Source: Paramicrobacterium chengjingii (GTDB lineage Bacteria > Actinomycetota > Actinomycetes > Actinomycetales > Microbacteriaceae). Taken from it: a stretch of DNA of 64,000 nucleotides. Shown one piece after another: positions 1-64,000 of the stretch. Position numbers and translations under genes: made by a program. Numbering within the stretch: the first letter of the stretch is position 1; every line of letters begins with the position of its first letter. The notes under the pieces were generated by a model, which made no database searches, was not told the origin of the DNA, and worked only from the letters and a program-made list of their open reading frames with translations. The stretch is from assembly GCF_011751765.2 (NCBI RefSeq), contig NZ_CP061169.1, positions 1,736,001 through 1,800,000 on the forward strand, read 5' to 3'.

Positions 1-1400
1 CGGGAAAGATTGAACGAGCGGTTAAATGGGACGCTGCGATCGGCATCGCCCGCAAGATGCTCGAGTCGAAGATTGGCACCGTGCCTGTCTCGCCCTACAA
101 GGCACTCGACCTGTTGAAAGCGGCGAAGTCCGGGTCGAAAGCCGAGTGCTTCGCGCTCGAAGATGACGCCCTCGCTGAACTGATCGCCGGTGAGCAGTTT
201 CGAGCCTCGGTGTACGCGTTCAATCTCGTGCAGAAGCGAGCAAAACGGCCGGCGGGTGCACCGGACAAAGACCTTGCGCAGCGCGTTACCAAGGTCGGTG
301 TCATCGGTGCAGGTCTCATGGCTACGCAATTCGCACTTCTCTTCGCACGGCGACTCCGTGTTCCCGTCGTGATCACCGATCTCGACCAGAAGCGTGTCGA
401 TCAGGGCGTGGCCACAATTCGGGCCGAGATCGACAAGCTGCACGAGAAGGGCCGCATCTCGTCAGACGAGAGCAATCGCCTTACTGCGCTCGTTCACGGT
501 ACGACGGATAAAGCAGAGTTCGCTGACTGCGACTGGGTGATCGAGGCGGTCTTCGAGGAGCTTGGCGTGAAACAAGATGTCTTCGCCGACATCGAACCGC
601 ACATTTCTCAGGAAGCTGTTCTCGCGACAAACACGTCGTCACTCTCCGTCGAGCAGATCGGCGCCAAGTTGAGGCATCCCGAACGCCTCGTCGGCTTCCA
701 TTTCTTCAACCCGGTTGCAGTGATGCCACTCATCGAGGTTGTGCGAACGCCGGGTGCGAGCGATGCCATTCTCGCAACGGCGATGGCGACGGCGAAGAGC
801 CTGCGAAAAAATGCTGTGATTACGCGAGATACCCCAGGATTTGTCGTGAATCGAGTGCTGGCGAAACTTCTCGGCGAGGCAATGCATGCCGTTGACAGCG
901 GTACGAGCTTTTCCGATGTTGATGCGGCACTGGCGCCACTTGGTCTGCCGATGGCGCCATCCGAACTGCTAGACCTCGTCGGGCTGCGCGTCGGTGCTCA
1001 CGTGCTCGACACTCACCATCGTGCGTTCCCTGACCGCTTCTACGACTCCGAGAATCTGCACAAGCTCGCCGAATACGGCGCGCTCTTCGAGAAAGATGCG
1101 AAGGGGAAGATCAAGGGCTTCGATAAGAAAGCTCTCAAGATCGTGTCGGGAGGAACCTCACCACTTGACACGAGCGAGATTCTCCGCCGCGTTCAAGACG
1201 GCTTGGCTGACGAGATTCATCGGATGCTGGACGACGGCGTCGTTCACGGTGCCGAAGACATTGATCTCTGCCTCATCCTTGGTGCCGGCTATCCGTTCCA
1301 GATGGGCGGTGTCACACCCTATCTCGACCGAGTCGGCGCTAGTGAACGAGTGTTCTCAGATACCTTCCATCACCCTCCGATGACGGCACTCGGCGAATAA
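1..1400 (+). CDS. 3-hydroxyacyl-CoA dehydrogenase, C-terminal part of a fatty acid oxidation multifunctional protein (5' partial)
   Basis: The reading frame is open from the left edge of the window, so the true start lies outside; the first internal ATG is at 57. The visible part has a Rossmann NAD-binding segment (VGVIGAGLMATQFALLFARR, about residue 80 after that ATG) and the dehydrogenase segment GFHFFNPVAVMPLIEVV with its catalytic histidine. After these come DTPGFVVNRVL and the C-terminal helical 3HCDH domain. This is the layout of the dehydrogenase half of FadB/FadJ-type proteins, which oxidise 3-hydroxyacyl-CoA to 3-ketoacyl-CoA in beta-oxidation. The enoyl-CoA hydratase half would be upstream of the window. 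The gene ends at a strong hairpin facing dxs. The glycine-rich loop reads GLMATQ where GLMGxG is more usual, a modest divergence. Confidence 0.93.
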   Translation, partial: GKIERAVKWDAAIGIARKMLESKIGTVPVSPYKALDLLKAAKSGSKAECFALEDDALAELIAGEQFRASVYAFNLVQKRAKRPAGAPDKDLAQRVTKVGVIGAGLMATQFALLFARRLRVPVVITDLDQKRVDQGVATIRAEIDKLHEKGRISSDESNRLTALVHGTTDKAEFADCDWVIEAVFEELGVKQDVFADIEPHISQEAVLATNTSSLSVEQIGAKLRHPERLVGFHFFNPVAVMPLIEVVRTPGASDAILATAMATAKSLRKNAVITRDTPGFVVNRVLAKLLGEAMHAVDSGTSFSDVDAALAPLGLPMAPSELLDLVGLRVGAHVLDTHHRAFPDRFYDSENLHKLAEYGALFEKDAKGKIKGFDKKALKIVSGGTSPLDTSEILRRVQDGLADEIHRMLDDGVVHGAEDIDLCLILGAGYPFQMGGVTPYLDRVGASERVFSDTFHHPPMTALGE

Positions 1401-1412
1401 CCGCGCCTGGCG

Positions 1413-1450
1413 AAAAGCGAGCTGCTCTGACCGGAGTAGCTCGCTTTTTT
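1413..1450. terminator. Bidirectional intrinsic terminator between the dehydrogenase gene and dxs
   Basis: An 11-bp perfect stem (AAAAGCGAGCT, 1413-1423, with AGCTCGCTTTT, 1438-1448) has a 14-nt loop and ends in TTTTTT on the plus strand. A-rich bases at the left foot give a U-run in the other direction too. It lies between the stop codons of two convergent genes. Confidence 0.92.
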
Positions 1451-1456
1451 GCGGAA

Positions 1457-3412
1457 TCAGCTGATCTTCTTGTCGCTCGACTCTGCGTGCACACCCCTGG
1501 CATCTGAGTCGCTCGTTGGCCGTGCAATCGGAATTCTGCTGCCCAAGACCTGAGCGACAACGTCCCGGGCGATCTGACGACCGGTCAGACCGGCATCTTC
1601 CAGAATCTCCTCTCGAGACCCGTGAGAGATGAATTCATCTGGCATTCCCAGCTCGTCGACAGCTGTGTCGACCCCTGCTCCACGGAGAACCTGCCTGATG
1701 CGTGTGCCGATTCCCCCGACACGAACTCCGTCTTCGATCGTGATGACAAGCCGGTGGTCTCGCGCAAGGTCGACAACGCTTGTTGCGACAGGCACGACCC
1801 AGCGCGGATCGACAACTGTGGCGCCGATGCCCTGATCTGCGAGCCTGTCCGCCACATCAAGAGCGGTGCCGGCCATCGAGCCGACGGCGACGATGAGCAC
1901 GTCTTTGTCGTCGCACGACCGCAGAACATCCACGCCGTCATCACATCTGTATTCAGCTGGAAGCGGGTCACTCACTGCACCTTTGGGGAAGCGAACGACG
2001 GTCGGGGCATCGCCAACGGCCACGGCCTCGGTCAACTCTTCGCGCAATCGTTCCGCGTCACGAGGGGCAGCGATGCGAATGTGCGGCACTGCCTGCAGAA
2101 TGGAGAGATCCCAGATGCCATGATGCGATGGACCGTCGGGTCCAGTGATCCCCGAGCGATCGAGAACGAAGGTCACACCTGCCTTGTGCAGTGCGACGTC
2201 CATGAGCACTTGATCGAACGCCCGATTCATGAAAGTCGCATAGAGAGCAACGACGGGGTGTAGCCCACCGTAGGCAAGACCTGCGGCGCTCGTCACTGCG
2301 TGTTGCTCGGCGATCCCGACATCGTGCACACGATGGGGAAACTTCTCTGCAAAGAGGTGGAGACCCGTCGGGCGCAGCATCGCAGCTGTAATGGCCACGA
2401 TCTTCTCGTTCTGCGCGCCGAGCTGCAGAAGGCTCTCGCTAAAAACACGTGTCCAGGATTCGCTGGCATCCGTCGCCGTCGGACGCCCCGTTGCCGGGTC
2501 GATCTTTCCCACGGCGTGGAATTGATCGACCTCGTCGTGTCGGGCCGGAGGATAACCGCGACCCTTCTCCGTGATGGCGTGCACGATCACAGGTGCGGCA
2601 TAGTCGCGCGCCTGCTCGAGGGCCTCCCTCATCGCGCTGATGTCGTGCCCATCGATCGGCCCGACATACTTGATGTCGAGGTTCGAATACAGTGCCGCAT
2701 TGTTCGTAAATCGGCTGAGAAATCCGTGGATGCCGCCGCGCACACCGCGATAGACAGCGCGCCCGGGTCGTCCCATACGATTGAACGCAGCTTCACTCGA
2801 ACGGTACAGCGATCGGTACGTTCTGCCCGTGCGTACAGTGTTGAGGTATCGGGCCATTCCGCCAATCGTTGGCGCATAGGACCGGCCATTGTCGTTAACA
2901 ATGATGATCAGGCGGCGTGTGTTGTCATCAGAAATGTTATTGAGAGCTTCCCAGGTCATTCCACCGGTGAGCGCCCCGTCGCCCACTACGGCGACGACAC
3001 ATCTGTCGTGTTGCCCCGTGAGCTCAAATGCGCGAGAGACGCCGTCCGCCCAGCTCAGCGAACTTGACGCGTGCGAGCTCTCGACGATGTCGTGGGCAGA
3101 CTCGGATCGCTGCGGGTACCCGGCGAGCCCACCTCGCTGGCGCAGTCGTGAGAAGTCCTGTCGTCCGGTGATCAGCTTGTGAACGTACGACTGATGACCC
3201 GTGTCAAAGATGACGGCATCGTGCGGCGAATCGAACGTGCGATGAAGAGCCACGGTGAGTTCGACAACACCGAGGTTGGGCCCGAGATGGCCGCCCGTCT
3301 GCGAAACTTCGCTGATTAAGAACTGCCTGATCTCCTCGGCAAGTTGTTCAAGTTGTGCCCCAGACAGCGCATCGAGATCTCGTGGGCCAGAGATCGACTC
3401 AAGAAGCGTCAT
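1457..3412 (-). CDS. dxs: 1-deoxy-D-xylulose-5-phosphate synthase
   Basis: This thiamine-diphosphate enzyme condenses pyruvate and glyceraldehyde 3-phosphate, the first step of the MEP isoprenoid pathway in the cytoplasm. The frame is open further upstream, but the family N-terminus (MTLLESISGPRDL) begins at the ATG at 3412, preceded by GCGAGG about nine bases away. That gives 651 residues, normal for the family. Visible features are the N-terminal TPP domain with GHQSYVHKLITGR, the TPP/Mg motif VVGDGALTGGMTWEALNN, a central transketolase-like domain with DRSGITGPDGPSHHG, and the C-terminal transketolase fold. It is transcribed in the same direction as acnA upstream, but a hairpin separates them, so it probably has its own promoter. 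Confidence 0.96.
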   Translation of the reverse strand: MTLLESISGPRDLDALSGAQLEQLAEEIRQFLISEVSQTGGHLGPNLGVVELTVALHRTFDSPHDAVIFDTGHQSYVHKLITGRQDFSRLRQRGGLAGYPQRSESAHDIVESSHASSSLSWADGVSRAFELTGQHDRCVVAVVGDGALTGGMTWEALNNISDDNTRRLIIIVNDNGRSYAPTIGGMARYLNTVRTGRTYRSLYRSSEAAFNRMGRPGRAVYRGVRGGIHGFLSRFTNNAALYSNLDIKYVGPIDGHDISAMREALEQARDYAAPVIVHAITEKGRGYPPARHDEVDQFHAVGKIDPATGRPTATDASESWTRVFSESLLQLGAQNEKIVAITAAMLRPTGLHLFAEKFPHRVHDVGIAEQHAVTSAAGLAYGGLHPVVALYATFMNRAFDQVLMDVALHKAGVTFVLDRSGITGPDGPSHHGIWDLSILQAVPHIRIAAPRDAERLREELTEAVAVGDAPTVVRFPKGAVSDPLPAEYRCDDGVDVLRSCDDKDVLIVAVGSMAGTALDVADRLADQGIGATVVDPRWVVPVATSVVDLARDHRLVITIEDGVRVGGIGTRIRQVLRGAGVDTAVDELGMPDEFISHGSREEILEDAGLTGRQIARDVVAQVLGSRIPIARPTSDSDARGVHAESSDKKIS

Positions 3413-3459
3413 GCAGCAGCACCTCGCAGGAACGTGAATCCGATAAGCATCAACTCTAC

Positions 3460-3505
3460 GCCGATGCCCCTGGTCCGCTCGCACGGAGCGCCCAGGGGCA
3501 TCGGC
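3460..3505 (-). terminator. Terminator-like hairpin after acnA
   Basis: A 14-bp perfect inverted repeat (GCCGATGCCCCTGG, 3460-3473, with its complement at 3492-3505) lies 7 nt downstream of the acnA stop codon. There is no clear U-run on the minus strand, as is common for actinobacterial terminators. Confidence 0.75.
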
Positions 3506-3512
3506 AGGTCAG

Positions 3513-6326
3513 TTAGGAAGCAAGGCTGCGAAGCACGTACTGCAGGATTCCCCCGTTGCGGTAGTAATCCGCCTCTCCCGGCGTATCGATTCGGACGACA
3601 GCGTCGAACTCAACGGGCTGCTTACCCTCGGCGGAGTGCTCGCTCGCTGTTGCCGTGACGTGCACCGTCGACGGCGTCTTTCCGTTGTTCAGCTCGTCGA
3701 TTCCTGAAATTGCATAGACCTCGGTTCCATCGAGTCCGAGGTCGTCGGCCGTCTTCCCCGCAGGGAATTGAAGCGGGATGACACCCATTCCGATCAGGTT
3801 CGAGCGGTGAATGCGCTCGAAGCTCTCAGCGATGACGGCGTGCACACCAAGAAGTGACGTTCCCTTGGCCGCCCAGTCGCGGCTCGAGCCGGAGCCGTAC
3901 TCCTTGCCGGCGAGGATGACCAGCGGGGTGCCTGCCGCCTGATAGCGCTCGGATGCGTCGTAGATCGGCGCCTGTGGAGCATCCGTCTGCGTAAAGTCGC
4001 GGGTGAACCCACCCTCGACGTCCGTGAGCAAAAGGTTGCGAAGGCGAATGTTAGCGAAGGTTCCGCGGATCATGACCTCGTGGTTGCCTCGACGTGATCC
4101 ATACGAGTTGAAGTCACGACGCGCGATGCCGTGATCGCTGAGGTAGCGACCTGCGGGGCTGTCTGCCTTGATCGAACCTGCCGGGCTGATGTGGTCGGTC
4201 GTAACAGAGTCCCCCAGCTTGGCCAGCACCCGAGCGCCCGAAATGTTTGAGACGGGTGTTGTCTCAAGCGTCATGCCATCGAAGTACGGAGGCTTGCGCA
4301 CGTATGTCGAATCGCTGTTCCACTCAAATGTCGACCCCGTCGGGGTGGGAAGCGACCGCCACCGTTCATCGCCGTCAAACACGCCGCTGTACTCGTGAGA
4401 AAACATGTCGCTCGAGATCGAACTGTCGATAGTCGCCTGAACTTCATCTGCGTCTGGCCAGATATCCTTCAGGAAAACATCGTTGCCATCAGCATCCGTG
4501 CCGAGCGGGTCAATATCGAAGTCGAAGTTCATCGAACCGGCAAGGGCGTAAGCGATGACGAGTGGCGGGCTCGCAAGGTAGTTCATCTTCACATCGGGGT
4601 TGATGCGACCCTCGAAGTTTCGGTTGCCAGACAACACGGCGGTAACGGCAAGATCGCTGTCGTTTACCGCGGCAGAGATATCGTCTTCGAGCGGACCCGA
4701 GTTGCCGATGCAGGTCGTGCAGCCGTAGCCGACAGTGTAGAAACCGAGGGCTTCGAGATCGGAGGTGAGGCCGGCCTTCTCGTAATAATCGGTGACAACC
4801 TTCGAACCCGGCGCGAGCGTGGTCTTGACCCAGGGCTTAGCAGTGAGACCCTTCGCCGCGGCATTCCGAGCAAGAAGTCCGGCAGCAAGCATCACCGACG
4901 GGTTCGAAGTGTTGGTGCACGAGGTGATCGCGGCGATGGCGACGGCGCCGTGGTCGAGGGTAAAGGAATCTCCACCGTCACGCTCGACCTTCGTCGGCTT
5001 GGAAGCCGTGCGTGGAGCGTGGCTCAAGTGGCTGTGGCTATGCACGACGTGCTCGTCTTCCGGTGTGTTCCCCGGGGGATCCGAAGCAGGGAAGGACTCA
5101 GATACCTCTAGGTCGACGAGGTCATGAGTGACGTCGGCGTAATTGTGCAGGTCGGACTCGAACTGAGTTTTCGCCTCTGTGAGCTGAATGCGGTCCTGGG
5201 GTCGTTTCGGACCGGCGATCGACGGCACGACAGTGGAGAGGTCAAGCTCAAGGTACTCACTGAACTCGGGCTCGATACTCGGGTCGTGCCACAGGCTCTG
5301 TTCTTTAGAGTACGTCTCAACGAGAGCGATCTGCTCTTCGCTACGACCTGTCAGCCGCATGTAATCAAGAGTGACGTCGTCGATCGGGAAGATCGCTGCT
5401 GTCGATCCAAACTCGGGGCTCATGTTTCCGATGGTCGCGCGGTTAGCGAGCAGGACGGCGGCAACGCCAGAGCCGTAGAACTCCACGAACTTACCGACGA
5501 CTCCGTGCTCGCGAAGCTTCTCGGTGATCGTGAGAACGACATCGGTCGCTGTGACACCAGACGGGATGTCTCCCGTGAGCTTGAAGCCCACGACCTTGGG
5601 AATCAGCATCGATACGGGCTGACCGAGCATCGCGGCTTCAGCCTCAATGCCGCCGACACCCCAGCCCAGTACACCGAGCCCGTTGACCATCGTGGTGTGC
5701 GAGTCGGTCCCAACCAGAGTGTCAGGGTATGCCTGGATCGCGCCATTCACCTCACGCGTGTAGGTGACGCGTGCCAGGTACTCGATGTTCACCTGGTGGA
5801 CGATTCCCGTGCCCGGGGGAACGACTTTGAAGTCTTCAAACGCGCTCTGACCCCAGCGGAGGAACTGATACCGCTCTCCGTTGCGCTCGTATTCGATCTC
5901 GACGTTACGTTCGAGTGCTTCCGTTGTGCCAAAGACGTCGGCGATCACCGAGTGATCGATCACGAGCTCCGCGGGTGACAACGGGTTGATCTTGTTCGGG
6001 TCTCCCCCGAGCTCCACGAATGCCTCACGCATTGTGGCGAGATCAACGATGCACGGAACGCCCGTAAAGTCCTGCATGACGACGCGCGCGGGCGTGAACT
6101 GAATCTCCGTATTCGGCTCGGCCTTGGGATCCCAAGCACCAAGGGCGTCGATGTGCGCCTTCGTGATGTTTGCACCGTCTTCAGTGCGAAGCAGGTTCTC
6201 GAGGAGGATCTTCAGGCTGAATGGCAGCTTCTCGTAGCCGTTGACGGCATCGAGGCGAAAGATCTCGTAGTCGGAGTCACCGACTGTCAGGGTGCTCTTA
6301 GCTCCAAAGCTATTTACCGTGGACAC
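3513..6326 (-). CDS. acnA: Aconitate hydratase
   Basis: Aconitase interconverts citrate and isocitrate in the TCA cycle with a [4Fe-4S] cluster. The 937-residue length fits actinobacterial AcnA. The cluster ligands are visible in [11 protein letters not shown] (about residue 475) and in [14 protein letters not shown] (about 540). The swivel domain follows, with [16 protein letters not shown] near the C-terminus. A charged, histidine-rich insertion ([15 protein letters not shown]) sits just before the first cysteine motif and looks like a surface loop. The start is GTG at 6326 ([13 protein letters not shown]) with a good upstream GGAGAGG. A 20-bp perfect palindrome about 120 bp upstream is a likely operator. 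Cytoplasmic. Confidence 0.97.
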
Positions 6327-6446
6327 GTTGCCTCTCCTTCGTTGGCGCTTGTTTCGGGCGCACGCTCAGAGTCAATTCTGACCTTCCGACACTCCTACAG
6401 CTAGCAAGGTGCACCTAACAGGACGCTCATAAGTGTCGGCGAATAT

Positions 6447-6466
6447 TTATCTTGATGTCAAGATAA
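6447..6466. promoter_or_regulatory. Palindromic operator upstream of acnA
   Basis: TTATCTTGATGTCAAGATAA has 9-bp perfect arms around a 2-bp centre. Read on the minus strand it contains TTGACA, a possible -35 element for acnA, so a bound repressor would block RNA polymerase. Symmetry and spacing are those of MarR-family operators. The MarR-type regulator TamR of Streptomyces is reported to control aconitase, but I am recalling that link and have not compared its site. Confidence 0.6.
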
Positions 6467-6471
6467 CACTA

Positions 6472-7212
6472 TCAGGTCTGGTGATCGTGCTCTGCAGCGG
6501 CACGCTTCTTTCGCACTGACGTGACGGCAAGCCAAGTCACGACAAGAAGCGGAGCGTACAGAGGGATACCGAGCACCAGCTTGATCGTCCCGAGTGCCAC
6601 GAAGCTGCCGGCGAAGTACAGCGGGAGTTCAATGACGAGCCGGAGCGCGAACATCGTGGCCCAGACCCACGTGAGACCCGCGTAGAAACGTCTGAGACCG
6701 TTGTCTTGGCGCCACCCATTGCCATCACCGGTAAGAACACCGACCAGCACACCGATCAGCGGCCAGCGGGCGAAAACCGAGACTGCGAGAGCAATCAGGT
6801 AGATTCCGTTCGTCCAGAAACCCGGAAGGTAGAAGTCCTCAGCATTTCCGGTAATCGCCGCAAGTGCCGCTGAGATGCCGATCGCGATCAGCCCCGTGAT
6901 TGCCTGCAGGAGCGTTTGGCGCTGGATCAGCCGAACGATAGTGAAGATCACGCCGATCACACTTGCGGCGACAATGGCAGGAAGAAGCTGCCGGCTGACG
7001 GTGTAGGCGACGAGGAAGACAAGCCCAGGCAGAATCGCCTCGAGGATGCCGCGGACGCCGCCCATTGCAGCGATCAGCGTCTTCGCATCGAGCGATTCGG
7101 CAGAACCGAGCGCCGAGAGAGATGACTTGCCAGCTGCCTTGCCGATCTCGGACGACAATGCGTCTCGTGTCGACGGCGTCTCCTCTGATGACCGTGAATC
7201 GCTGTTGCTCAT
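6472..7212 (-). CDS. DUF3159 family integral membrane protein
   Basis: This 246-residue protein has a charged N-terminal region of about 45 residues followed by roughly six hydrophobic segments (for example ILEAILPGLVFLVAYTV, AIVAASVIGVIFTIV and LIAIGISAALAAITG). The C-terminus is basic and cytoplasmic (RKKRAAAEHDHQT). The pattern and the conserved GFWTNGIYLIAL and RFYAGLTWVWATMF stretches match DUF3159, an actinobacterial family without a known function. Its ATG directly abuts the stop codon of the DUF3710 gene, so it is the last gene of the dut-DUF3710-DUF3159 run. That link to nucleotide metabolism genes is conserved in many actinobacteria, but no function can be assigned from it. Confidence 0.88.
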   Translation of the reverse strand: MSNSDSRSSEETPSTRDALSSEIGKAAGKSSLSALGSAESLDAKTLIAAMGGVRGILEAILPGLVFLVAYTVSRQLLPAIVAASVIGVIFTIVRLIQRQTLLQAITGLIAIGISAALAAITGNAEDFYLPGFWTNGIYLIALAVSVFARWPLIGVLVGVLTGDGNGWRQDNGLRRFYAGLTWVWATMFALRLVIELPLYFAGSFVALGTIKLVLGIPLYAPLLVVTWLAVTSVRKKRAAAEHDHQT

Positions 7213-7905
7213 TTACGTAGCTTGGCCTGGTTGCTCGGGCATTTTCAACGGAATCAGGTCTCGAGGGGGCATGGCCTGCCCGCCGCGGACGACAACGATG
7301 CTGCGGAAGAGATCGTCGATTTTGTCCGCAGCTTCCCCCTCGCGCGCGCCGGCTCCTGCAACGACCCCGCGAAGAAACCAACGCGGACCGTCGACGCCAA
7401 TGAATCGAGCATCCCGGGTCTTCGAGCTATCGCCCTGGGCTGCAACGGGGACGCTGGCCATCAGCTCTCGTCCGAAGGGACCGTCAACGTCGTGAGTCGT
7501 TCCGCCCTGTTTGTCGATCTGGTCGCGGATCTGATCGCGCGTCTCGTGCCACAGACCACGGCCGCGAGGTGCGGCAAACGGCTGTACCTGGAGAGTTGAG
7601 TCGGCGTAGTCGAGGCCGACGGCGACGATGCGCTTTGACGATTCTTCAACTTCGAGTCGAAGGTTGAGTCCTTCTCGAGGAAGAATCTTTACTCCCCCCA
7701 GGTCGATGTAGGGGCGAATGGGATTCGCCTCCGTCTCGTCGAACGGGCCGTTCTCTTCTCGGTCGGCGGGCGCCGACTTCTCTGACGGATCGATCTCGAT
7801 CTCGTCAGCCTCGTCAGCCTCGTCAGCACCTTCTGCTTCGTCGATGACGTCATCGTCGAGCTCTGTCTCGGACGACGCCTCGGTCTTCTTCTTGCGCAAG
7901 ATCAT
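7213..7905 (-). CDS. DUF3710 family protein
   Basis: The protein has 230 residues. The first 60 are very acidic and low in complexity (DEAEGADEADEADEIEID) after a basic start (MILRKKKTE). The remainder is the conserved DUF3710 domain, with PYIDLGGVKILP, LHD-like segments, GRELMASVPV and FIGVDGPRWFLRGVVAG. The family is actinobacterial and uncharacterised. Its ATG overlaps the dut stop codon as ATGA (7902-7905), so translation of the two is probably coupled. No signal peptide or membrane segment is seen, so it is probably cytoplasmic. Confidence 0.88.
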   Translation of the reverse strand: MILRKKKTEASSETELDDDVIDEAEGADEADEADEIEIDPSEKSAPADREENGPFDETEANPIRPYIDLGGVKILPREGLNLRLEVEESSKRIVAVGLDYADSTLQVQPFAAPRGRGLWHETRDQIRDQIDKQGGTTHDVDGPFGRELMASVPVAAQGDSSKTRDARFIGVDGPRWFLRGVVAGAGAREGEAADKIDDLFRSIVVVRGGQAMPPRDLIPLKMPEQPGQAT

Positions 7906-8360
7906 GATTCAGCTCCTGTCTGGCGTGCTTGGTATCCGGTCGAGCCAAAGCCCGACGCCCCTCGAGCGCTGTCGGGGAGCCTGTCCACGGGCACAAACCG
8001 CGCCTGTGTGACCGGCATAACAATCATCTGAGCGATTCGGTCGCCCTCCGCAATGCTGTATGCCTCACGGGCGTCCGTGTTCAAGAGAATCACCTTGATT
8101 TCGCCTCGGTATCCCGAGTCGATCGTCCCCGGGCTGTTGACGATTGTGATCCCGTGCTTCGCGGCGAGCCCACTTCGGGGCACGATGAACGCTGCGAACC
8201 CGTTGGGAAGTGCAATAGAGACCCCGGTGCCGACGAGCGCCCTCTCCCCTGGCTCAAGCCTCACGGATTCGGCCGCGACGAGATCGGCGCCAGCATCAAA
8301 TGGGTGGGCGTAGCTCGGGGGCTGGGGCGCGATAATAGGTATGTCTGCGCTTTCAGTCAC
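7902..8360 (-). CDS. dut: Deoxyuridine 5'-triphosphate nucleotidohydrolase (dUTPase)
   Basis: dUTPase hydrolyses dUTP to dUMP and pyrophosphate. This keeps uracil out of DNA and supplies dUMP for thymidylate synthesis. The open frame extends much further upstream, but homology begins at the GTG at 8360 (TESADIPIIAP), giving 152 residues, the usual size of a trimeric dUTPase subunit. The family motifs are in order: DAGADLVA, PRSGLAAKHGI, NSPGTIDSGYRGEI, GDRIAQMIV, and the C-terminal lid RGASGFGSTG, which closes over the active site of the neighbouring subunit. The stop overlaps the next start (ATGA). Only 39 bp separate it from the divergent DUF3093 gene, so their promoters must be closely packed. 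Confidence 0.95.
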   Translation of the reverse strand: MTESADIPIIAPQPPSYAHPFDAGADLVAAESVRLEPGERALVGTGVSIALPNGFAAFIVPRSGLAAKHGITIVNSPGTIDSGYRGEIKVILLNTDAREAYSIAEGDRIAQMIVMPVTQARFVPVDRLPDSARGASGFGSTGYQARQTGAES

Positions 8361-8399
8361 AGATCGAGAATAGTGCAGAAACCTGATCGAAGAGGGACA

Positions 8400-8864
8400 T
8401 TGACTACCTATCACGAACGCATCTGGGCCGCGAAGTGGATCCCCTGGGCGCTTCTCCTCGTCATTCCAGCCACCCTGATTGTGCTGCAGCCCGTGTCGTG
8501 GCTTGTCGGCGCCATCACTGCACCGATTCTCTACCTTGCGTGCCTGACCCTCTGGGTCGTGTCTGCAGCCACCGTGGAGATTCGGGACGGGACGTTGCAC
8601 GCCGGACGTGCCCGTATCGGCATCGAGTTTCTCGGGGAGGCCGAAGCGATCCTTTCTGAGGACGCGTTTGCTGCTCGCGGGCGCGATCTCAACCCTCGAG
8701 CGTGGCTACTGATCCGCGGCGGAGTGAAAGACGTTGTACGAGTGCCTGTGAGCGACCCTGACGACCCGACGCCGTACTGGCTGCTCTCGACGCGCTCCGC
8801 ACAAGCGTTGGCCGCCGCGATCAACGATGCGCGACGGCCAACGGCTCGAATTGAGGGCGAATAG
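8400..8864 (+). CDS. DUF3093 family membrane protein
   Basis: This is a small membrane protein of 154 residues with two hydrophobic segments near the N-terminus (WIPWALLLVIPATLIVL and LVGAITAPILYLACLTLWVV). A soluble domain of about 95 residues follows, containing TVEIRDGTLHAGRARI and PYWLLSTRSAQALAAAI. That fits DUF3093 of actinobacteria, whose function is unknown. A longer frame runs back into dut, but the TTG at 8400 preceded by GAAGAGGGA is the best start, because upstream codons are antisense to dut. The stop codon directly abuts the stop of the convergent DUF4193 gene. Confidence 0.82.
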   Translation: MTTYHERIWAAKWIPWALLLVIPATLIVLQPVSWLVGAITAPILYLACLTLWVVSAATVEIRDGTLHAGRARIGIEFLGEAEAILSEDAFAARGRDLNPRAWLLIRGGVKDVVRVPVSDPDDPTPYWLLSTRSAQALAAAINDARRPTARIEGE

Positions 8865-9158
8865 TCAGGAAGCGCACTCCTTGCACACGGGGCCCAGCTT
8901 CTCTTGGTGATCAAGCTGCGAGCGGTGCTTCACGATAAAGCAGCTCACGCAGGTGAACTCGTCTGCCTGGGGAGGCAGCACAACGACGTCCAGGTCGACG
9001 TCAGAGAGATCTGCTCCCGGCAGGTCATAACCGCCGGGATTGTCGGCGTCTTCGACGTCTACGGTGCCTGACATCTTGTCAGGAACCCGCTCCTTGAGTG
9101 CCTCAATGGAGTCGGAGTCTTCCTCCGTCTTACGGGGCGCGTCGTAATCCGTTGCCAT
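8865..9158 (-). CDS. DUF4193 family zinc-ribbon protein
   Basis: This acidic 97-residue protein begins with the family's typical MATDYDAPRKTEED at the ATG at 9158. A C-terminal pair of CxxC motifs (CVSC and CKEC, about 30 residues apart) probably binds one zinc ion. DUF4193 is conserved in actinobacteria, usually beside dut/DUF3093 and sepH, and its role is unknown. The region upstream to sepH (9159-9389) is a 231-bp divergent promoter region in which I see no further gene. Confidence 0.9.
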   Translation of the reverse strand: MATDYDAPRKTEEDSDSIEALKERVPDKMSGTVDVEDADNPGGYDLPGADLSDVDLDVVVLPPQADEFTCVSCFIVKHRSQLDHQEKLGPVCKECAS

Positions 9159-9389
9159 TCTTTTCCACTTCTCACTTTCAGGGGGGCCAAACAAAATCGG
9201 CGGCCACAGTTTGCACCATCGACTCGCAAAGAGCAAACCGCTTTCCGCTCACCGCGGTTGTTCGTCACAAGCAACTGCGACTGCGTTACAGAGGCAACTG
9301 ACGGCACGCCCGCGTTATTCCCGCGAAAACGGGGTAAAGCATGTGACGATGTGGGTTAAGAAGTAGCCAGCCGGAAAGGCGATTTGCTC

Positions 9390-10466
9390 ATGCACGATCT
9401 GAAGGTAATCGGGGTCGAGGACGGAGCCCTCGTCGCTGCCACGGAGCAGGGGCAACGCTTCCGTATCGTCATCAATGAGGTTTTGCTCTCTCACCTCAGG
9501 CCGCCGAAGCCCGCACATGCCGAGGAGCGACGCCTGAGCCCCCGTGAGGTTCAGGCGCACATTCGTTCGGGATTGTCCGCGGAGGAGGTTGCGGACCTCA
9601 CCGGTGTGAGTACGGAGTACGTGCGCCGGTTTGAAGGTCCCGTTCTCGCTGAGCGCGAACACATTGTCGGAGCAGCATTGAGCGTGCCTGTGCTTTCAGC
9701 TGTCGACATGCCCGGAGGGGACGAGCCGACTTTCGGCACCGCAATCGCTGCGCGACTTGAGGGTCTCGCGGCAACGGGCGAACGTTGGACGAGCTGGAAA
9801 GACCCCGGCGATGGCTGGATCGTGAAGTTGTCATTCACGGCGGCGACGATCGACCACGACGCTCGGTGGAGCTACGAGCCAAAGAAGCACACGCTCGCTC
9901 CGCTGAACCAAGAGGCAATCACCTTGTCGAAGCAGGGCGAGCTTCCGCACGGCATGATCCCGCGTCTTCGTGCCGTGGAATCGGACACACGTATTGACGC
10001 GGAGCCACCGGCACCAGACGAGTCGCGATTTGACAGCGGCGCTTTTCGTTTTCGACAGGCCGATGTCGAGGATCCGAAGACGATTGCTCTGCTCGAACCT
10101 GCCGCGCTTTCGCCTCGTCATCCGTCGGCGGCATCACAAGCCGCAATCAACAGGGGTGCCGTCTCAGATGAGAAGGGTTCGTCGAACCAGACGGCCGATC
10201 TTCTCGAGGCGCTCCGTAAACGCCGTGGCCAGCGAGAAGCGGCTCCGGAGCCTGAGAGCGCCGAAATCGACAACGATGACTATCGCGACGGCGAGTCCAA
10301 CACGCCTCTCGACTTCGGTTCGATTGCCTCAGACGACCAGACGGATGCCGACGCGCAGTCGTCCTCTGACGAGAAGCGATCGTCGGGTCGAAGCAAGCGG
10401 GGTCGTGCTTCCATGCCGTCGTGGGACGAGATCGTCTTTGGTGCGAGGTCCGATTCTGACGATTGA
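9390..10466 (+). CDS. sepH: Cell division protein SepH
   Basis: SepH is an actinobacterial FtsZ-binding protein that promotes Z-ring assembly. The N-terminal DUF3071 domain is clear (HDLKVIGVEDGALVAATEQG at the start). It includes the helix-turn-helix-like segment LSAEEVADLTGVSTEYVRRFE at about residues 60-80. The C-terminal half is a long, charged, probably disordered tail rich in E, D, S and R, ending in the conserved WDEIVFGARSDSDD. That is the known SepH layout of a folded N-domain and a disordered tail with a conserved end. The ATG at 9390 is preceded by GGAAAGG. A TTG two codons earlier is an alternative. Confidence 0.9.
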   Translation: MHDLKVIGVEDGALVAATEQGQRFRIVINEVLLSHLRPPKPAHAEERRLSPREVQAHIRSGLSAEEVADLTGVSTEYVRRFEGPVLAEREHIVGAALSVPVLSAVDMPGGDEPTFGTAIAARLEGLAATGERWTSWKDPGDGWIVKLSFTAATIDHDARWSYEPKKHTLAPLNQEAITLSKQGELPHGMIPRLRAVESDTRIDAEPPAPDESRFDSGAFRFRQADVEDPKTIALLEPAALSPRHPSAASQAAINRGAVSDEKGSSNQTADLLEALRKRRGQREAAPEPESAEIDNDDYRDGESNTPLDFGSIASDDQTDADAQSSSDEKRSSGRSKRGRASMPSWDEIVFGARSDSDD

Positions 10467-10468
10467 CG

Positions 10469-11599
10469 TTAGATCGCCCAAGCGCCGAGACGAATGAACG
10501 GTGTGTAGCGCTCGTCGTCTGACAGCGAGCCATGTTGTCCGATCATCTTCCGAGACGTCACCGAGTTCGGCGAACTGTCGTAGAAGGCAACCCGCGTTCG
10601 TGCGGCAACGAGAACATCGCCGATCCGTGGGGAAACCTCGGGCGCGACAGCGCCGTACCACCCCGCGGCGATCGCCTCTGCGCGTGTCGCGATGAGAGCG
10701 ACATCCCCGTATGCGTCCCGCCACCGGGCTGCAACCTCGGCAGCACGAGAGTCCGATGTGTAAAGCTGCAGAAAGCGTGGCTCGCCTCCGACGTTCTCAA
10801 TGTCATCACGAAGCCCAGGGATGGCGTCATACAGCAGCTGATCGTGAGAGGGAACGTCGACAACCCCGTGATCTGCTGTGACGACGACTCCCGTTTGTCG
10901 TGCGTCGACAAGGGAATGCAGTCGTGACAATTCCGCGTCAACGATCTCGAGGGCGGCGAGCCACTTGTCGCTGCGCCAACCGTGCTTGTGAGCGATCTTG
11001 TCGAGCTCGGGAATGTACAGGTAAACAAATTGCGGGCCTTTCTGGCGCACGATTTCTGCGGCAGCATCCACTCGCTCGGCAATGCCGTCGGCGGGCACAT
11101 ATCGTGATCCGCGCAGCACAGCCTGAGTGAACCCTGACCCGGCGAACTTCGCCGGCCCGACGGCAACAGCACCGGCGTTGATCGTTCTCATCTGCTCGAA
11201 TACCGTGCGAGAACGCTGCCATGCGTCTGGGTCGTCGATGCTGTCCCAACCGGTGAGTTGATTCACGAGTCGCTGTGTGCGTGGGTCCCGCACCTTGTAG
11301 CCCACCATCCCGTGTTCACCGGGCAATCGACCGGTGAGGATGGTGGGGAGCGATGCAGCAGTCGTTGAGGGAATCGGAGAACGGAGGGATCGGCCACGAT
11401 TCGCCGAGAGAACACGAGCATGCCCGGAGCGCTCGGCAAGGTTTGACGTACCGAGTCCATCGACGACAACCAGAACGGCAGACGTCACAGGGGTGAGTCC
11501 GAGAGCGCCATGTCCCCCCTGCATTGTTGCAAGGAATTCGTGGGCAAGTGCGGCAAGGCTCCGGGCCTGCGAGCCTTCGGTCGGTAGCATTGTCGTCAT
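10469..11599 (-). CDS. Alkaline phosphatase superfamily nucleotide pyrophosphatase/phosphodiesterase
   Basis: This 376-residue protein has the metal-binding and nucleophile pattern of the type I phosphodiesterase/nucleotide pyrophosphatase family. [12 protein letters not shown] supplies the first aspartate. [14 protein letters not shown] carries the likely nucleophilic threonine. [13 protein letters not shown] and [10 protein letters not shown] supply the second-metal and His/Asp ligands. There is no signal peptide, so it is probably cytoplasmic; the substrate cannot be told. I chose the ATG at 11599 ([11 protein letters not shown]) because codons further upstream run into the parC promoter. 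It ends 2 bp from the sepH stop, convergent, and is divergent from parC with about 68 bp between the starts. Confidence 0.87.
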
Positions 11600-11667
11600 C
11601 GTGGCTAGTCTTCCACACGCGTGTGACGACCGGCTTTCAGCACACCAGAGAGATCCCGCATAACCGA

Positions 11668-14127
11668 ATGGCCCACTCGAAAGAACCAACTCCCCCCGAC
11701 CAGATCGCCGAACGCATCGAAGACGTCGATGTCTCGACCGAGATGCAGGGGTCATTCCTCGAATACGCGTACTCCGTGATCTACTCGCGAGCATTGCCCG
11801 ATGCACGCGACGGCCTGAAGCCGGTGCAGCGACGCATCATCTATCAGATGGCTCAGATGGGGCTTCGTCCCGACCGCGGGCACGTGAAGTCAGCGCGCGT
11901 CGTCGGTGAAGTGATGGGAAAGCTCCACCCTCACGGAGACACCGCGATCTACGACGCTCTGGTTCGCATGGCACAGCCGTGGACGATGCGCCTGCCACTC
12001 GTCGACGGACACGGAAACTTCGGCTCGCTCGACGATGGCCCCGCGGCACAGCGGTACACAGAAGCGCGTCTTGCAGCTGCAGCTCTGGCGCTGGCCGAGA
12101 ACCTTGACGAAGACGTCGTGGATTTTGTGCCGAATTATGACAACCAGTTTCGGCAGCCGACTGTGCTCCCCGCGGCCTTCCCGAACCTCCTTGTCAACGG
12201 AACGACGGGAATCGCCGTCGGCATGGCGACGAACATGGCGCCACACAACCTCATTGAAATTGTGGCCGCGGCTCGGCATCTGATCGACAATCCTGATGCC
12301 TCGCTGGACGATCTGATGGCCTTCGTTCCGGGACCGGACCTGCCGTCTGGCGGCACCATTATGGGGCTCGACGGGATCAAGGATGCGTATGCGACGGGAC
12401 GTGGCGCGTTCAAAACTCGAGCACGAGTATCTATCGAGCCGATCACTGCTCGCAAGAACGGGCTTGTCGTCACCGAGCTGCCGTACCTCGTCGGCCCGGA
12501 GAAGGTGATCGAGAAGATCAAGGACGGCGTTCAGTCGAAGAAGCTGAGCGGTATCTCGGATGTCACCGATCTGACAGATCGGGCACACGGGCTTCGTCTC
12601 GTCATCGGCCTGAAGACCGGGTTCAGTTCCGAAGCCGTTCTCGAGCAGCTCTACCGCTACACACCACTCGAGAATTCCTTCAGCATCAACAGTGTCGCCC
12701 TCGTTGAAGGCGGACCGCGCACGCTGGGGCTTAAAGAGCTTCTGCAGGTGTACATTGCCCACCGAATCGACGTTGTCACTCGGCGGTCACGGTTCCGGCT
12801 GGCTCGCAGGCAAGAGCGACTGCACCTCGTTGAGGGCCTCCTCATCGCAATTCTGGACATTGACGAGGTCATTCAGGTCATTCGCACCAGCGATGACAGC
12901 GAGCAGGCCCGAGCCCGTCTCATGGATGTCTTCGACCTCACCCAGGTGCAGTCGGAGTACATTCTCGAACTGAGACTTCGGCGTCTCACCAAGTTCTCCC
13001 GCATCGAGCTGGAGGCCGAACAGGATCAGCTCAAGAAAGAGATCACGGAGCTTGAGGAACTGCTCGCCTCAGAGACGATGTTGCGTGCTCGAGTGTCGGA
13101 GGAGCTTGACGAAGCCTCAGAGAAATTCGGAACGCCACGACGCACGCTCCTCACGCAGGCGAAGCCGAGCATTGCACTGACCGGGCGCAACAAGAAGGCG
13201 GCACCGGTGCTCGAAATTCAGGATTCGCCGTGCCGCGTATATCTCAGCGCCACGGGCCGGGCGGTGCGCGTCGACCTTACTGACGATGCCGAGATCGCAC
13301 ACCCGACGCGACGGAGCAAGCACGATGCAATTCTGACGGTTCTCGATACGACCACGCGACGTGAGCTCGGTGCCGTGACGAACACAGGACGACTTGTGCG
13401 ATTCACACCCGTCGACTTGCCATCGGTGCCCGCCTCCAGCATCCAGTTGCGCGCTGGCGTGAAGATCTCGGACTATCTCGCCCTCGGAAATCGCTCTGAA
13501 CGCGTGCTCACGATCATCGAACTCGACGAGGAACGCACTCTCGCGCTCGGAACAGCCCGCGGAACAGTGAAGCGCCTGCAGATGGGTGCATGGCCGAAAG
13601 GCCCCGATTTCGATGTCATCGCGCTCAAAGACAGCGATCAGGTCGTCGGCGCAGCGGTGACGAGCGATGAAGATCAGCTGGTTTTCGTATCCTCCGACAC
13701 TCAGTTGCTGACGTATGCAGCATCAGCGGTACGCCCGCAGGGGCGAACTGCTGCGGGAATGTCTGGCATCAAGCTGGGGCCCGGCGCATTCGCCGTGTTC
13801 TTTGGCGTTGCCCGGGCGGGCGAGGGAAAGCACGTTGTCGCCACTGTCGCTGTCAACTCACAGATGCTCGACGGAACAGACCCTGGGTCCTCGAAGGTCT
13901 CGTATCTTGCGGACTTCCCTGAGAAGGGCCGCGCCACCGGCGGGGTTCGCGCCCAGCGCCTGCTCAAGGGCGAAGATCGATTGTCAACAGCGTGGGTTGG
14001 GCCTGCTCCGGTGTTTGCAGTGAGTGCGGACGGCACTCCTCGTGTTCTCCCCGCGGCCGGCGCAAAACGTGACGGGTCGGGCGAGCCTCTCGAGGGAAGC
14101 GTCGCCGCCCTCGGGCACCACATCTGA
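11668..14127 (+). CDS. parC: DNA topoisomerase IV / second type IIA topoisomerase, subunit A
   Basis: The A subunit breaks and rejoins DNA. The N-terminal winged-helix domain holds the catalytic Tyr130 in [10 protein letters not shown], preceded by the [10 protein letters not shown] and VDGHGNFGS segments. A tower and coiled-coil region follows, then a C-terminal beta-pinwheel domain (from about residue 510). I find no GyrA-box (QRRGGxG-type) sequence in that domain, which favours topoisomerase IV over gyrase. The partner subunit lies convergently next door. The start at 11668 ([12 protein letters not shown]) is the first family-like methionine, with only a weak AG-rich stretch before it. Length 819 residues. 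Confidence 0.92.
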
Positions 14128-14129
14128 CC

Positions 14130-14154
14130 ACGGCGCCCTTTCCGACGGCACCGT
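14130..14154. terminator. Short hairpin between convergent parC and parE
   Basis: ACGGCGCC (14130-14137) pairs with GGCACCGT (14147-14154) with one mismatch and a 9-nt loop. It fills most of the 37-bp gap between the two stop codons. There is no U-run, so it is only a candidate terminator. Confidence 0.45.
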
Positions 14155-14164
14155 TAGTGCGGGC

Positions 14165-16261
14165 TCAGACGTCGATGCGTTCCTGGCTGAGCCTGTCTGA
14201 ATTGTCGATGATGAACTCTTTGCGCGGAGGCACGTCGTTTCCCATGAGCAGCTCGAAGACCGTGTCGGCCGATGCGGCATCCTCGATGTGCACGCGCCTG
14301 AGGGTGCGGTGCTTGCGGTCCATTGTGGTCTCCGCAAGCTGATCCGCATCCATCTCGCCGAGCCCCTTGTAGCGCTGGATCGGCTCCTTGTACCTCTTCT
14401 TGCTGCGCTCGAGACCTTTCAGAACGCCGTGAAGCTCCTGCTCCGAGTAAGTGTACAGAACGTCGTTTGGTTTTGACCCGCCATTGACAGCGACGACCCT
14501 GTGCAGAGGCGGCACCGCGGCATAAACGCGACCGGCCTCGATCATGGGCCGCATGTATCGGAAGAAGAGCGTGAGCAGCAGCATCCGGATGTGCGCCCCG
14601 TCGACATCGGCATCGCTCATGAAGATGACTTTGCCGTACCGGGCGATGTCAAGGTCGAAAGTGCGGCCAGAGCCGGCCCCGAGCACCTGAATGATTGCCG
14701 CGCACTCGGCGTTGGAGAGCATGTCGCTGACCGACGCCTTCTGAACATTGAGGATCTTTCCCCTGATGGGCAAGAGCGCCTGATAGCTGCTGTCGCGCGC
14801 GAGCTTCGCCGTACCAAGTGCTGAATCACCCTCGACGATGAAGAGCTCGCTCTGCGCCACGTCGCTTGAGCGACAATCCACGAGCTTGGCCGGAAGCGTC
14901 GAATTCTCGAGCGCGTTCTTACGACGCTGCGTCTCTTTGTGCGCACGTGCAGAAATGCGCGACTTCATCTCGGCGACGACCTTGTCAAGCACGACAGAGA
15001 CTTGGTTCTTGTCTTCGCGCTTGGTCGATGAGAACTTCTCGGCCAGAGCATCGGTGAGAACCTTCGCCACGATGGTGCGAGCGGCAGGAGTACCGAGAAC
15101 TTCCTTTGTCTGACCCTCGAACTGCGGCTCGGGAAGACGGACGTTGAGCACAGCCGTGAGCCCGGCAAGTACATCGTCTTTCTCGACCTTGTCGTTCCCC
15201 GCCTTCAAGCGACGCGCATTCTTTTCCACTTCCTTGCGGAACACCTTGAGAATTCCTTGCTCGAAGCCGGAGAGGTGGGTTCCGCCTTTAGGAGTGGCGA
15301 TGATATTGACGAATGATCGAACGGTTGAGTCGTATCCGGTTCCCCAGCGAAGCGCAATGTCCACCTCGCAGGTGCGTTGCACTTCAGCCGACACCATCGA
15401 GCCGTCATTCTGCAGGGTGGGCACCGTTTCTGCGAACGACCCTGATCCAGAGACACGCCAGACATCGGTGACGGGAGAATCGGCGGCCAGGTACTCAACA
15501 AACTCGGAGATTCCACCGTCGAAGCGGTACTCGGACGTCACGACTTCTGACGAAGCAGCACCAGAGGCTCGCTCGTCATCGATTCGAAGAGTCAGCCCAG
15601 GCACGAGAAAGGCGGTCTGGCGTGCGCGCCCCTGAAGATCGTCGACGTTGAACGTGGCGCCCTTTTCAAAGATCTGACGATCGGCCCAGTACCGTACGCG
15701 AGAGCCAGCGACGCCCTTCTTTACTTTGCCGATGACCCGAAGCTCGCTCGTGTTCTTGAATGGTGTAAACGGTGCTTCCGGGCTCGGAGCTCCGCCTTTG
15801 TCGTCGAAGATTCCTGGTTCACCCCTGTGAAACGACATGGCCCAGGTCTTGCCGTCGCGATCGACCTCGACATCGAGGCGTTCGGAGAGCGCGTTGACGA
15901 CGGACGCACCGACACCGTGCAATCCGCCCGATGATGAATACGAACCGGAGCCGAATTTGCCGCCCGCGTGCAATTTGGTGAAGACGACTTCAACGCCGGT
16001 CAGTCCGGTTTTCGGTTCAATGTCGATGGGAATTCCGCGCGCGTGGTCGATGACCTCTACACTGTCGTCTTCCCTGAGTCGAATCTCGATGTGGTCACCG
16101 TACCCAGCCAGAGCCTCATCGACCGAGTTGTCAATGACTTCCCACAGGCAGTGCATGAGCCCGCGTGAGCCGTTCGAACCGATGTACATTCCCGGGCGTT
16201 TGCGTACAGCTTCCAGGCCCTCGAGAACCGAGAGATGGCGTGCAGAATAGTCAGAACTCAC
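14165..16261 (-). CDS. parE: DNA topoisomerase IV / second type IIA topoisomerase, subunit B
   Basis: The B subunit is the ATPase of the topoisomerase. Its GHKL ATP-binding domain shows EVIDNSVDEALAGYG, the GIPID turn and SGGLHGVGASVVNALS. The transducer domain follows. The TOPRIM domain has the EGDSALG glutamate and the metal-binding DADVDGAHI. The C-terminal segment PIQRYKGLGEMDADQLAETT is typical of ParE/GyrB. The start is GTG at 16261 (SSDYSARHLSVLEGLEAVR) without a strong ribosome binding site. Its 698 residues suit an actinobacterial ParE. Divergent from the DUF7455 gene across a 179-bp promoter region. Confidence 0.94.
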   Translation of the reverse strand: MSSDYSARHLSVLEGLEAVRKRPGMYIGSNGSRGLMHCLWEVIDNSVDEALAGYGDHIEIRLREDDSVEVIDHARGIPIDIEPKTGLTGVEVVFTKLHAGGKFGSGSYSSSGGLHGVGASVVNALSERLDVEVDRDGKTWAMSFHRGEPGIFDDKGGAPSPEAPFTPFKNTSELRVIGKVKKGVAGSRVRYWADRQIFEKGATFNVDDLQGRARQTAFLVPGLTLRIDDERASGAASSEVVTSEYRFDGGISEFVEYLAADSPVTDVWRVSGSGSFAETVPTLQNDGSMVSAEVQRTCEVDIALRWGTGYDSTVRSFVNIIATPKGGTHLSGFEQGILKVFRKEVEKNARRLKAGNDKVEKDDVLAGLTAVLNVRLPEPQFEGQTKEVLGTPAARTIVAKVLTDALAEKFSSTKREDKNQVSVVLDKVVAEMKSRISARAHKETQRRKNALENSTLPAKLVDCRSSDVAQSELFIVEGDSALGTAKLARDSSYQALLPIRGKILNVQKASVSDMLSNAECAAIIQVLGAGSGRTFDLDIARYGKVIFMSDADVDGAHIRMLLLTLFFRYMRPMIEAGRVYAAVPPLHRVVAVNGGSKPNDVLYTYSEQELHGVLKGLERSKKRYKEPIQRYKGLGEMDADQLAETTMDRKHRTLRRVHIEDAASADTVFELLMGNDVPPRKEFIIDNSDRLSQERIDV

Positions 16262-16440
16262 AGACTCAACAGTAGTTCTCTCCGCGCATCATCTCGGTCA
16301 CCGACACCCCTTGGGTGACGGCCGATGACGGGGTACGCGGTGAGCGAACTCGCCGCACATGAGGAAGGTATTCAGGCGAGGCGTGGTTACATTGGAGCAA
16401 GAGGGGCGTAAAGGGCGCTCCGTGAGGTCAGGAGGAGCTC

Positions 16441-16665
16441 ATGTCGCACACCGGTACCCAAACTGTCGACGCCGTCCAGCCCCAGCTGACCGCGGCGGAT
16501 CGATGCGATAGCTGCGGCGCGCAAGCTTATATTCGCGCTGTTGTCAGCAACGGCGAGCTTCTGTTCTGCGCACATCACGGTAAAAAATACGAGGACAAGC
16601 TCATGGCTGTAGCCGAGAGCTGGCTCGACGAATCTGATCGTCTTCTCGAAGACAGTCGCGCCTAA
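16441..16665 (+). CDS. DUF7455 family small zinc-binding protein
   Basis: The protein has 74 residues. CDSCGAQAY near the N-terminus and FCAHHGKKY later supply three cysteines and histidines spaced like a small zinc ribbon. A charged helix ends the protein (WLDESDRLLEDSRA). It matches the actinobacterial DUF7455 family, usually found close to sigA and the second topoisomerase pair. Function unknown. The ATG at 16441 has an excellent ribosome binding site (GGAGGAG, 16432-16438). A hairpin follows the stop. Confidence 0.88.
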   Translation: MSHTGTQTVDAVQPQLTAADRCDSCGAQAYIRAVVSNGELLFCAHHGKKYEDKLMAVAESWLDESDRLLEDSRA

Positions 16666-16682
16666 GACGTCACAACGCACGC

Positions 16683-16706
16683 GGGTGGATGCTTCGGCAT
16701 CCGCCC
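16683..16706. terminator. Intrinsic hairpin after the DUF7455 gene
   Basis: GGGTGGATGC (16683-16692) pairs with GCATCCGCCC (16697-16706) around a stable TTCG tetraloop, with one G-U pair. It is located between convergent genes and can serve both, although the U-run is weak. Confidence 0.8.
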
Positions 16707-16731
16707 GTGTCGTCGTTAATGCGGCGCTACA

Positions 16732-17802
16732 TCATTCGACATAGACATGCTCCGCCGCACGTGCGAGGCGGATCACGATCTCTTCACCGATGGACCCCAT
16801 TGCATCAGCCCACACCTGAAGGGATGATTCTCCGTGCGTTCCGTCGCCAAAGAGGTACACATCGTCACCAACCGTTGCGCCACTCCCGCTGAGGTCAATG
16901 TGAGCCTCAGTTCTGGTCACCCGCACGAACGGGTAACGCCGATTTCGGATGGCAACGTCGACGACGCCCTCGGCATCGCTGTAGAGCCCATTCACCTGCC
17001 CGACTGGAATGCGCGCGATCGTGCGATTATGGACGGTCTCGACGGCGCTCACGGTCGTTGATAGCGTGAGCGCAGGCGTCAGCCCGAGCTGCTCAGGGCC
17101 AATACCGTCGCCGGGTGCGATCCCATACACAAATGCCCCGACACGCACCATGTCGTATCGTGCATCGGCGCGCTCGAACGATGCGGCACTCGCTGCGAGA
17201 TGTCGCAGCCGAGGTCGCAGGCCAACGGAATGCGCACGGCGAATCGCGTCGTCGAACCGGCGGATCGCTGCGGAATCGGCGTCGTAGGATGCCTCGGCGA
17301 TATGCGTCCAAATGCCGGTGACGTCGATGACGCCTTCGTTCTGTAATTCGGCAGCACGCTGGAGGAAATCCGGCCAACCACCGGCGAGCACACCAGCCCG
17401 GTGCAGGCCGGTGTCGATTTTGAGATGAACGCGAGCACGGCGGTCAATGCGTCGTGCGACGTCGGCAACACGCTCGAGCATTGACGGATAGGAGACGCCA
17501 AGGTCAATGTGTGTGGAGATCGCCGTGGCGATGTCGTCGCCTTCGCCGAACACCCAGGCAAACACCATCGCCTCAGGCGCACGTTCGCGAACTTCGCGTG
17601 CCGTGGTGAGATCGAGCGCGCCAAATCGATGAAACCCCGCTCCGGAGAGTGCGGAAACGACTTCAGTGATGCCGTGGGCGTAGGCATCGTCCTTCACGAC
17701 GACAGCCAACTCGGCGGGAGCGACGCGTTGCGCGACCAGTCGCGCATTGGTAATGAGTGCACTGCGAGAAACGACAGCTCGCGCGTGGGATGCTCGGATC
17801 AC
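16732..17802 (-). CDS. Alanine racemase-like PLP protein lacking the catalytic tyrosine loop
   Basis: The N-terminal TIM-barrel domain is that of alanine racemase. The PLP lysine is Lys37 in VVVKDDAYAHGI, followed by HLKIDTGLHRAGV, RLRHLAASAA and DMVRVGAFVYGI. The C-terminal beta domain is degenerate. Where the family has GYADGYPR with the catalytic tyrosine, this protein reads PVGQVNGLYSDAEG, and the following GRVSMD motif is also missing. The GTG start at 17802 forms a GTGA overlap with the stop of the upstream gene and has GAGGAG nine bases before it, so the two are translationally coupled. Length 356 residues. It may be a racemase for alanine or another amino acid that needs the upstream protein as partner. 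Cytoplasmic. Confidence 0.85.
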   Translation of the reverse strand: MIRASHARAVVSRSALITNARLVAQRVAPAELAVVVKDDAYAHGITEVVSALSGAGFHRFGALDLTTAREVRERAPEAMVFAWVFGEGDDIATAISTHIDLGVSYPSMLERVADVARRIDRRARVHLKIDTGLHRAGVLAGGWPDFLQRAAELQNEGVIDVTGIWTHIAEASYDADSAAIRRFDDAIRRAHSVGLRPRLRHLAASAASFERADARYDMVRVGAFVYGIAPGDGIGPEQLGLTPALTLSTTVSAVETVHNRTIARIPVGQVNGLYSDAEGVVDVAIRNRRYPFVRVTRTEAHIDLSGSGATVGDDVYLFGDGTHGESSLQVWADAMGSIGEEIVIRLARAAEHVYVE

Positions 17803-18344
17803 TCGGAAACGCTCCTCACGACGCGACCATCGAGGCATGCAGCTAATGACACGGGCGATTCTCCGAGTGACTCTGCCCATTCCCCAAGCGACACCTCGCC
17901 TCTGCGCGGGTCCCCGAACACGCAGACTCGCGACCCGGGAAGTACGGGAGCGTCACCCGCATCCACAACAAACTCGTCCATGGCCACGCGCCCGACAATC
18001 GGAAGACGAATCGGGGGACCTTCGGCCGGTGACCAGGTAACAGAAACGCTGTTGCCGGCCTTTCGAGGGATGCCATGACCGTAGCCGATGGCGACGCGCG
18101 CCAGTGTTGTCGGATGCTGCGTGACATACGTGTGGCCGTACGAGACGCCCGAATGCGCGGGTACACGTTTCGTTGAGAGCACCTCGACGAATAATCGGAC
18201 GGGATCGGACATGAGTGTCGAGTCGAACGCGGCAGCGGCATCTGCGTCGCCGTGAACGGCACCGATGATTTTCGAGCGTTGGGAGGCAGAAAGATACAGT
18301 ACTCGTGCGCCCGCTGTGTGAGCTTCGGACATTAACGAGACCAT
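17799..18344 (-). CDS. Free-standing alanine racemase C-terminal domain protein
   Basis: The protein has about 181 residues. After roughly 60 residues without clear homology it carries what looks like a complete alanine-racemase C-terminal domain. GVSYGHTYVTQ, VAIGYGHGIPRKAGN (Tyr88, equivalent to the catalytic Tyr265 of Bacillus Alr) and IVGRVAMDEFVVD are all present. The PLP barrel is absent. In normal alanine racemase the tyrosine acts on the partner subunit's active site, so this protein could complete the site of the downstream racemase. I chose the ATG at 18344, preceded closely by GGGGAGG; an ATG at 18332 and a farther one at 18404 are alternatives. The stop overlaps the next start (GTGA). 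Confidence 0.8.
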   Translation of the reverse strand: MVSLMSEAHTAGARVLYLSASQRSKIIGAVHGDADAAAAFDSTLMSDPVRLFVEVLSTKRVPAHSGVSYGHTYVTQHPTTLARVAIGYGHGIPRKAGNSVSVTWSPAEGPPIRLPIVGRVAMDEFVVDAGDAPVLPGSRVCVFGDPRRGEVSLGEWAESLGESPVSLAACLDGRVVRSVSE

Positions 18345-18463
18345 TTTCCTCCCCCGCGCGAAAGCACGACCCCAGTCTATCGTGGAGCGTCGAGGCCAGC
18401 GCACAGCAGTGGCTCTCTATACTTGGGTGTTCCAGACAGACGACGTTAGGAGTGCCCCGAGCC

Positions 18464-19483
18464 ATGCCGAAGGCAAACCGCCTCAAGATCCGCCTTGATT
18501 ACCTCAAGAACCGAGCACGCCGTATGGACGTGGCGTCGGTCATCGAGCGGGCGAAGGAAGTCTCGGCCGAGCACCACAAGCCGACGCCGATAATTGTCGT
18601 GGACATGCTGTGGTCGGCGGCATTTCGAGAGACGGCATTCCAAGACTATGTGGATTGGGACTACGCGATCCTCAGTCGCGCGGAGCGCGAAACATTCATG
18701 ACGCATTCCATCTCGAACCACATCGCCATGGAACACGATGCGGCGGCGCACCGAGAGATTTTCCACGACAAGATCGAGTTCAACAAGGTCTTCAATGAGT
18801 ATCTCAAGCGCGAATGGCTCGACGTTCGTGGAGCCTCGGCTGATCAGGTTCGCGAATTCGTCGAACGCACGGGAACTGTCATCGGAAAAGTGCCATTTAG
18901 CAGCGCGGGGCACGGCGTGCACCGCCATCGCGCCGACGATGTGACCGATTGGGAGAGCTTCCGCACGCAGCTCCTCGACGACGGGCAATTCCTGCTCGAA
19001 GACGTCATCGAGCAGCATCCTGTTCTCGCTGCGGTGTGCCCAGGAACGGCGAACACAACACGCGTGACGACCTTCTTCGATGGCGAGAAGACGCATATTC
19101 TCTCCATGGCGCAGAAATTCGGCCGCGGACAGGCTAGCGATCAGCAGACGTTCGGTGGCTTTTACACGATGCTGAGCCTCGATGGAAAGTCGATGGGCCG
19201 AGGCTACGACTCTCATAACAACGTACACACGACGCATCCGGAGTCGGGGGTGTCGATTCCCGACTTTGAGCTTCCGCTCGTCGAGACGATCCAGCCGTTC
19301 TTCGACGACGTCGCTCGCGTGGTGCCCGACATGAAGTATGTCGGGTGGGACATCGTGATGAGTGCGGAGGGCCCGGTCCTCGTTGAGGGAAACTGGGCCG
19401 CAGGAGTCTATGAGAACAAGCCGAGTGTTACGGGTATTCGCACGGGCAGTCGTCCGCGATTCCAGAGCATCATCGGTTTCTAG
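18464..19483 (+). CDS. ATP-grasp ligase of the sugar-transfer-associated type
   Basis: The 339-residue protein matches the family often called sugar-transfer-associated ATP-grasp. Visible elements are GKVPFSSAGHGV (nucleotide-loop region), FLLEDVIEQHPVLAAV (a typical ATP-grasp hinge with acidic ends), NTTRVTTFF, a GGFYTML segment, and VGWDIVMSAEGPVLVEGNWA, which holds the Mg-binding Glu and Asn. ATP-grasp enzymes join a carboxylate to an amine or thiol through an acyl-phosphate. The true substrate is unknown. The ATG at 18464 follows GGAG at 12 nt. It is divergent from the racemase pair with 119 bp between, so shared control is possible. It ends at a very strong terminator. Confidence 0.8.
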   Translation: MPKANRLKIRLDYLKNRARRMDVASVIERAKEVSAEHHKPTPIIVVDMLWSAAFRETAFQDYVDWDYAILSRAERETFMTHSISNHIAMEHDAAAHREIFHDKIEFNKVFNEYLKREWLDVRGASADQVREFVERTGTVIGKVPFSSAGHGVHRHRADDVTDWESFRTQLLDDGQFLLEDVIEQHPVLAAVCPGTANTTRVTTFFDGEKTHILSMAQKFGRGQASDQQTFGGFYTMLSLDGKSMGRGYDSHNNVHTTHPESGVSIPDFELPLVETIQPFFDDVARVVPDMKYVGWDIVMSAEGPVLVEGNWAAGVYENKPSVTGIRTGSRPRFQSIIGF

Positions 19484-19495
19484 CGAGTGAAGAGA

Positions 19496-19536
19496 AATGG
19501 CTCTGGGCTCCGCATTATGCGGAGCCCAGAGCCATT
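19496..19536. terminator. Very strong bidirectional hairpin
   Basis: There is a 19-bp perfect stem (AATGGCTCTGGGCTCCGCA, 19496-19514, with its complement at 19518-19536) and a 3-nt loop. It lies between the ATP-grasp gene and the convergent ligase-like gene. No long U-run is present. Confidence 0.88.
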
Positions 19537-19549
19537 GGCGTCGAATCGC

Positions 19550-20251
19550 CTATGTCAGTGAGCGGATGATGCCGATGGGTGTGCTCTGGTGTTTCTGCCC
19601 GAGAGGGTTGTCTTTCAGCACGCGCACCATGTGATCATCGCTCGCGTGTCCGCGAGTGTTGCCGAGGATGTTTCCTCCGAGATCGTTGATGTCGACGATC
19701 ATGACGTCCACGCGGCCCCCCAGCGCTGATTTCAGCACTTGGGCGACCTCGTCTGGGCGCTCGGGACCGAGCACGACGTGGGAATTGTATGGCGGGATCG
19801 TATGGCTTGTCGGGCCATCGATCGCCCGTGCCTTCTCACCGGCAACACGGTAAAAATCACCGGAACGCTTCAGCAGCTTCGAGACGACAGACACGGCCGC
19901 AGCAAGCAGGATGCGGGGTGTACCGCACTCTCGCAGAGCCATCTCCATTGTCTCGGGCATTCCGAGCCCGATTCCGTACGACGTCTTGGTGACGTATTTC
20001 GATAGGAAGTGAGCAAGTGGGCGCGGGTTGATGGAGTTGACGGGGTATGCGCGACCCTGCGTGATTGCCACGATCTTCTCCGTGACGAAGACGACGTCAC
20101 CGTCACGGACCTGTTCCCCGGCATACGTCGACACTACCTCGACGATGTCGTCGTCCGCTCCCACAAGACGCGTCCTCACCGGGATGCGTTGATAACGGAC
20201 GCTGTCGACTACCGTCTCGAGAGCCTTGCCCTCATTAGCCTCTATGGCCAT
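19550..20251 (-). CDS. Coenzyme F420-0:L-glutamate ligase-like protein
   Basis: The protein has 233 residues and resembles the CofE/FbiB N-terminal ligase fold: RDGDVVFVTEKIVAITQGR near the start, then GIGLGMPETMEMAL, a glycine-rich middle, and VDVMIVDINDLGGNILG. CofE adds glutamate to F420-0 through a gamma-glutamyl bond using GTP. No other F420 biosynthesis gene lies in this window, and the family is also found in bacteria that do not make F420. A different acceptor is therefore plausible, such as a cell-wall precursor given the racemase and ATP-grasp neighbours. The ATG at 20251 follows AAAGG. It lies only 38 bp downstream of sigA on the same strand with no clear terminator, so partial read-through from sigA is possible. 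Confidence 0.78.
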   Translation of the reverse strand: MAIEANEGKALETVVDSVRYQRIPVRTRLVGADDDIVEVVSTYAGEQVRDGDVVFVTEKIVAITQGRAYPVNSINPRPLAHFLSKYVTKTSYGIGLGMPETMEMALRECGTPRILLAAAVSVVSKLLKRSGDFYRVAGEKARAIDGPTSHTIPPYNSHVVLGPERPDEVAQVLKSALGGRVDVMIVDINDLGGNILGNTRGHASDDHMVRVLKDNPLGQKHQSTPIGIIRSLT

Positions 20252-20289
20252 AACCCTGCCTTTCGTGAAAGAACGTCGGAAAGCTGGGT

Positions 20290-21561
20290 CTACTCCAGGT
20301 AGTCCCGAAGGGACTGCGACCGGCTCGGGTGCCGCAGCTTCGCCATCGTCTTGGACTCAATTTGGCGAATACGCTCTCGAGTCACGCCGAATGTGTCGCC
20401 AATCTGGTCGAGAGTCTTCGGCATCCCATCGCCAAGACCGAAGCGCATGCGAATCACCCCTGCCTCACGTTCCGACAACGAGTCAAGCAGGGACTCGAGC
20501 TGCTTCTGCAGCATGGTGAAGCCGACGGCGTCGGCAGGAACAACGGCTTCGGTGTCTTCGATGAGATCACCGAACTCGCTGTCGCCATCTTCACCAAGCG
20601 GGGTGTGGAGAGAAATCGGCTCACGGCCGTACTTCTGCACCTCGACGACCTTCTCAGGCGTCATGTCGAGCTCTTTGCTGAGCTCTTCGGGGGTCGGCTC
20701 GCGCCCGAGGTCCTGCAGCATCTGCCGCTGAACGCGTGCGAGCTTATTGATGACCTCGACCATATGCACGGGAATGCGGATCGTTCGGGCCTGGTCCGCC
20801 ATTGCTCGGGTGATCGCCTGACGGATCCACCACGTTGCGTAGGTCGAGAACTTGAAGCCCTTGGTGTAGTCAAACTTCTCGACCGCGCGTATAAGACCGA
20901 GGTTTCCCTCCTGGATCAGGTCCAGGAATTGCATTCCCCTGCCGGTGTAACGCTTGGCGAGCGACACCACGAGGCGCAGGTTCGCGCCGAGAAGGTGACT
21001 CTTCGCTCGTTGGCCGTCACGGGAGACCCACTGGAGTTCGCGTCCGAGCTTCTGCCGCTTCTCAGCATCCGTCATCGGCCCCAGTTTGTCTTCGGCGAAA
21101 AGGCCGGCTTCAATCCTCATGGCGAGCTCGACCTCTTCCGCGGCGTTGAGCAGCGGAACCTTGCCGATCTGCTTCAGATAATCCTTGACAGGATCTGCTG
21201 TCGCGCCGGTGATGATCGTCGAGTAGACGGGCATCTCGTCTTCATCGTCACCCTGCGAGAGAACGAGCGCGCCCTTCGGCAGTGGCTCGTCTTTCGCTGT
21301 TGAACGCTTCTTTGGAGCCTGATCGTCGGTCGAGGCCTCTGCAGTGGACTCATCCGCAACCGCTTCAGCGACAGGATCGACCGACTTCTTCTTTCGCGTC
21401 GTCTTGGTCGCAGCTGCCTTCTTTGCCGGTGCGGACGCTTCAGTCTTTGTTGTGGACTTCGCGGAAGCCTGTGACTTCGTCGCGGAGGCCGCCGTTTTCT
21501 TGGTGGCTGTGTCGTCGGCCTCTTGTGTGGCGTCCGTTTTCTGTGCAGGCTTGCTTGCCAT
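20290..21561 (-). CDS. sigA: RNA polymerase primary sigma factor
   Basis: The protein has 423 residues. The N-terminal 110 or so are a low-complexity K/A/T/S-rich region typical of actinobacterial primary sigma factors. Region 1.2 is [20 protein letters not shown]. Region 2, which binds core polymerase and melts the -10 element, includes [20 protein letters not shown] and [15 protein letters not shown]. Region 3 includes [12 protein letters not shown]. Region 4.2, the -35-binding helix-turn-helix, is [20 protein letters not shown] near the C-terminus. The ATG at 21561 ([13 protein letters not shown]) follows AAAGGG at good spacing; more upstream codons belong to the leader. Essential housekeeping sigma factor. 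Confidence 0.96.
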
Positions 21562-21717
21562 GCGAGCACCCTTTCGGTCCGTGGCGCGCCAGTTGTGGCG
21601 CTGAGTCACCGACGTGTATCGATTTCGGACAGTACTAAGACCCATGTCAAATCCCAGTCCGCATCGTGTGATGCAGAAAGGGACACAATGGGTCCATTTC
21701 TTATTATGTCATGGATT

Positions 21718-21736
21718 CGTGTCACCACTTGACACG
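21718..21736. terminator. Small hairpin after the MFS transporter gene
   Basis: CGTGTCA (21718-21724) pairs with TGACACG (21730-21736) around a 5-nt loop, 6 nt downstream of the transporter stop codon on the minus strand. It may be a weak terminator. It lies upstream of sigA, so a regulatory role there is also possible. Confidence 0.4.
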
Positions 21737-21742
21737 CCGCGC

Positions 21743-23062
21743 TCAGTCTCCGTCTCGGCGCTCCCTTCTGACTAGTGCAACCCAGAGAGGGGCCACTTTT
21801 ATTCCCTCGTCTTCAGCCAGACGTGTGCGCGTTGTTCGTCGGGCGAGAAAGAGCATGACCACGCCGAATCCGATGACGACGTACTGCACAAGGAAGGCGA
21901 TCTTGAACGAAGAAAGTGAGTATGTCTGCTCCGGCGTCGTTGCTCCAGGGCTCAGCAAATCAAGAACGAATCCGATGACGAACATCATGGTGAAGCTGGC
22001 GAGAAAACCGCCAACATTGACGATGCCGTTGGCCGACCCGAGTGCACGACTGTGGTTGAAGGTACGCGCGAAGTCGAATCCGATCAGGGAACCGGGCCCG
22101 CCAATACCGAGGGCGACAAGAAGCACGATGAGTACCCACATCGGCGGATGTCCGGGCCATGCCAGGAACATCGTCCATGCGATGCCCATCGTCGAAACGA
22201 TCGTGAGAACGAGATTGCTGCGCCGCAAAGGGAAACGGGCGGTGAGAATTCCGAGGATCGGCCCGAAGACGACGCCGGAGAACACAATGACAAGCAGCAG
22301 ACCTGCGGCGGCCGACTCCGAAATGCCGAGCGCGTAGACCATGAAGGGAAAGCCCCAGAGAAGAGAGAACACCGTTCCGCTTGATTGAGTTGTGAAGTGG
22401 GCCCAGAAACCGAGTCTGGTACCCGGGCGCTTAAGCGAATCCACGAGAATATCGAGTGAACTCCCCCAGGTGCGTCGGATAGGACCGGTGCTGTCATCAA
22501 CCGGCCGGTCGGAAATGCAAATCAGAACCCCGATCAGCATGAGCACGCACAGCGCTGCAGCGGCGAGGTAGGCACTTTCCCACCCGATTGTGTTGAGCAG
22601 AAGTGCGAACGGAAGGGCAGAGAGCACCTGCCCGAACTGACCAATATTTCCTGTCCACTGGCTAAGTGACGGAACAATTGGGCCGCTGAACCAATAATTG
22701 ACGAGTCGCAGCACCGAGACAAAGATTCCTGCGTCTCCGATTCCAACGCAGACGCGCCCGAGTGCAGCAATCGACAGGTCGGGTGCTATCGCGAGCACAG
22801 CCTGCCCGATGCTGATCAGGATGAGGCCGATGATGAGTAGCCGACGTGGTCCCCAGCGGTCGATGAGCAGACCAATCGGGATCTGCATTGCGGCGTAGAC
22901 GACCAGCTGCACGACGGCGAGCGACGACAGTGCTGCCGCAGTGATGTCGAACCGTTCGACAGCGGCAACTCCGGATACTCCGAGAGTGCTGCGTTGAAGG
23001 ATCGCGACGACGTATGCCGAAACGCCAACGACGAAAACCATCCACGAGCGACGAGAGTTCAC
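21743..23062 (-). CDS. MFS transporter (12 membrane segments)
   Basis: The 439-residue major facilitator protein starts with MNSRRSWMVFVVGVSAYVVAILQRS, and about twelve hydrophobic segments follow. The first-half motif between segments 2 and 3 is LIDRWGPRRLLIIG, the family's D-R-x-G-x-R signature. The central loop lies at about residues 195-215 (DRPVDDSTGPIRRTWG). The C-terminal half includes GGPGSLIGFDFARTFN and SANGIVNVGGFLASF, reminiscent of nitrate/nitrite or organophosphate-type MFS carriers, but the substrate cannot be assigned. The start is GTG at 23062. Inner membrane. Confidence 0.88.
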   Translation of the reverse strand: MNSRRSWMVFVVGVSAYVVAILQRSTLGVSGVAAVERFDITAAALSSLAVVQLVVYAAMQIPIGLLIDRWGPRRLLIIGLILISIGQAVLAIAPDLSIAALGRVCVGIGDAGIFVSVLRLVNYWFSGPIVPSLSQWTGNIGQFGQVLSALPFALLLNTIGWESAYLAAAALCVLMLIGVLICISDRPVDDSTGPIRRTWGSSLDILVDSLKRPGTRLGFWAHFTTQSSGTVFSLLWGFPFMVYALGISESAAAGLLLVIVFSGVVFGPILGILTARFPLRRSNLVLTIVSTMGIAWTMFLAWPGHPPMWVLIVLLVALGIGGPGSLIGFDFARTFNHSRALGSANGIVNVGGFLASFTMMFVIGFVLDLLSPGATTPEQTYSLSSFKIAFLVQYVVIGFGVVMLFLARRTTRTRLAEDEGIKVAPLWVALVRRERRDGD

Positions 23063-23082
23063 TCCAGAAATGGTAGCCGTCG

Positions 23083-24015
23083 TCAGGGGGTCGGGGTGTC
23101 GCCCTCGCCGTCTGATGTGCGCCGACCAGCTAGATAGCGCTCAAGCTCTGCAGCGATATCGTCGGCGGACGGAAGGTCGTGCTCATCCATGGTGAGTGGC
23201 GGACGCTGCTCTGAACCCTCCATGTATGTGTCATATCGTGCTTCGAGCGACGACACCAGCTTGTGCAGCTCACCGTTCTCGGCGACCTGCTCGTCAACGC
23301 GTGTTATGAATTGGCGTCCATCTTCGCGAAGCTCATCGCTGGGAAAGACCAGGCCGGAGGCCGCCGTGTACAGCTCAAGCGCCGTGAGCGCCGCAGCCGG
23401 GTACTCCGTCTCGGTCAGGTAATGCGGGATCAGAAGGGCGAAGCCCGTCACCGGAAGGTCGTGCTGCTGAAGGCGATACTCCAAGAGATGCAGCACATTG
23501 GCCGGCACCTGCGTCGACGGGCGCCAGATCGACAAAGTTTCAATGAGCTCTTCTCGGTTGCCGCTGACCGCGGCGCCAAGCGGACGAGTGTGCGGAACCG
23601 GCATAGGAATGCCATGAACCCACGTTGTGTGACTGACCTCGAAACGCTCGATCAAGCCCAGCACTGTCTGGGTGAAGGATTCCCAGCGGAAGTCTGGTTC
23701 GTACCCGGTGAGCAAGAGGAACGGACGGTGCAATTCGTCGTAGGCCAGCGAGAGAGCGAGGCGGGAGGGTGCATAGTCTGTCAAATGGTCGTGCTCAAAC
23801 TGAATGATGGGTCGACGCGCCCGGTAGTCCAGAAGTTGGTCATTATCGAAGATCGCGACGTCTTCATAACTCAGGCTGTCGCGCAGGTATGTGACCGCTT
23901 GCGCAATCGTGCTTCCGGCATCGGAAAAACCGGTAAGGCCGATGACCAGCGGCAGCCCCGCGGGGACGGCAGATGCCGACTCCGTGAAACGAACGAGGTC
24001 TTCAGGGGTGCTCAT
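23083..24015 (-). CDS. PAC2 family protein
   Basis: The protein has 310 residues. The N-terminal 230 match the PAC2 (proteasome assembly chaperone 2-like) fold: PLVIGLTGFSDAGSTIAQAV at the start, then FDNDQLLDYRARRP, LLTGYEPDFRWESF and the acyl-hydrolase-like HGIPMPVPHTRP. The C-terminal tail is acidic and helical. In actinobacteria PAC2 proteins are common and their role is not settled; they are not proof of a proteasome. The ATG at 24015 has GGGAG immediately upstream. It is divergent from pepA with 84 bp between the starts. Cytoplasmic. Confidence 0.9.
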   Translation of the reverse strand: MSTPEDLVRFTESASAVPAGLPLVIGLTGFSDAGSTIAQAVTYLRDSLSYEDVAIFDNDQLLDYRARRPIIQFEHDHLTDYAPSRLALSLAYDELHRPFLLLTGYEPDFRWESFTQTVLGLIERFEVSHTTWVHGIPMPVPHTRPLGAAVSGNREELIETLSIWRPSTQVPANVLHLLEYRLQQHDLPVTGFALLIPHYLTETEYPAAALTALELYTAASGLVFPSDELREDGRQFITRVDEQVAENGELHKLVSSLEARYDTYMEGSEQRPPLTMDEHDLPSADDIAAELERYLAGRRTSDGEGDTPTP

Positions 24016-24070
24016 ACTCCCATGCTATTCGGGCACGGAGCGTTCGCGGCGGTTCTGCGTCGTGCCCAGA

Positions 24071-24082
24071 GCGAACGTTCGC
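24071..24082. promoter_or_regulatory. 12-bp perfect palindrome in the PAC2/pepA divergent promoter
   Basis: GCGAACGTTCGC is self-complementary and lies 17 bp before the pepA start. A related half site (AGCGTTCGC) lies near 24040. It may be an operator shared by the divergent genes, with no known regulator attached. Confidence 0.3.
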
Positions 24083-24099
24083 GCCGATACCATGAAGAC

Positions 24100-25578
24100 A
24101 TGAGCCAAATCTCTCTTGAATTCGAAACTGAATCCGCCCCGTCGACAAAAACTGACATCACGGTAATCGGTGCCGTCTCCTCGTCTGATGGGCCGCGACT
24201 TCATGCCATCGAAGGATTTGAGAGCCTGACCGACATGCTGACAAATCTCGGCGTCAGCGGATCGGCAGATGCACTGTCGCGCGTGGTACTCCCCGACTCC
24301 CCATCCACTGTCATTGCAGTCGTTGGCCTCGGTCGAGAGGTGACGGCCGACGCGCTGCGTGGAGCAGCGGGAGCAGCCGTGCGACAGCTTGCTGGCATAG
24401 CATCCGTTCGTTTTGCCTTTCCGCTGACGGATCATGCTGATGTGATCGCTGTCGCGGAGGGTGCAGCGCTCGGCGCCTACGCATACACGCAGGAGAAGGG
24501 AATGAGTGAGCGCACGAGTCCCGTTGAGGCTGTGACGATCGTCGCCCCCGAGCCGCTCACCGCCGATGAAGCGAAGCGGGTAGTCGAGACAGCACGCGCC
24601 GTGCACCTTGTGCGCGATCTCGGCAATACGTCGGCGTCAGCGCTCACGCCAGAAGTCTTTGCCGATACAGCAGTCGACGAGGCCTCCGATCTGCCGATCA
24701 CAACGCGCGTCTGGGACGTCGCTCAGCTCGAGTCTGAGGGCTTCGGCGGCATTCTCGGCGTCGGACGCGGCTCGGAGCGTGGTCCACGACTTGTCAAGCT
24801 CGACTACTCCCCCGCAGGTGCCACCTCACACATCGCGCTTGTCGGAAAGGGAATCACGTTCGACACCGGCGGGCTCTCGCTTAAGCCAGCGAGCGGAATG
24901 ATGGGCATGAAGTACGACATGCTCGGTGCTGCAACCGCTCTCGCCACGATCACAGCGGCGGCACGAATCGGAATCAATACCCGCATCACCGCGTGGCTGT
25001 GCCTCGCCGAAAACATGCCTTCCGGTTCGGCGACACGCCCCGGTGATGTTCTGAAGATGTATGGCGGACGAACCGTAGAGGTCACGAATACCGACGCTGA
25101 GGGACGTCTCGTCATGGCCGATGGCCTCGTCGCGGCGAGTGAAGAGAACCCCGATCTCATCGTGGACGTTGCGACGCTCACTGGGGCAGCGGTCGTCGCA
25201 CTCGGAAAGCGATACACGGGCGTCATGGGAAACGACGAGAGTGCTGCCGAGGTTGTCGACATTGCCGACGGCGTCGGCGAGAAATTCTGGCGGATGCCGC
25301 TTCCGAGCGAGCTCCGATCGGCGCTCGATTCAGACGTTGCCGACCTCGTGAACGCGAATCTCTCGCGCCGCGAAGGTGGAATGCTCGTCGCGGGACACTT
25401 CCTGTCTGAGTTCATCGGCACTCGAACCGACACCGACGAGCCGATTTCGTGGGTCCACCTCGACATCGCCGGCCCCGGTGACAATGGAACGTCCACTTAC
25501 GGATACAACGGCAAGGGAGCCACCGGCGTCACTGTACGAACTCTTCTCACGCTAGCCGAGCGGCATGCCGGCGCGTAG
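24100..25578 (+). CDS. pepA: Leucyl aminopeptidase (M17)
   Basis: This two-metal hexameric aminopeptidase removes N-terminal residues from peptides. The 492-residue protein has the usual variable N-terminal domain and a C-terminal catalytic domain. The metal-binding and catalytic segments are GKGITFDTGGLSLKPASGMM (Lys and Asp), KYDMLGAATAL (Asp) and the M17 signature NTDAEGRLVMADGL (Asp, Glu, Arg). The frame is open much further upstream, antisense to the PAC2 gene, but the homologous start is the ATG at 24100 (MSQISLEFETESA), which has only a weak ribosome binding site. Probably cytoplasmic peptide turnover. Confidence 0.94.
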   Translation: MSQISLEFETESAPSTKTDITVIGAVSSSDGPRLHAIEGFESLTDMLTNLGVSGSADALSRVVLPDSPSTVIAVVGLGREVTADALRGAAGAAVRQLAGIASVRFAFPLTDHADVIAVAEGAALGAYAYTQEKGMSERTSPVEAVTIVAPEPLTADEAKRVVETARAVHLVRDLGNTSASALTPEVFADTAVDEASDLPITTRVWDVAQLESEGFGGILGVGRGSERGPRLVKLDYSPAGATSHIALVGKGITFDTGGLSLKPASGMMGMKYDMLGAATALATITAAARIGINTRITAWLCLAENMPSGSATRPGDVLKMYGGRTVEVTNTDAEGRLVMADGLVAASEENPDLIVDVATLTGAAVVALGKRYTGVMGNDESAAEVVDIADGVGEKFWRMPLPSELRSALDSDVADLVNANLSRREGGMLVAGHFLSEFIGTRTDTDEPISWVHLDIAGPGDNGTSTYGYNGKGATGVTVRTLLTLAERHAGA

Positions 25579-25676
25579 TAAGGTCGAAGAGGCGCTTCAG
25601 CGCAACCGAACGGTCGTTTGCTGCACACCGGCGTGCGACCAAAACCGCATCAACAATCGGCAAAGGGAGAAGCTCA

Positions 25677-27050
25677 GTGTCGGAGCAGAATTTTGACATC
25701 GTCGTACTCGGCGGCGGAAGTGGCGGATACGCAGCGGCGCTCCGAGCGAGCGAGCTCGGATTCTCTGTCGCGCTGATCGAGAAAGACAAGGTCGGCGGCA
25801 CGTGTCTTCACCGCGGGTGCATTCCGACGAAGGCGCTACTGCATGCAGCCGAGGTTGCCGACAGTGCGCGTGACTCCGAGAAGTTCGGAGTGAAAACCTC
25901 GTTCGAGGGAATCGACATCGAGGGCGTAACGAAATATCGTGAGGGGATCGTCGCCAAGAAGTACAAGGGCCTTCAAGGTCTTGTGAAGGCACGTAAGGTG
26001 ACGACGATCGAAGGCGAGGGACGCCTCACCTCGCCAACGACTGTTCAGGTCGGTGACACGACAGTCACCGGTAAGAACGTGATTCTCGCTACGGGTTCGT
26101 ACAGCCGCTCGCTTCCCGGTCTTGAGATCGGCGGCAGGGTAATCACAAGCGAAGAGGCACTTGCACTCGATTACGTGCCCAAGAAGGTGGCGGTTCTCGG
26201 CGGTGGCGTGATCGGCGTGGAATTCGCTAGCGTCTGGCGTTCGTTCGGCGCTGACGTCACCATCATTGAGGGACTCCCCCATCTGGTTCCGAACGAAGAC
26301 GAAACGATCAGCAAGCTTCTTGAGCGGCAGTTCCGTCGCCGCGGCATCGATTACAAGATCGGCATCAAGTTCAAGAGCGTCGACCAAAACGACGATGGAG
26401 TTCAGGTCACCCTCGAGAACGACGAGACGATTGACGCCGACCTGCTGCTTGTCGCTGTCGGACGGGGCCCGGTGACAGAGGGCCTTGGCTATGACGAGGT
26501 CGGCATCGAGATGGATCGTGGCTTCGTTCTGACGAACGATCGCCTCGAGACGAACGTGCAGGGCGTCTACGCCGTCGGTGACATTGTGCCTGGTCTGCAA
26601 CTGGCGCACCGTGGATTCCAGCAGGGCATCTTCGTCGCCGAAGAGATCGCGGGACAGAACCCGGTCGTGATTCCCGATACTCACATCCCCAAGGTGACGT
26701 ACTGTGACCCAGAGGTTGCGTCGGTCGGACTCTCGGAGGCGAAGGCCAAAGAAGAATACGGCGACGACAAGGTGACGGCGTACGACTACAACCTCGCGGG
26801 CAATGGCAAGAGCGAGATCATCGACACCAGCGGACTCATCAAGGTCGTCCGTGTCAACGACGGTCCCGTCGTCGGCGTGCACATGATCGGCGCACGCGTC
26901 GGTGAGTTAATAGCCGAGGGGCAGCTTGCGGTGAACTGGGAAGCGTACCCCGAGGACGTCGCTCCGCTGATTCATGCACACCCCACTCAGAACGAAGCCC
27001 TGGGCGAAGCATTCCTCGCGCTTGCAGGCAAGCCCCTGCACGCGCTCTGA
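25677..27050 (+). CDS. lpdA: Dihydrolipoyl dehydrogenase (E3)
   Basis: E3 reoxidises the dihydrolipoyl group of 2-oxoacid dehydrogenase complexes, passing electrons through FAD to NAD. The 457-residue protein shows the FAD-binding DIVVLGGGSGGYAAALRA, the redox disulfide GGTCLHRGCIPTK, the NAD-binding VAVLGGGVIGVEFAS, the second FAD contact GVYAVGDIVPG, and the C-terminal dimer-interface HAHPTQNEAL with the catalytic His-Glu pair. The start is GTG at 25677 with AAAGGGAGAAG before it. It is followed 44 bp later by the E2 gene, so the pair is probably one operon. E1 is not in this window. Confidence 0.96.
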   Translation: MSEQNFDIVVLGGGSGGYAAALRASELGFSVALIEKDKVGGTCLHRGCIPTKALLHAAEVADSARDSEKFGVKTSFEGIDIEGVTKYREGIVAKKYKGLQGLVKARKVTTIEGEGRLTSPTTVQVGDTTVTGKNVILATGSYSRSLPGLEIGGRVITSEEALALDYVPKKVAVLGGGVIGVEFASVWRSFGADVTIIEGLPHLVPNEDETISKLLERQFRRRGIDYKIGIKFKSVDQNDDGVQVTLENDETIDADLLLVAVGRGPVTEGLGYDEVGIEMDRGFVLTNDRLETNVQGVYAVGDIVPGLQLAHRGFQQGIFVAEEIAGQNPVVIPDTHIPKVTYCDPEVASVGLSEAKAKEEYGDDKVTAYDYNLAGNGKSEIIDTSGLIKVVRVNDGPVVGVHMIGARVGELIAEGQLAVNWEAYPEDVAPLIHAHPTQNEALGEAFLALAGKPLHAL

Positions 27051-27094
27051 TCGTTACGCTAGGAGTAGGAATTGCTTTTAAAGGAGACTAGGTC

Positions 27095-28498
27095 ATGAGC
27101 GAAACGGTCAATCTTCCGGCACTCGGTGACAGTGTCACTGAAGGGACCATCACCCGATGGCTGAAGAACGTGGGCGATCACGTTGAGATCGACGAGCCTC
27201 TGCTTGAGGTGTCGACGGACAAAGTCGACACGGAAATCCCCTCCCCTGTCGCGGGAGTGCTCGAGGAGATCTTTGCCTCGGAAGACGACACCATCGATGT
27301 TGGTGCGCCGCTCGCTACAGTCGGTGACGGTTCCGGAGCATCCGGTTCGGGTTCTTCCTCCGAGCCTGCTTCGGAAGAGACCACGGAATCAGCAGCTCCT
27401 GCTCCAGCTCCTGAGGCAGAACCCGAACCACAACGAGAGCCTCAGCACGTCGACTCGGACACTCACGACGACGCTGACTCTCCTGCCGCTGACGAGCCGG
27501 CTGCGTCAGGAAGCGACGAGACCAGTGACGTAGACGCCCCTCAGTCGACGGAGCCCGCAGAGTCTGCGGGTGCCTCGTCGTCAGCTGAACCGGTTGATGT
27601 GACGGGCAATGCTGGATACGTCACCCCGTTGGTGCGACGCTTGGCCAACCAGCATGACGTCGATCTTTCCACGGTGACGGGAACGGGCGTCGGAGGGCGC
27701 GTCCGCAAGGAAGACGTCCTGGAAGCGGCTGCGCGCACCGACGACACGCCAGCTGAAGCGACAACTCCAGCGGCCGTGTCGGAGCTTCGTGGAACAACGC
27801 AGCCGATGACACGTCTCCGCAAGGTCGCTGCCGAGCAGGCAGTGGCCTCGCGTCAGGCGACGGCGCAGGTGACCACGGTGATCGAGGTTGACGTCACATC
27901 GATCGCCGACCTCATCGCGCGGGTGCAAGACGCGTTCACCGAGAAGACTGGAAAGGCTCTCGAGTTCATTCCGTTCTTCGCCAAGGCGGCGACGCAGGCT
28001 CTGCAGGAGCATCCGATCATCAATGCGACGGTAGACGGCGAGCAGATCGTCTACCCGGGCGCCGAGAATCTCAGCGTTGCCGTTGACACTGATCGTGGTC
28101 TGCTCAGTCCGGTCGTCAAGAATGCGTCGTCGCTTGACGTCGCTGGGCTGGCAACGGCCATCCACGATCTTGCAGAACGTACGCGCTCCAACGGCCTCAA
28201 GCCAGACGAGTTGTCGGGCGGTTCGTTCACGATCGCAAGCTCAGAGGCACGCGGCGCCCTTTTTGAGACTCCCGTGGTGTTTCTGCCGCAATCTGCATCG
28301 CTCAGCAGCGGAACGGTGACAAAACGTGTCGCAGTTGTCGATGCGGGTGGAGTTGACGCCTTCGCCGTCCGTTCCACTGTGTACTTCTCGCTCTCGTACG
28401 ACCAGCGCATCATTGACAGCACGGACGCATCACGCTTTCTCGATTCAATCAGGCACAGTCTCGAGAACGATGACTTCGAGGGACAGCTCGGTCTCTAA
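27095..28498 (+). CDS. sucB: Dihydrolipoamide acyltransferase (E2) with altered catalytic motif
   Basis: E2 carries and transfers acyl groups in the 2-oxoglutarate or pyruvate dehydrogenase complex. Residues 1-75 are one lipoyl domain (lipoyl lysine in EVSTDKVDTEIPSP). A long acidic Ser/Glu/Pro/Ala linker follows, then the E1/E3-binding domain YVTPLVRRLANQHDVDL with GVGGRVRKEDVL, and the acyltransferase core. The core ends with SYDQRIIDSTDASRFL, whereas the family motif is DHRxxDGxxAxxFL: the catalytic histidine is Gln437 (CAG at 28403-28405) and the glycine is serine. The protein may therefore be a poor acyltransferase that acts mainly as lipoyl carrier or scaffold. The ATG at 27095 follows AAAGGAG. 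Whether it is the succinyl or acetyl enzyme is not certain. The stop overlaps that of the convergent gene. Confidence 0.88.
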   Translation: MSETVNLPALGDSVTEGTITRWLKNVGDHVEIDEPLLEVSTDKVDTEIPSPVAGVLEEIFASEDDTIDVGAPLATVGDGSGASGSGSSSEPASEETTESAAPAPAPEAEPEPQREPQHVDSDTHDDADSPAADEPAASGSDETSDVDAPQSTEPAESAGASSSAEPVDVTGNAGYVTPLVRRLANQHDVDLSTVTGTGVGGRVRKEDVLEAAARTDDTPAEATTPAAVSELRGTTQPMTRLRKVAAEQAVASRQATAQVTTVIEVDVTSIADLIARVQDAFTEKTGKALEFIPFFAKAATQALQEHPIINATVDGEQIVYPGAENLSVAVDTDRGLLSPVVKNASSLDVAGLATAIHDLAERTRSNGLKPDELSGGSFTIASSEARGALFETPVVFLPQSASLSSGTVTKRVAVVDAGGVDAFAVRSTVYFSLSYDQRIIDSTDASRFLDSIRHSLENDDFEGQLGL

Positions 28499-29835
28499 GC
28501 GTCGAACACATCGCGAATCAACCAGCCGGTCTCCGTCTTCACGAGCAAGACGGAGACCGGCTTGTTCGTGTCGGCGTTGTGAACGCTCGTCACGACCACG
28601 ATGACAGCGCCCCCGGTTTCGCTCTGCGCGTCGAGCGTTCGCTTCGCTTTGTCAAGGCTGAGTACGGGAAACGGGTCTGTCTTTCCCAACTCGGCAGCGG
28701 CCGTCTCTGCAGATAGAGCGGGTGACATCGGTTCATAGACGGAGGCGAGACACTGTGCCGAAGCGGTGCGTTCGCGACACGTCGAACGCACAGCCAGCAG
28801 CTCAGTAAGAGCGTCAACAGGTGTCAGAGATGTCGAGGCCGCTGGCATCGTGATGCTCGTCGATTGCGGCGTGGTCTGCGGCGATTCATCTGCCGACGAC
28901 GACGGAGGGATCAGCCAGAGTGCTCCAGCGACGCTCGCGAGGAAGACAAGAACGGCAACGAGTGTGAGGCGGCGTCTGCGTGTCGTACGCGCAAAGGCAG
29001 AGAAAAGGTGTCGGAGCGGCGTGACGAGAACAGGAAGGGAGAACGAGACCTCCCCTTCTAGCAGACGCGACAGCGTCGAGTCCTGCCCTCTCTCCCGAAG
29101 GGAGGCGGATCGCCGCGCAACGTTACGATGTCCGGTCGGTTCCGGTTCCTGCCCGACGGCAAACGGAAGCGGTTCCGCGAGAGCGAAGATGCGGCACTCA
29201 AGATCGGCGTAGAGATCCGCGGAAGGCTTGCCGTCGCGTGAAAGCTGGTTGTGCAGCCAACCGGTGACGTCGGAAAGTGCGCGTGACCGTGAGCTCTCAT
29301 CGCTATGTTCGAGGGCAGCCGTGATCAGATGGGCGAGACCTTCAAGGTCGGCACGAATGCTGCTCGGGGTAGCAGGCAGGCCGCCGTCTGCTCCGACAAG
29401 AACGGGACGTCCGTCGGACGCGAGCCTAACGTGCGCGACATCGACCGCCCCATGGGTACTTCCGCTGTCATGAAGAGCTCGCAGGGTCGTTGCGAGCGGA
29501 GCGGCAAGGGTCACGACCGACCCAGCAGCAATATGTCCTCCGCCCTCAAGCTGCTGGCTGAGCCGGCTTCCGAGCCGTTCGCAGACAAGGACGGGCTCAC
29601 CCGTGGAGTTCACTCCAACGTCACGCGCCAACTGCAGGTGAGCACGTGGTGCGCGAGAGCTGAGATCGAGCTCATCTCGCGCACGTGCGGGGCCGTCTGG
29701 CCCCGGGAATACACGCAGAACGACGTGATCGTCGTGCAGGTCGCGAGCCAAGAACGCGTGAGTGCGTTCGCCCGTGTGTATGCGTCTCAGCACGCGGAAA
29801 CCGCAGAGCTCGCCCTCCAGACGCACGTCGCGCAT
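28495..29835 (-). CDS. Membrane-anchored protein kinase-like protein (pseudokinase)
   Basis: The protein has about 446 residues. Residues 10-200 resemble a Ser/Thr kinase lobe (GFRVLRRIHTGERTHAFLAR, then ALHDSGSTHGAVDVAHVRLA) but lack the essentials. The glycine loop is weak, there is no VAIK-like lysine, HRD is HGA and DFG reads ADG. A single membrane segment lies at about 290-310 (LTLVAVLVFLASVAGALWLI). The remaining 135 residues would be outside the cell and hold two cysteines. This is the topology of a receptor kinase whose catalytic half has become a binding module. The start is uncertain: the ATG at 29835 fits the domain, and in-frame starts exist up to 29931. I recognise no named family. 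Confidence 0.65.
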   Translation of the reverse strand: MRDVRLEGELCGFRVLRRIHTGERTHAFLARDLHDDHVVLRVFPGPDGPARARDELDLSSRAPRAHLQLARDVGVNSTGEPVLVCERLGSRLSQQLEGGGHIAAGSVVTLAAPLATTLRALHDSGSTHGAVDVAHVRLASDGRPVLVGADGGLPATPSSIRADLEGLAHLITAALEHSDESSRSRALSDVTGWLHNQLSRDGKPSADLYADLECRIFALAEPLPFAVGQEPEPTGHRNVARRSASLRERGQDSTLSRLLEGEVSFSLPVLVTPLRHLFSAFARTTRRRRLTLVAVLVFLASVAGALWLIPPSSSADESPQTTPQSTSITMPAASTSLTPVDALTELLAVRSTCRERTASAQCLASVYEPMSPALSAETAAAELGKTDPFPVLSLDKAKRTLDAQSETGGAVIVVVTSVHNADTNKPVSVLLVKTETGWLIRDVFDA

Positions 29836-30024
29836 GGTCGCATGTGCGGAGGATACTTCGGAACGTCTCATGATCCGAGTGTCGCGTTTATCACGACGAT
29901 GGCGGCGAGAATCGAGCCTCATTGTGAGCAACCTGCGCGCGATCGTGCGCTGTGGGCGAAAGTTCGATGCTCTGGGGCCAGGTGGGGAGAAAACGAGGGC
30001 GCCTTGTGACGTATCCTTAATGTC

Positions 30025-30732
30025 ATGGCACGAGAGTCAAAACGCGCAAAATCTCCGAAGGAACCTGGCCGCCTCAAGCAGATGTGGCAAGTCTTCCAGA
30101 TGACGCGTCGCTACGATTCCATGGCGCAATGGTGGATGCTGCTCGGGCTCGTGCTTGGCGTTGCAGCCGGAGTGCTGCTCGCGGTTTTGCTCGCAGGTGG
30201 CAACGTCTTCATGATGATCATGTGGATTCTGTCTGGCCTGCTCGCTGGTCTGCTCGCTGCCATGATCATTCTCGGTCGTCGTGCGGAGAAAGCAGCTTAC
30301 AGCCAGATCAGCGGCCAGGCGGGCGCCGTCGGCGCCGTGTTCAAGAGCTCTCTTCCGCGCGGCTGGGCTGGAAGTGAAATGCCCGTCAACGTGAACGGTC
30401 GCACCCAAGACGCCATTTATCGGGCAGTCGGGCGCGGCGGTGTTGCGCTTGTCGCTGAGGGGCCGGCGTCTCGCACTAAGCGCATGCTCGATGACGAACG
30501 CCGCAAGGTGAAGCGCGTTCTTCCGAATGTTCCGATCTCGGTATTCCAGGTCGGACCCGATGAGGGCTCCATTCCGCTGTACAAGCTTGCGAAATCAATG
30601 CGTAAGGTGAAGCGCGAACTGACGAAAGCCGAAGTTCTTGCTGTGACGAACCGACTGGGATCGCTCAATAACCAGTTGCCGATTCCGAAGGGCGTTGACC
30701 CGTACAAGGTTCGTCCTCAGCGTGCACGCTGA
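30025..30732 (+). CDS. DUF4191 family membrane protein
   Basis: The 235-residue protein has a basic N-terminus (MARESKRAKSPKEPGRLKQM), two adjacent membrane segments (WWMLLGLVLGVAAGVLLAVL and MIMWILSGLLAGLLAAMII) and a soluble C-terminal domain of about 140 residues rich in K and R. That domain includes DAIYRAVGRGGVALVAEG and RRKVKRVLPNVPISVFQVG. The pattern matches DUF4191, found beside RDD and glnA genes in actinobacteria; the function is unknown. The C-terminal part would be cytoplasmic. It ends 4 bp from the convergent RDD gene. Confidence 0.88.
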   Translation: MARESKRAKSPKEPGRLKQMWQVFQMTRRYDSMAQWWMLLGLVLGVAAGVLLAVLLAGGNVFMMIMWILSGLLAGLLAAMIILGRRAEKAAYSQISGQAGAVGAVFKSSLPRGWAGSEMPVNVNGRTQDAIYRAVGRGGVALVAEGPASRTKRMLDDERRKVKRVLPNVPISVFQVGPDEGSIPLYKLAKSMRKVKRELTKAEVLAVTNRLGSLNNQLPIPKGVDPYKVRPQRAR

Positions 30733-30736
30733 GCAA

Positions 30737-31192
30737 TCAGCCCCGAATGAGCACGGTTGCGGCGATCTTGTCGTGAAAGCCGCGCTGGTCTGAATCCCAG
30801 ACGAGCAGCGGGAGAATAAGGCACAAGAGCAGCGTTCGTACGATCGCCCGCCATAATCCGATATAACCCCCGACAATCGGGACCAAACGCATGCCGCACA
30901 GCCGATGGCCGACACTCCCACCGATTGTTGGAATGAAAAGAATCTGGAGCAGGGCGAAAACCACTGGAATCGTTGCCGGATTCTGTGCCACTGCGGTGAG
31001 CGACGGCAATGCAACTCCAGCGCCAGAGACGATGACTGATGCAATTGCCCAGTCGATGATGACGCCCAGCAGCCGACGCCCGAACCGGGCAATGCTGCCG
31101 TGTCCCTCCCGCGGAAGACCGAGCCGCTCCCCGGGATATTCACTCGGAGCAAGATCTCCGAAAGTCTGACCAGGTATGTTGGAAGGTGGCAC
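30737..31192 (-). CDS. RDD family membrane protein
   Basis: This small 151-residue membrane protein has the RDD-type opening FGRRLLGVIIDWAIASVIV, two further hydrophobic segments (IPVVFALLQILFIPTIGGSV and AIVRTLLLCLILPLLVW) and the conserved HRLCGMRLVP loop and GFHDKIAATVLI end. RDD proteins are of mixed or unknown function. The GTG start at 31192 lacks a strong ribosome binding site. It is divergent from glnA with 136 bp between. Cell membrane. Confidence 0.88.
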   Translation of the reverse strand: MPPSNIPGQTFGDLAPSEYPGERLGLPREGHGSIARFGRRLLGVIIDWAIASVIVSGAGVALPSLTAVAQNPATIPVVFALLQILFIPTIGGSVGHRLCGMRLVPIVGGYIGLWRAIVRTLLLCLILPLLVWDSDQRGFHDKIAATVLIRG

Positions 31193-31220
31193 GAAGCCAT
31201 TCTAGCTGTGCCGCACTAAC

Positions 31221-31236
31221 GAAACATCATGGAAAC
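31221..31236. promoter_or_regulatory. Tandem GAAAC half-sites upstream of glnA (GlnR-like)
   Basis: GAAAC-n6-GAAAC occurs about 100 bp before glnA. Actinobacterial GlnR boxes consist of GTnAC and GAAAC half-sites spaced by six bases. Here only the GAAAC type is seen, so this is a tentative nitrogen-control site. Confidence 0.35.
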
Positions 31237-31328
31237 ATGAGCGATATCGTCGAGAAATCGCTCGGCTCTATGGTGGTGGTCGTTGCATCGTGCAGCTTGA
31301 TCAGAGTCAGACATCTGGAGTGACCCGC

Positions 31329-32753
31329 ATGTTCAGTTCCCCCTCGGAAGTTCTCGATTTCATCACGGAGACAGATGTCAAATTCGTCGACATCCGTTTC
31401 ACGGATCTACCGGGGGTGCAGCAGCACTTCAACATCCCGGCGTCCACGGTTGACGAGGAATTTTTCAGCGTGGGTCAGTTGTTCGACGGGTCATCGATCC
31501 GCGGCTTCGCCAGCATCCATGAATCGGATATGCAGCTCATCCCTGACGTTTCGACTGCGTACGTCGACCCGTTCCGTCGTGAGCGCACCCTTGTTTTGAT
31601 CTTTGACATCTACAACCCCCGCACTGGTGAGATCTATTCGAAAGATCCTCGTCAGGTTGCGAAGAAGGCCGAAAAGTACCTCTCGTCGACGGGCATCGCA
31701 GACACGGCGTTCTTCGCACCGGAAGCCGAGTTCTATATTTTCGACGACGTCCGCTATGAGGTAAAGGAGAACTCGGCATTCCACAGCGTTGACTCCAGCG
31801 AAGGCGCATGGAACTCCGGGCGTGAGGAAGCCGGCGGAAACCTTGCGAACAAGACTCCATTCAAGGGTGGATACTTTCCCGTGAGCCCCGTCGACCAGCA
31901 CGCGGACCTGCGCGACGACATCTGCATCAAACTCGGCGATGTTGGCCTTGAACTCGAGCGAAGCCACCACGAGGTCGGCACGGCAGGCCAAGGTGAGATC
32001 AACTACCGGTTCGACACGATGGTGCACTCGGCAGACGACATTCTGAAGTTCAAGTACATTGTCAAGAACACCGCGACGCAGTGGGGCAAGACGGCGACGT
32101 TCATGCCGAAGCCGCTCTACGGTGACAACGGGTCGGGCATGCATACGCACCAGTCGCTCTGGAACGGCGGCACGCCGCTGTTCTATGATGAGAACGGGTA
32201 CGGTGGGCTCTCTGATGTCGCTCGCTGGTACATCGGCGGGCTGCTCGCTCATGCCCCCGCGGTGCTGGCGTTCACGAACCCGACAGTCAACTCGTACCAC
32301 CGCCTCGTTCCCGGATTCGAAGCGCCCGTGAACCTCGTGTACTCGGCGGGTAACCGATCGGCATCCATTCGCATTCCGATAACGGGAACGAATGCCAAGG
32401 CAAAGCGTATCGAGTTTCGTGCCCCGGATGCCTCGGGTAACCCGTACCTCGCGTTCGCTGCCCAGCTCATGGCGGGTCTCGACGGCATCAAGAATCGCAT
32501 TGAGCCGATGGAGCCGATCGACAAAGACCTCTACGAGCTTCCACCGGAAGAGGCGAAGGGAATCCCGCAGGTTCCTGCCTCGCTCGGAGCCGCGCTCGAG
32601 GCTCTCGAAGCGGATCACGACTTCTTACTCGAGGGCGGCGTGTTTACGCGCGAGCTCATTGACACGTGGATCGACTACAAGCGCGAATACGAGCTGAAGC
32701 CTCTGGCGTTGCGGCCGCATCCCTATGAGTTTGAGCTGTATTACGGCGTGTAG
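31329..32753 (+). CDS. glnA: Glutamine synthetase type I
   Basis: GlnA makes glutamine from glutamate, ammonia and ATP as a cytoplasmic dodecamer. The 474-residue protein shows the beta-grasp N-domain with [17 protein letters not shown], the metal-binding [13 protein letters not shown], the ATP-binding region [18 protein letters not shown] and NRSASIRIP. The adenylylation tyrosine is Tyr402 in [10 protein letters not shown], which fits control by the downstream glnE product. The ATG at 31329 ([11 protein letters not shown]) is preceded by TGGAGTG. The gene stands alone between a divergent RDD gene and a strong terminator. Confidence 0.97.
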
Positions 32754-32769
32754 ATCCCCACACGCAGCG

Positions 32770-32805
32770 AAAGGGCCAGGCGACGCCGAGTCGGCTGGCC
32801 CTTTT
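32770..32805 (+). terminator. Intrinsic terminator of glnA
   Basis: AAAGGGCCAG (32770-32779) pairs perfectly with CTGGCCCTTT (32795-32804) around a 15-nt loop, ending in TTTT. The A-run at the left foot can also serve the convergent glnE transcript. Confidence 0.92.
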
Positions 32806-32820
32806 GCACGCTGTCGTCCG

Positions 32821-35800
32821 TTAGAACGCTCGCGTATGGGGGATGTCGGGGCGTCCGTAGAAGGACTGCTCGAAAACACGTCGCGCGCGGCGCGTAATGG
32901 CAAAGTAATCTTCCTCGAGCAGCGCGGCAGAACCCGGCGGATAGTCGAGAATTCGAGCGATGCCCTCAAGCTGCCTGCGTTCGATGGGCAGAACATCGGT
33001 GGTGCGGTTGAGCCACAAAGTCATCGCCGAGCGTGCACGAGACGAGAAGATCCACGCTTCCCTCAGCTGGATTGCGTCGTCTGTCTTGATAAGCCCATGT
33101 TCGGCCGCAACATCGAGAGCTTCAAGAGTGGATGTCGTCTGTAGCGCGGGGATGCTGTGCGCGTGCTGCAGCTGGATGAGCTGAACGAACCATTCAACGT
33201 CGCTGAGGGACCCTCTGCCGAGCTTGACATGACGCAGAGGATCAGCGCCGCGAGGCAGTCGCTCGTTTTCCATACGTGCCTTGATTCTCTTGACTTCGCG
33301 CACGTCGTTCTCACTGATCTGAACAGGGTATCGAACGGCATCGGCAAGTGATATGAAATCGGTGACAAGACTTTCATCGCCGGCCACCCCTCGTGCGCGA
33401 AGCAATGCCTGCGCTTCCCAGGTGAGCGACCACCGTTCGTAATAGCGGCGGTACGACTCGAGTGAGCGGACGACGGGGCCGTTTTTTCCTTCAGGACGCA
33501 GGTCGACGTCGAGATCAAGAGGCAATACGGGGTCATCAGTCAGGCGCGTCAGTTCAGACACATATTTCTGCGCGACTGCTTGAGCCTTCTCAGTTTCTTC
33601 TGTGAGAGCCCGGAACACATAGACGACGTCAGTATCGGATCCGAATCCGAGTTCCGCTCCCCCGAACCGTCCCATTCCAATCACCGCAAACTCGACAAGT
33701 TCTCCCCCAGGCACGGTCGATCTGATCTGTCGAAGCATTCCCTGCAGTGTCGCATCGGTGATGTCGGCAAGGGCGGGCCCCAGCTCGGTAACGCCATCGA
33801 TGTCGAGAACCGCTCCGAGAGCGAGGCGAAGTATCTCGCGGCGCCGAACCCGGAGCACAGCCTTAGTTGCACGTTCGAGAGATTCGTGGCGTGAGAATAT
33901 CGCCTGCATCTCGGCTCGGAGCGCAGCGAGGTCAAGGGGTCGAAGCTCGCGGTCCTTTTCAAGCCAGGCAGACGATTCAGGGAAAGCCGCGAGAAGCTCG
34001 CCGACATACCGGGAACTTGACAGCACACGAGTAAGTCGTTCCGCGACCATTGATGAGTCGCGCAGCATGCGCAAGAACCAATGAGTGGATCCGAGCGCAT
34101 CGCTCAGGCGCCGGAACGCGAGAAGGCCATAGTCAGGGTCGGTCCCCTCGGCGAACCAGCGGAGCATGACGGGAAGCAGATGGCGCTGGATCGTCGCGCG
34201 TCGTGATACCCCCGCGGTGAGTGCGGCGATGTGTGCGAGAGCGCCTCGAGGATCACGAAACCCAATCGCCGTAAGCCGGGCCTTCGCTTGATCCGTACTC
34301 AGTGCCAACTCGTCTTCGGGCAATGCCGCGACAGCGCTGAGGAGCGGGCGATAGAAGAGACGCTCATGAAGCTCGCGCACATCGTGTTTCGTCTTTTCCC
34401 ACGTGCGCAGCAAACCAGCGGCACCACCCGGCCGGCGAGTGGAACGAGCAAGTACACGGAGGCTCTCTTCATCGCGAGGCATCAGATGAGTGCGGCGCAG
34501 CCGCACAAGCTGCAGACGATGTTCGAGAACACGCAAGTACGCGTAAGCCTCGGCAAAGTCGGCCGATTCCTGTCGACCGATATAGCCGGCGTCAGACAGC
34601 GCAGTGAGGGCGGGAAGCGTGCCGCGTTGACGAACGCTCTCGTCGGTCTGCCCATGCACAAGCTGCAGGAGCTGAACGGTGAACTCCACATCCCGCAGAC
34701 CACCCGGCCCGAGTTTAATCTGACGCTGAACTTCATCCGAGGGAATATTCGCCGTTACGCGTCCCCGCATTGCTTGCACGGACTCGACGAAGTCTTCGCG
34801 ATGCGCGGTCGCCCAGACGAGCGGCGATGTGGCGGCAACGTACTCGCTGCCGAGATCCGCATCGCCAGCAAGCGGTCGCGCCTTGAGGAGCGCCTGAAAT
34901 TCCCAACTCTTTGCCCATCGCTCATAGTAGGCAATATGTGAGTCGAGAGTACGTACGAGCGCGCCGTCTTTGCCCTCTGGGCGCAAATTTGGGTCGACCT
35001 CCCAGAGGCCAGGTTCGCTATCAGGCTCGTCGATGATTCGCTGAATCTGCATTGCGAGTCGTGTAGCCACATCAATGGCGCGACTTTGACTGAGCTCTCC
35101 CTCGCTCTCAGCGACGTAGATCACATCGACGTCGCTAACGTAATTGAGTTCTCGTGCCCCGGCCTTCCCCATGCCGATCACCGCGAATCGAGTACGCTCG
35201 ACATCCGCGCGCGGAAAGATCGGGTTTCCGACGGGAGGATCGCACAGACGCGTACGTGCAATGGCGAGTGCGGCCTCGAGTGCGGCGGCAGCTGCGTCTG
35301 CAAGAAGGCTCGTTACGCTATCGAGAACTTCGGTGGGGTCGTCAGCGGTGAGGTCAAAGATGACGATTCGGGTAAGGATGCGCCGATATCTCTCACGGAG
35401 TAGGCAGACTGCGACGTCATCCGCCGATTCGGCGAAGCCGTTGCGCACCCCGAGTGCGGTGAAGAGGTCGTTTTTCATCTCGGAGGCTGTAGGCATGGGA
35501 GCATCCGTGAGGGTTGTGACGTTGAGATGCTCGGGATGTCTCAGAAGAAACTCTGCGAGCCCGCTCGACGCGCCCAGCACGCGCACAAGGGCTTCGCGTT
35601 GAGACCGGTCAGCCCAGCGGGCCTTCACCGATCCAGAATCCGAGCGTTCCAGATCGATGAGGTGATTGAGCGCAGCGTCAGGGTCCGCGGCAATACTGAG
35701 CTCAGGAGCGATCTCCTCGGGTGGGATGCTCAGGAGTTCGCTGAGCTCCGTCAACCAGTGACGCGCTTCGCTGAGCCGTGAGAATCCCGCACGAGCAAGC

Positions 35801-35832
35801 CCACTGAGAGCCGATTGATCACGTTGAGCCAT
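32821..35832 (-). CDS. glnE: Bifunctional glutamine synthetase adenylyltransferase/deadenylase
   Basis: GlnE adds AMP to, and removes it from, the regulatory tyrosine of GlnA according to nitrogen status. The 1003-residue length fits the family. Two nucleotidyltransferase domains are visible: GMGKAGARELNYVSDVDVIYV (about residue 220, the deadenylylase half) and GMGRFGGAELGFGSDTDVVYVF (about 720, the adenylylating half). Both keep the Gly and Asp-x-Asp residues. Helical GlnD-like regions follow each (for example LGPGGLRDVEFTVQLLQLVHG and LGRGSLSDVEWFVQLIQL). The ATG at 35832 lies 6 bp after the glnA2 stop, so the two genes form an operon. Confidence 0.96.
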   Translation of the reverse strand: MAQRDQSALSGLARAGFSRLSEARHWLTELSELLSIPPEEIAPELSIAADPDAALNHLIDLERSDSGSVKARWADRSQREALVRVLGASSGLAEFLLRHPEHLNVTTLTDAPMPTASEMKNDLFTALGVRNGFAESADDVAVCLLRERYRRILTRIVIFDLTADDPTEVLDSVTSLLADAAAAALEAALAIARTRLCDPPVGNPIFPRADVERTRFAVIGMGKAGARELNYVSDVDVIYVAESEGELSQSRAIDVATRLAMQIQRIIDEPDSEPGLWEVDPNLRPEGKDGALVRTLDSHIAYYERWAKSWEFQALLKARPLAGDADLGSEYVAATSPLVWATAHREDFVESVQAMRGRVTANIPSDEVQRQIKLGPGGLRDVEFTVQLLQLVHGQTDESVRQRGTLPALTALSDAGYIGRQESADFAEAYAYLRVLEHRLQLVRLRRTHLMPRDEESLRVLARSTRRPGGAAGLLRTWEKTKHDVRELHERLFYRPLLSAVAALPEDELALSTDQAKARLTAIGFRDPRGALAHIAALTAGVSRRATIQRHLLPVMLRWFAEGTDPDYGLLAFRRLSDALGSTHWFLRMLRDSSMVAERLTRVLSSSRYVGELLAAFPESSAWLEKDRELRPLDLAALRAEMQAIFSRHESLERATKAVLRVRRREILRLALGAVLDIDGVTELGPALADITDATLQGMLRQIRSTVPGGELVEFAVIGMGRFGGAELGFGSDTDVVYVFRALTEETEKAQAVAQKYVSELTRLTDDPVLPLDLDVDLRPEGKNGPVVRSLESYRRYYERWSLTWEAQALLRARGVAGDESLVTDFISLADAVRYPVQISENDVREVKRIKARMENERLPRGADPLRHVKLGRGSLSDVEWFVQLIQLQHAHSIPALQTTSTLEALDVAAEHGLIKTDDAIQLREAWIFSSRARSAMTLWLNRTTDVLPIERRQLEGIARILDYPPGSAALLEEDYFAITRRARRVFEQSFYGRPDIPHTRAF

Positions 35833-35838
35833 GGAGGC

Positions 35839-37176
35839 TCACAAGGCTGTCAGATTCGTGCGCAACTCATAGGGAGTGACTTGAGCGCGATAGTCATACC
35901 ATTCCTGGCGCTTGTTGAGCATGAAGTAGTCGTAGACCTGTGAACCGAGAGTCTCGGCAACGAGCTCAGACTGCTCCATATATTGCACGGCGTGATCGAG
36001 GTTTGACGGCAACGGCTCATAGCCGAGGGCCCTCCGCTCGGCATCAGACAGGCTCCAGACGTTGTTCTCGGCCTCAGGCGGAAGTTCGTAGCCCTCTTCG
36101 ATACCCTTCAAACCTGCGGCGAGCATGAGAGAGAACGCCAGGTAGGGGTTGCACGCCGAGTCGATTCCACGGTATTCGACGCGAGAGCTCTGCCCCTTGT
36201 GCGGCTTATACATCGGGACTCGGATGAGGGCTGAGCGATTGTTGTGCCCCCAAGTTACAAAGCTTGGTGCCTCATCGCCGCCCCAGATGCGCTTGTATGA
36301 GTTCACAAATTGATTAGTGACGGCGGTAATCTCTTGAGCGTGGGTCAGAAGGCCGGCGATAAACTGACGACCGACCTTCGACAGCTGGTACTGCGCGCCG
36401 GCCTCGTAGAAGGCGTTTGTGTCCCCTTCAAAAAGCGACATATGCGTGTGCATTCCTGAACCGGGTTGTCCTGACATCGGCTTCGGCATGAACGTGGCGT
36501 GGACGCCCTGTTCGATGGCCACCTCTTTCACAACCGTGCGAAAAGTCATGATGTTGTCTGCCGTCGTGAGCGCATCCGCATACCTGAGGTCGATCTCGTT
36601 CTGCCCGGGGCCACCTTCGTGATGGCTGTATTCGACGGAGATTCCGATGTCTTCAAGCATGGTGACGGCGCGCCGGCGAAAATCGTGCGCGGTTCCACCT
36701 GGAACATTGTCAAAGTACCCAGCGTCGTCGACGGGCACGGGGCTGCCATCGACAATCGTCGTGGATTTCATCAGGTAGAACTCGACCTCTGGGTGGGTAT
36801 AGAACGTAAAGCCGAGATCTTTCGCTTTCTCGAGCGTGCGTTTCAGTACATGTCGAGGATCTGCAGCGGCCGGCTGCCCATCCGGTGTGGTGAGATCGCA
36901 GAACATGCGAGCGGTCGGGTCGATCTCACCTCTCCACGGAAGCACCTGGAACGTGCCTGGATCGGGAAGCGAGAGCAGGTCAGACTCGTAACTTCGGGTG
37001 AAGCCCTCAATCGCTGAGCCGTCAAACCCAAGGCCCTCGACGAACGCGCCTTCCACCTCGGCCGGCGCGATCGCGACAGATTTGAGGGTTCCGACGACGT
37101 CAGTGAACCAGAGTCGGACGAACTTGATTCCTCGCTCCTCGATCGTGCGAAGAACGAAGTCCTGCTGCTTGTCCAT
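35839..37176 (-). CDS. glnA2: Glutamine synthetase-like protein GlnA2
   Basis: The protein has 445 residues and the GSI-alpha layout, shorter than GlnA. Catalytic elements are present: FDGSAIEGFTRSYESDL, THPEVEFYLM (metal glutamates), EYSHHEGGPGQNEIDLRY, FMPKPMSGQPGSGMHTHMS and NNRSALIRVP. Actinobacterial GlnA2 is a second, usually minor glutamine synthetase; some relatives act on polyamines, which cannot be told here. The ATG at 37176 has an excellent AAAGGGGAG before it. It is transcribed with glnE, and the SPOR-domain gene lies 80 bp upstream on the same strand. Confidence 0.95.
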   Translation of the reverse strand: MDKQQDFVLRTIEERGIKFVRLWFTDVVGTLKSVAIAPAEVEGAFVEGLGFDGSAIEGFTRSYESDLLSLPDPGTFQVLPWRGEIDPTARMFCDLTTPDGQPAAADPRHVLKRTLEKAKDLGFTFYTHPEVEFYLMKSTTIVDGSPVPVDDAGYFDNVPGGTAHDFRRRAVTMLEDIGISVEYSHHEGGPGQNEIDLRYADALTTADNIMTFRTVVKEVAIEQGVHATFMPKPMSGQPGSGMHTHMSLFEGDTNAFYEAGAQYQLSKVGRQFIAGLLTHAQEITAVTNQFVNSYKRIWGGDEAPSFVTWGHNNRSALIRVPMYKPHKGQSSRVEYRGIDSACNPYLAFSLMLAAGLKGIEEGYELPPEAENNVWSLSDAERRALGYEPLPSNLDHAVQYMEQSELVAETLGSQVYDYFMLNKRQEWYDYRAQVTPYELRTNLTAL

Positions 37177-37256
37177 CCACTCCCCTTTCGATGGCCGGTG
37201 GCGGCACTTTCCAGGCTAGTCGGTGACAGGGCTGCCCGTGCGTGACGGGACTCGGT

Positions 37257-37442
37257 TCATCTCTCGGATTCTTCCTCTTCCGCCCACTTGCGGCTATTTT
37301 CCGCAAGTCGATCCAGCGCGTGCGACGCCTCGTCTTGGGTGTCAAACGGACCAACCCTGTCGACGGAGGGCGAGACGTACCCGTGCTCCACCTCGCCGGA
37401 CTTGAGGTTGTACCAATACTTCTTTGACGGATCGTCAGTCAT
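37257..37442 (-). CDS. Small SPOR domain-containing protein
   Basis: The protein has 61 residues, begins MTDDPSKKYWYNLKSGEVEHG and contains VGPFDTQDEASHALDRLAE, the core of a SPOR-like fold. It ends in a charged helix. Family members of this size sit beside map and glnA2 in many actinobacteria and have no known function. There is no signal peptide, which is unusual for a true peptidoglycan-binding SPOR protein. The ATG at 37442 follows AGGGAG. It is divergent from map with only 34 bp between the starts. Confidence 0.85.
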   Translation of the reverse strand: MTDDPSKKYWYNLKSGEVEHGYVSPSVDRVGPFDTQDEASHALDRLAENSRKWAEEEESER

Positions 37443-37476
37443 CGGTGCTCCCTTGTGCTCACTTAGGATCGAGTCT

Positions 37477-38352
37477 ATGCCTAAGGATTCTCACGGCCAT
37501 CTGTTTCCCGGACGCATCAGCGCTCCTCGCTCTGTGCCCACGTCGGTAACCCGGCCTGAGTACGTGGGTCGGAAGACACCGACGGCGTATGCCGGCAACG
37601 ATATCTACACAGACGAGCAGGTTCAGCGCATTCGCACGTCGAGTGTGATCGCTGCTCAAGCGATATCAATGGTCGGTGAGAACATCGTGCCCGGTGTGAC
37701 GACCGATGAGTTAGACCGCATCGCACACGAATTCCTCATTGAGCACGAGGCGTATCCGTCGACACTCGGCTATCGCGGGTATCCAAAGTCTCTGTGCAGC
37801 TCCCTCAATGAAGTGATTTGTCACGGCATCCCAGACGACACCGTCCTCGAGTCCGGCGACATCATCAATATCGACATCACAGCTTTCCACAACGGAATGC
37901 ACGGTGACACGAATCGCACGTTTCTTGTCGGCGAGTCATCGCACGAGGCTCGAAACCTCGTCGAGCGCACGGAAGAAGCCCTCCGTCGTGGAATCAAGGC
38001 AGTGGCTCCTGGCCGTGAGGTGAACGTCATCGGCCGAGCCATCGAGTCCTACGCGAAACGTTTCGGCTACGGGGTCGTGCGCGACTTCACCGGCCACGGC
38101 GTCGGCGAAGCATTTCACTCGGGTCTGATCATTCCCCATTACGATTCAGCGCCCGAGCACAGCACCATTATGCAGCCGGGAATGGTGTTTACGATCGAAC
38201 CAATGCTGACGGCGGGGGATATCGCGTGGGATCTCTGGGCTGATGACTGGACGGTGACGACCAAGGATAAATCCCTCACGGCGCAGTTTGAGCACACGCT
38301 TGTCGTAACCGAACTCGGTGCCGAGGTGCTCACTCTCCACTCGGGGCGGTAA
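37477..38352 (+). CDS. map: Methionine aminopeptidase, type I
   Basis: Map removes the initiator methionine from new proteins. Visible metal ligands and catalytic residues of the pita-bread fold are ICHGIPDD (His), IINIDITAFHNGMHGDTNRTF (two Asp), FTGHGVGEAFHSG (His), VFTIEPML (Glu) and QFEHTLVV (Glu). The N-terminal extension of about 40 residues (PGRISAPRSVPTSVTRPEYV) is typical of the actinobacterial MetAP1c form. I chose the ATG at 37477 (MPKDSHGHLFPG), giving 291 residues, with AGGATCGAG upstream. The frame is open further 5' but there it overlaps the divergent SPOR gene. Confidence 0.95.
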   Translation: MPKDSHGHLFPGRISAPRSVPTSVTRPEYVGRKTPTAYAGNDIYTDEQVQRIRTSSVIAAQAISMVGENIVPGVTTDELDRIAHEFLIEHEAYPSTLGYRGYPKSLCSSLNEVICHGIPDDTVLESGDIINIDITAFHNGMHGDTNRTFLVGESSHEARNLVERTEEALRRGIKAVAPGREVNVIGRAIESYAKRFGYGVVRDFTGHGVGEAFHSGLIIPHYDSAPEHSTIMQPGMVFTIEPMLTAGDIAWDLWADDWTVTTKDKSLTAQFEHTLVVTELGAEVLTLHSGR

Positions 38353-38361
38353 TCTGATGGC

Positions 38362-39141
38362 ATGAGCTCGCACGACAGTGACGTCGCCATCGGCATCGAT
38401 ATCGGTGGTACGGGAATCAAAGGAGCATCCGTCGACGTGCGCACGGGTGTTTTGATCAGCGATCGTATCAAGGTGCCGACCCCACGGGGAGCACGACCTG
38501 ACGACGTGATTGAGGCGGTGTGCACGCTCTTCGAACAGCTCTCGCACGACGACATCGAACATGCGCCCCTCGGCGTTGCCTTTCCCACCGTTGTCAAACA
38601 TGGGGTGACGATGTCCGCCGCGAACGTTTCTGATGACTGGATCGGGCTCGAGGCAGAGAAGCTCTTCGAAGAGGCGCTCTCCCGCGACATCAGCTTTCTC
38701 AATGATGCGGATGCTGCTGGCCTCGCCGAGCTCCGCTATGGGGCGGCAAAGGACGTCGACGGCGTGACGTTGATGACAACGCTCGGAACCGGAATCGGAA
38801 CGGCGATTCTCTCCGACGGCATTCTCATACCGAATGTCGAACTGGGCCACATCGAAATTGATGGTCACGATGCTGAAACGGTCACGTCAAATGCGGCTCG
38901 CGAACGGGAAGACCTGTCGTGGAAGTCGTGGGCAATGCGGCTGCAGCGTTACTACAGCGCATGCGAGGTCTATTTGTCACCCGACCTCATTGTTGTCGGT
39001 GGCGGGGTCTCGAAACATCACGAGAGCTTTCTTCCGCTTCTCGACCTCAACGCACCGATCGTACCCGCGCAGCTACGGAACAACGCAGGCATCCTGGGAG
39101 CTGCAGTGCGAGCGTCGGAGATGCATCCGGCGTTGGTGTGA
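38362..39141 (+). CDS. ppgK: Polyphosphate glucokinase (ROK family)
   Basis: PpgK phosphorylates glucose with polyphosphate, or ATP. The 259-residue protein shows the phosphate-binding IGIDIGGTGIKGASVD, FLNDADAAGLAE with the catalytic Asp, TTLGTGIGTAILSDG, PNVELGHIE with the ROK His-type residue, and the C-terminal ADLIVVGGGVS-like adenosine segment. The ROK zinc-binding cysteine cluster is absent, as usual in PpgK. The ATG at 38362 lies 10 bp after map, so the two are probably co-transcribed. Its stop codon meets the 3' end of the oppositely oriented RNase P RNA. Confidence 0.93.
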   Translation: MSSHDSDVAIGIDIGGTGIKGASVDVRTGVLISDRIKVPTPRGARPDDVIEAVCTLFEQLSHDDIEHAPLGVAFPTVVKHGVTMSAANVSDDWIGLEAEKLFEEALSRDISFLNDADAAGLAELRYGAAKDVDGVTLMTTLGTGIGTAILSDGILIPNVELGHIEIDGHDAETVTSNAAREREDLSWKSWAMRLQRYYSACEVYLSPDLIVVGGGVSKHHESFLPLLDLNAPIVPAQLRNNAGILGAAVRASEMHPALV

Positions 39142-39505
39142 ACGGGCCGACTGTTACGCCGGGTTCTGTCTGAGCGCACGCGCTCTGGACGGCCATCTCT
39201 CTCGGGGACGTGTTGCCACGGCCCTCTAGCGGTCTACCCGGGAACGAGACGAGCAGCCTCATAGTTCCCTGTCTGACCTTGCTCCGGGCGAGGTTTACCG
39301 AGCCACCCGGGTCACCCCGGATGCTGGTGGTCTCTTACACCACCCTTTCACCCTTACCGCCGGCCAAGGCCGGCGGCGGTCTGCTCTCTGTTGCACTGTC
39401 TCGCGAGTTGCCTCGGGTGGGTGTTACCCACCACCCTGCTCTCTGGAGCCCGGACGTTCCTCGGCACCGTTACCGGTGACGCGACCGTCTTGCCGACCCG
39501 TTCAC
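39141..39505 (-). ncRNA. rnpB: RNase P RNA, bacterial type A
   Basis: On the minus strand the conserved core is unmistakable. GTCCGGGCTCC is followed by GAGCAGGGTGGTGG near the 5' end, then AGGGTGAAAGGGTGG, GACCACCAGC and GGGGTGACCCGGGTGGCTC in the middle, and AGACAGAACCCGGCG near the 3' end. The two ends pair as helix P1 (GAACGGGTCGGC, 39503 leftward, with GTCGGCCCGTTC ending near 39140), which sets the limits to within a few bases. RNase P RNA cuts the 5' leader from tRNA precursors. Open reading frames here are accidental. Confidence 0.95.
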
Positions 39506-39523
39506 CGTTCTATCGTAGCCTGC

Positions 39524-40261
39524 TCACCAGAGTCCGGATTCCTCGGTGCGCACGACAATGCAATTGCATTCGGGGCAGCGAACAACATCGTCGAGAGCGG
39601 CGGCGCGAACGTTTGCGAGGTCCTGCCCGGTCAAGCTCATCGTGCAACCTCCGCACGTGCCCGCACGAAAGTGCGCTGCGCCGATGCCGGTTTTCGCTCG
39701 TTGCTTCTCATAGGCCTCGAGCAGCTCGGTATCGAGCTTTTCTGTAAGTGCGTGGCGTGTGCCTGCGAGGGTGCCACGCTCTGCGGCAATATCGTCCAAT
39801 GCCGTCTGGATTTGTGAGCGGATCTCGGTGATGCGTGCATCGATCTCAACGCCCTCTGCGTGAGTCCCATCGGCGACCCCTCGCGCGTCTTCCACGGTCT
39901 GCATCACGTCTAGCTGTTGCTCTTCGAGCACCGCAGTGCGGCCGCGCAGCGATTCCAGCTCGGATTCGAGAGCAGCGACGTCTTTCACTGAAGAAGTGTG
40001 CTGAAGCCGTTGTTCGTCGCGTTCCATGCGTGCCGCGACTGTTGCAGCATCCGATTCGAGTCGGCCGAGATCGGCTTCAGCGTCTTCGACGGCGCCGACC
40101 TCAGTGGCGAGGCGGCTGACGATGCCATCGCGCTCGGCTGCGGCCTCCCGTAGCAGCGCATTCTCAGGCAGATTTTTCTCGCGGTGCGCGAGGCGATCGA
40201 GAGTCGAATCAATTTGCTGAAGTTCAAGAAGCTTCTTCTGCTCGGCGTTCGGTGCTTTCAC
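39524..40261 (-). CDS. Coiled-coil protein with C-terminal zinc ribbon (C4-type, DUF164/CdsZ-like)
   Basis: This 245-residue protein is almost entirely heptad-rich coiled coil (residues 10-190, many E, A, L and R). It ends with a zinc ribbon made of CGGC (about 210) and CPEC (about 233). The layout is that of the widespread zf-RING_7 family, often next to nif3 and rnpB in actinobacteria; a role in translation or mRNA-related processes has been suggested for relatives. The GTG at 40261 (VKAPNAEQKK) follows GAAAGAG and a 14-bp gap after nif3. A frame to 40303 overlaps nif3 and is less likely. rnpB starts about 19 bp downstream. Confidence 0.88.
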   Translation of the reverse strand: MKAPNAEQKKLLELQQIDSTLDRLAHREKNLPENALLREAAAERDGIVSRLATEVGAVEDAEADLGRLESDAATVAARMERDEQRLQHTSSVKDVAALESELESLRGRTAVLEEQQLDVMQTVEDARGVADGTHAEGVEIDARITEIRSQIQTALDDIAAERGTLAGTRHALTEKLDTELLEAYEKQRAKTGIGAAHFRAGTCGGCTMSLTGQDLANVRAAALDDVVRCPECNCIVVRTEESGLW

Positions 40262-40275
40262 GTGTGTCTCTTTCG

Positions 40276-41097
40276 TCAGGCGTTGTGGACCGAGAAGTCC
40301 CACGGGTCGGTGCGCGACTCACTCACCCGAATATCGAGTGAGGGGAAGCGCGCAGTGAGCTGCGCTGCAGCGTTTTCAAGCCACAGTGATTCGGCCGCCC
40401 AGTGTGACACGTCCACGAGCGCTGGCCCTGCCGTGAGGAGAGCTTGTTCTCGTGCCTCGGACGCTGGGTGGTGTCTGAGGTCGCTCGTGACATACACATC
40501 CGCCGATCTCACGGTCGGGTGACTCAGCAGGGAGTCCCCCGCGCCGCCGCAGATCGCAATGCGGCGAACGGATGCCGCAGGGTCGCCCGCAACGCGCACA
40601 CCACTGACCGTCTTGGGCAGCACGTCGGCGACACGTGCCGCGAATTCTTCAAGGGTGAGCGGATGCATGAGATCACCGACGCGCCCCAACCCACCGTTGC
40701 CGTTGCGCGCCGCCGTGATCGGTTCGCTGTCGACGATTCCCAGAGCGTTAGCCAGAGCAGAAGAGGTACCCCCGTCAACGACGTCAGCGTTGGTGTGAGC
40801 GGAAAGCAGGGCGCAATTTCCGCGAATCAGGCGTGAGAGAACGTACCCTTTGTATTGATCTGCAGAAATGCTCGTCACCCCGCGCATCAGAAGCGGGTGG
40901 TGCACGAGCAACAGCTGAGCGTTTGCGTTGATCGCCTCATCGACAGTTGCGGCGACGGCATCAACAGCGAGAACCACCCGCTCAACGCTCTCGCGCGGGT
41001 CCCCGCTGATCAGGCCGGTGGAGTCCCATTCCTCCGCACCGGAGTGTGGCCACAGGTCATCTGCGGCGACGAGAATCTCTGAAAGTAAGGCGGCCAC
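40276..41097 (-). CDS. Nif3-like dinuclear metal center hexameric protein
   Basis: The 273-residue protein shows both halves of the Nif3/YbgI metal site. N-terminal elements are EEWDSTGLISGDP, LLVHHPLLMRG (two His) and LLSAHTNADVVDGG. C-terminal elements are YVTSDLRHHPASEA and VDVSHWAAESLWLE (His and Glu). Proteins of this family are often described as GTP cyclohydrolase 1 type 2-like, but their reaction is unsettled. The start is GTG at 41097. Transcribed with the zinc-ribbon gene. Cytoplasmic. Confidence 0.92.
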   Translation of the reverse strand: MAALLSEILVAADDLWPHSGAEEWDSTGLISGDPRESVERVVLAVDAVAATVDEAINANAQLLLVHHPLLMRGVTSISADQYKGYVLSRLIRGNCALLSAHTNADVVDGGTSSALANALGIVDSEPITAARNGNGGLGRVGDLMHPLTLEEFAARVADVLPKTVSGVRVAGDPAASVRRIAICGGAGDSLLSHPTVRSADVYVTSDLRHHPASEAREQALLTAGPALVDVSHWAAESLWLENAAAQLTARFPSLDIRVSESRTDPWDFSVHNA

Positions 41098-41275
41098 GAC
41101 GCAAGCCTACGCGACACCAGGGAGCCTCAGTGCACGATTATGCCTCGCACTCGACCGTCAACGGGATTGCCAGGCGAACGGGCTCTCCGCGCCCGGAACC
41201 ATGATCGAGCTGTGCGGCGTTGCCAGGTTGGCGGGTCGTAGGCTGGGGAACATGGTGCGAGGTGAAGGAGTTGCC

Positions 41276-41944
41276 GTGGCTGATTCGACTGTATCCGAGC
41301 TGCTGAACGAGCTCGCCGGCCTCGAAGATCCGAAGATGCGCGCGGTAAATGAGCGTCACGGTGACGATCATGGAGTCAATCTCAGCGCACTGAGAAGGAT
41401 TGCCAAACGGCTGAAGAAGCAGCACGCTCTTGCCCGTGAGCTGTGGGCTAGCGACGATACTGCGGCCATGTTGCTGGGTATTCTGATCTGCCGACCGAAG
41501 GACTTCGAAAAGAACGAACTCGACAGGATGCTGCCCGAGGCACATGCACCGAAGGTGCAAGACTGGCTCGTGAATTATGTCGTGAAAAAGTCTGCATATG
41601 TAGAGGAACTTCGCATCGTCTGGTTCCATGACCATCGTCCGAACGTCGCGAGCGCGGGCTGGGCGTTGACGACTGACCGTGTCGTGAAGAAGTCGGACGG
41701 ACTCGATTTGCACGCCATTCTCGACGAGATCGAAGCGAACATGAAAGACGCCCCCGAACGACTCCAGTGGGCCATGAATACCTGTCTTGCCCAGATCGGA
41801 ATCGCGCATCCGGAGCACCGAGATCGCGCCATATCAATCGGCGAACGCCTCGAAGTGCTGAAGGACTACCCGACACCACCGAACTGCACGTCACCGTACG
41901 CACCGCTGTGGATCGCAGAGCTCGTGAGACGGCAACACACATAA
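41276..41944 (+). CDS. DNA alkylation repair protein, AlkD-like
   Basis: The 222-residue helical-repeat (HEAT-like) protein matches the AlkC/AlkD DNA glycosylase family, with VNLSALRRIAKRLKKQH near the N-terminus, WLVNYVVKKSAYVEELRIVW in the middle and VASAGWALTTDRV later. AlkD-type enzymes excise positively charged alkylated bases such as 3-methyladenine. The GTG at 41276 has a textbook ribosome binding site (GAAGGAG, 5 nt). An ATG eight codons earlier is an alternative. I have not confirmed the catalytic Trp/Asp/Arg triad, so some relatives of unknown function remain possible. Confidence 0.8.
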   Translation: MADSTVSELLNELAGLEDPKMRAVNERHGDDHGVNLSALRRIAKRLKKQHALARELWASDDTAAMLLGILICRPKDFEKNELDRMLPEAHAPKVQDWLVNYVVKKSAYVEELRIVWFHDHRPNVASAGWALTTDRVVKKSDGLDLHAILDEIEANMKDAPERLQWAMNTCLAQIGIAHPEHRDRAISIGERLEVLKDYPTPPNCTSPYAPLWIAELVRRQHT

Positions 41945-41999
41945 CTAATCGCATCACCCGCGAATCGCGCACCGAGCGGCCGCCAGGCATCGGCTCCTA

Positions 42000-42608
42000 T
42001 CAATCGAGCCAATCCTTGTCGTCGTGCGAAAGCTGAGTCGTCGCAACAAGTGGAAGAAAGACCGTGTCCACGATGTCAACGATTGTTTCCTCGGAGACCC
42101 GTCCGAGGTTCATGACGAGTTCGTGACGAACCAGATCGAAGGGCAGAGACACGATTCGAGCCGGCAGGGCGGACGAGATCTCGCCGCGTTCAATCGCGCG
42201 ATCGATGATTCGGGACATCGTGAGTGCGCGGTCCCCGAGCAAGCGAGTGCGCAGCTGCGCGGGTGTCGTTTTCAATTCGTCAAAATAGGCGCCCAGCATC
42301 ATACTGAGCACGGCAGCTGCACTATCACCAAGACGATTCGCCGAACGCAGAAGCTCGATAACGTCCCCGCGGAGCGACCCCGTGTCAGCGACGTCGGGGG
42401 GCAATCCAAGATAGCGGTGGGCAAGAACCGCGAGCATCAGCGATTCTTTGTCTGGCCACCGTCGATAGAGAGCGGCTTTGCCCGTTTTGGCGCGCTCCGC
42501 AATCGTCTCGATCGCAAAACCGGCATAGCCGCCGTCGAGTAGCTGTTCCCAACCCGCCTTGAGGATCGCGTCTTCCAAAGCCGTGCCACGTCGCCGTGTC
42601 GTCGTCAT
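42000..42608 (-). CDS. TetR family transcriptional regulator
   Basis: The protein has 202 residues. The N-terminal helix-turn-helix reads LLDGGYAGFAIETIAERAKTGKAALYRRWPDKESLMLAVL, a typical TetR DNA-binding domain. The C-terminal all-helical domain would bind an inducer (MLGAYFDELKTTPAQLRTRLLG). It is divergent from a DHA2 efflux pump, and a 26-bp inverted repeat lies between them, so it most likely represses the pump and itself. The ATG at 42608 follows GGGGTGG. An upstream ATG at 42620 is possible. Confidence 0.92.
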   Translation of the reverse strand: MTTTRRRGTALEDAILKAGWEQLLDGGYAGFAIETIAERAKTGKAALYRRWPDKESLMLAVLAHRYLGLPPDVADTGSLRGDVIELLRSANRLGDSAAAVLSMMLGAYFDELKTTPAQLRTRLLGDRALTMSRIIDRAIERGEISSALPARIVSLPFDLVRHELVMNLGRVSEETIVDIVDTVFLPLVATTQLSHDDKDWLD

Positions 42609-42655
42609 GCTCCACCCCATTAGGTCCGCTTGCGTTCACTATCTTACGTGCCTAC

Positions 42656-42681
42656 CATAGTGAACGCATACGTTCACTATG
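42656..42681. promoter_or_regulatory. TetR-type operator between the regulator and the efflux pump
   Basis: CATAGTGAACG (42656-42666) and its exact complement CGTTCACTATG (42671-42681) flank a CATA centre: an 11-bp arm palindrome next to the pump's ribosome binding site. A third copy of the half-site, CGTTCACTAT, lies at 42633-42642 close to the regulator start. Confidence 0.82.
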
Positions 42682-42689
42682 GAGGTGCA

Positions 42690-44093
42690 ATGACAGACAC
42701 ACTGCCGACGAGCACGTCGCCGGCTCAATCAACAGGAAAATTGCTCACGGCGTTGATCGTCGGTGGAATCACGGCAATCTTCGACACGACAATCGTGGCG
42801 GTCGGACTCCACACGCTCACCGATCGTCTTAATGCTCCGATTGCGACGATCCAATGGGTCAGTACTGGATATTTGCTCGCCCTTGCGGTAGCAATCCCCT
42901 TTGTGAGCTGGGCGCAGGCGAGATTGGGAGGCAAACGGCTGTGGCTGTTCGCGCTCGGTTTCTTTGTGCTCGGTTCCATTCTGTGTGCCTGTGCATGGAA
43001 CGCTGAGTCGTTGATCGCATTTCGCGTCGTGCAAGGACTAGGCGGGGGAATCATGTTCCCGCTCATGCAGACGCTGGCAATGCAGAACGTCGCACCACAA
43101 GCGATGGCGCGCACCATGGCAATAGTGAGTTTGCCGATCGCGCTCGGTCCAATTCTCGGGCCGGTTCTCGGTGGCGTTGTGCTGCACTGGCTAGATTGGC
43201 ACTGGCTTTTCCTGATCAACGTTCCCCTCGGGGTTGCCGGCCTGATCCTCGCGTTCTTCTTCATCAGCAAGGATCGTCCGCACCGCGATGCTCATCACCA
43301 ACGCCTCGACCTGATCGGCGTTGTGCTTCTCGTTCCTGCGCTGGCCGGGCTGCTCTACGGCCTGTCCAACGTTCATGCGGAAGGCGGATTCAGCAGGGCT
43401 GATGTGCTCTTTCCCATAATCATCGGTGCCGTGATGCTCGTCGCATTCACCATCTGGGCCATGCGCCGGGCCGGAGCGGCGCTCATTGACGTACGGCTGC
43501 TTGCGCAACGTTCCGTTCGTGCGTCTTCAATCACGTTGACCTTTCTTGGTGCGACACTCTTTGCGAGCACGTTCTTGCTTCCGCTCTACTTTCAGACACT
43601 TCGGGGTGCTGACGTCTTGACCGCCGCGCTGCTGCTCATTCCCCAAGGCGTCGGAACGCTTCTTGCCCGACTCATTGCAGGAAAGCTGGTTGACGCCGTC
43701 GGTCCCCGGATTGTTGCGCTCGTCGGCTTTCTTGTCATCGCCGCCGCAACTGTCCCATTCGCTCTCACGGGCGCGGATGCGAGTGTCTGGCTGCTCGGTA
43801 TCGCCCTGTTCGTTCGTGGTTTCGGACTCGGCGTCGTGCTGATTCCAGTCATGACGGTTGCGTATGTCGACATCCGCAGGGACGAGATGCCCCATGCATC
43901 CGCTATCACCCGCATCGTTCAGCAGCTTGGAGGTGCGTTCGGCACAGCTCTCGTTGCGGTGGTGCTCACGGCCGTGGCAACTCAAACCGATACTCAGGCT
44001 GGCTTTCAGAGTGCCTTCTGGTGGACCATCGCGATCACAATCGCGGCGGCAATTGCGTCGGTACTCCTCCCCTCGCGGAGAGGGAACCTGTGA
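42690..44093 (+). CDS. DHA2-type multidrug efflux MFS transporter
   Basis: The 467-residue protein has about 13-14 hydrophobic segments. The family's features are present: LIVGGITAIFDTTIVAVGLHT (motif D of segment 1), WVSTGYLLALAVAIPF, ARLGGKRLWLFALG (loop 2-3 motif), GGGIMFPLMQTLAMQNV, LGPILGPVLGGVVL (antiporter motif C) and DLIGVVLLVPALAGLLYGLSN. It exports drugs or other small compounds driven by protons. The ATG at 42690 has GGAGG 5 nt upstream. It is under the control of the adjacent TetR gene by arrangement. The substrate is not predictable. Confidence 0.9.
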   Translation: MTDTLPTSTSPAQSTGKLLTALIVGGITAIFDTTIVAVGLHTLTDRLNAPIATIQWVSTGYLLALAVAIPFVSWAQARLGGKRLWLFALGFFVLGSILCACAWNAESLIAFRVVQGLGGGIMFPLMQTLAMQNVAPQAMARTMAIVSLPIALGPILGPVLGGVVLHWLDWHWLFLINVPLGVAGLILAFFFISKDRPHRDAHHQRLDLIGVVLLVPALAGLLYGLSNVHAEGGFSRADVLFPIIIGAVMLVAFTIWAMRRAGAALIDVRLLAQRSVRASSITLTFLGATLFASTFLLPLYFQTLRGADVLTAALLLIPQGVGTLLARLIAGKLVDAVGPRIVALVGFLVIAAATVPFALTGADASVWLLGIALFVRGFGLGVVLIPVMTVAYVDIRRDEMPHASAITRIVQQLGGAFGTALVAVVLTAVATQTDTQAGFQSAFWWTIAITIAAAIASVLLPSRRGNL

Positions 44094-44142
44094 GATGGCC
44101 TGTCGGCGTAGATGTTTCGAGTGTCGTCCTTGTCAGGTTGGG

Positions 44143-44937
44143 CTACCCGGGCGTCACAGAATTGGCGGGCCGCGTTTCAGCGGCGCGCACGACTATTCGC
44201 GCGGGCAGCGTCCCGACGAGCCTCTTGATCCAGCGGTTGCGCGCCCCCGAGATGACACTGACCGGCGGGTTCCTGCGCTGCAGAGCGTCCAGCGCCGTGG
44301 TCACGACCTGATCCGGGGTCTGGAACCGCACCCCACTCTCTGTGGTTCCCGAAGTGTTGTAGAACTCCGTCGCCGTCGGGCCCGGCGAAACGGCCATCAC
44401 CGTTACACCGGACCAGCGCACCTCATGTGCCAGCGCCTCGGTGAAACGTACGACAAACGATTTGGATGCCGCATACACTGCCATGCCCGGCACCGGCATG
44501 TAGGCAGTCAAACTCGCTACGTTGATCAGCGCACCCTGACCAGCGTCGACGAGCTGCGCAATAAACGCGTGCGAGACATCGACGGTGGCATCGATATTCA
44601 CCCGCAGCTGCCGCCGGATTTCCTCTTCAGTGGCATCGGCGAACGCGCGCGTCAACCCGACTCCAGCGCAGTTAACCACATTCTCGACCCGTAGTCCGGC
44701 CTCAGCGAGATGCCCGGCCAGCCGATGGCCGGCACGATCCTCGGACAGATCGAACGGAACGACATGCACCCGTCGCCCAGTCTCGGCTCGAATCTCGTCG
44801 GCAAGTGCTTCCAGTTCCTCGACCCGGCGGGCGACCGCGACGATGTCTGCCCCTCGACGCGCGAGGCGTCTGGCAAATTCCGCGCCGATGCCCGAACTCG
44901 CGCCCGTCACTAAAGCAGTCGTTGCCTCGTATCGCAT
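44143..44937 (-). CDS. Short-chain dehydrogenase/reductase (SDR)
   Basis: This classical SDR of 264 residues has the NADP-binding TALVTGASSGIGAEFARRLA, VVNCAGVGL (NAG-like), the catalytic serine in LINVASLTAYMPVP and the YxxxK motif in YAASKSF. The C-terminal tail beyond residue 220 is basic. The Arg-Arg in VARRVEEL after strand 2 suggests NADP preference. The substrate is unknown. The ATG at 44937 has an excellent GAGGAG. It is divergent from a TetR gene, with repeated TCAATGTGAGAG elements between, so it is likely controlled by that regulator. Confidence 0.9.
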   Translation of the reverse strand: MRYEATTALVTGASSGIGAEFARRLARRGADIVAVARRVEELEALADEIRAETGRRVHVVPFDLSEDRAGHRLAGHLAEAGLRVENVVNCAGVGLTRAFADATEEEIRRQLRVNIDATVDVSHAFIAQLVDAGQGALINVASLTAYMPVPGMAVYAASKSFVVRFTEALAHEVRWSGVTVMAVSPGPTATEFYNTSGTTESGVRFQTPDQVVTTALDALQRRNPPVSVISGARNRWIKRLVGTLPARIVVRAAETRPANSVTPG

Positions 44938-44985
44938 CGGATCTCCTCGCTTGTCGAGGCCGGCACTGCAATCCAACGCCGACCG

Positions 44986-45034
44986 CTCTCAATGTGAGAG
45001 GTTCACACATCAGGATAAACCGTCAATGTGAGAG
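44986..45034. promoter_or_regulatory. Repeated element between the SDR and TetR genes
   Basis: The 12-bp repeat TCAATGTGAGAG occurs twice in the same orientation (44989-45000 and 45023-45034). The first copy also forms the inverted repeat CTCTCA-ATG-TGAGAG (44986-45000). These look like operator sites for the adjacent TetR regulator. Confidence 0.65.
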
Positions 45035-45059
45035 ACTGCAACATAGGAGGTGTTCACCG

Positions 45060-45638
45060 ATGTCTGAACGCGGCTATCACCATGGCGATCTGCGCAACGC
45101 CCTGCTGGCAGCGACCACAGAACTCGTGCGTGAACGTGGCGCGCGGGGATTCAGCGTGTCCGAAGCCGCCCGTCGCGTCGGGGTGTCATCCTCGGCCCCT
45201 TACCGGCATTTCCTTGATCGCGACGCCATGCTCGCCGCAGCGGCCTTGACCGGATTTCTGGAGCTGGAGAAGCGATTCACGAGCATGCCCGTCATGCAGG
45301 CATTCGACGACACGGCGGCACTGATCGCCATTGAGTACCTGCGCTTCGCCCGTGAGGACCCCGCCCGATTCGAAGTGATGTTCGCGCACGGCATCGACAA
45401 GACCCACCACAGCGATCTGCTTCAACAGACCTTCAAGGTCCAGGAGCGACTCGAAGCCGCCCTGAGCCGGCATCTGCCACCGGCCGAGACCACCCGGCGT
45501 GCCGCCGAGCTCTGGTCACTGGCGCACGGTGTCACCGCACTGGCAATCGGGGGAAACGTGCAGCACGTACTCCCCAAGACCCAAATCACCGACCTCGCAG
45601 ACTCCACAGCCAGAGCTTGGGCACGCGGCGTAACTTGA
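45060..45638 (+). CDS. TetR/AcrR family regulator (WHG-type C-terminal domain)
   Basis: The protein has 192 residues. The N-terminal HTH is YHHGDLRNALLAATTELVRERGARGFSVSEAARRVGVSSSAPYRHFLDRDAML, with the usual SAPYRHF recognition helix. The C-terminal half resembles the WHG/TetR_C_33 domain (WSLAHGVTALAIGG). It is divergent from the SDR gene and likely controls it through the repeats between them. The ATG at 45060 follows AGGAGG at 9 nt. The frame extends upstream only through the antisense of the SDR gene. Confidence 0.92.
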   Translation: MSERGYHHGDLRNALLAATTELVRERGARGFSVSEAARRVGVSSSAPYRHFLDRDAMLAAAALTGFLELEKRFTSMPVMQAFDDTAALIAIEYLRFAREDPARFEVMFAHGIDKTHHSDLLQQTFKVQERLEAALSRHLPPAETTRRAAELWSLAHGVTALAIGGNVQHVLPKTQITDLADSTARAWARGVT

Positions 45639-45830
45639 CCGAGCAGAGGCGACCTCATTCGCCCAGTGCAGTTGCTCGTTCGTGACCTCGTCTGCAATCG
45701 CCGCGTGACAGTGCCTGTACAGCATCGGAGACGTCGAAGACAAACAAGCAAAGCACGCCTGGATGACTGCCTCACCCAGAATCTGGAACACATGCCGGTG
45801 GCGTCGTTGGTTTGAACGACGACCTTCTGG
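45639..45830. other. Gene-free stretch before tRNA-Val
   Basis: About 190 bp with no supported gene. A minus-strand frame gives protein-like text (for example HAAIADEVTNEQLHWANEV) but has no start signal or recognised family. It may be the degraded remnant of a gene. No terminator is clear. Confidence 0.5.
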
Positions 45831-45903
45831 TGGGCCCTGCCGGGCTCGAACCGACGACATCCACGGTGTAAACGTGGCGCTCTACCAACTGAGCTAAAGG
45901 CCC
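45831..45903 (-). tRNA. tRNA-Val (anticodon TAC)
   Basis: The cloverleaf on the minus strand has acceptor GGGCCTT/AGGGCCC with discriminator A, D-arm AGCTCAGTTGGTAGAGC, anticodon arm CCACG-TTTACAC-CGTGG with anticodon TAC, and T-arm CGGTTCGAGCCCG. CCA is not encoded. It lies downstream of the peroxiredoxin gene on the same strand. Confidence 0.97.
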
Positions 45904-45936
45904 CTATCGCTGACGCGACGTGTCAATGATAGCGGT

Positions 45937-46401
45937 TCAAGCGCGCTCGTCGAACATCGCGAGCGCCCGGGCATACATCGCCGTCGTTCGCGCACGGTCA
46001 GGCGCCGCAGAGAAGACGGCCCGCACCGTTCCATTTTCGTCAATCGCGACGCTCGTTCGAGTGGCTCGACCAGTCGCCGAGTCAAAGGCCTGATAGCGCT
46101 CTGCAACGCGGCCATGTGGCCAGAAATCAGAGAGGAGCCGATATGGGGTATCCGCTTCGTCTCCCCATGCTCGCAGTGTGAACATCGAGTCCACCGAGAT
46201 GACGATGACCTCAGTGCCGGCAGTGACGAAGAGGGGCCGGTCGTCAGCCAGTTGCTGAAGCTCGTTCGCGCAGATTCCTGAGAATGCAAGCGGAAGAAAC
46301 ACAAGCATGATGCGTCGTCCCAGCATCTGAGCCAAAGTCGCGGATCGGCCGTGCTGATCGACGAGGTCGAAATCGGGCGCAGCATCGCCGACAGAGAGCA
46401 T
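45937..46401 (-). CDS. 1-Cys peroxiredoxin, AhpE-like
   Basis: This thioredoxin-fold peroxidase of 154 residues has APDFDLVDQHG near the start and the peroxidatic motif PLAFSGIC (Cys44; Ser replaces the usual Thr of PxxxTxxC). No other cysteine is present, so it is a one-cysteine enzyme that needs an outside reductant such as mycothiol/mycoredoxin, as known for actinobacterial AhpE. A conserved Arg lies in the GRATRTSVAIDENG segment. It detoxifies hydroperoxides in the cytoplasm. The ATG at 46401 follows GAAAGG. A longer frame in another phase is a shadow. Confidence 0.9.
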   Translation of the reverse strand: MLSVGDAAPDFDLVDQHGRSATLAQMLGRRIMLVFLPLAFSGICANELQQLADDRPLFVTAGTEVIVISVDSMFTLRAWGDEADTPYRLLSDFWPHGRVAERYQAFDSATGRATRTSVAIDENGTVRAVFSAAPDRARTTAMYARALAMFDERA

Positions 46402-46533
46402 CCTTCGCTACCTTTCTCGTGGCGTACCTCGCATAAGGGTAGCGGGGACAGCGTTAGGCTGAGTGGTCGATGGCCGCTATTGCCCATCGGACCCTGACAC
46501 AATCGCTGGTGACGACGAGGAGAAAACTCAAAC

Positions 46534-47739
46534 GTGCCACGGACTAAAGAAGAAACACTTGCCTGGCTGCGCCGCATCTCTGGTGAGCTTGCCACTGTCA
46601 CGATCAAGCGACTAGAGAATACTCTGCCGTGGTACGCCGACATGCCGCCTGGGCGACGCAGCTCAGTTGGATTGGTAGCCCAGGCAGGCATCTCATCTTT
46701 CATCGCCTGGTTCGATGATCCGCGGTCGACCCCGTGGATTGCCGCAGACGTCTTCGGCGCTGCGCCGCGAGAGCTACTTCGCTCTGTCAGCCTGCAGCAG
46801 ACTCTTCAACTCATTCGCGTGACCGTGGAAGTGGTCGAAGAGCGCGTCGCGGGGCGTGATGAACAGCTGAGAGAAGCGATTCTGCTGTACTCACGCGAGA
46901 TCGCGTTCGCAGCGGCCGACGTATATGCGCGCGCCGCAGAAGCTCGCGGCCTCTGGGATGCACGGCTTGAAGCGCTCGTCGTCGACTCTATTCTGACGGG
47001 CGAGACCGATGACGAGCTGCCCAGCCGTATTGCCGCACTAGGCTGGCACGGGCACGGAGAGGTGTGCGTTCTCGTGGGGACGACTCCCCCTCAGCTCGAT
47101 GTGGACCACGTGCGTCGAGCGGCTCGGCATATGCAGGCGGACGTGTTGATCGGCGTGCAGGGCAAGCGGCTCGTTCTCGTGATCGGGCGTTCTGATTCTC
47201 GAACCGCCGAAGGCGAAGAGACCGTCGGCACCGCTCCGAGCCTGTCGTTCCAGGAGATCGCCTCACAACTGGAGTCCGGGTTCGGCGAGGGACATCTTGT
47301 GCTCGGGCATCCCGTGCCCACATTGATCGAAGCCTCACAGAGCGCTCGCGCCGCACTTGCGGGATTCGCCGTCGCGCGAGCATGGCGGCACGCACCTCGT
47401 CCGGTTCTTGCCGACGATTTGCTCCCCGAGCGCGCGCTCGCCGGTGACCCGCTGGCGAAGCGCACCCTTATCGAGCGCGTGTATCGGCCCCTTAAAGACC
47501 ATTCAACCGAGCTCGCGACAACGCTCTGGTGCTACCTCGATAATGGTCGTTCGCTTGAGGCCACCGCACGCGAGCTCTTCGTGCACCCAAATACCGTGAG
47601 GTATCGTCTGAAGCGCGTCTCAGAAGTCATCGGATGGGATGCCACGGGCGCGCGAGAAGCACTCATTCTGCAGTCAGCATTGATTCTTGGTTCCATTGCG
47701 GAGCACGAACCTGCGCGCAAGAGGAAGCCCAAAGCATGA
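46534..47739 (+). CDS. fasR: PucR-type transcriptional regulator of fatty acid synthesis
   Basis: The protein has 401 residues. A long N-terminal sensor region (LAWLRRISGELATVTIKRLE at the start) precedes a GGDEF-like divergent domain. The C-terminal PucR/CdaR helix-turn-helix is SLEATARELFVHPNTVRYRLKRV. In Streptomyces the PucR-like FasR gene lies directly upstream of fabD-fabH-acpP-fabF and activates that operon; the same arrangement is seen here. GTG start at 46534 with AGGAG. An imperfect 21-bp palindrome in front of fabD is the probable binding site. Confidence 0.87.
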   Translation: MPRTKEETLAWLRRISGELATVTIKRLENTLPWYADMPPGRRSSVGLVAQAGISSFIAWFDDPRSTPWIAADVFGAAPRELLRSVSLQQTLQLIRVTVEVVEERVAGRDEQLREAILLYSREIAFAAADVYARAAEARGLWDARLEALVVDSILTGETDDELPSRIAALGWHGHGEVCVLVGTTPPQLDVDHVRRAARHMQADVLIGVQGKRLVLVIGRSDSRTAEGEETVGTAPSLSFQEIASQLESGFGEGHLVLGHPVPTLIEASQSARAALAGFAVARAWRHAPRPVLADDLLPERALAGDPLAKRTLIERVYRPLKDHSTELATTLWCYLDNGRSLEATARELFVHPNTVRYRLKRVSEVIGWDATGAREALILQSALILGSIAEHEPARKRKPKA

Positions 47740-47768
47740 CACCTTCCACAAAGGAAACTTTCATTCTT

Positions 47769-47789
47769 CGTGGGTGTTCAACACACACG
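47769..47789. promoter_or_regulatory. Candidate FasR operator upstream of fabD
   Basis: CGTGGGTGTT (47769-47778) and AACACACACG (47780-47789) form an imperfect palindrome (one mismatch, one-base centre) about 30 bp before the fabD start. It is the only clear dyad in the 78-bp fasR-fabD gap. Confidence 0.55.
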
Positions 47790-47817
47790 AGGCGCGTCGG
47801 GACGGCAGACTAGAACG

Positions 47818-48735
47818 GTGATTGTCATCGTCTGCCCTGGACAGGGCTCGCAGAAACCAGGTTTCCTCGCACCGTGGCTCGACTCAGGCGACGCGAGATC
47901 GCGTCTCGCCGACTATTCGGATGCCGCAGGGCTCGACCTCGTGGCGCACGGCACCGAGAGTGATGCCGAGACGATCAAGGACACGGCGATCGCTCAACCG
48001 CTGATCGTTGCCGCTGGACTCCTGGTTCTCGACGAACTGTCGCGACGAGATGCTCTCGCCCAGGTCGGAGGAATCGCGGGGCATTCTGTCGGAGAGATCA
48101 CCGCAGCTGTTGGTGCGGGGGTGCTCACCTCCGCCGATGGAATGGCGTTCGTCGGAGAGCGGGCCGCGGCGATGGCTGAAGCTGCTCAGGTGGTACCCAC
48201 CGGTATGAGCGCCGTTCTTGGCGGCGAACCCGATGACGTCGTGCGAAGTGCTGAAGCCGTCGGCCTCCAGCCCGCGAATTACAACGGCGGCGGGCAGATC
48301 GTTGTTGCCGGAGAACTGCCTGCGCTCGCTCGGCTCGCCGACGAGCCGCCGGCAAAGGCACGCGTGATGCCGCTCAAGGTCGCTGGCGCTTTCCATACGC
48401 GTTACATGAACGATGCACGCAGTTTTCTCGAGACACGAGCCAGCTCGTTTGGTACCACTGACCCCTCGCTTCGACTATGGACGAATAACGACGGCTCCGA
48501 AGTCACCGATGGCGCTCGATTCCGCGACCTTCTCGTCACGCAGGTTGCCTCGCCCGTACGCTGGGATCTGTGCATGGAATCATTCGTCGCTGCCAGCGTG
48601 ACTGGCGTGATCGAGATTGCTCCGGCTGGGGCCCTCATCGGGCTTGCGCGCCGGGGCCTCAAGGGTATTCCGACGCTCGCCGTCAATACCCCGGATGACC
48701 TTGACGCCGCCGTCGACATGATTACAGCAGCCTGA
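47818..48735 (+). CDS. fabD: Malonyl-CoA:ACP transacylase
   Basis: FabD moves the malonyl group from CoA to ACP in type II fatty acid synthesis. The 305-residue protein begins VIVIVCPGQGSQKPGF (oxyanion loop GQGSQ). It carries the nucleophile elbow GHSVGEITAA (Ser), an equivalent of the malonate-binding Arg in FVGERAAAM, and the catalytic His in GAFHTRYM. The GTG at 47818 is the family start; its ribosome binding site is weak. It is the first gene of the fabD-fabH-acpP-fabF operon, with fabH following after 14 bp. Confidence 0.95.
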   Translation: MIVIVCPGQGSQKPGFLAPWLDSGDARSRLADYSDAAGLDLVAHGTESDAETIKDTAIAQPLIVAAGLLVLDELSRRDALAQVGGIAGHSVGEITAAVGAGVLTSADGMAFVGERAAAMAEAAQVVPTGMSAVLGGEPDDVVRSAEAVGLQPANYNGGGQIVVAGELPALARLADEPPAKARVMPLKVAGAFHTRYMNDARSFLETRASSFGTTDPSLRLWTNNDGSEVTDGARFRDLLVTQVASPVRWDLCMESFVAASVTGVIEIAPAGALIGLARRGLKGIPTLAVNTPDDLDAAVDMITAA

Positions 48736-48749
48736 CAATCGAAAGAGCC

Positions 48750-49754
48750 ATGACTATCCCCACTCTTAAGCAGTCATCCGGATCCGCACACACCCGTTTT
48801 CTCGGATTCGGTGCTTCTCGCGGCGACCTCTCGGTGCCTAACGACGACCTTGTCGAGCCGATCAACTCTTCTGATGAGTGGATTCAGCAGCGTACGGGGA
48901 TTATCTCACGTACACGCGCGTCGGAGGGCGTGCTCGCGGTCGACATGGCAACCGACGCCGCCCGCGAAGCGATCCAAGCATCGGGCGTCGACCCGGTCGA
49001 CTTCGATCTCGTGGTGATCGCCACAATCAGCAACGTGCAGCAGTCACCGTCGATGGCCGCTGTCGTTGCGGATCGCGTTGGCGCTAACCCCGCAGCCGCG
49101 TACGACATCAATGCAGCGTGCGCCGGGTACACCTATGCGGTTGCTCAGGCCGATGCTCTCATCCGTTCAGGAACCGCACACTACGCACTCGTGATAGGAG
49201 CGGAGAAGCTGTCGGATGTTGTCGACCCGACCGATCGCAGCATATCGTTTCTGCTCGGCGATGGCGCTGGAGCCGCCGTCGTCGGGCCAAGCGACACGCC
49301 GGGCATTTCTCCAACCGTGTGGGGGTCCGACGGATCGCGTGCCGATGCCGTCGGCATGAACAGCACACTCATCGACTTTCGGGAAGGCCGTTCCGAATGG
49401 CCGACACTCCGTCAGGAAGGGCAGACCGTCTTCCGCTGGGCAGTCTGGGAGATGGCGAAGGTCGCACGCCAAGCGATCGAGGATGCGGGTATTGCCCCCT
49501 CAGATCTCGCAGCGTTCGTTCCGCACCAGGCAAACATGCGCATCATTGACGAGTTCGCCAAGCAGTTGGGTCTTCCCGATTCCGTTGTCATCGCACGCGA
49601 TATCGAGTCGACAGGAAATACTTCTGCGGCATCCATTCCCCTGGCAACGCACCGTCTGCTGCAGGGGCATCCCGAGCTTTCCGGCGGTTTCGCTTTGCAG
49701 ATCGGTTTTGGCGCTGGACTCGTGTTCGGCGCCCAGATAATCGTGTTGCCGTAG
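48750..49754 (+). CDS. fabH: 3-oxoacyl-ACP synthase III
   Basis: FabH starts fatty acid chains by condensing a short acyl-CoA with malonyl-ACP. In Microbacteriaceae branched primers are expected, in keeping with their anteiso and iso fatty acids. The 334-residue protein has Cys124 in NAACAGYTYA, the His in FVPHQANMRII and the Asn in STGNTSAASIPLA, a complete triad. The GTGIISR-like loop reads RTGIISRTRAS. The ATG at 48750 follows GAAAGAG. Thiolase fold, cytoplasmic. Confidence 0.96.
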   Translation: MTIPTLKQSSGSAHTRFLGFGASRGDLSVPNDDLVEPINSSDEWIQQRTGIISRTRASEGVLAVDMATDAAREAIQASGVDPVDFDLVVIATISNVQQSPSMAAVVADRVGANPAAAYDINAACAGYTYAVAQADALIRSGTAHYALVIGAEKLSDVVDPTDRSISFLLGDGAGAAVVGPSDTPGISPTVWGSDGSRADAVGMNSTLIDFREGRSEWPTLRQEGQTVFRWAVWEMAKVARQAIEDAGIAPSDLAAFVPHQANMRIIDEFAKQLGLPDSVVIARDIESTGNTSAASIPLATHRLLQGHPELSGGFALQIGFGAGLVFGAQIIVLP

Positions 49755-49826
49755 CCAAGCTCTCGGATCTCAGCCCTACTCACCTCTAGACTGTTCATCG
49801 GTCAATCGACACTCAAGGAGAAACAC

Positions 49827-50075
49827 ATGGCACTGTCCAACGAAGAAGTCCTCGCTGGCCTCGCCGAGCTCGTCAATGATGAGACCGGCATCGCAGCTGA
49901 CACCGTCGAGCTCGACAAGTCGTTTACGGACGACCTCGACATCGACTCGATCTCGATGATGACCATCGTCGTGAACGCAGAAGAGAAGTTCGACGTCAAG
50001 ATTCCGGACGAAGAGGTCAAGAACCTCAAGACCGTCCGTAACGCCGTCGACTACATCGTCAAGGCTCAGGCCTAG
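49827..50075 (+). CDS. acpP: Acyl carrier protein
   Basis: This acidic 82-residue helical protein carries the growing acyl chain on 4'-phosphopantetheine attached to Ser41 in DLDIDSISMM (the usual DSLS reads DSIS). KIPDEEVKNLKTVRNAVDYI is the conserved third-helix region. The ATG at 49827 has AAGGAG at ideal spacing, fitting the high expression expected. Placed between fabH and fabF. Confidence 0.97.
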   Translation: MALSNEEVLAGLAELVNDETGIAADTVELDKSFTDDLDIDSISMMTIVVNAEEKFDVKIPDEEVKNLKTVRNAVDYIVKAQA

Positions 50076-50158
50076 CTTGCACGACTCCGGTGCGGGCCGC
50101 GCTGTGCGTGCCCGCGCCGATGTCGAGCGCTCACGAGAGACCCAAGAGAGTCGAAGGA

Positions 50159-51394
50159 ATGACCAAGAAGATTGTCGTCACCGGAATCGGTGCAACATCA
50201 CCCCTTGGCGGGACCGCCCGTGAAAGCTGGACAGCGCTGCTGGCCAAGGAGTCCGGCACCCACACACTTGAGTATGACTGGATCGAGAAGTACTCCATAC
50301 CTGTCACGTTCGCGGCCGAAGCGAAGGTGCGCCCAAGCGAGGTGCTGGAGCGACCGGTCGCCAAGCGCTTAGACCCGTCGAGCCAGTTCGCGTTGATCTC
50401 GGCAAAGGAAGCCTGGGCGGATGCCGGCGAGCCCGATGTCGAGTCAGAACGACTCGGAGTAGATTTTGCCACAGGCATCGGCGGCGTCTGGACGCTTCTT
50501 GACGCCTGGGACACGCTGCGAGAGCGTGGCCCTCGTCGTGTTATGCCGATGACCGTGCCCATGCTCATGCCAAATGCGGCAGCGGCGGCCGTATCTATGC
50601 ACTTCCATGCGCGTGCTTTCGCGCGCACCGTCGCTTCGGCGTGTGCGTCAAGCACGGAGTCCATTGCCAACGCGTATGAGCACCTGCAGCAAGGTCTCGC
50701 AGACGTGGTGATCGCCGGTGGTACAGAATCTGCTATTCATCCCATCACGATCGCGTCTTTCGCTTCGATGCAGGCGCTCTCGAAGAGAAACGACTCCCCT
50801 GAGACTGCCTCGCGCCCGTACAGCGTTGATCGCGACGGTTTCGTCATGGGTGAGGGTGCTGCCAGTCTCGTCCTCGAGACAGAGGAGCACGCCCTCGCGC
50901 GCGGTGCTCACATTTACGCGGAGCTCGCTGGAGCCGGAGTAACCGCTGATTCGTACCACATCACGGCAAATGACCCCGAGGGTCGTGGCGCCAGCCGTGC
51001 GGTCAATCGTGCACTCGCGCAGGCAGGCGCCTCGGTAGATGATGTGACCCACATCAACGCGCACGCCACGAGCACACCCGTCGGCGACGTCGCCGAGTAC
51101 GCTGCCCTGCGAGCTGTTTTCGGCGCGCGGACGAATTCCATCCCCGTCTCTGCCACGAAGGCGTCAACGGGCCATCTGCTCGGGGGTACGGGGGCACTTG
51201 AGTCCGTCTTTTCGATCTACGCGATCGCTGAGCGCGTAGCCCCTCCCACGATCAACTTGACGACTCAGGATGCTGAGATTCCGCTCTCGATCTCCGGAGA
51301 CGTTCAGAATCTCGGCAGTGGAGACCAACTCGCCATTACCAACTCTTTCGGGTTCGGTGGCCACAATGCGGTTGCGGCTTTCCGCTCGGTCTGA
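50159..51394 (+). CDS. fabF: 3-oxoacyl-ACP synthase II
   Basis: FabF elongates acyl-ACP by condensation with malonyl-ACP. The 411-residue protein shows Cys162 in TVASACASSTE, the two histidines in NAHATSTPVGD and SATKASTGHLLGGTG, and the GFGGHN segment near the C-terminus. The ATG at 50159 (MTKKIVVTGIGATSPL) is the family start, preceded by GAGAG and GAAGGA. The upstream open frame from 50090 is not homologous. It ends at a strong terminator that closes the operon. Confidence 0.96.
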   Translation: MTKKIVVTGIGATSPLGGTARESWTALLAKESGTHTLEYDWIEKYSIPVTFAAEAKVRPSEVLERPVAKRLDPSSQFALISAKEAWADAGEPDVESERLGVDFATGIGGVWTLLDAWDTLRERGPRRVMPMTVPMLMPNAAAAAVSMHFHARAFARTVASACASSTESIANAYEHLQQGLADVVIAGGTESAIHPITIASFASMQALSKRNDSPETASRPYSVDRDGFVMGEGAASLVLETEEHALARGAHIYAELAGAGVTADSYHITANDPEGRGASRAVNRALAQAGASVDDVTHINAHATSTPVGDVAEYAALRAVFGARTNSIPVSATKASTGHLLGGTGALESVFSIYAIAERVAPPTINLTTQDAEIPLSISGDVQNLGSGDQLAITNSFGFGGHNAVAAFRSV

Positions 51395-51420
51395 GAATTC
51401 GAGGCGACCGCCACAGACGA

Positions 51421-51455
51421 TTGAGGGCTCCTTCCCCAGGGGAAGGAGCCCTCAA
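51421..51455. terminator. Strong hairpin between fabF and the DUF3145 gene
   Basis: TTGAGGGCTCCTTCCCC (51421-51437) and its exact complement (51439-51455) form a 17-bp palindromic stem with a minimal centre. It lies between convergent genes and can stop transcription from both sides. Confidence 0.9.
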
Positions 51456-51479
51456 GTGTCGAAGACCGGTGACGCGAGT

Positions 51480-51983
51480 TCAGCCCACCTTATGAAGCCA
51501 GACGACAGGTGAATGATCGCTCGCGTAGCGGAAGACGTCAAGTTCGTCGTCCCACGCCTGGCCGAGAGCGAGGCGAAGGTTTTCCGCCATCTGCTGTCCG
51601 GATCCCTGAGCGGTGTCCATAGCCGCGCGAATGCGATCTTCGGGCACCACGATATTGCCAACCGTGTCGAGCTGAGCGTAGAAGATACCGAGGTCTGGCG
51701 TATGCATCCAGCGGCCACCGTCGTACCCGGGAGTAGCGTCCTCGGTCACCTCATAGCGAAGATGCTCCCAGCCGCGCAGAGCAGAAGACAATGCGGCACC
51801 CATCCCTTGAGTACCCTCCCAGTAGAACTCAGTGCGCTGAGTGCCGGGCAAGACGGGTTGGTCGGACCAATCGAAGTTGACCGCACGACCAAGGGCGCGC
51901 CCTGCCGCCCACTCAACGTGAGGGCATAGCGCGCGTGGCGACGAGTGAACATAGATCACTCCCCGAGCAGCTGGCGTCGTCAT
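51480..51983 (-). CDS. DUF3145 family protein
   Basis: The 167-residue protein has GVIYVHSSPRALCPHVEWA at the start, QRTEFYWEGTQGMGAAL in the middle, and MHTPDLGIFYAQLD and WDDELDVFRYASDHSPVVWL near the end. These match DUF3145, an actinobacterial family regularly found just after the fab operon. Function unknown; no membrane segment. The ATG is at 51983. The 220-bp region to the padR start contains the padR operator but no other supported gene. Confidence 0.92.
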   Translation of the reverse strand: MTTPAARGVIYVHSSPRALCPHVEWAAGRALGRAVNFDWSDQPVLPGTQRTEFYWEGTQGMGAALSSALRGWEHLRYEVTEDATPGYDGGRWMHTPDLGIFYAQLDTVGNIVVPEDRIRAAMDTAQGSGQQMAENLRLALGQAWDDELDVFRYASDHSPVVWLHKVG

Positions 51984-52169
51984 CTTGTCTCCTTTGTTTC
52001 ACCGGTACGTCTTCCCCTACGACCAGTGACAAGGCAGATGATGCGCGTGCATTATGAAATTAGCTGAACTTACGTTCTTTCCACATTATGCCCTACGCCA
52101 CGAGGCGATAACAAGCGTCAGTTCGATAAGTCTCGAGCTGACGGCCGCCCTGACGACATCCATTCTGTA

Positions 52170-52186
52170 TCTATACTCGGTATAGA
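52170..52186. promoter_or_regulatory. Candidate PadR operator
   Basis: TCTATAC-TCG-GTATAGA is a perfect 7-bp arm inverted repeat about 18 bp before the PadR start. It overlaps the likely promoter, so autoregulation is probable. Confidence 0.65.
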
Positions 52187-52203
52187 GCACAGTGAGGAGC
52201 AAG

Positions 52204-52752
52204 GTGACAGTCAAGCACAGTCTTCTCGCGATCCTCACCCTTGGCTCGGCCTACGGCCTGCAGCTTCGCGACGAACTTGTCAAACGAGCTCCCCATCGCG
52301 AGGGGATCAACGTCGGCCAGGTGTACGGAACGCTTGAGCGACTCCGCAAAACCGGACTCATCGTGGAGGCTGAGATGACTGACGATAACCTCCAGTTATA
52401 CTCACTCACCGCGTCGGGGCGCGAAGCCGTAGCGGAGTGGATGTCGTGCCCTACTCACGTGAATGTGCGCGACTGGACTGAGATGCTCGATCAGGTGCTG
52501 GTGGTGTCGTCGATTCCCGGAGCACCTTTCGAACGGTTGGTGAGTGGTTACCGTGCTTCGCTCGCTCTTCCCTGTCCCGGTCAACACGACCCGGAAATAC
52601 AACGAGGGGCACTCAATTCGGCGACGAGGATGCTGCATGATGCAGCAGTGCAATGGCTCGATGAGATGTCGCGCTCACTCCAACTGGCTTCAGCATCATA
52701 TGGTCTTGCGCAGTCGCGGCCGCGCCGTGGACGACGCGCGACGGTGTCATGA
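52204..52752 (+). CDS. PadR family transcriptional regulator
   Basis: The 182-residue protein begins VKHSLLAILTLGSAYGLQLRDELVKR. The winged helix-turn-helix contains NVGQVYGTLERLRKTGLIVEAE and LYSLTASGREAVAEW, the PadR signature. The C-terminal half is helical and probably forms the dimer arm. The GTG at 52204 has GAGGAG at 5 nt; an in-frame GTG at 52192 overlaps that site and is unlikely. The target genes are not evident; the acyltransferase just downstream on the same strand is a candidate. Confidence 0.9.
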   Translation: MTVKHSLLAILTLGSAYGLQLRDELVKRAPHREGINVGQVYGTLERLRKTGLIVEAEMTDDNLQLYSLTASGREAVAEWMSCPTHVNVRDWTEMLDQVLVVSSIPGAPFERLVSGYRASLALPCPGQHDPEIQRGALNSATRMLHDAAVQWLDEMSRSLQLASASYGLAQSRPRRGRRATVS

Positions 52753-52806
52753 ACCACTGAGCGAGAATCCAGTCTCCGCACAGCACACACTCGTAACCTG
52801 TTCGTG

Positions 52807-53928
52807 ATGTCGAGCGTGGGGAGAATTCGCAGTCTGGACGGCGTGAGGGGGATCGCCGCGATCGTGGTAGTGCTCTATCACACGACTCTCGTGGCCCGAC
52901 CGCACCTGTCAGGCGAGACATGGGCGTGGCTCACGCAAAGTCCGCTCAAGTTGCTCTTTGTCGGCACAGAGTCGGTTCTTGTCTTTTTCGTTCTTTCTGG
53001 CGTCGTTGTCGCCCTGCCGGCGCTGCGTCACGGCTTTTCCTGGGCAACGTATTACCCGCATCGGGTCTTGCGCCTCTATCTCCCCGTCATTGCGTCGCTT
53101 CTGGTCGCTGCGGCCCTCATTCTGGTGATCCCTCGGGACCCGTCGACGGTGGCCGAGGGATCTTGGCTGCGTGACGCGCAAGCCACGTCTGTCACGAGCG
53201 GAAGCTTTTTCAGCGAGGCATCGCTCTTTCGAGTGACATACGACATCAACAACGTGTTGTGGTCTTTGCGATGGGAGGTCGTGTTCTCCCTGCTCCTGCC
53301 CGTCTTCGTGTTTGTTGCCTCAACCCTGCGTAAGCACGCGCTGTGGCTCGGGATCGCGTGCGCAATGCTCAGCATTATCGGACGAACTTTCAGCGTCGAC
53401 GCGCTGGTCTATCTCCCTGTCTTCATGATGGGCACCCTGATCGCCGTGCGCCTGCACGACATCGAGGAGTGGGGAAAGCGACAGCACTACCTCAGCACCT
53501 GGCTCGTGCTTTCCTCCGTGGCTGCCCTCTTCATGGTGTTCAGCTGGCTCGCGCGCCCGGTTTTTGAATCCGGGAGTCCAGGAAACCTCATCCTCTGGGG
53601 CCTGTCTGGTGCAGGTGCCGGAATCGTCATTGTGCTTGCCGTGGCGTGGCCCGCGTGCAGGAGCCTTCTCGAGGTGCGCCCCGTGCAATGGATCGGCAAA
53701 ATCTCGTTCAGCCTCTACCTTGTACATGCCCCGATTCTGGGCACATTTGGCTTTCTCTTTGGCGACGATCTGTGGTGGCTGACTGGTGTCGTCGGCATTC
53801 CAACCAGCATCATCGTGGCTGCGCTGTTCTTCCGGCTGGTCGAATCACCGTCGCAACAGCTGAGTCGCAGCGTCGGCAAATGGAGTGGGCGCACGGTAGC
53901 GAAGGCCACGGCCGCACCGACGGTCTAA
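52807..53928 (+). CDS. Acyltransferase 3 family membrane protein (OafA/YrhL-like)
   Basis: This integral membrane protein of about 373 residues has roughly ten hydrophobic segments. The family opening is RIRSLDGVRGIAAIVVVLYH with the conserved RGxAA and catalytic His. FVLSGVVVALP and the arginine-rich YYPHRVLRLYLP follow, and the C-terminal helix bundle has WIGKISFSLYLVHAPILG. Members transfer acyl groups (for example acetyl) to sugars outside the membrane. The start is uncertain between the GTG at 52804 and the ATG at 52807. The stop codon directly abuts that of the convergent glycosyltransferase. Confidence 0.87.
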   Translation: MSSVGRIRSLDGVRGIAAIVVVLYHTTLVARPHLSGETWAWLTQSPLKLLFVGTESVLVFFVLSGVVVALPALRHGFSWATYYPHRVLRLYLPVIASLLVAAALILVIPRDPSTVAEGSWLRDAQATSVTSGSFFSEASLFRVTYDINNVLWSLRWEVVFSLLLPVFVFVASTLRKHALWLGIACAMLSIIGRTFSVDALVYLPVFMMGTLIAVRLHDIEEWGKRQHYLSTWLVLSSVAALFMVFSWLARPVFESGSPGNLILWGLSGAGAGIVIVLAVAWPACRSLLEVRPVQWIGKISFSLYLVHAPILGTFGFLFGDDLWWLTGVVGIPTSIIVAALFFRLVESPSQQLSRSVGKWSGRTVAKATAAPTV

Positions 53929-55419
53929 TTACCGATCAAGACCTGTGACGCGCTCGATACGGCGCTTCAGCCGGCCAATGCTCTTACGTGCGCGAACGAG
54001 CCGAGAAAGTTCTCCAGCGTGTCGGGTGCGCTTCGCCTCGAGAGCGATCTCCATCGCGCGCGCCCACCGTCGCGCAACAACCGGATCAGAGTAGCGTGTC
54101 GAGAAGAGCTGCGCTTTGCGGCGCATTCGCGCGAGAGCGTCGTCTGGCATCGTCTGTTGCCGCAGGATGCTGCGAACGAGCGACTCTACATCTCCGTCGT
54201 CCGCGAGAAACCCGTTTCGACCATCATCGATGATGTCGGCAGGTCCATAGCGAATGTCGTAGGCAATAGGAATGCACCCGTAGGCCATTGCTTCGACGAG
54301 TACGAGCGGCAGGCCTTCAGCCGTTGACGAGAGCAGGCTGAAATCGGCATCGGCGAATCGAGCTGCCGCGTTCCTCTCAAAAGGTCGCAGTCTCACAGCA
54401 TCCTCAAGTGAAAGCTGTTCGATCAATGAGGTCAGTTTCTTCTTTTCAGGCCCGTCACCGTAAACCTCGAGACTGACGTCGAATCCTCGTTGGCGCGCGA
54501 TCGAAATGGCCCGAATTGCATGACTGACTCGCTTTCGCTTCGTCAACGACGTGAGCATTACGCCCCGTCCTCGATGGTGGGCAGCTGCAGGAACAGCCGG
54601 TGTGCGGGCGCGGCCGTTCGGAATGACAAAGAGTTTGTTCGGGTGAGCTCCATCGGCAAGCAGATCGTTGCGCTGGCGCTGTGTCAAGGTGACCAGAGCA
54701 TCGTACTCATCAGCGTGTTCAAAGGATTCACGGCGCGACGCGCTGAGAGAATCCGAACCGTCGGCGCGACGATGCGACCCGTGCATGAGGTGCATCGTAA
54801 TGACGTTGTCCCGCCGGTAGCTATGCACAAAACGTGCAGCTGTCTTCGAGTCGATGACCAGAAAACTTCGCTTGCCCTCCGTCAGAGCGTCGAGCCAATA
54901 CCTGTACACAGCCCAGAGGCTCTTCCACGATCGAACAGGATTGCCTGACGCGTCGTAGAGAACAATCGAACGTTGAGTATCGGCGTCCCTGTCCGTCATG
55001 AGAAGCGATCCGTCGTCGCGATACCGATCAACCGACGATTCTCCTGAGTCTTTGCCCCTGCGACGACAGAGCACGACTCCGTCGCGCGTGTGCACGTCGT
55101 CATCTTCCCGCGGATCGAGTCGGTCCACCGCCTGATGGGTGCCCGCTTTGGCCTTGACGCCGTTGTCACGGAGCCAGTCCCAGATGTTCAGCAGACGCAT
55201 CTCGTCGGACAGCGCGCCTTCTGCCCGTAGCGTCCACTCAAGTTCGGGATAGTCGGCTCGATCGTCGAGCGTCAGCACCGTCAGCGAGACGCCACCTTCT
55301 CGAACGAAGGCGCGTGAGCGATGGAGCATGGCAGCCGTCATGCCCCCGAAATGTTCTGGTATCCCCCATGTCAGAGCAAACTGCCGCCCCCGCGGGAATC
55401 GCACTTGTGCAATCGACAC
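53929..55419 (-). CDS. Glycosyltransferase (GT4-type, teichoic-acid glucosyltransferase-like)
   Basis: The protein has 496 residues. The C-terminal half has a GT-B donor site: GRGVMLTSLTKRKRVSHAIRA, VSLEVYGDGPEKKKL and STAEGLPLVLVEAMAYGCIPI with the EGLPLV motif and acidic residue. The N-terminal half contains segments reminiscent of TarM/TagE-type poly(glycerophosphate) glucosyltransferases (FLVIDSKTAARFVHSY, MHLMHGSHR). A role in sugar decoration of a wall or lipid-linked polyol-phosphate polymer is likely but inferred. The start is GTG at 55419 (SIAQVRFPRGRQF). No membrane segment. Immediately downstream is the convergent acyltransferase. Confidence 0.82.
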   Translation of the reverse strand: MSIAQVRFPRGRQFALTWGIPEHFGGMTAAMLHRSRAFVREGGVSLTVLTLDDRADYPELEWTLRAEGALSDEMRLLNIWDWLRDNGVKAKAGTHQAVDRLDPREDDDVHTRDGVVLCRRRGKDSGESSVDRYRDDGSLLMTDRDADTQRSIVLYDASGNPVRSWKSLWAVYRYWLDALTEGKRSFLVIDSKTAARFVHSYRRDNVITMHLMHGSHRRADGSDSLSASRRESFEHADEYDALVTLTQRQRNDLLADGAHPNKLFVIPNGRARTPAVPAAAHHRGRGVMLTSLTKRKRVSHAIRAISIARQRGFDVSLEVYGDGPEKKKLTSLIEQLSLEDAVRLRPFERNAAARFADADFSLLSSTAEGLPLVLVEAMAYGCIPIAYDIRYGPADIIDDGRNGFLADDGDVESLVRSILRQQTMPDDALARMRRKAQLFSTRYSDPVVARRWARAMEIALEAKRTRHAGELSRLVRARKSIGRLKRRIERVTGLDR

Positions 55420-55513
55420 GTTGCGAGGTTAAGCCTGTCGTCTATGCAGAACCTGTGACTTTGCCGGGAGCAAGGTCTATTGAAGCCGTGACAGGTCACG
55501 GCGCAGGGCTTGG

Positions 55514-55587
55514 TGGGGCGTGCGGGGCTTGAACCCGCGACCGACGGATTATGAGTCCGCTGCTCTAACCGGCTGAGCTAACGCCCC
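55514..55587 (-). tRNA. tRNA with CAT anticodon (elongator Met or Ile2)
   Basis: Minus-strand cloverleaf: acceptor GGGGCGT/ACGCCCC with discriminator A, anticodon arm CGGACTCATAATCCG (anticodon CAT), T-arm GCGGGTTCAAGCCCCGC. CCA is not encoded. The anticodon fits elongator Met or lysidine-modified Ile2, which I cannot separate by eye. The first ten bases overlap the last codons and stop of the upstream glycosyltransferase gene. Confidence 0.93.
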
Positions 55588-56876
55588 CGACGTTTGTCAT
55601 CGGACAGATCCGTGACTTCGGTGACTGGGTCAGTCACCGCTTCACCACGATACAGGCTCTCGAAGGTTGAGAGTGTGTTTTGGATGTCGTGGGGCTTGAT
55701 CATTCGAAGCGATGCGCGTTTCATCGCTGACAGCCGATCTTCATCAGCCGTGAGCACATCGGTCAGTCGTAGGGCGAGTTCCCGGTCATCGCCGGGCGTA
55801 AAGAGATAACCATTCTCTCCGTTATGCACGAGATGCGGGAGCGCCATGGCATTCGCCGCGACGATGGGGAGAGCAGTAGCCATCGCTTCCATCGTGACGA
55901 TGCTTTGGAGCTCTGCAATCGACGGCATCGCCAGTACAGTCGCGCGGCTGTATGCGGCTTTCAACTGGTCGTCAGTAACGTACCCGGTAAACGTGACTCG
56001 ATCGGCAACTCCAAGCTGTTGCGCAAGAGACTCCAGATTCTTTTTTTGATCTCCATCGCCAAGAATTTCGAGTTGCGCGTCGAGACCAGCATCGAGTCGT
56101 GCGAATGCTTTGATGAGCACGTCGATCTGCTTTTCGCCCGTGATCCTGCCGACGAACGCGATTCTGTTTTCCGTGCGCGGCTCGAAAACCGGTGAATACC
56201 GGGAGGCATCGATACCGCAGGAAATCGCGTGAACGTCGCTTCGACCGGTCGCCCGCTCAAGAAAATCTGCAGCTCGACGTGTGGGCGTTGTCACTGCAGA
56301 GGCCTTCGACAGGATCTTGCGAGCATCGTTCCACATAGTTCTGACGGCGGGTTCTTGAATGAACCCCGGAAGCATCGTGAATTCGAGAAGATTCTCGGGC
56401 ATCAGATGGTTCGTTGCGACGACTCGGATTCCCCGGCGTTCTGCCTCAATTGTCATCGCCCTCCCAATCACGAGGAACGACTGAGAGTGCACGACATCGG
56501 GCTTAACAGCATCCAGGATCCGTGCGGCATGCTTGCGCACCCTCCAGGGAAGAGCGAAGCGCAGCCAATCGTGTGGGAACCAGCGCCAGCTGTAGAGGCG
56601 ATGGGCGGTCATGCGCTGCCCTTCGTGCGTCTCCGTCCAGGTTCCGTGTCGGCGTGACGATGCCGGCGCGACAACGTGAACGTTATGGCCGCGTTCCACA
56701 AGCCCAGCTGCAAGCCGTTCAGCGAATCGCGCAGCACCATTCACATCGGGGGCAAATGTGTCGGCAGCGATCAGCACCTTGAGTGGGCGACCATGAGGTT
56801 CGGTGTCGCGAAATTCAGACTCAGACAAGGTGTGGGTCGTTCCTCCGTCTCGGCCGGCGTTGGTAACACCGATCAC
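55578..56876 (-). CDS. Glycosyltransferase family 4 (MgtA/PimB-like)
   Basis: This GT-B enzyme of 432 residues has an N-terminal acceptor domain (LKVLIAADTFAPDVNGAARFAERLA with the GGAA-like turn) and a donor domain with IAFVGRITGEKQIDVLIKAF, LEILGDGDQKKNLE, FTGYVTDDQLKAAYSRA and SIAELQSIVTMEAMATALPIV (ExxSxxxxEAMA). It resembles mannosyltransferases acting on glycolipids or phosphatidylinositol in actinobacteria; the acceptor is not certain. The start is GTG at 56876. The stop codon TAG is formed by positions 8-10 of the following tRNA. Confidence 0.86.
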   Translation of the reverse strand: MIGVTNAGRDGGTTHTLSESEFRDTEPHGRPLKVLIAADTFAPDVNGAARFAERLAAGLVERGHNVHVVAPASSRRHGTWTETHEGQRMTAHRLYSWRWFPHDWLRFALPWRVRKHAARILDAVKPDVVHSQSFLVIGRAMTIEAERRGIRVVATNHLMPENLLEFTMLPGFIQEPAVRTMWNDARKILSKASAVTTPTRRAADFLERATGRSDVHAISCGIDASRYSPVFEPRTENRIAFVGRITGEKQIDVLIKAFARLDAGLDAQLEILGDGDQKKNLESLAQQLGVADRVTFTGYVTDDQLKAAYSRATVLAMPSIAELQSIVTMEAMATALPIVAANAMALPHLVHNGENGYLFTPGDDRELALRLTDVLTADEDRLSAMKRASLRMIKPHDIQNTLSTFESLYRGEAVTDPVTEVTDLSDDKRRGR

Positions 56877-56970
56877 AGGGGCGAATCTCTGTGAGACGTT
56901 CGCACGGACGTGGATAGTCTAGTCATGCGTGGGCCATGATCGCTGGGGCACGTGGCGTGTGTCAGCAAGC

Positions 56971-57894
56971 TCACGGTTTCACTTGCGGATGGTGCCGGGC
57001 AAGCTGAAACACCCCCCAGATAGCAATGCATCCCGCCGCAACGAATGACAGTACCGCCCACAGTGGAGCGTTGGCTGCTTCGCGAAGGATGACGATGCCG
57101 ACAGCGACTGCCACGAGAGGATCAATGACGGTGAGTCCGGCAATGACGAGGTCGGGAGGCCCTGACGCGTATGCGTTTTGCACAAAGTAAGCGCCGAGCG
57201 CCGTTCCTGCAATCAGGGCGACAGCGCACACAATGGTGAGCCAATCAACGTTGCCATGTGACAGCCGGCTCAAAATGACCTTCGCCAGTGTCGCAACGAA
57301 TCCGTAGATGCACCCCGCTGCGATGATGTAGAAAATTGCTTTCGCCCGTGTTCTCGTTATGGCGAAAATGACCGCGAAGATGATGAGCACCACGGCCATT
57401 GCGCCGAGAATGATGACGAGAGCCGTCGTTGTGACGGGCCTGTCGATGCCCACGATGGCTGCTGTCGTCACGAAGAGCGCCACCCCAGTCACACACGCAA
57501 CAATTGCCACGATCGAGCGTCGGTTGAGCGTGATATCTGCGATGCGGGCGTTCAGAATCGACGTGATGACGAGCGCAATCGCACCGAGCGGTTGCACGAG
57601 AATCAAGGGTGAAAACGCGAGCGCAGAAAGCTGAAAGACGATCGCGAGCGCAAGCATCACGGTGCCGATCACCCAGGATGGGCGCTGCAGGAGCGCCTTC
57701 AGCTGAGCAAAATTGAGGCCGTTAGACGCATCGTGTCCACTCGCGTCCTCAACCTTGCGCACTCCCCTGTGCTGAAACTGTGCACCGAGTGACATCAATA
57801 CGGCACCAACCAGAGCGAACGGTATTCCGATCAGGCGTGCGGGGTCCTGAGTGAATTGGTCCGTCAGCCCTGAGAGGTCGTCGAGCGGAATCAT
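56971..57894 (-). CDS. DMT-type (EamA-like) transporter
   Basis: The 307-residue protein has about nine to ten hydrophobic segments arranged as two inverted halves. They include LIGIPFALVGAVLMSLGAQFQ, LALAIVFQLSALAFSPLILV, SIVAIVACVTGVALFVTTA, ALVIILGAMAVVLIIFAVIF and a C-terminal VAVAVGIVILRE. The last segment resembles the drug/metabolite transporter superfamily. A cytoplasmic loop after the first segment carries RGVRKVEDASGHDASNG. The substrate is unknown. The ATG at 57894 is preceded by a TTG and GTG in frame; its ribosome binding site is weak. It is divergent from def. Confidence 0.8.
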   Translation of the reverse strand: MIPLDDLSGLTDQFTQDPARLIGIPFALVGAVLMSLGAQFQHRGVRKVEDASGHDASNGLNFAQLKALLQRPSWVIGTVMLALAIVFQLSALAFSPLILVQPLGAIALVITSILNARIADITLNRRSIVAIVACVTGVALFVTTAAIVGIDRPVTTTALVIILGAMAVVLIIFAVIFAITRTRAKAIFYIIAAGCIYGFVATLAKVILSRLSHGNVDWLTIVCAVALIAGTALGAYFVQNAYASGPPDLVIAGLTVIDPLVAVAVGIVILREAANAPLWAVLSFVAAGCIAIWGVFQLARHHPQVKP

Positions 57895-57939
57895 CACCAA
57901 CAGAGACTACCGTGTGCCCCCGATAGATAAGCTGATTTC

Positions 57940-58506
57940 ATGACCGTACTTCCGATTCGAATCCACGGCGACCCCGTGTTGCACGAGCAGGCCCTTCCGG
58001 TCACCGCGTTCGATGAGAGGCTGCGCACGCTTGTCGCGGACATGTTCGAGACGATGGATGCCGCCCCTGGCGTCGGTTTGGCGGGACCACAGGTGGGGGT
58101 GGGACAACGACTCTTCGTCTATAGCTATCGGGACGACGAGGGAAGCCCGTGGCGTGGGGTCGTCATCAATCCGACGTTGTACATGACGCCGACGCCCGCG
58201 GGCGCCCCCGACGACGACGAGGATTCGGAGGGGTGTCTGTCGTTTCCGGGCGAAAGGTTTCCACTCCGGCGTTCCGAGAACGTCATCGTTACCGGAGTCG
58301 ACCTCGACGGGCAACCGGTGAGAATCGAGGCTGATGGTTGGCGCGCTCGCATCCTTCAACACGAATATGATCACCTTGACGGAACGATTTACATTGATCG
58401 CCTTGATTCGGCGTTCGACCGCGTGCTCCTGCGCATTGTGAAGAAACGCGGGTGGAATGTGCCGGGCAACAGCTGGAACCCGATGGATGAGCGACTCGAG
58501 GGCTGA
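57940..58506 (+). CDS. def: Peptide deformylase
   Basis: Def removes the formyl group from new proteins, before Map acts. The 188-residue protein has the three motifs in order: GVGLAGPQVG (glycine-rich), EGCLSFPGE (metal Cys) and QHEYDHLDG (two metal His and catalytic Glu). The ATG at 57940 is the family start. A tRNA-Asn gene follows about 90 bp later on the same strand. Confidence 0.97.
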   Translation: MTVLPIRIHGDPVLHEQALPVTAFDERLRTLVADMFETMDAAPGVGLAGPQVGVGQRLFVYSYRDDEGSPWRGVVINPTLYMTPTPAGAPDDDEDSEGCLSFPGERFPLRRSENVIVTGVDLDGQPVRIEADGWRARILQHEYDHLDGTIYIDRLDSAFDRVLLRIVKKRGWNVPGNSWNPMDERLEG

Positions 58507-58597
58507 CTTCGTTGCCCTCGGACAAAACGCCCGGGTGTTGCCCTGGATTTGGTGCGACAGAATCATTTGGTAAAGTAGCTGTGCTGTTCGACAGTGA

Positions 58598-58673
58598 TCC
58601 TCGATAGCTCAATTGGCAGAGCAATCGGCTGTTAACCGATAGGTTGTTGGTTCGAGTCCAACTCGAGGAGCCA
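58598..58673 (+). tRNA. tRNA-Asn (anticodon GTT)
   Basis: The cloverleaf has acceptor TCCTCGA/TCGAGGA, D-arm TAGCTCAATTGGCAGAGC, anticodon arm ATCGG-CTGTTAA-CCGAT (GTT) and T-arm TTGGTTCGAGTCCAA. Discriminator G is followed by an encoded CCA at 58671-58673. A terminator follows directly. Confidence 0.97.
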
Positions 58674-58674
58674 G

Positions 58675-58698
58675 AGGCCCTTTCCGCGGAAAGGGCCT
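58675..58698. terminator. Terminator after tRNA-Asn
   Basis: The 24-bp palindrome AGGCCCTTTCCG/CGGAAAGGGCCT lies two bases after the CCA end. It can form an 11-bp hairpin and is shared with the convergent ABC ATPase gene. Confidence 0.85.
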
Positions 58699-58730
58699 TA
58701 TGTATGTAAGCGGCGGATCGTCGCTCACAC

Positions 58731-59573
58731 TTACGCTGTGCCACCCTCTTCGTTAGCGCCCAACGCGCTCAGATACGGGTGCGTTCTGTCGCCCAAGAGC
58801 GTGTCGATATCATCCAAACCCACGAGCCCACCTTTATGTAGCGCAAGAACCCGTGACGTGACGTGGCGAAGCAATGCGAAGTCATGGCTGATGACGAGAG
58901 CGGAAAGCTTCTTCTCATCGCGCAGAGTGCGCAGCAGTTCGTGAAGCGCCTCGCGGGCCAGCACGTCGATCCCCGTGGTGGGCTCGTCGGCGATGAGCAC
59001 GCGCGGGCCAAGCACGAGGGCTCGAGCGATCGCGACGCGCTGGCGTTGACCGCTTGAGAGTTCAAACGGATACGAGGCGAGGTAACCGAACGGCATGTGC
59101 ACGGCATCGAGAATCGTGGCAACGTGGCGACCGAGAACAGTGCGATCGAACCGCTTGTCGCGCTCAAGAATGGGCTGGCTCAGAATCTCTGAGACGGTGT
59201 ACTCCGCGGGGAGCTGCATGGCTGCATCCTGAGGCAGATATGCGGTGCGAAACTGCAGTTCTGCAAGTCGTCGCTTAGGCACACGCCCCCTGAGAGGCGT
59301 GCCGAAGAGCCGCGCCTCTCCCCCGGTGATCATGGGAGCGAGCCGCCTGTTATGGGGAGTCTTGAAGTCGGAGGAGAGCACAGAGGCGAGCGTTGATTTG
59401 CCTGACCCTGCCTCACCAATGACACCGAGGATCTCCCCCGATTCGACGGTGAACGATACGCCGCTAATGGCAACGTGCTCAGCGCTTGCTCCGTGAGCTG
59501 GGTAGCTGACGGTGAGATCGGATGCAGCGAGTACAGGTTCGAGCTCGGACGCGGACTGCATGAGACCTATCAT
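58731..59573 (-). CDS. ABC transporter ATP-binding protein (OppD/DppD-like), orphan
   Basis: This single ATP-binding domain has 280 residues. Walker A is GEAGSGKST, the Q-loop region is AYLPQDAAMQLP, the signature is SSGQRQRVAIARAL, Walker B is VLIADEPTTGIDVLA and the switch His is in VISHDFALLRH. The sequence style is that of peptide/nickel (DppD/OppD) ATPases, but no permease or binding protein is near. It could serve a distant transporter or be an independent ATPase. The start is ATG at 59573; an in-frame ATG at 59561 is equally possible. It lies 23 bp after dnaG. Confidence 0.85.
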   Translation of the reverse strand: MIGLMQSASELEPVLAASDLTVSYPAHGASAEHVAISGVSFTVESGEILGVIGEAGSGKSTLASVLSSDFKTPHNRRLAPMITGGEARLFGTPLRGRVPKRRLAELQFRTAYLPQDAAMQLPAEYTVSEILSQPILERDKRFDRTVLGRHVATILDAVHMPFGYLASYPFELSSGQRQRVAIARALVLGPRVLIADEPTTGIDVLAREALHELLRTLRDEKKLSALVISHDFALLRHVTSRVLALHKGGLVGLDDIDTLLGDRTHPYLSALGANEEGGTA

Positions 59574-59596
59574 GCCTCAGGTCCTACCGAACACGA

Positions 59597-61444
59597 TCAT
59601 CCCGCGCGGAGGCGTCGCCGTTCTGTCTCCAATTGCACGAGCTTTTGCTGGATCGTTCGGGAGCCCTCGGAATCACGAGGATCGTGACGCTGCAGCGACC
59701 CGAGAAGCTCCGCTTTGCGTCTGAGCATGTCTCGCTCAATGAGAGAGACGGTGACGTCGCGTACGTACATCTCAAGCTCACGTTCTCCGCGTTCGGGAAG
59801 CGGTGCGACGCCAAGCTGATGCAGGAGGTCACGATAAGGCTCGGGAGTGTCGTCGCTGATTGCCTGAAACCAGCCGGTTGCGGCGAACGTGTCCATGTGC
59901 GCAGCAATCGCGTCGCGGAGAACAGAGAGCGGATGGTTCGTGAACCCCGTGTGCACGGCGTCCCGCACAAGATCTTCACCGATAACAGTAGGGTGCTGCA
60001 CGATGGCCATCAAAGCGTCCCGTTCGAGCCGTGTCGATGGGTCTCTGGGAAGATCGGCGATGCCCACGGGTCGCTCTGTCTGCGGGTCCCCTGAGGGAGG
60101 TCGCGTGTCGTGCCCGTGAGGCTTTTGACTGCCTGATGAGCGGACTGCTCGCTGCACCTCGCCCAAATCGACTCCCAGCTGACGGGCAAGCACACGCGTG
60201 TACCCGGGACGAAGCGACGCATCGCGAATGTCAGAGACGATGGGGGCGGCGGCGCGCAGCGCGCCGACTCGACCCTCAACCGTGTCGAGGTTGTACTGAG
60301 ACAGCACCTGCTTAATGACAAACTCGAACATCGGCTCTTTCATCTCAAGAAGCCGACGAACAGCCGAATCTCCGCGTTTGAGCCGAAGATCGCACGGGTC
60401 GAGTCCCGCCGGAGCGACAGCGACATAGGTTTGCGCGGCAAATCGTTTCTCTTCGGAGAACGCACGAAGAGCCGCCTTCTGACCAGCAGCATCCGGATCG
60501 AACGTGAATACGACTTCGCCGTTGCGACTGTCGTCGCCCATGATGCGCCGAATAACCTTGATGTGGTCGACGCCAAACGCTGTTCCGCAGGTGGCAACAG
60601 CCGTGGTGATTCCGGCCAGGTGACAGGCCATCACATCGGTATACCCCTCGACCACCACAACCTGATTGCCTCGTGAGATGTCTCGTTTGGCGATATCGAG
60701 ACCGTAGAGCACCTGCGCCTTGTGATAAACGGGTGTTTCGGGGGTGTTGAGGTACTTCGGCCCCTTATCGTCATCGAAGAGCCGCCGTGCACCAAACCCG
60801 ACGGTCTGGCCAGTGACGTCGCGGATCGGCCACACGAGTCGGCCACGGAAACGGTCGTAGACTCCTCTGTCGCCCTGCGAAAGGAGTCCGGCCGTTACCA
60901 ATTCGTCTCGCGTGAAGCCCGCCGCTGTGAGGTGCTTCTGCAGGTTGTCCCAGCCCTTGGGCGCGAAGCCGACGCCGAAACGCGCCGCAGCCTGGGCGTC
61001 GAATCCTCGTTCGCCGAGGAAGGCTCGGCCCGCTTCAGCGCTCGGCGCGGTGAGCTGTCGCTGAAAGTAATCTTCGGCAGCCTTGTTCGCAGCCAACAGC
61101 CGCGACCGTCGGCCGTGATCGACGCCGGGGCCTTCGCCGTCTTCATAGTGCAGCTCGATGCCGACACGAGCAGCAAGACGTTCGATCGCTTCAGTGAAAG
61201 TGACGTGATCCATCTTCTGCAGAAACGAGATTACGTCCCCAGACTCACCGCAGCCGAAACAGTGGTAGAAACCGACCTGTGGGCGCACGTGAAAGCTCGG
61301 CGTTCGTTCGTCATGAAAGGGACACAGCCCCTTCATCGAGCCGATTCCTGCAGACTTGAGCGTGACGTAATCACCGATGATGTCAGCAATATTCGTGCGC
61401 GACTTGACCTCTTCGATATCAGTCTGTCGAATACGGCCTGCCAT
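59597..61444 (-). CDS. dnaG: DNA primase
   Basis: DnaG makes RNA primers for replication. The 615-residue protein has the N-terminal zinc finger (CPFHDERTPSF, then HCFGCG), the RNA polymerase domain with GRLVWPIRDVTGQTVGFGAR, and the TOPRIM elements VVVVEGYTDVMA (Glu) and FTFDPDAAGQKAAL (Asp residues). The C-terminal region holds a DnaB-binding-like helical domain ending in a coiled segment. The ATG at 61444 is the family start. It belongs to the leftward run dusB-dgt-dnaG, common in actinobacteria. Confidence 0.97.
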   Translation of the reverse strand: MAGRIRQTDIEEVKSRTNIADIIGDYVTLKSAGIGSMKGLCPFHDERTPSFHVRPQVGFYHCFGCGESGDVISFLQKMDHVTFTEAIERLAARVGIELHYEDGEGPGVDHGRRSRLLAANKAAEDYFQRQLTAPSAEAGRAFLGERGFDAQAAARFGVGFAPKGWDNLQKHLTAAGFTRDELVTAGLLSQGDRGVYDRFRGRLVWPIRDVTGQTVGFGARRLFDDDKGPKYLNTPETPVYHKAQVLYGLDIAKRDISRGNQVVVVEGYTDVMACHLAGITTAVATCGTAFGVDHIKVIRRIMGDDSRNGEVVFTFDPDAAGQKAALRAFSEEKRFAAQTYVAVAPAGLDPCDLRLKRGDSAVRRLLEMKEPMFEFVIKQVLSQYNLDTVEGRVGALRAAAPIVSDIRDASLRPGYTRVLARQLGVDLGEVQRAVRSSGSQKPHGHDTRPPSGDPQTERPVGIADLPRDPSTRLERDALMAIVQHPTVIGEDLVRDAVHTGFTNHPLSVLRDAIAAHMDTFAATGWFQAISDDTPEPYRDLLHQLGVAPLPERGERELEMYVRDVTVSLIERDMLRRKAELLGSLQRHDPRDSEGSRTIQQKLVQLETERRRLRAG

Positions 61445-61495
61445 GCACCCATCCTAGCTGTCGGCAGCTGCACACTTCACTGCCTGTGGACGCCG

Positions 61496-62764
61496 TCATG
61501 CGGTGGGGATAACTCCAGCGACGACGTCGCGGTGCTCGTATAGTGCGACAGCACCCTGGTCGGTCAGACTGGCGATCTGATCGACGACAATGCGCTTGCG
61601 CGCGGCATCCGATGTCGCTTCTGCCCAATCCGCGGTGAACGCGATGTCAAGGCCATCACCATCGGAGCCGTACATGCGGTCGGCGAGCGTCGTCAGGATC
61701 TCACGCTGCTGTCTGTAGATCGGCTGGCGAGCGTCGCTCGACATGACAAAAGCCGCAACCACTCCTTTGAGCACCGCGATTTCTGAGGCAATCTCGTGAG
61801 GAACCTCAACATGGGCGCCGAATCGAATGAGACTGCGCTGTGGGTACGCCGCCTGAGTCGCTTCCGTGGCGGACCGTGCGAAATGGCCGATCATCGAGCT
61901 GGTGAAGTCCTTGAGCCCCGCAAGGTCACGTCGTGAGGAGCTCCACGTGCGTGGCCAGGACGCGTGCTGAGACAACCGCTCGAAAGCCGCACCGAGATCG
62001 TCGACGGTGAACTCGGATCCCGCCCACGCGCGCACGGCGTTCAACAGCGACCCGTGCCCGGCCTTCGCGTTGAGAAATGCTGGATCGATATATTCGCTGA
62101 CAATGGCGTCTTCAAAGTCGTGCACGGAATACGCGATGTCATCAGAGAGATCCATAACCTCGGATTCGATGCATCGCTGCCCCTCCGGTGCTCCATCGCG
62201 AAGCCAGGCGAAGGCGGCTGTGTCGTCATCGAAAAACCCGTACTTCGCGCGTCCACTTGGATCGGCGACAGCGTGCGAGGCGGGCCACGGGTACTTGCAA
62301 CTCGCGTCGAGGCTCGCCCTCGTGAGGTTCAGCCCGAACGGTCTTCCGTCGTCGCCGAACACCTTCGGCTCAAGCCGGGTGAGCACGCGCAGCGTTTGCG
62401 CATTTCCTTCGAACCCACCGATGTCGACTGCCCAATCATTGAGTGCCTTCTCACCGTTGTGGCCGAACGGCGGATGCCCGATGTCGTGAGCAAGGCACGC
62501 CGTATCGACGACGTCTGGTGCAATCGCGAGGCTTGCAGCGAGTTCCCGGCCGACCTGCGCCACTTCCAACGAGTGCGTGAGCCTGTTCCGGGCGAAGTCG
62601 ACCCCCGACGTCGGACTGAGCACCTGCGTCTTGGCCGCCAGCCGACGCAACGCGCTCGAGTGCAGGAGTCTCGCGCGATCGCGCGCAAAATCACTGCGCC
62701 GTGATGTGTGATGTTCCGGCAGCCATCGAGCTTGGTCATGTGCGTTGTAAACGTCAACCGCCAC
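61496..62764 (-). CDS. dgt: Deoxyguanosinetriphosphate triphosphohydrolase-like protein
   Basis: This HD-domain protein of 422 residues hydrolyses dGTP or other dNTPs to nucleoside and tripolyphosphate. The HD residues are seen in RNRLTHSLEVAQVGRELA (His), ACLAHDIGHPPFGHNGE (His-Asp) and DDIAYSVHDFEDA (Asp). The N-terminus ARDRARLLHSSALRRLAAKT is the conserved dGTPase beginning. The start is GTG at 62764, overlapping the end of dusB by 11 bp. dnaG begins 51 bp downstream. Confidence 0.94.
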   Translation of the reverse strand: MAVDVYNAHDQARWLPEHHTSRRSDFARDRARLLHSSALRRLAAKTQVLSPTSGVDFARNRLTHSLEVAQVGRELAASLAIAPDVVDTACLAHDIGHPPFGHNGEKALNDWAVDIGGFEGNAQTLRVLTRLEPKVFGDDGRPFGLNLTRASLDASCKYPWPASHAVADPSGRAKYGFFDDDTAAFAWLRDGAPEGQRCIESEVMDLSDDIAYSVHDFEDAIVSEYIDPAFLNAKAGHGSLLNAVRAWAGSEFTVDDLGAAFERLSQHASWPRTWSSSRRDLAGLKDFTSSMIGHFARSATEATQAAYPQRSLIRFGAHVEVPHEIASEIAVLKGVVAAFVMSSDARQPIYRQQREILTTLADRMYGSDGDGLDIAFTADWAEATSDAARKRIVVDQIASLTDQGAVALYEHRDVVAGVIPTA

Positions 62765-63908
62765 TGGTGTTCAACTCCGCCTCGTGTATGTCGTGTGCGT
62801 CACGCCCAGCAATGACATGAGAGTCGAGCCAGCCCTCGGGAAGCACAGGTCGTTTCGGATGCCCCGAGCGGCCCCGCGGCCCCTCAGCGTCATCTCCCGG
62901 GTACGGAACAGACGCATCGAGTGAGGCGAGCAGCTCGTCGAGCTGTTCCAGCGATTCGACGGTGGCGAGGCGTGTGCGTAGGTCGCTGCCCACAGGGTAC
63001 CCCTTGAAATACCAGGCAACGTGTTTGCGAATATCGCGGCATCCACGCTCTTCAGAATCGAAGAACTCGGCAAGAAGCTGTGCGTGGCGTCGGAAGGTGT
63101 CAATCACCTGACCGAGCCCAGGGCGAAATCGCTGTGGCTCGCCGCGGAACGCCGCGGCGAGATCTCCGAAGAGCCATGGCCGACCGAGGCACCCTCGTCC
63201 GACGACGACTCCGTCGCAACCCGTCTGATACATCATGTCCAGCGCATCGGAGTCAGACCAGATATCGCCGTTCCCCAGAACAGGAACATCGGTGATTGCC
63301 TCTTTCAGAGTGGCAATCGCGCTCCAATCGGAGTGCCCTGAATAGAATTCGGACGCCGTTCGCGCGTGCAGAGCGATGGCAGACACCCCGGCGTCTTGCG
63401 CAAAGCGAGCGGCATCGAGATATGTCAGATGATCTTTGTCGATACCCGTGCGCATCTTGACTGTCACGGGTATCGAACCGGCCGCGTTGACGGCCTCCGT
63501 CACAATTCCGCGGAAGAGGTCGTGTTTCCACGGCAACGCGGCTCCGCCGCCCTTGCGGGTCACTTTCGGAACGGGACAGCCGAAATTGAGATCAAGGTGA
63601 TCGGCGCGATCCTCGGCAACGATCATCGTCACCGCCTCACGTACCGTTGTCGGGTCGACCCCGTAAAGCTGGATGCTGCGAGGAACCTCTGACTCGTGGT
63701 GCGAGATCAAGCGCATCGTCTCGGTCGTACGCTCGACGAGCGCGCGCGACGTGATCATCTCGCAAACGTAGAGGCCCGCGCCGAACTCCCGGCACAGCCG
63801 ACGGAAGGCAGTATTGGTGATTCCGGCCATCGGGGCGAGAACGACAGGCACGTCAAGGGAGAGCGAGCCGATCTGAAGCGGACGCGCGCGCGTCGAAGTC
63901 GAGGTCAT
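62754..63908 (-). CDS. dusB: tRNA-dihydrouridine synthase DusB
   Basis: This flavin enzyme of 384 residues reduces uridine in tRNA. The TIM barrel starts VVLAPMAGITNTAFRRLCRE. The catalytic cysteine is in DLNFGCPVPKVTRKGGGAAL, and the FMN-phosphate contacts are VTVKMRTGI, LHARTASEFYSG and VLGNGDIWS with VVVGRGCLGRPWLF. The C-terminal helical domain binds tRNA. The tail (DDAEGPRGRSGHPKRPVLPE) is an extra, disordered-looking extension. The ATG is at 63908. It is the first gene of the dusB-dgt-dnaG run; the last 92 bp of the window upstream of it hold no recognised feature. Confidence 0.95.
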   Translation of the reverse strand: MTSTSTRARPLQIGSLSLDVPVVLAPMAGITNTAFRRLCREFGAGLYVCEMITSRALVERTTETMRLISHHESEVPRSIQLYGVDPTTVREAVTMIVAEDRADHLDLNFGCPVPKVTRKGGGAALPWKHDLFRGIVTEAVNAAGSIPVTVKMRTGIDKDHLTYLDAARFAQDAGVSAIALHARTASEFYSGHSDWSAIATLKEAITDVPVLGNGDIWSDSDALDMMYQTGCDGVVVGRGCLGRPWLFGDLAAAFRGEPQRFRPGLGQVIDTFRRHAQLLAEFFDSEERGCRDIRKHVAWYFKGYPVGSDLRTRLATVESLEQLDELLASLDASVPYPGDDAEGPRGRSGHPKRPVLPEGWLDSHVIAGRDAHDIHEAELNTSGG

Positions 63909-64000
63909 AACCTCTCAATTGTCCCAGATTGGGGAGCCTCGTGCACCGCCGCAGGCGGAAGCGAGCATGCGTCGCCCTCGCATGACGCCGCAATGTTGTC

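Follow-up and report, generated by a model that had tools for sequence, protein, structure and literature searches.

We analyzed a 64,000-nucleotide stretch of contig NZ_CP061169.1 of Paramicrobacterium chengjingii (hereafter, the window) and examined two adjacent genes on its minus strand, S and L. The upstream gene, S (positions 18344-17799, with ATG at 18344 and TGA at 17799-17801), encodes a barrel-less alanine-racemase beta domain of 181 amino acids. The downstream gene, L (17802-16732, with a GTG start at 17802), encodes a 356-amino-acid protein that consists of a pyridoxal phosphate (PLP) barrel followed by a heavily eroded C-terminal domain. The S stop codon and L start codon overlap in the tetranucleotide GTGA (17799-17802, minus strand), as read in the sequence.

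A sequence-only reading of the locus had described the downstream protein as an alanine-racemase barrel with its PLP lysine but without the GYxDGxPR loop and GRVSMD motif of the C-terminal domain, and the upstream protein as lacking a barrel but keeping exactly these parts. Both descriptions held. L matched the Pfam domain Ala_racemase_N (PF01168; 159.9 bits) and gave a weak match to the C-terminal domain (38.8 bits). Its PLP lysine, Lys37 (17692-17694, minus strand), lies in VVVKDDAYAHG, the sequence GQVNGL occupies the GYxDGxPR site of alanine racemase (Alr), and GRxxMD is missing. S matched Ala_racemase_C (PF00842; 92.3 bits) alone and contains GYGHGIPR, which includes Tyr88, and GRVAMDEF, which includes Arg119 and Met122. 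Both proteins scored below the cut-offs of the NCBI alanine racemase equivalog TIGR00492 (168 bits; L, 144.1; S, 63.1) and of the VanT serine racemase model NF033131 (460 bits; L, 90.4; S, 48.6). The predicted fold of L is confident and resembles a whole Alr chain, and the S fold also matches Alr chains. The nearest named S is from P. fandaimingii (81%).

As for a separate canonical alr, which the sequence-only reading had raised, the host genome also contains two intact single-chain Alr genes, one with Tyr and one with His at position 354. The His354 protein is the third Alr-type racemase of the host (locus L161, 7229-8384, minus strand); it is single-chain, has all other motifs, and reads TIEHEIM at this position, and its branch in the barrel tree described below is very long. 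The S-L pair is flanked by a divergent gene for an ATP-grasp protein (PF14397; 18464-19483, plus strand) and by a gene for an F420-ligase-like protein (PF01996; 19550-20251, minus strand). A promoter scan at the locus found none, which is uninformative because only 0.6 would be expected by chance.

Assignment of active-site residues

In ordinary Alr, each active site lies at a head-to-tail dimer interface and is built from residues of both chains. One chain contributes the PLP lysine, while the other contributes the catalytic tyrosine, Arg309′, Met312′, and the entryway residues. To our knowledge, alanine-type racemases are generally taken to be single-chain homodimers.

We numbered residues by counting along the aligned M. 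tuberculosis Alr (MtAlr), anchored on Tyr364 as named in PMC3485190. By this count, the tyrosine of VSYG is MtAlr Tyr271′, equivalent to the catalytic Tyr265′ of the Geobacillus enzyme, and the tyrosine of GYxDG is MtAlr Tyr290′, equivalent to the Geobacillus entryway residue Tyr284′. Because the VSYG tyrosine aligns with Tyr271′/Tyr265′, the catalytic tyrosine of S is Tyr69 (VSYGH; 18138-18140, minus strand). The sequence-only reading had assigned this role to Tyr88 (18081-18083, minus strand); the numbering rules this out and identifies Tyr88 as the entryway Tyr284′ equivalent. The remaining residues of this half-site are also present in S, as Arg119 and Met122 (GRVAM; 17979-17990, minus strand) correspond to Arg309′ and Met312′ by numbering and conservation, and Arg94 corresponds to Arg290′ (M. 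tuberculosis Alr count). In L, Lys37, Arg135, His167, and Arg220 are the equivalents of the PLP-side residues Lys39, Arg136, His166, and Arg219 of Alr, and Glu340 (16783-16785, minus strand) replaces the alanine-selecting Tyr354. In three other genomes, all from genus g34, which includes Clavibacter californiensis (loci L118, L120, and L163), the canonical Alr has Phe at the GYxDG position (Tyr284′) and retains its catalytic tyrosine.

Complementary loss across the Microbacteriaceae

We compared 80 loci, which were mainly the best matches from 199 Microbacteriaceae genomes searched and are not a random sample. L was present at 52 loci, counting the window, and S was parsed at 49, giving 49 pairs; the L genes without a parsed S are those of L133 and L150 (S visible on the locus map of both) and of L157 (contig edge). 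Judged from the alignments, each chain lacks what its partner keeps. All 49 L proteins retain the equivalents of Lys39, Tyr43, Arg136, His166, Ser204, and Arg219. However, the segment that holds the catalytic-tyrosine hairpin measures 18-26 residues in the 49 L proteins versus 40 in all 44 full-length proteins, and 49/49 L show a gap at the catalytic-tyrosine column, where 44/44 full-length proteins have a tyrosine. L also never retains Arg309 (0/49) and rarely retains Met312 (1/49) or Arg290 (6/49). A large protein with a normal catalytic tyrosine, which would have spoken against the sequence-only reading, was thus found in none of these relatives; 16/49 L still have a tyrosine at the GYxDG position, which is the entryway residue, making this motif a looser marker than the hairpin deletion.

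S shows the converse pattern. The catalytic tyrosine, Arg290, and Met312 are each present in 49/49 S proteins and Arg309 in 47/49, and the Tyr88 position is occupied by Tyr in 40 proteins and by Phe in nine. Longer S proteins carry a decayed barrel start, and none of the 40 S that were readable at the PLP lysine position has the lysine (nine were unreadable). Since the pattern recurs in all 49 parsed pairs, it is not due to chance, and it favors the duplication and complementary loss that the sequence-only reading had suggested. We looked for a natural S-L fusion that would make a single chain, but 0 of the 49 pairs read in one frame.

At position 354, L has Asp in 25, Glu in 23, and a gap in one of the 49 proteins. 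The gap comes from L151 (genome G112), where L stops after the barrel. This L is 261 amino acids long from the start used and its C-terminal domain is nearly gone; loss may have gone further here, or the sequence may contain an error.

Linkage and co-inheritance of S and L

The GTGA overlap noted in the sequence-only reading is a common feature of the pair, as in 40/49 cases S immediately precedes L and its stop codon overlaps the L start (-4). L neighbors parE and/or rpoD in 52/52 mapped loci, in two relative orientations. An ATP-grasp gene occurs at only 12/52 L loci, with an F420-ligase-like gene marked at the same 12; the divergent ATP-grasp gene is therefore not conserved, and we discarded it as a constant partner.

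In Microbacterium, L was detected in 125/149 genomes (E ≤ 2.8e-51). Of the 24 genomes without L, 19 had no match and five had best matches of about 1e-36, and all 24 contained an Alr match (partial in G242). In each of 20 L-bearing Microbacterium genomes tested, a C-domain match adjoins L in a short frame (213-453 amino acids; under 300 in 19/20). No such short frame was present in the 24 genomes that lack L, where C-domain frames were at least 389 amino acids (G242, which is 81% complete, had no match). Since S and L occur together in 20/20 genomes and are absent together in 24/24, the pair is retained or disappears as a unit. Beyond the family, short C-domain frames were found in 0/111 genomes representing 18 further families of the order (frames of at least 367 amino acids among the matches listed; two genomes had no match). 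A search for a relative of L on plasmids gave only Alr-like matches of under 33% identity (10 records).

A mirror-image split in genus g77

In genus g77, 7/8 genomes lack an intact Alr-type gene, and every PF00842 match falls in one of two split pairs. One is S-L. The other, which we call L′-S′, has the reverse order, with L′ preceding S′ (loci L275-L280 and L282, from genomes G458, G457, G077, G459, G140, G460, and G192). In 7/7 genomes, L′ retains both the PLP lysine and Tyr354 (TINYEIVTR) and is missing the catalytic-tyrosine hairpin, while S′ keeps VSYG and has Thr in place of the PLP lysine. GR.AMD is found in 6/7 S′; the exception, G460, reads GTIAMD. In the remaining genome, G461, the tandem is intact, with a Tyr354 Alr first and an Asp354 racemase second. 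Peptidoglycan normally cannot be built without D-alanine. Because no Alr-type gene is intact in seven of the eight genomes, life with split racemases is evidently possible in g77, unless a transaminase makes D-alanine.

Origin of the split

Full-length racemases with an acidic residue at position 354 occur in tandem loci. At 20/20 loci, such a gene is the second of a tandem, preceded by an Alr with Tyr354 (Trp in two), and 20/20 of these acid-354 racemases have their own catalytic tyrosine. In a tree of 161 barrels built on 234 columns, with residue 354 left out, the acid-354 barrels formed one clade (SH-aLRT 98) comprising 53 split L, one L fragment, and the 20 full-length proteins. Within the barrel tree, split and full-length acid-354 forms are interleaved. 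We therefore considered whether L was split twice or more, independently, at the parE-rpoD position, and did not adopt this reading, since a single origin is compatible with the data (p-AU 0.566).

In a tree of C-terminal domains, which has few columns and is weakly resolved, 49/49 S domains were nearest to canonical ones, while S′ of G192 clustered with the full-length acid-354 proteins. The affinity of S for canonical domains and of S′ for acid-354 domains fits an origin of S from the first gene of the tandem and of S′ from the second, each by decay. The tandem paralogues, a Tyr354 Alr followed by an acid-354 racemase, may have begun to cross-pair and later lost complementary halves. In g77, the same ratchet would have acted on the alanine racemase, but in the mirror sense.

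Position 354 and the likely substrate

The identity of the residue at position 354 bears on what the pair might act upon. Tyr354 and Tyr265′ are described as a gate that limits Alr to alanine (PMC3485190). In the lysine racemase discussed there, the Tyr354 position is Thr, which lies against the side-chain nitrogen of docked D-Lys, and replacing this Thr with Tyr merely halved lysine activity (PMC3485190). Placing Asp or Glu at 354 is reported to make a thermophilic Alr less active on alanine (PMC4517790). The presence of Glu or Asp instead of the alanine-selecting Tyr354 in 48/49 L favors a new substrate, which the sequence-only reading had offered as a possibility. As an acid in the 354 pocket points to a basic side chain, Glu/Asp354 of L would both open the alanine gate and be able to pair with the side-chain amino group of the substrate. 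We think it somewhat more probable than the converse that the substrate is a diamino acid (ornithine in this organism, diaminobutyrate [DAB] or lysine elsewhere) that goes into the bridge of B2 peptidoglycan as its D-diamino acid. The choice between Asp and Glu does not appear to encode DAB versus ornithine, since Glu occurs in both Paramicrobacterium (D-Orn) and Glaciihabitans (DAB) and Asp occurs in Clavibacter (DAB).

Distribution in relation to cell-wall type

Group-B peptidoglycan is a wall type of long taxonomic use, and in this family such walls require a racemase product with a basic side chain. We inspected 131 of the 199 family genomes for racemase class and found split L in 55, a full-length acid-354 racemase in 20, and canonical Alr alone, within the loci fetched, in 56. 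For six of these 56 (G037, G038, G043, G078, G115, and G169), a second match lies outside the loci fetched, and G190, whose one Alr is of the canonical type and carries Val at the Arg309 position, was counted as canonical. No genome of the 131 contained both split L and a full-length acid-354 racemase. Mycetocola zhujimingii, whose wall we take to contain lysine, has canonical Alr only. Gryllotalpicola protaetiae and Labedella endophytica have the S-L pair.

We compared these classes with published wall types, which are mostly genus- or clade-level statements. Paramicrobacterium walls are described as B2 with D-ornithine (PMC10757982), and the pair is present in both P. agarici (G148) and P. 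humi (G001). The Clavibacter peptidoglycan bridge is given as D-DAB (PMC9603630), and the Clavibacter genus g34 has a full-length Asp354 racemase. L is present in M. phyllosphaerae, whose clade is described as D-Orn (PMC10757982), and NCBI entries for Homoserinimonas, listed as D-Orn, B2-beta (PMC7033078), contain S. Glaciihabitans sp. INWT7 has the S-L pair, and the wall of its genus is described as containing DAB, isomer unspecified. A genome that is probably M. invictum (G211; its Alr is 100% identical to an M. invictum entry) lacks both S and L, and the wall of this species is reported to contain lysine (PMC10978784). For other Microbacterium species, L-Lys is given for M. imperiale, M. 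arborescens, M. enclense, and M. gubbeenense (PMC10757982), and D-Orn for M. radiodurans and M. testaceum. Presence or absence fits the wall amino acid in Paramicrobacterium, Clavibacter (in the full-length form), M. phyllosphaerae, Homoserinimonas, Glaciihabitans, and the probable M. invictum.

Herbiconiux disagrees. Its wall is described as containing D- and L-DAB (PMC10011130), but the genome search gave one S-like and one L-like match in Herbiconiux sp. L3-i23 (G132), and only a Tyr354 Alr was seen in two genus-mates (L195 and L196). Since the genus is described with D-DAB and canonical Alr alone was seen, a separate D-DAB source probably exists in Herbiconiux, and the finding argues against a universal role of S-L. 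With this one clear exception, a diamino-acid role of S-L is a good, testable hypothesis.

Discussion

We propose that S and L form an obligately heteromeric fold-type III PLP racemase whose likeliest substrate is a diamino acid for B2 peptidoglycan, a reading to which we assign a probability of roughly 0.6. In the proposed enzyme, L would supply the barrel, PLP, and Lys37, and S would supply Tyr69, Tyr88, Arg94, Arg119, and Met122 in trans. Because S has no barrel, pairing of S with L would create a single active site; the C-terminal domain of L, left without a barrel to complete, has decayed. The sequence-only reading had suggested a heteromeric enzyme, and the finding that PLP-side residues are on L and the catalytic tyrosine is on S in 49/49 pairs strongly supports it at the level of sequence; from the same data we infer the assembly. 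A physical S-L complex with racemase activity is highly probable. We regard as evenly balanced the chances of the complete scheme, in which S and L necessarily pair as a heterodimer with one composite site, act as the D-ornithine, D-diaminobutyrate, or D-lysine racemase of B2 peptidoglycan and arose from a cross-paired tandem, with the g77 pair as its mirror image.

Other explanations differ in which part of this proposal they change. If S-L were a heteromeric racemase for some other amino acid, such as serine or arginine, or a broad-spectrum or catabolic enzyme unconnected with peptidoglycan diamino acids, one could account for the D-DAB wall of Herbiconiux strains in which canonical Alr alone was seen, for the many family genomes that seem to manage without S-L, and for the general widening of specificity described when Tyr354 is lost (PMC3485190, PMC4517790). 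We nonetheless consider this unlikely, as the replacement at 354 is acidic in 48/49 L (with one gap) rather than small or mixed, the acid-354 barrels form a single clade, and the named taxa mostly fit D-diamino-acid walls. That S-L is simply a second, heteromeric alanine racemase would agree with its family scores, which are those of alanine racemase, and with g77, where the Tyr354 split pair must serve as Alr, barring another source of D-Ala. This seems very improbable for S-L given that the host has intact Tyr354 and His354 Alr genes, that Glu or Asp at 354 cuts alanine activity in the thermophilic enzyme (PMC4517790) and that the 24/24 Microbacterium genomes without L all retain an Alr match (one of them partial).

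The need for two chains could also be questioned. L might be active without S, singly or as a homodimer, and catalyze different chemistry, leaving S as a regulator or stabilizer; the confident prediction of L as a whole Alr chain is compatible with this, and loss of the catalytic hairpin could signal another reaction. However, S retains trans active-site residues for which a mere stabilizer would have no use, the two genes are inherited together, and the split has recurred on a Tyr354 enzyme, all of which make an independent L a poor prospect. Finally, parts of the parent enzyme are missing from both proteins, as might be seen in a decaying pseudogene. This explanation, which we find barely credible, is contradicted by conservation: the PLP-site residues of L are invariant (49/49), the parE/rpoD position is constant (52/52), and the overlap is retained in 40/49 pairs.

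If S and L do form an obligate two-gene racemase with one shared site, they would be a clear natural case of paralogue interdependence reached through complementary loss, with intermediate stages preserved in present-day genera as barrels decayed to many different lengths. Every Alr-type racemase found in 7/8 g77 genomes would then be a heteromer. The pair is also a concrete candidate for the enzyme that supplies group-B peptidoglycan with its cross-linking D-diamino acid. Among the matches listed in a search of titles and abstract starts, which mostly did not extend to subscription journals, there was no split or heteromeric alanine-type racemase and no racemase gene for the group-B D-diamino acid. 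A literature search that combined the NCBI domain phrase "Alanine racemase C-terminal domain-containing protein" with Microbacteriaceae found no paper. NCBI entries with this name, which denotes the domain only, are S itself, and come from Paramicrobacterium, Salinibacterium, Homoserinimonas, Marisediminicola, Microcella, Labedella, and Microbacterium.

The closest known relatives of the pair are the Alr/DadX enzymes (PF01168 plus PF00842, TIGR00492), with which S and L share folds and, jointly, the residues of one active site. S-L differs from them in being split over two chains, in having Glu or Asp at Tyr354 and in scoring below the TIGR00492 cut-off; unlike in single-chain Alr, the catalytic tyrosine (Tyr265) is not on the L chain but on S. 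The full-length acid-354 racemases of Microbacteriaceae such as Clavibacter belong to the same barrel clade, share Asp/Glu354, and are the second gene of a tandem in 20/20 cases, but they are single chains with their own catalytic tyrosine (20/20), and their function is putative. The lysine and broad-spectrum racemases Lyr and Bar resemble L in that Tyr354 is also replaced, by Thr391 in Lyr and Ala393 in Bar (PMC3485190), and they share the basic-amino-acid preference that we propose for S-L. However, Lyr and Bar are single-chain homodimers with Thr or Ala at 354, where the L studied here has Glu340 (Asp or Glu across L), and in them Asn follows the conserved Arg, whereas the L sequence reads Arg135-Ala136. 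A more distant parallel is the trypanosome AdoMetDC, which is described as being activated by prozyme, a dead paralogue (PMC5201418, PMC6221367). That enzyme is unrelated and its activation is described as allosteric (PMC5201418, PMC6221367), whereas S would contribute residues to the active site itself.
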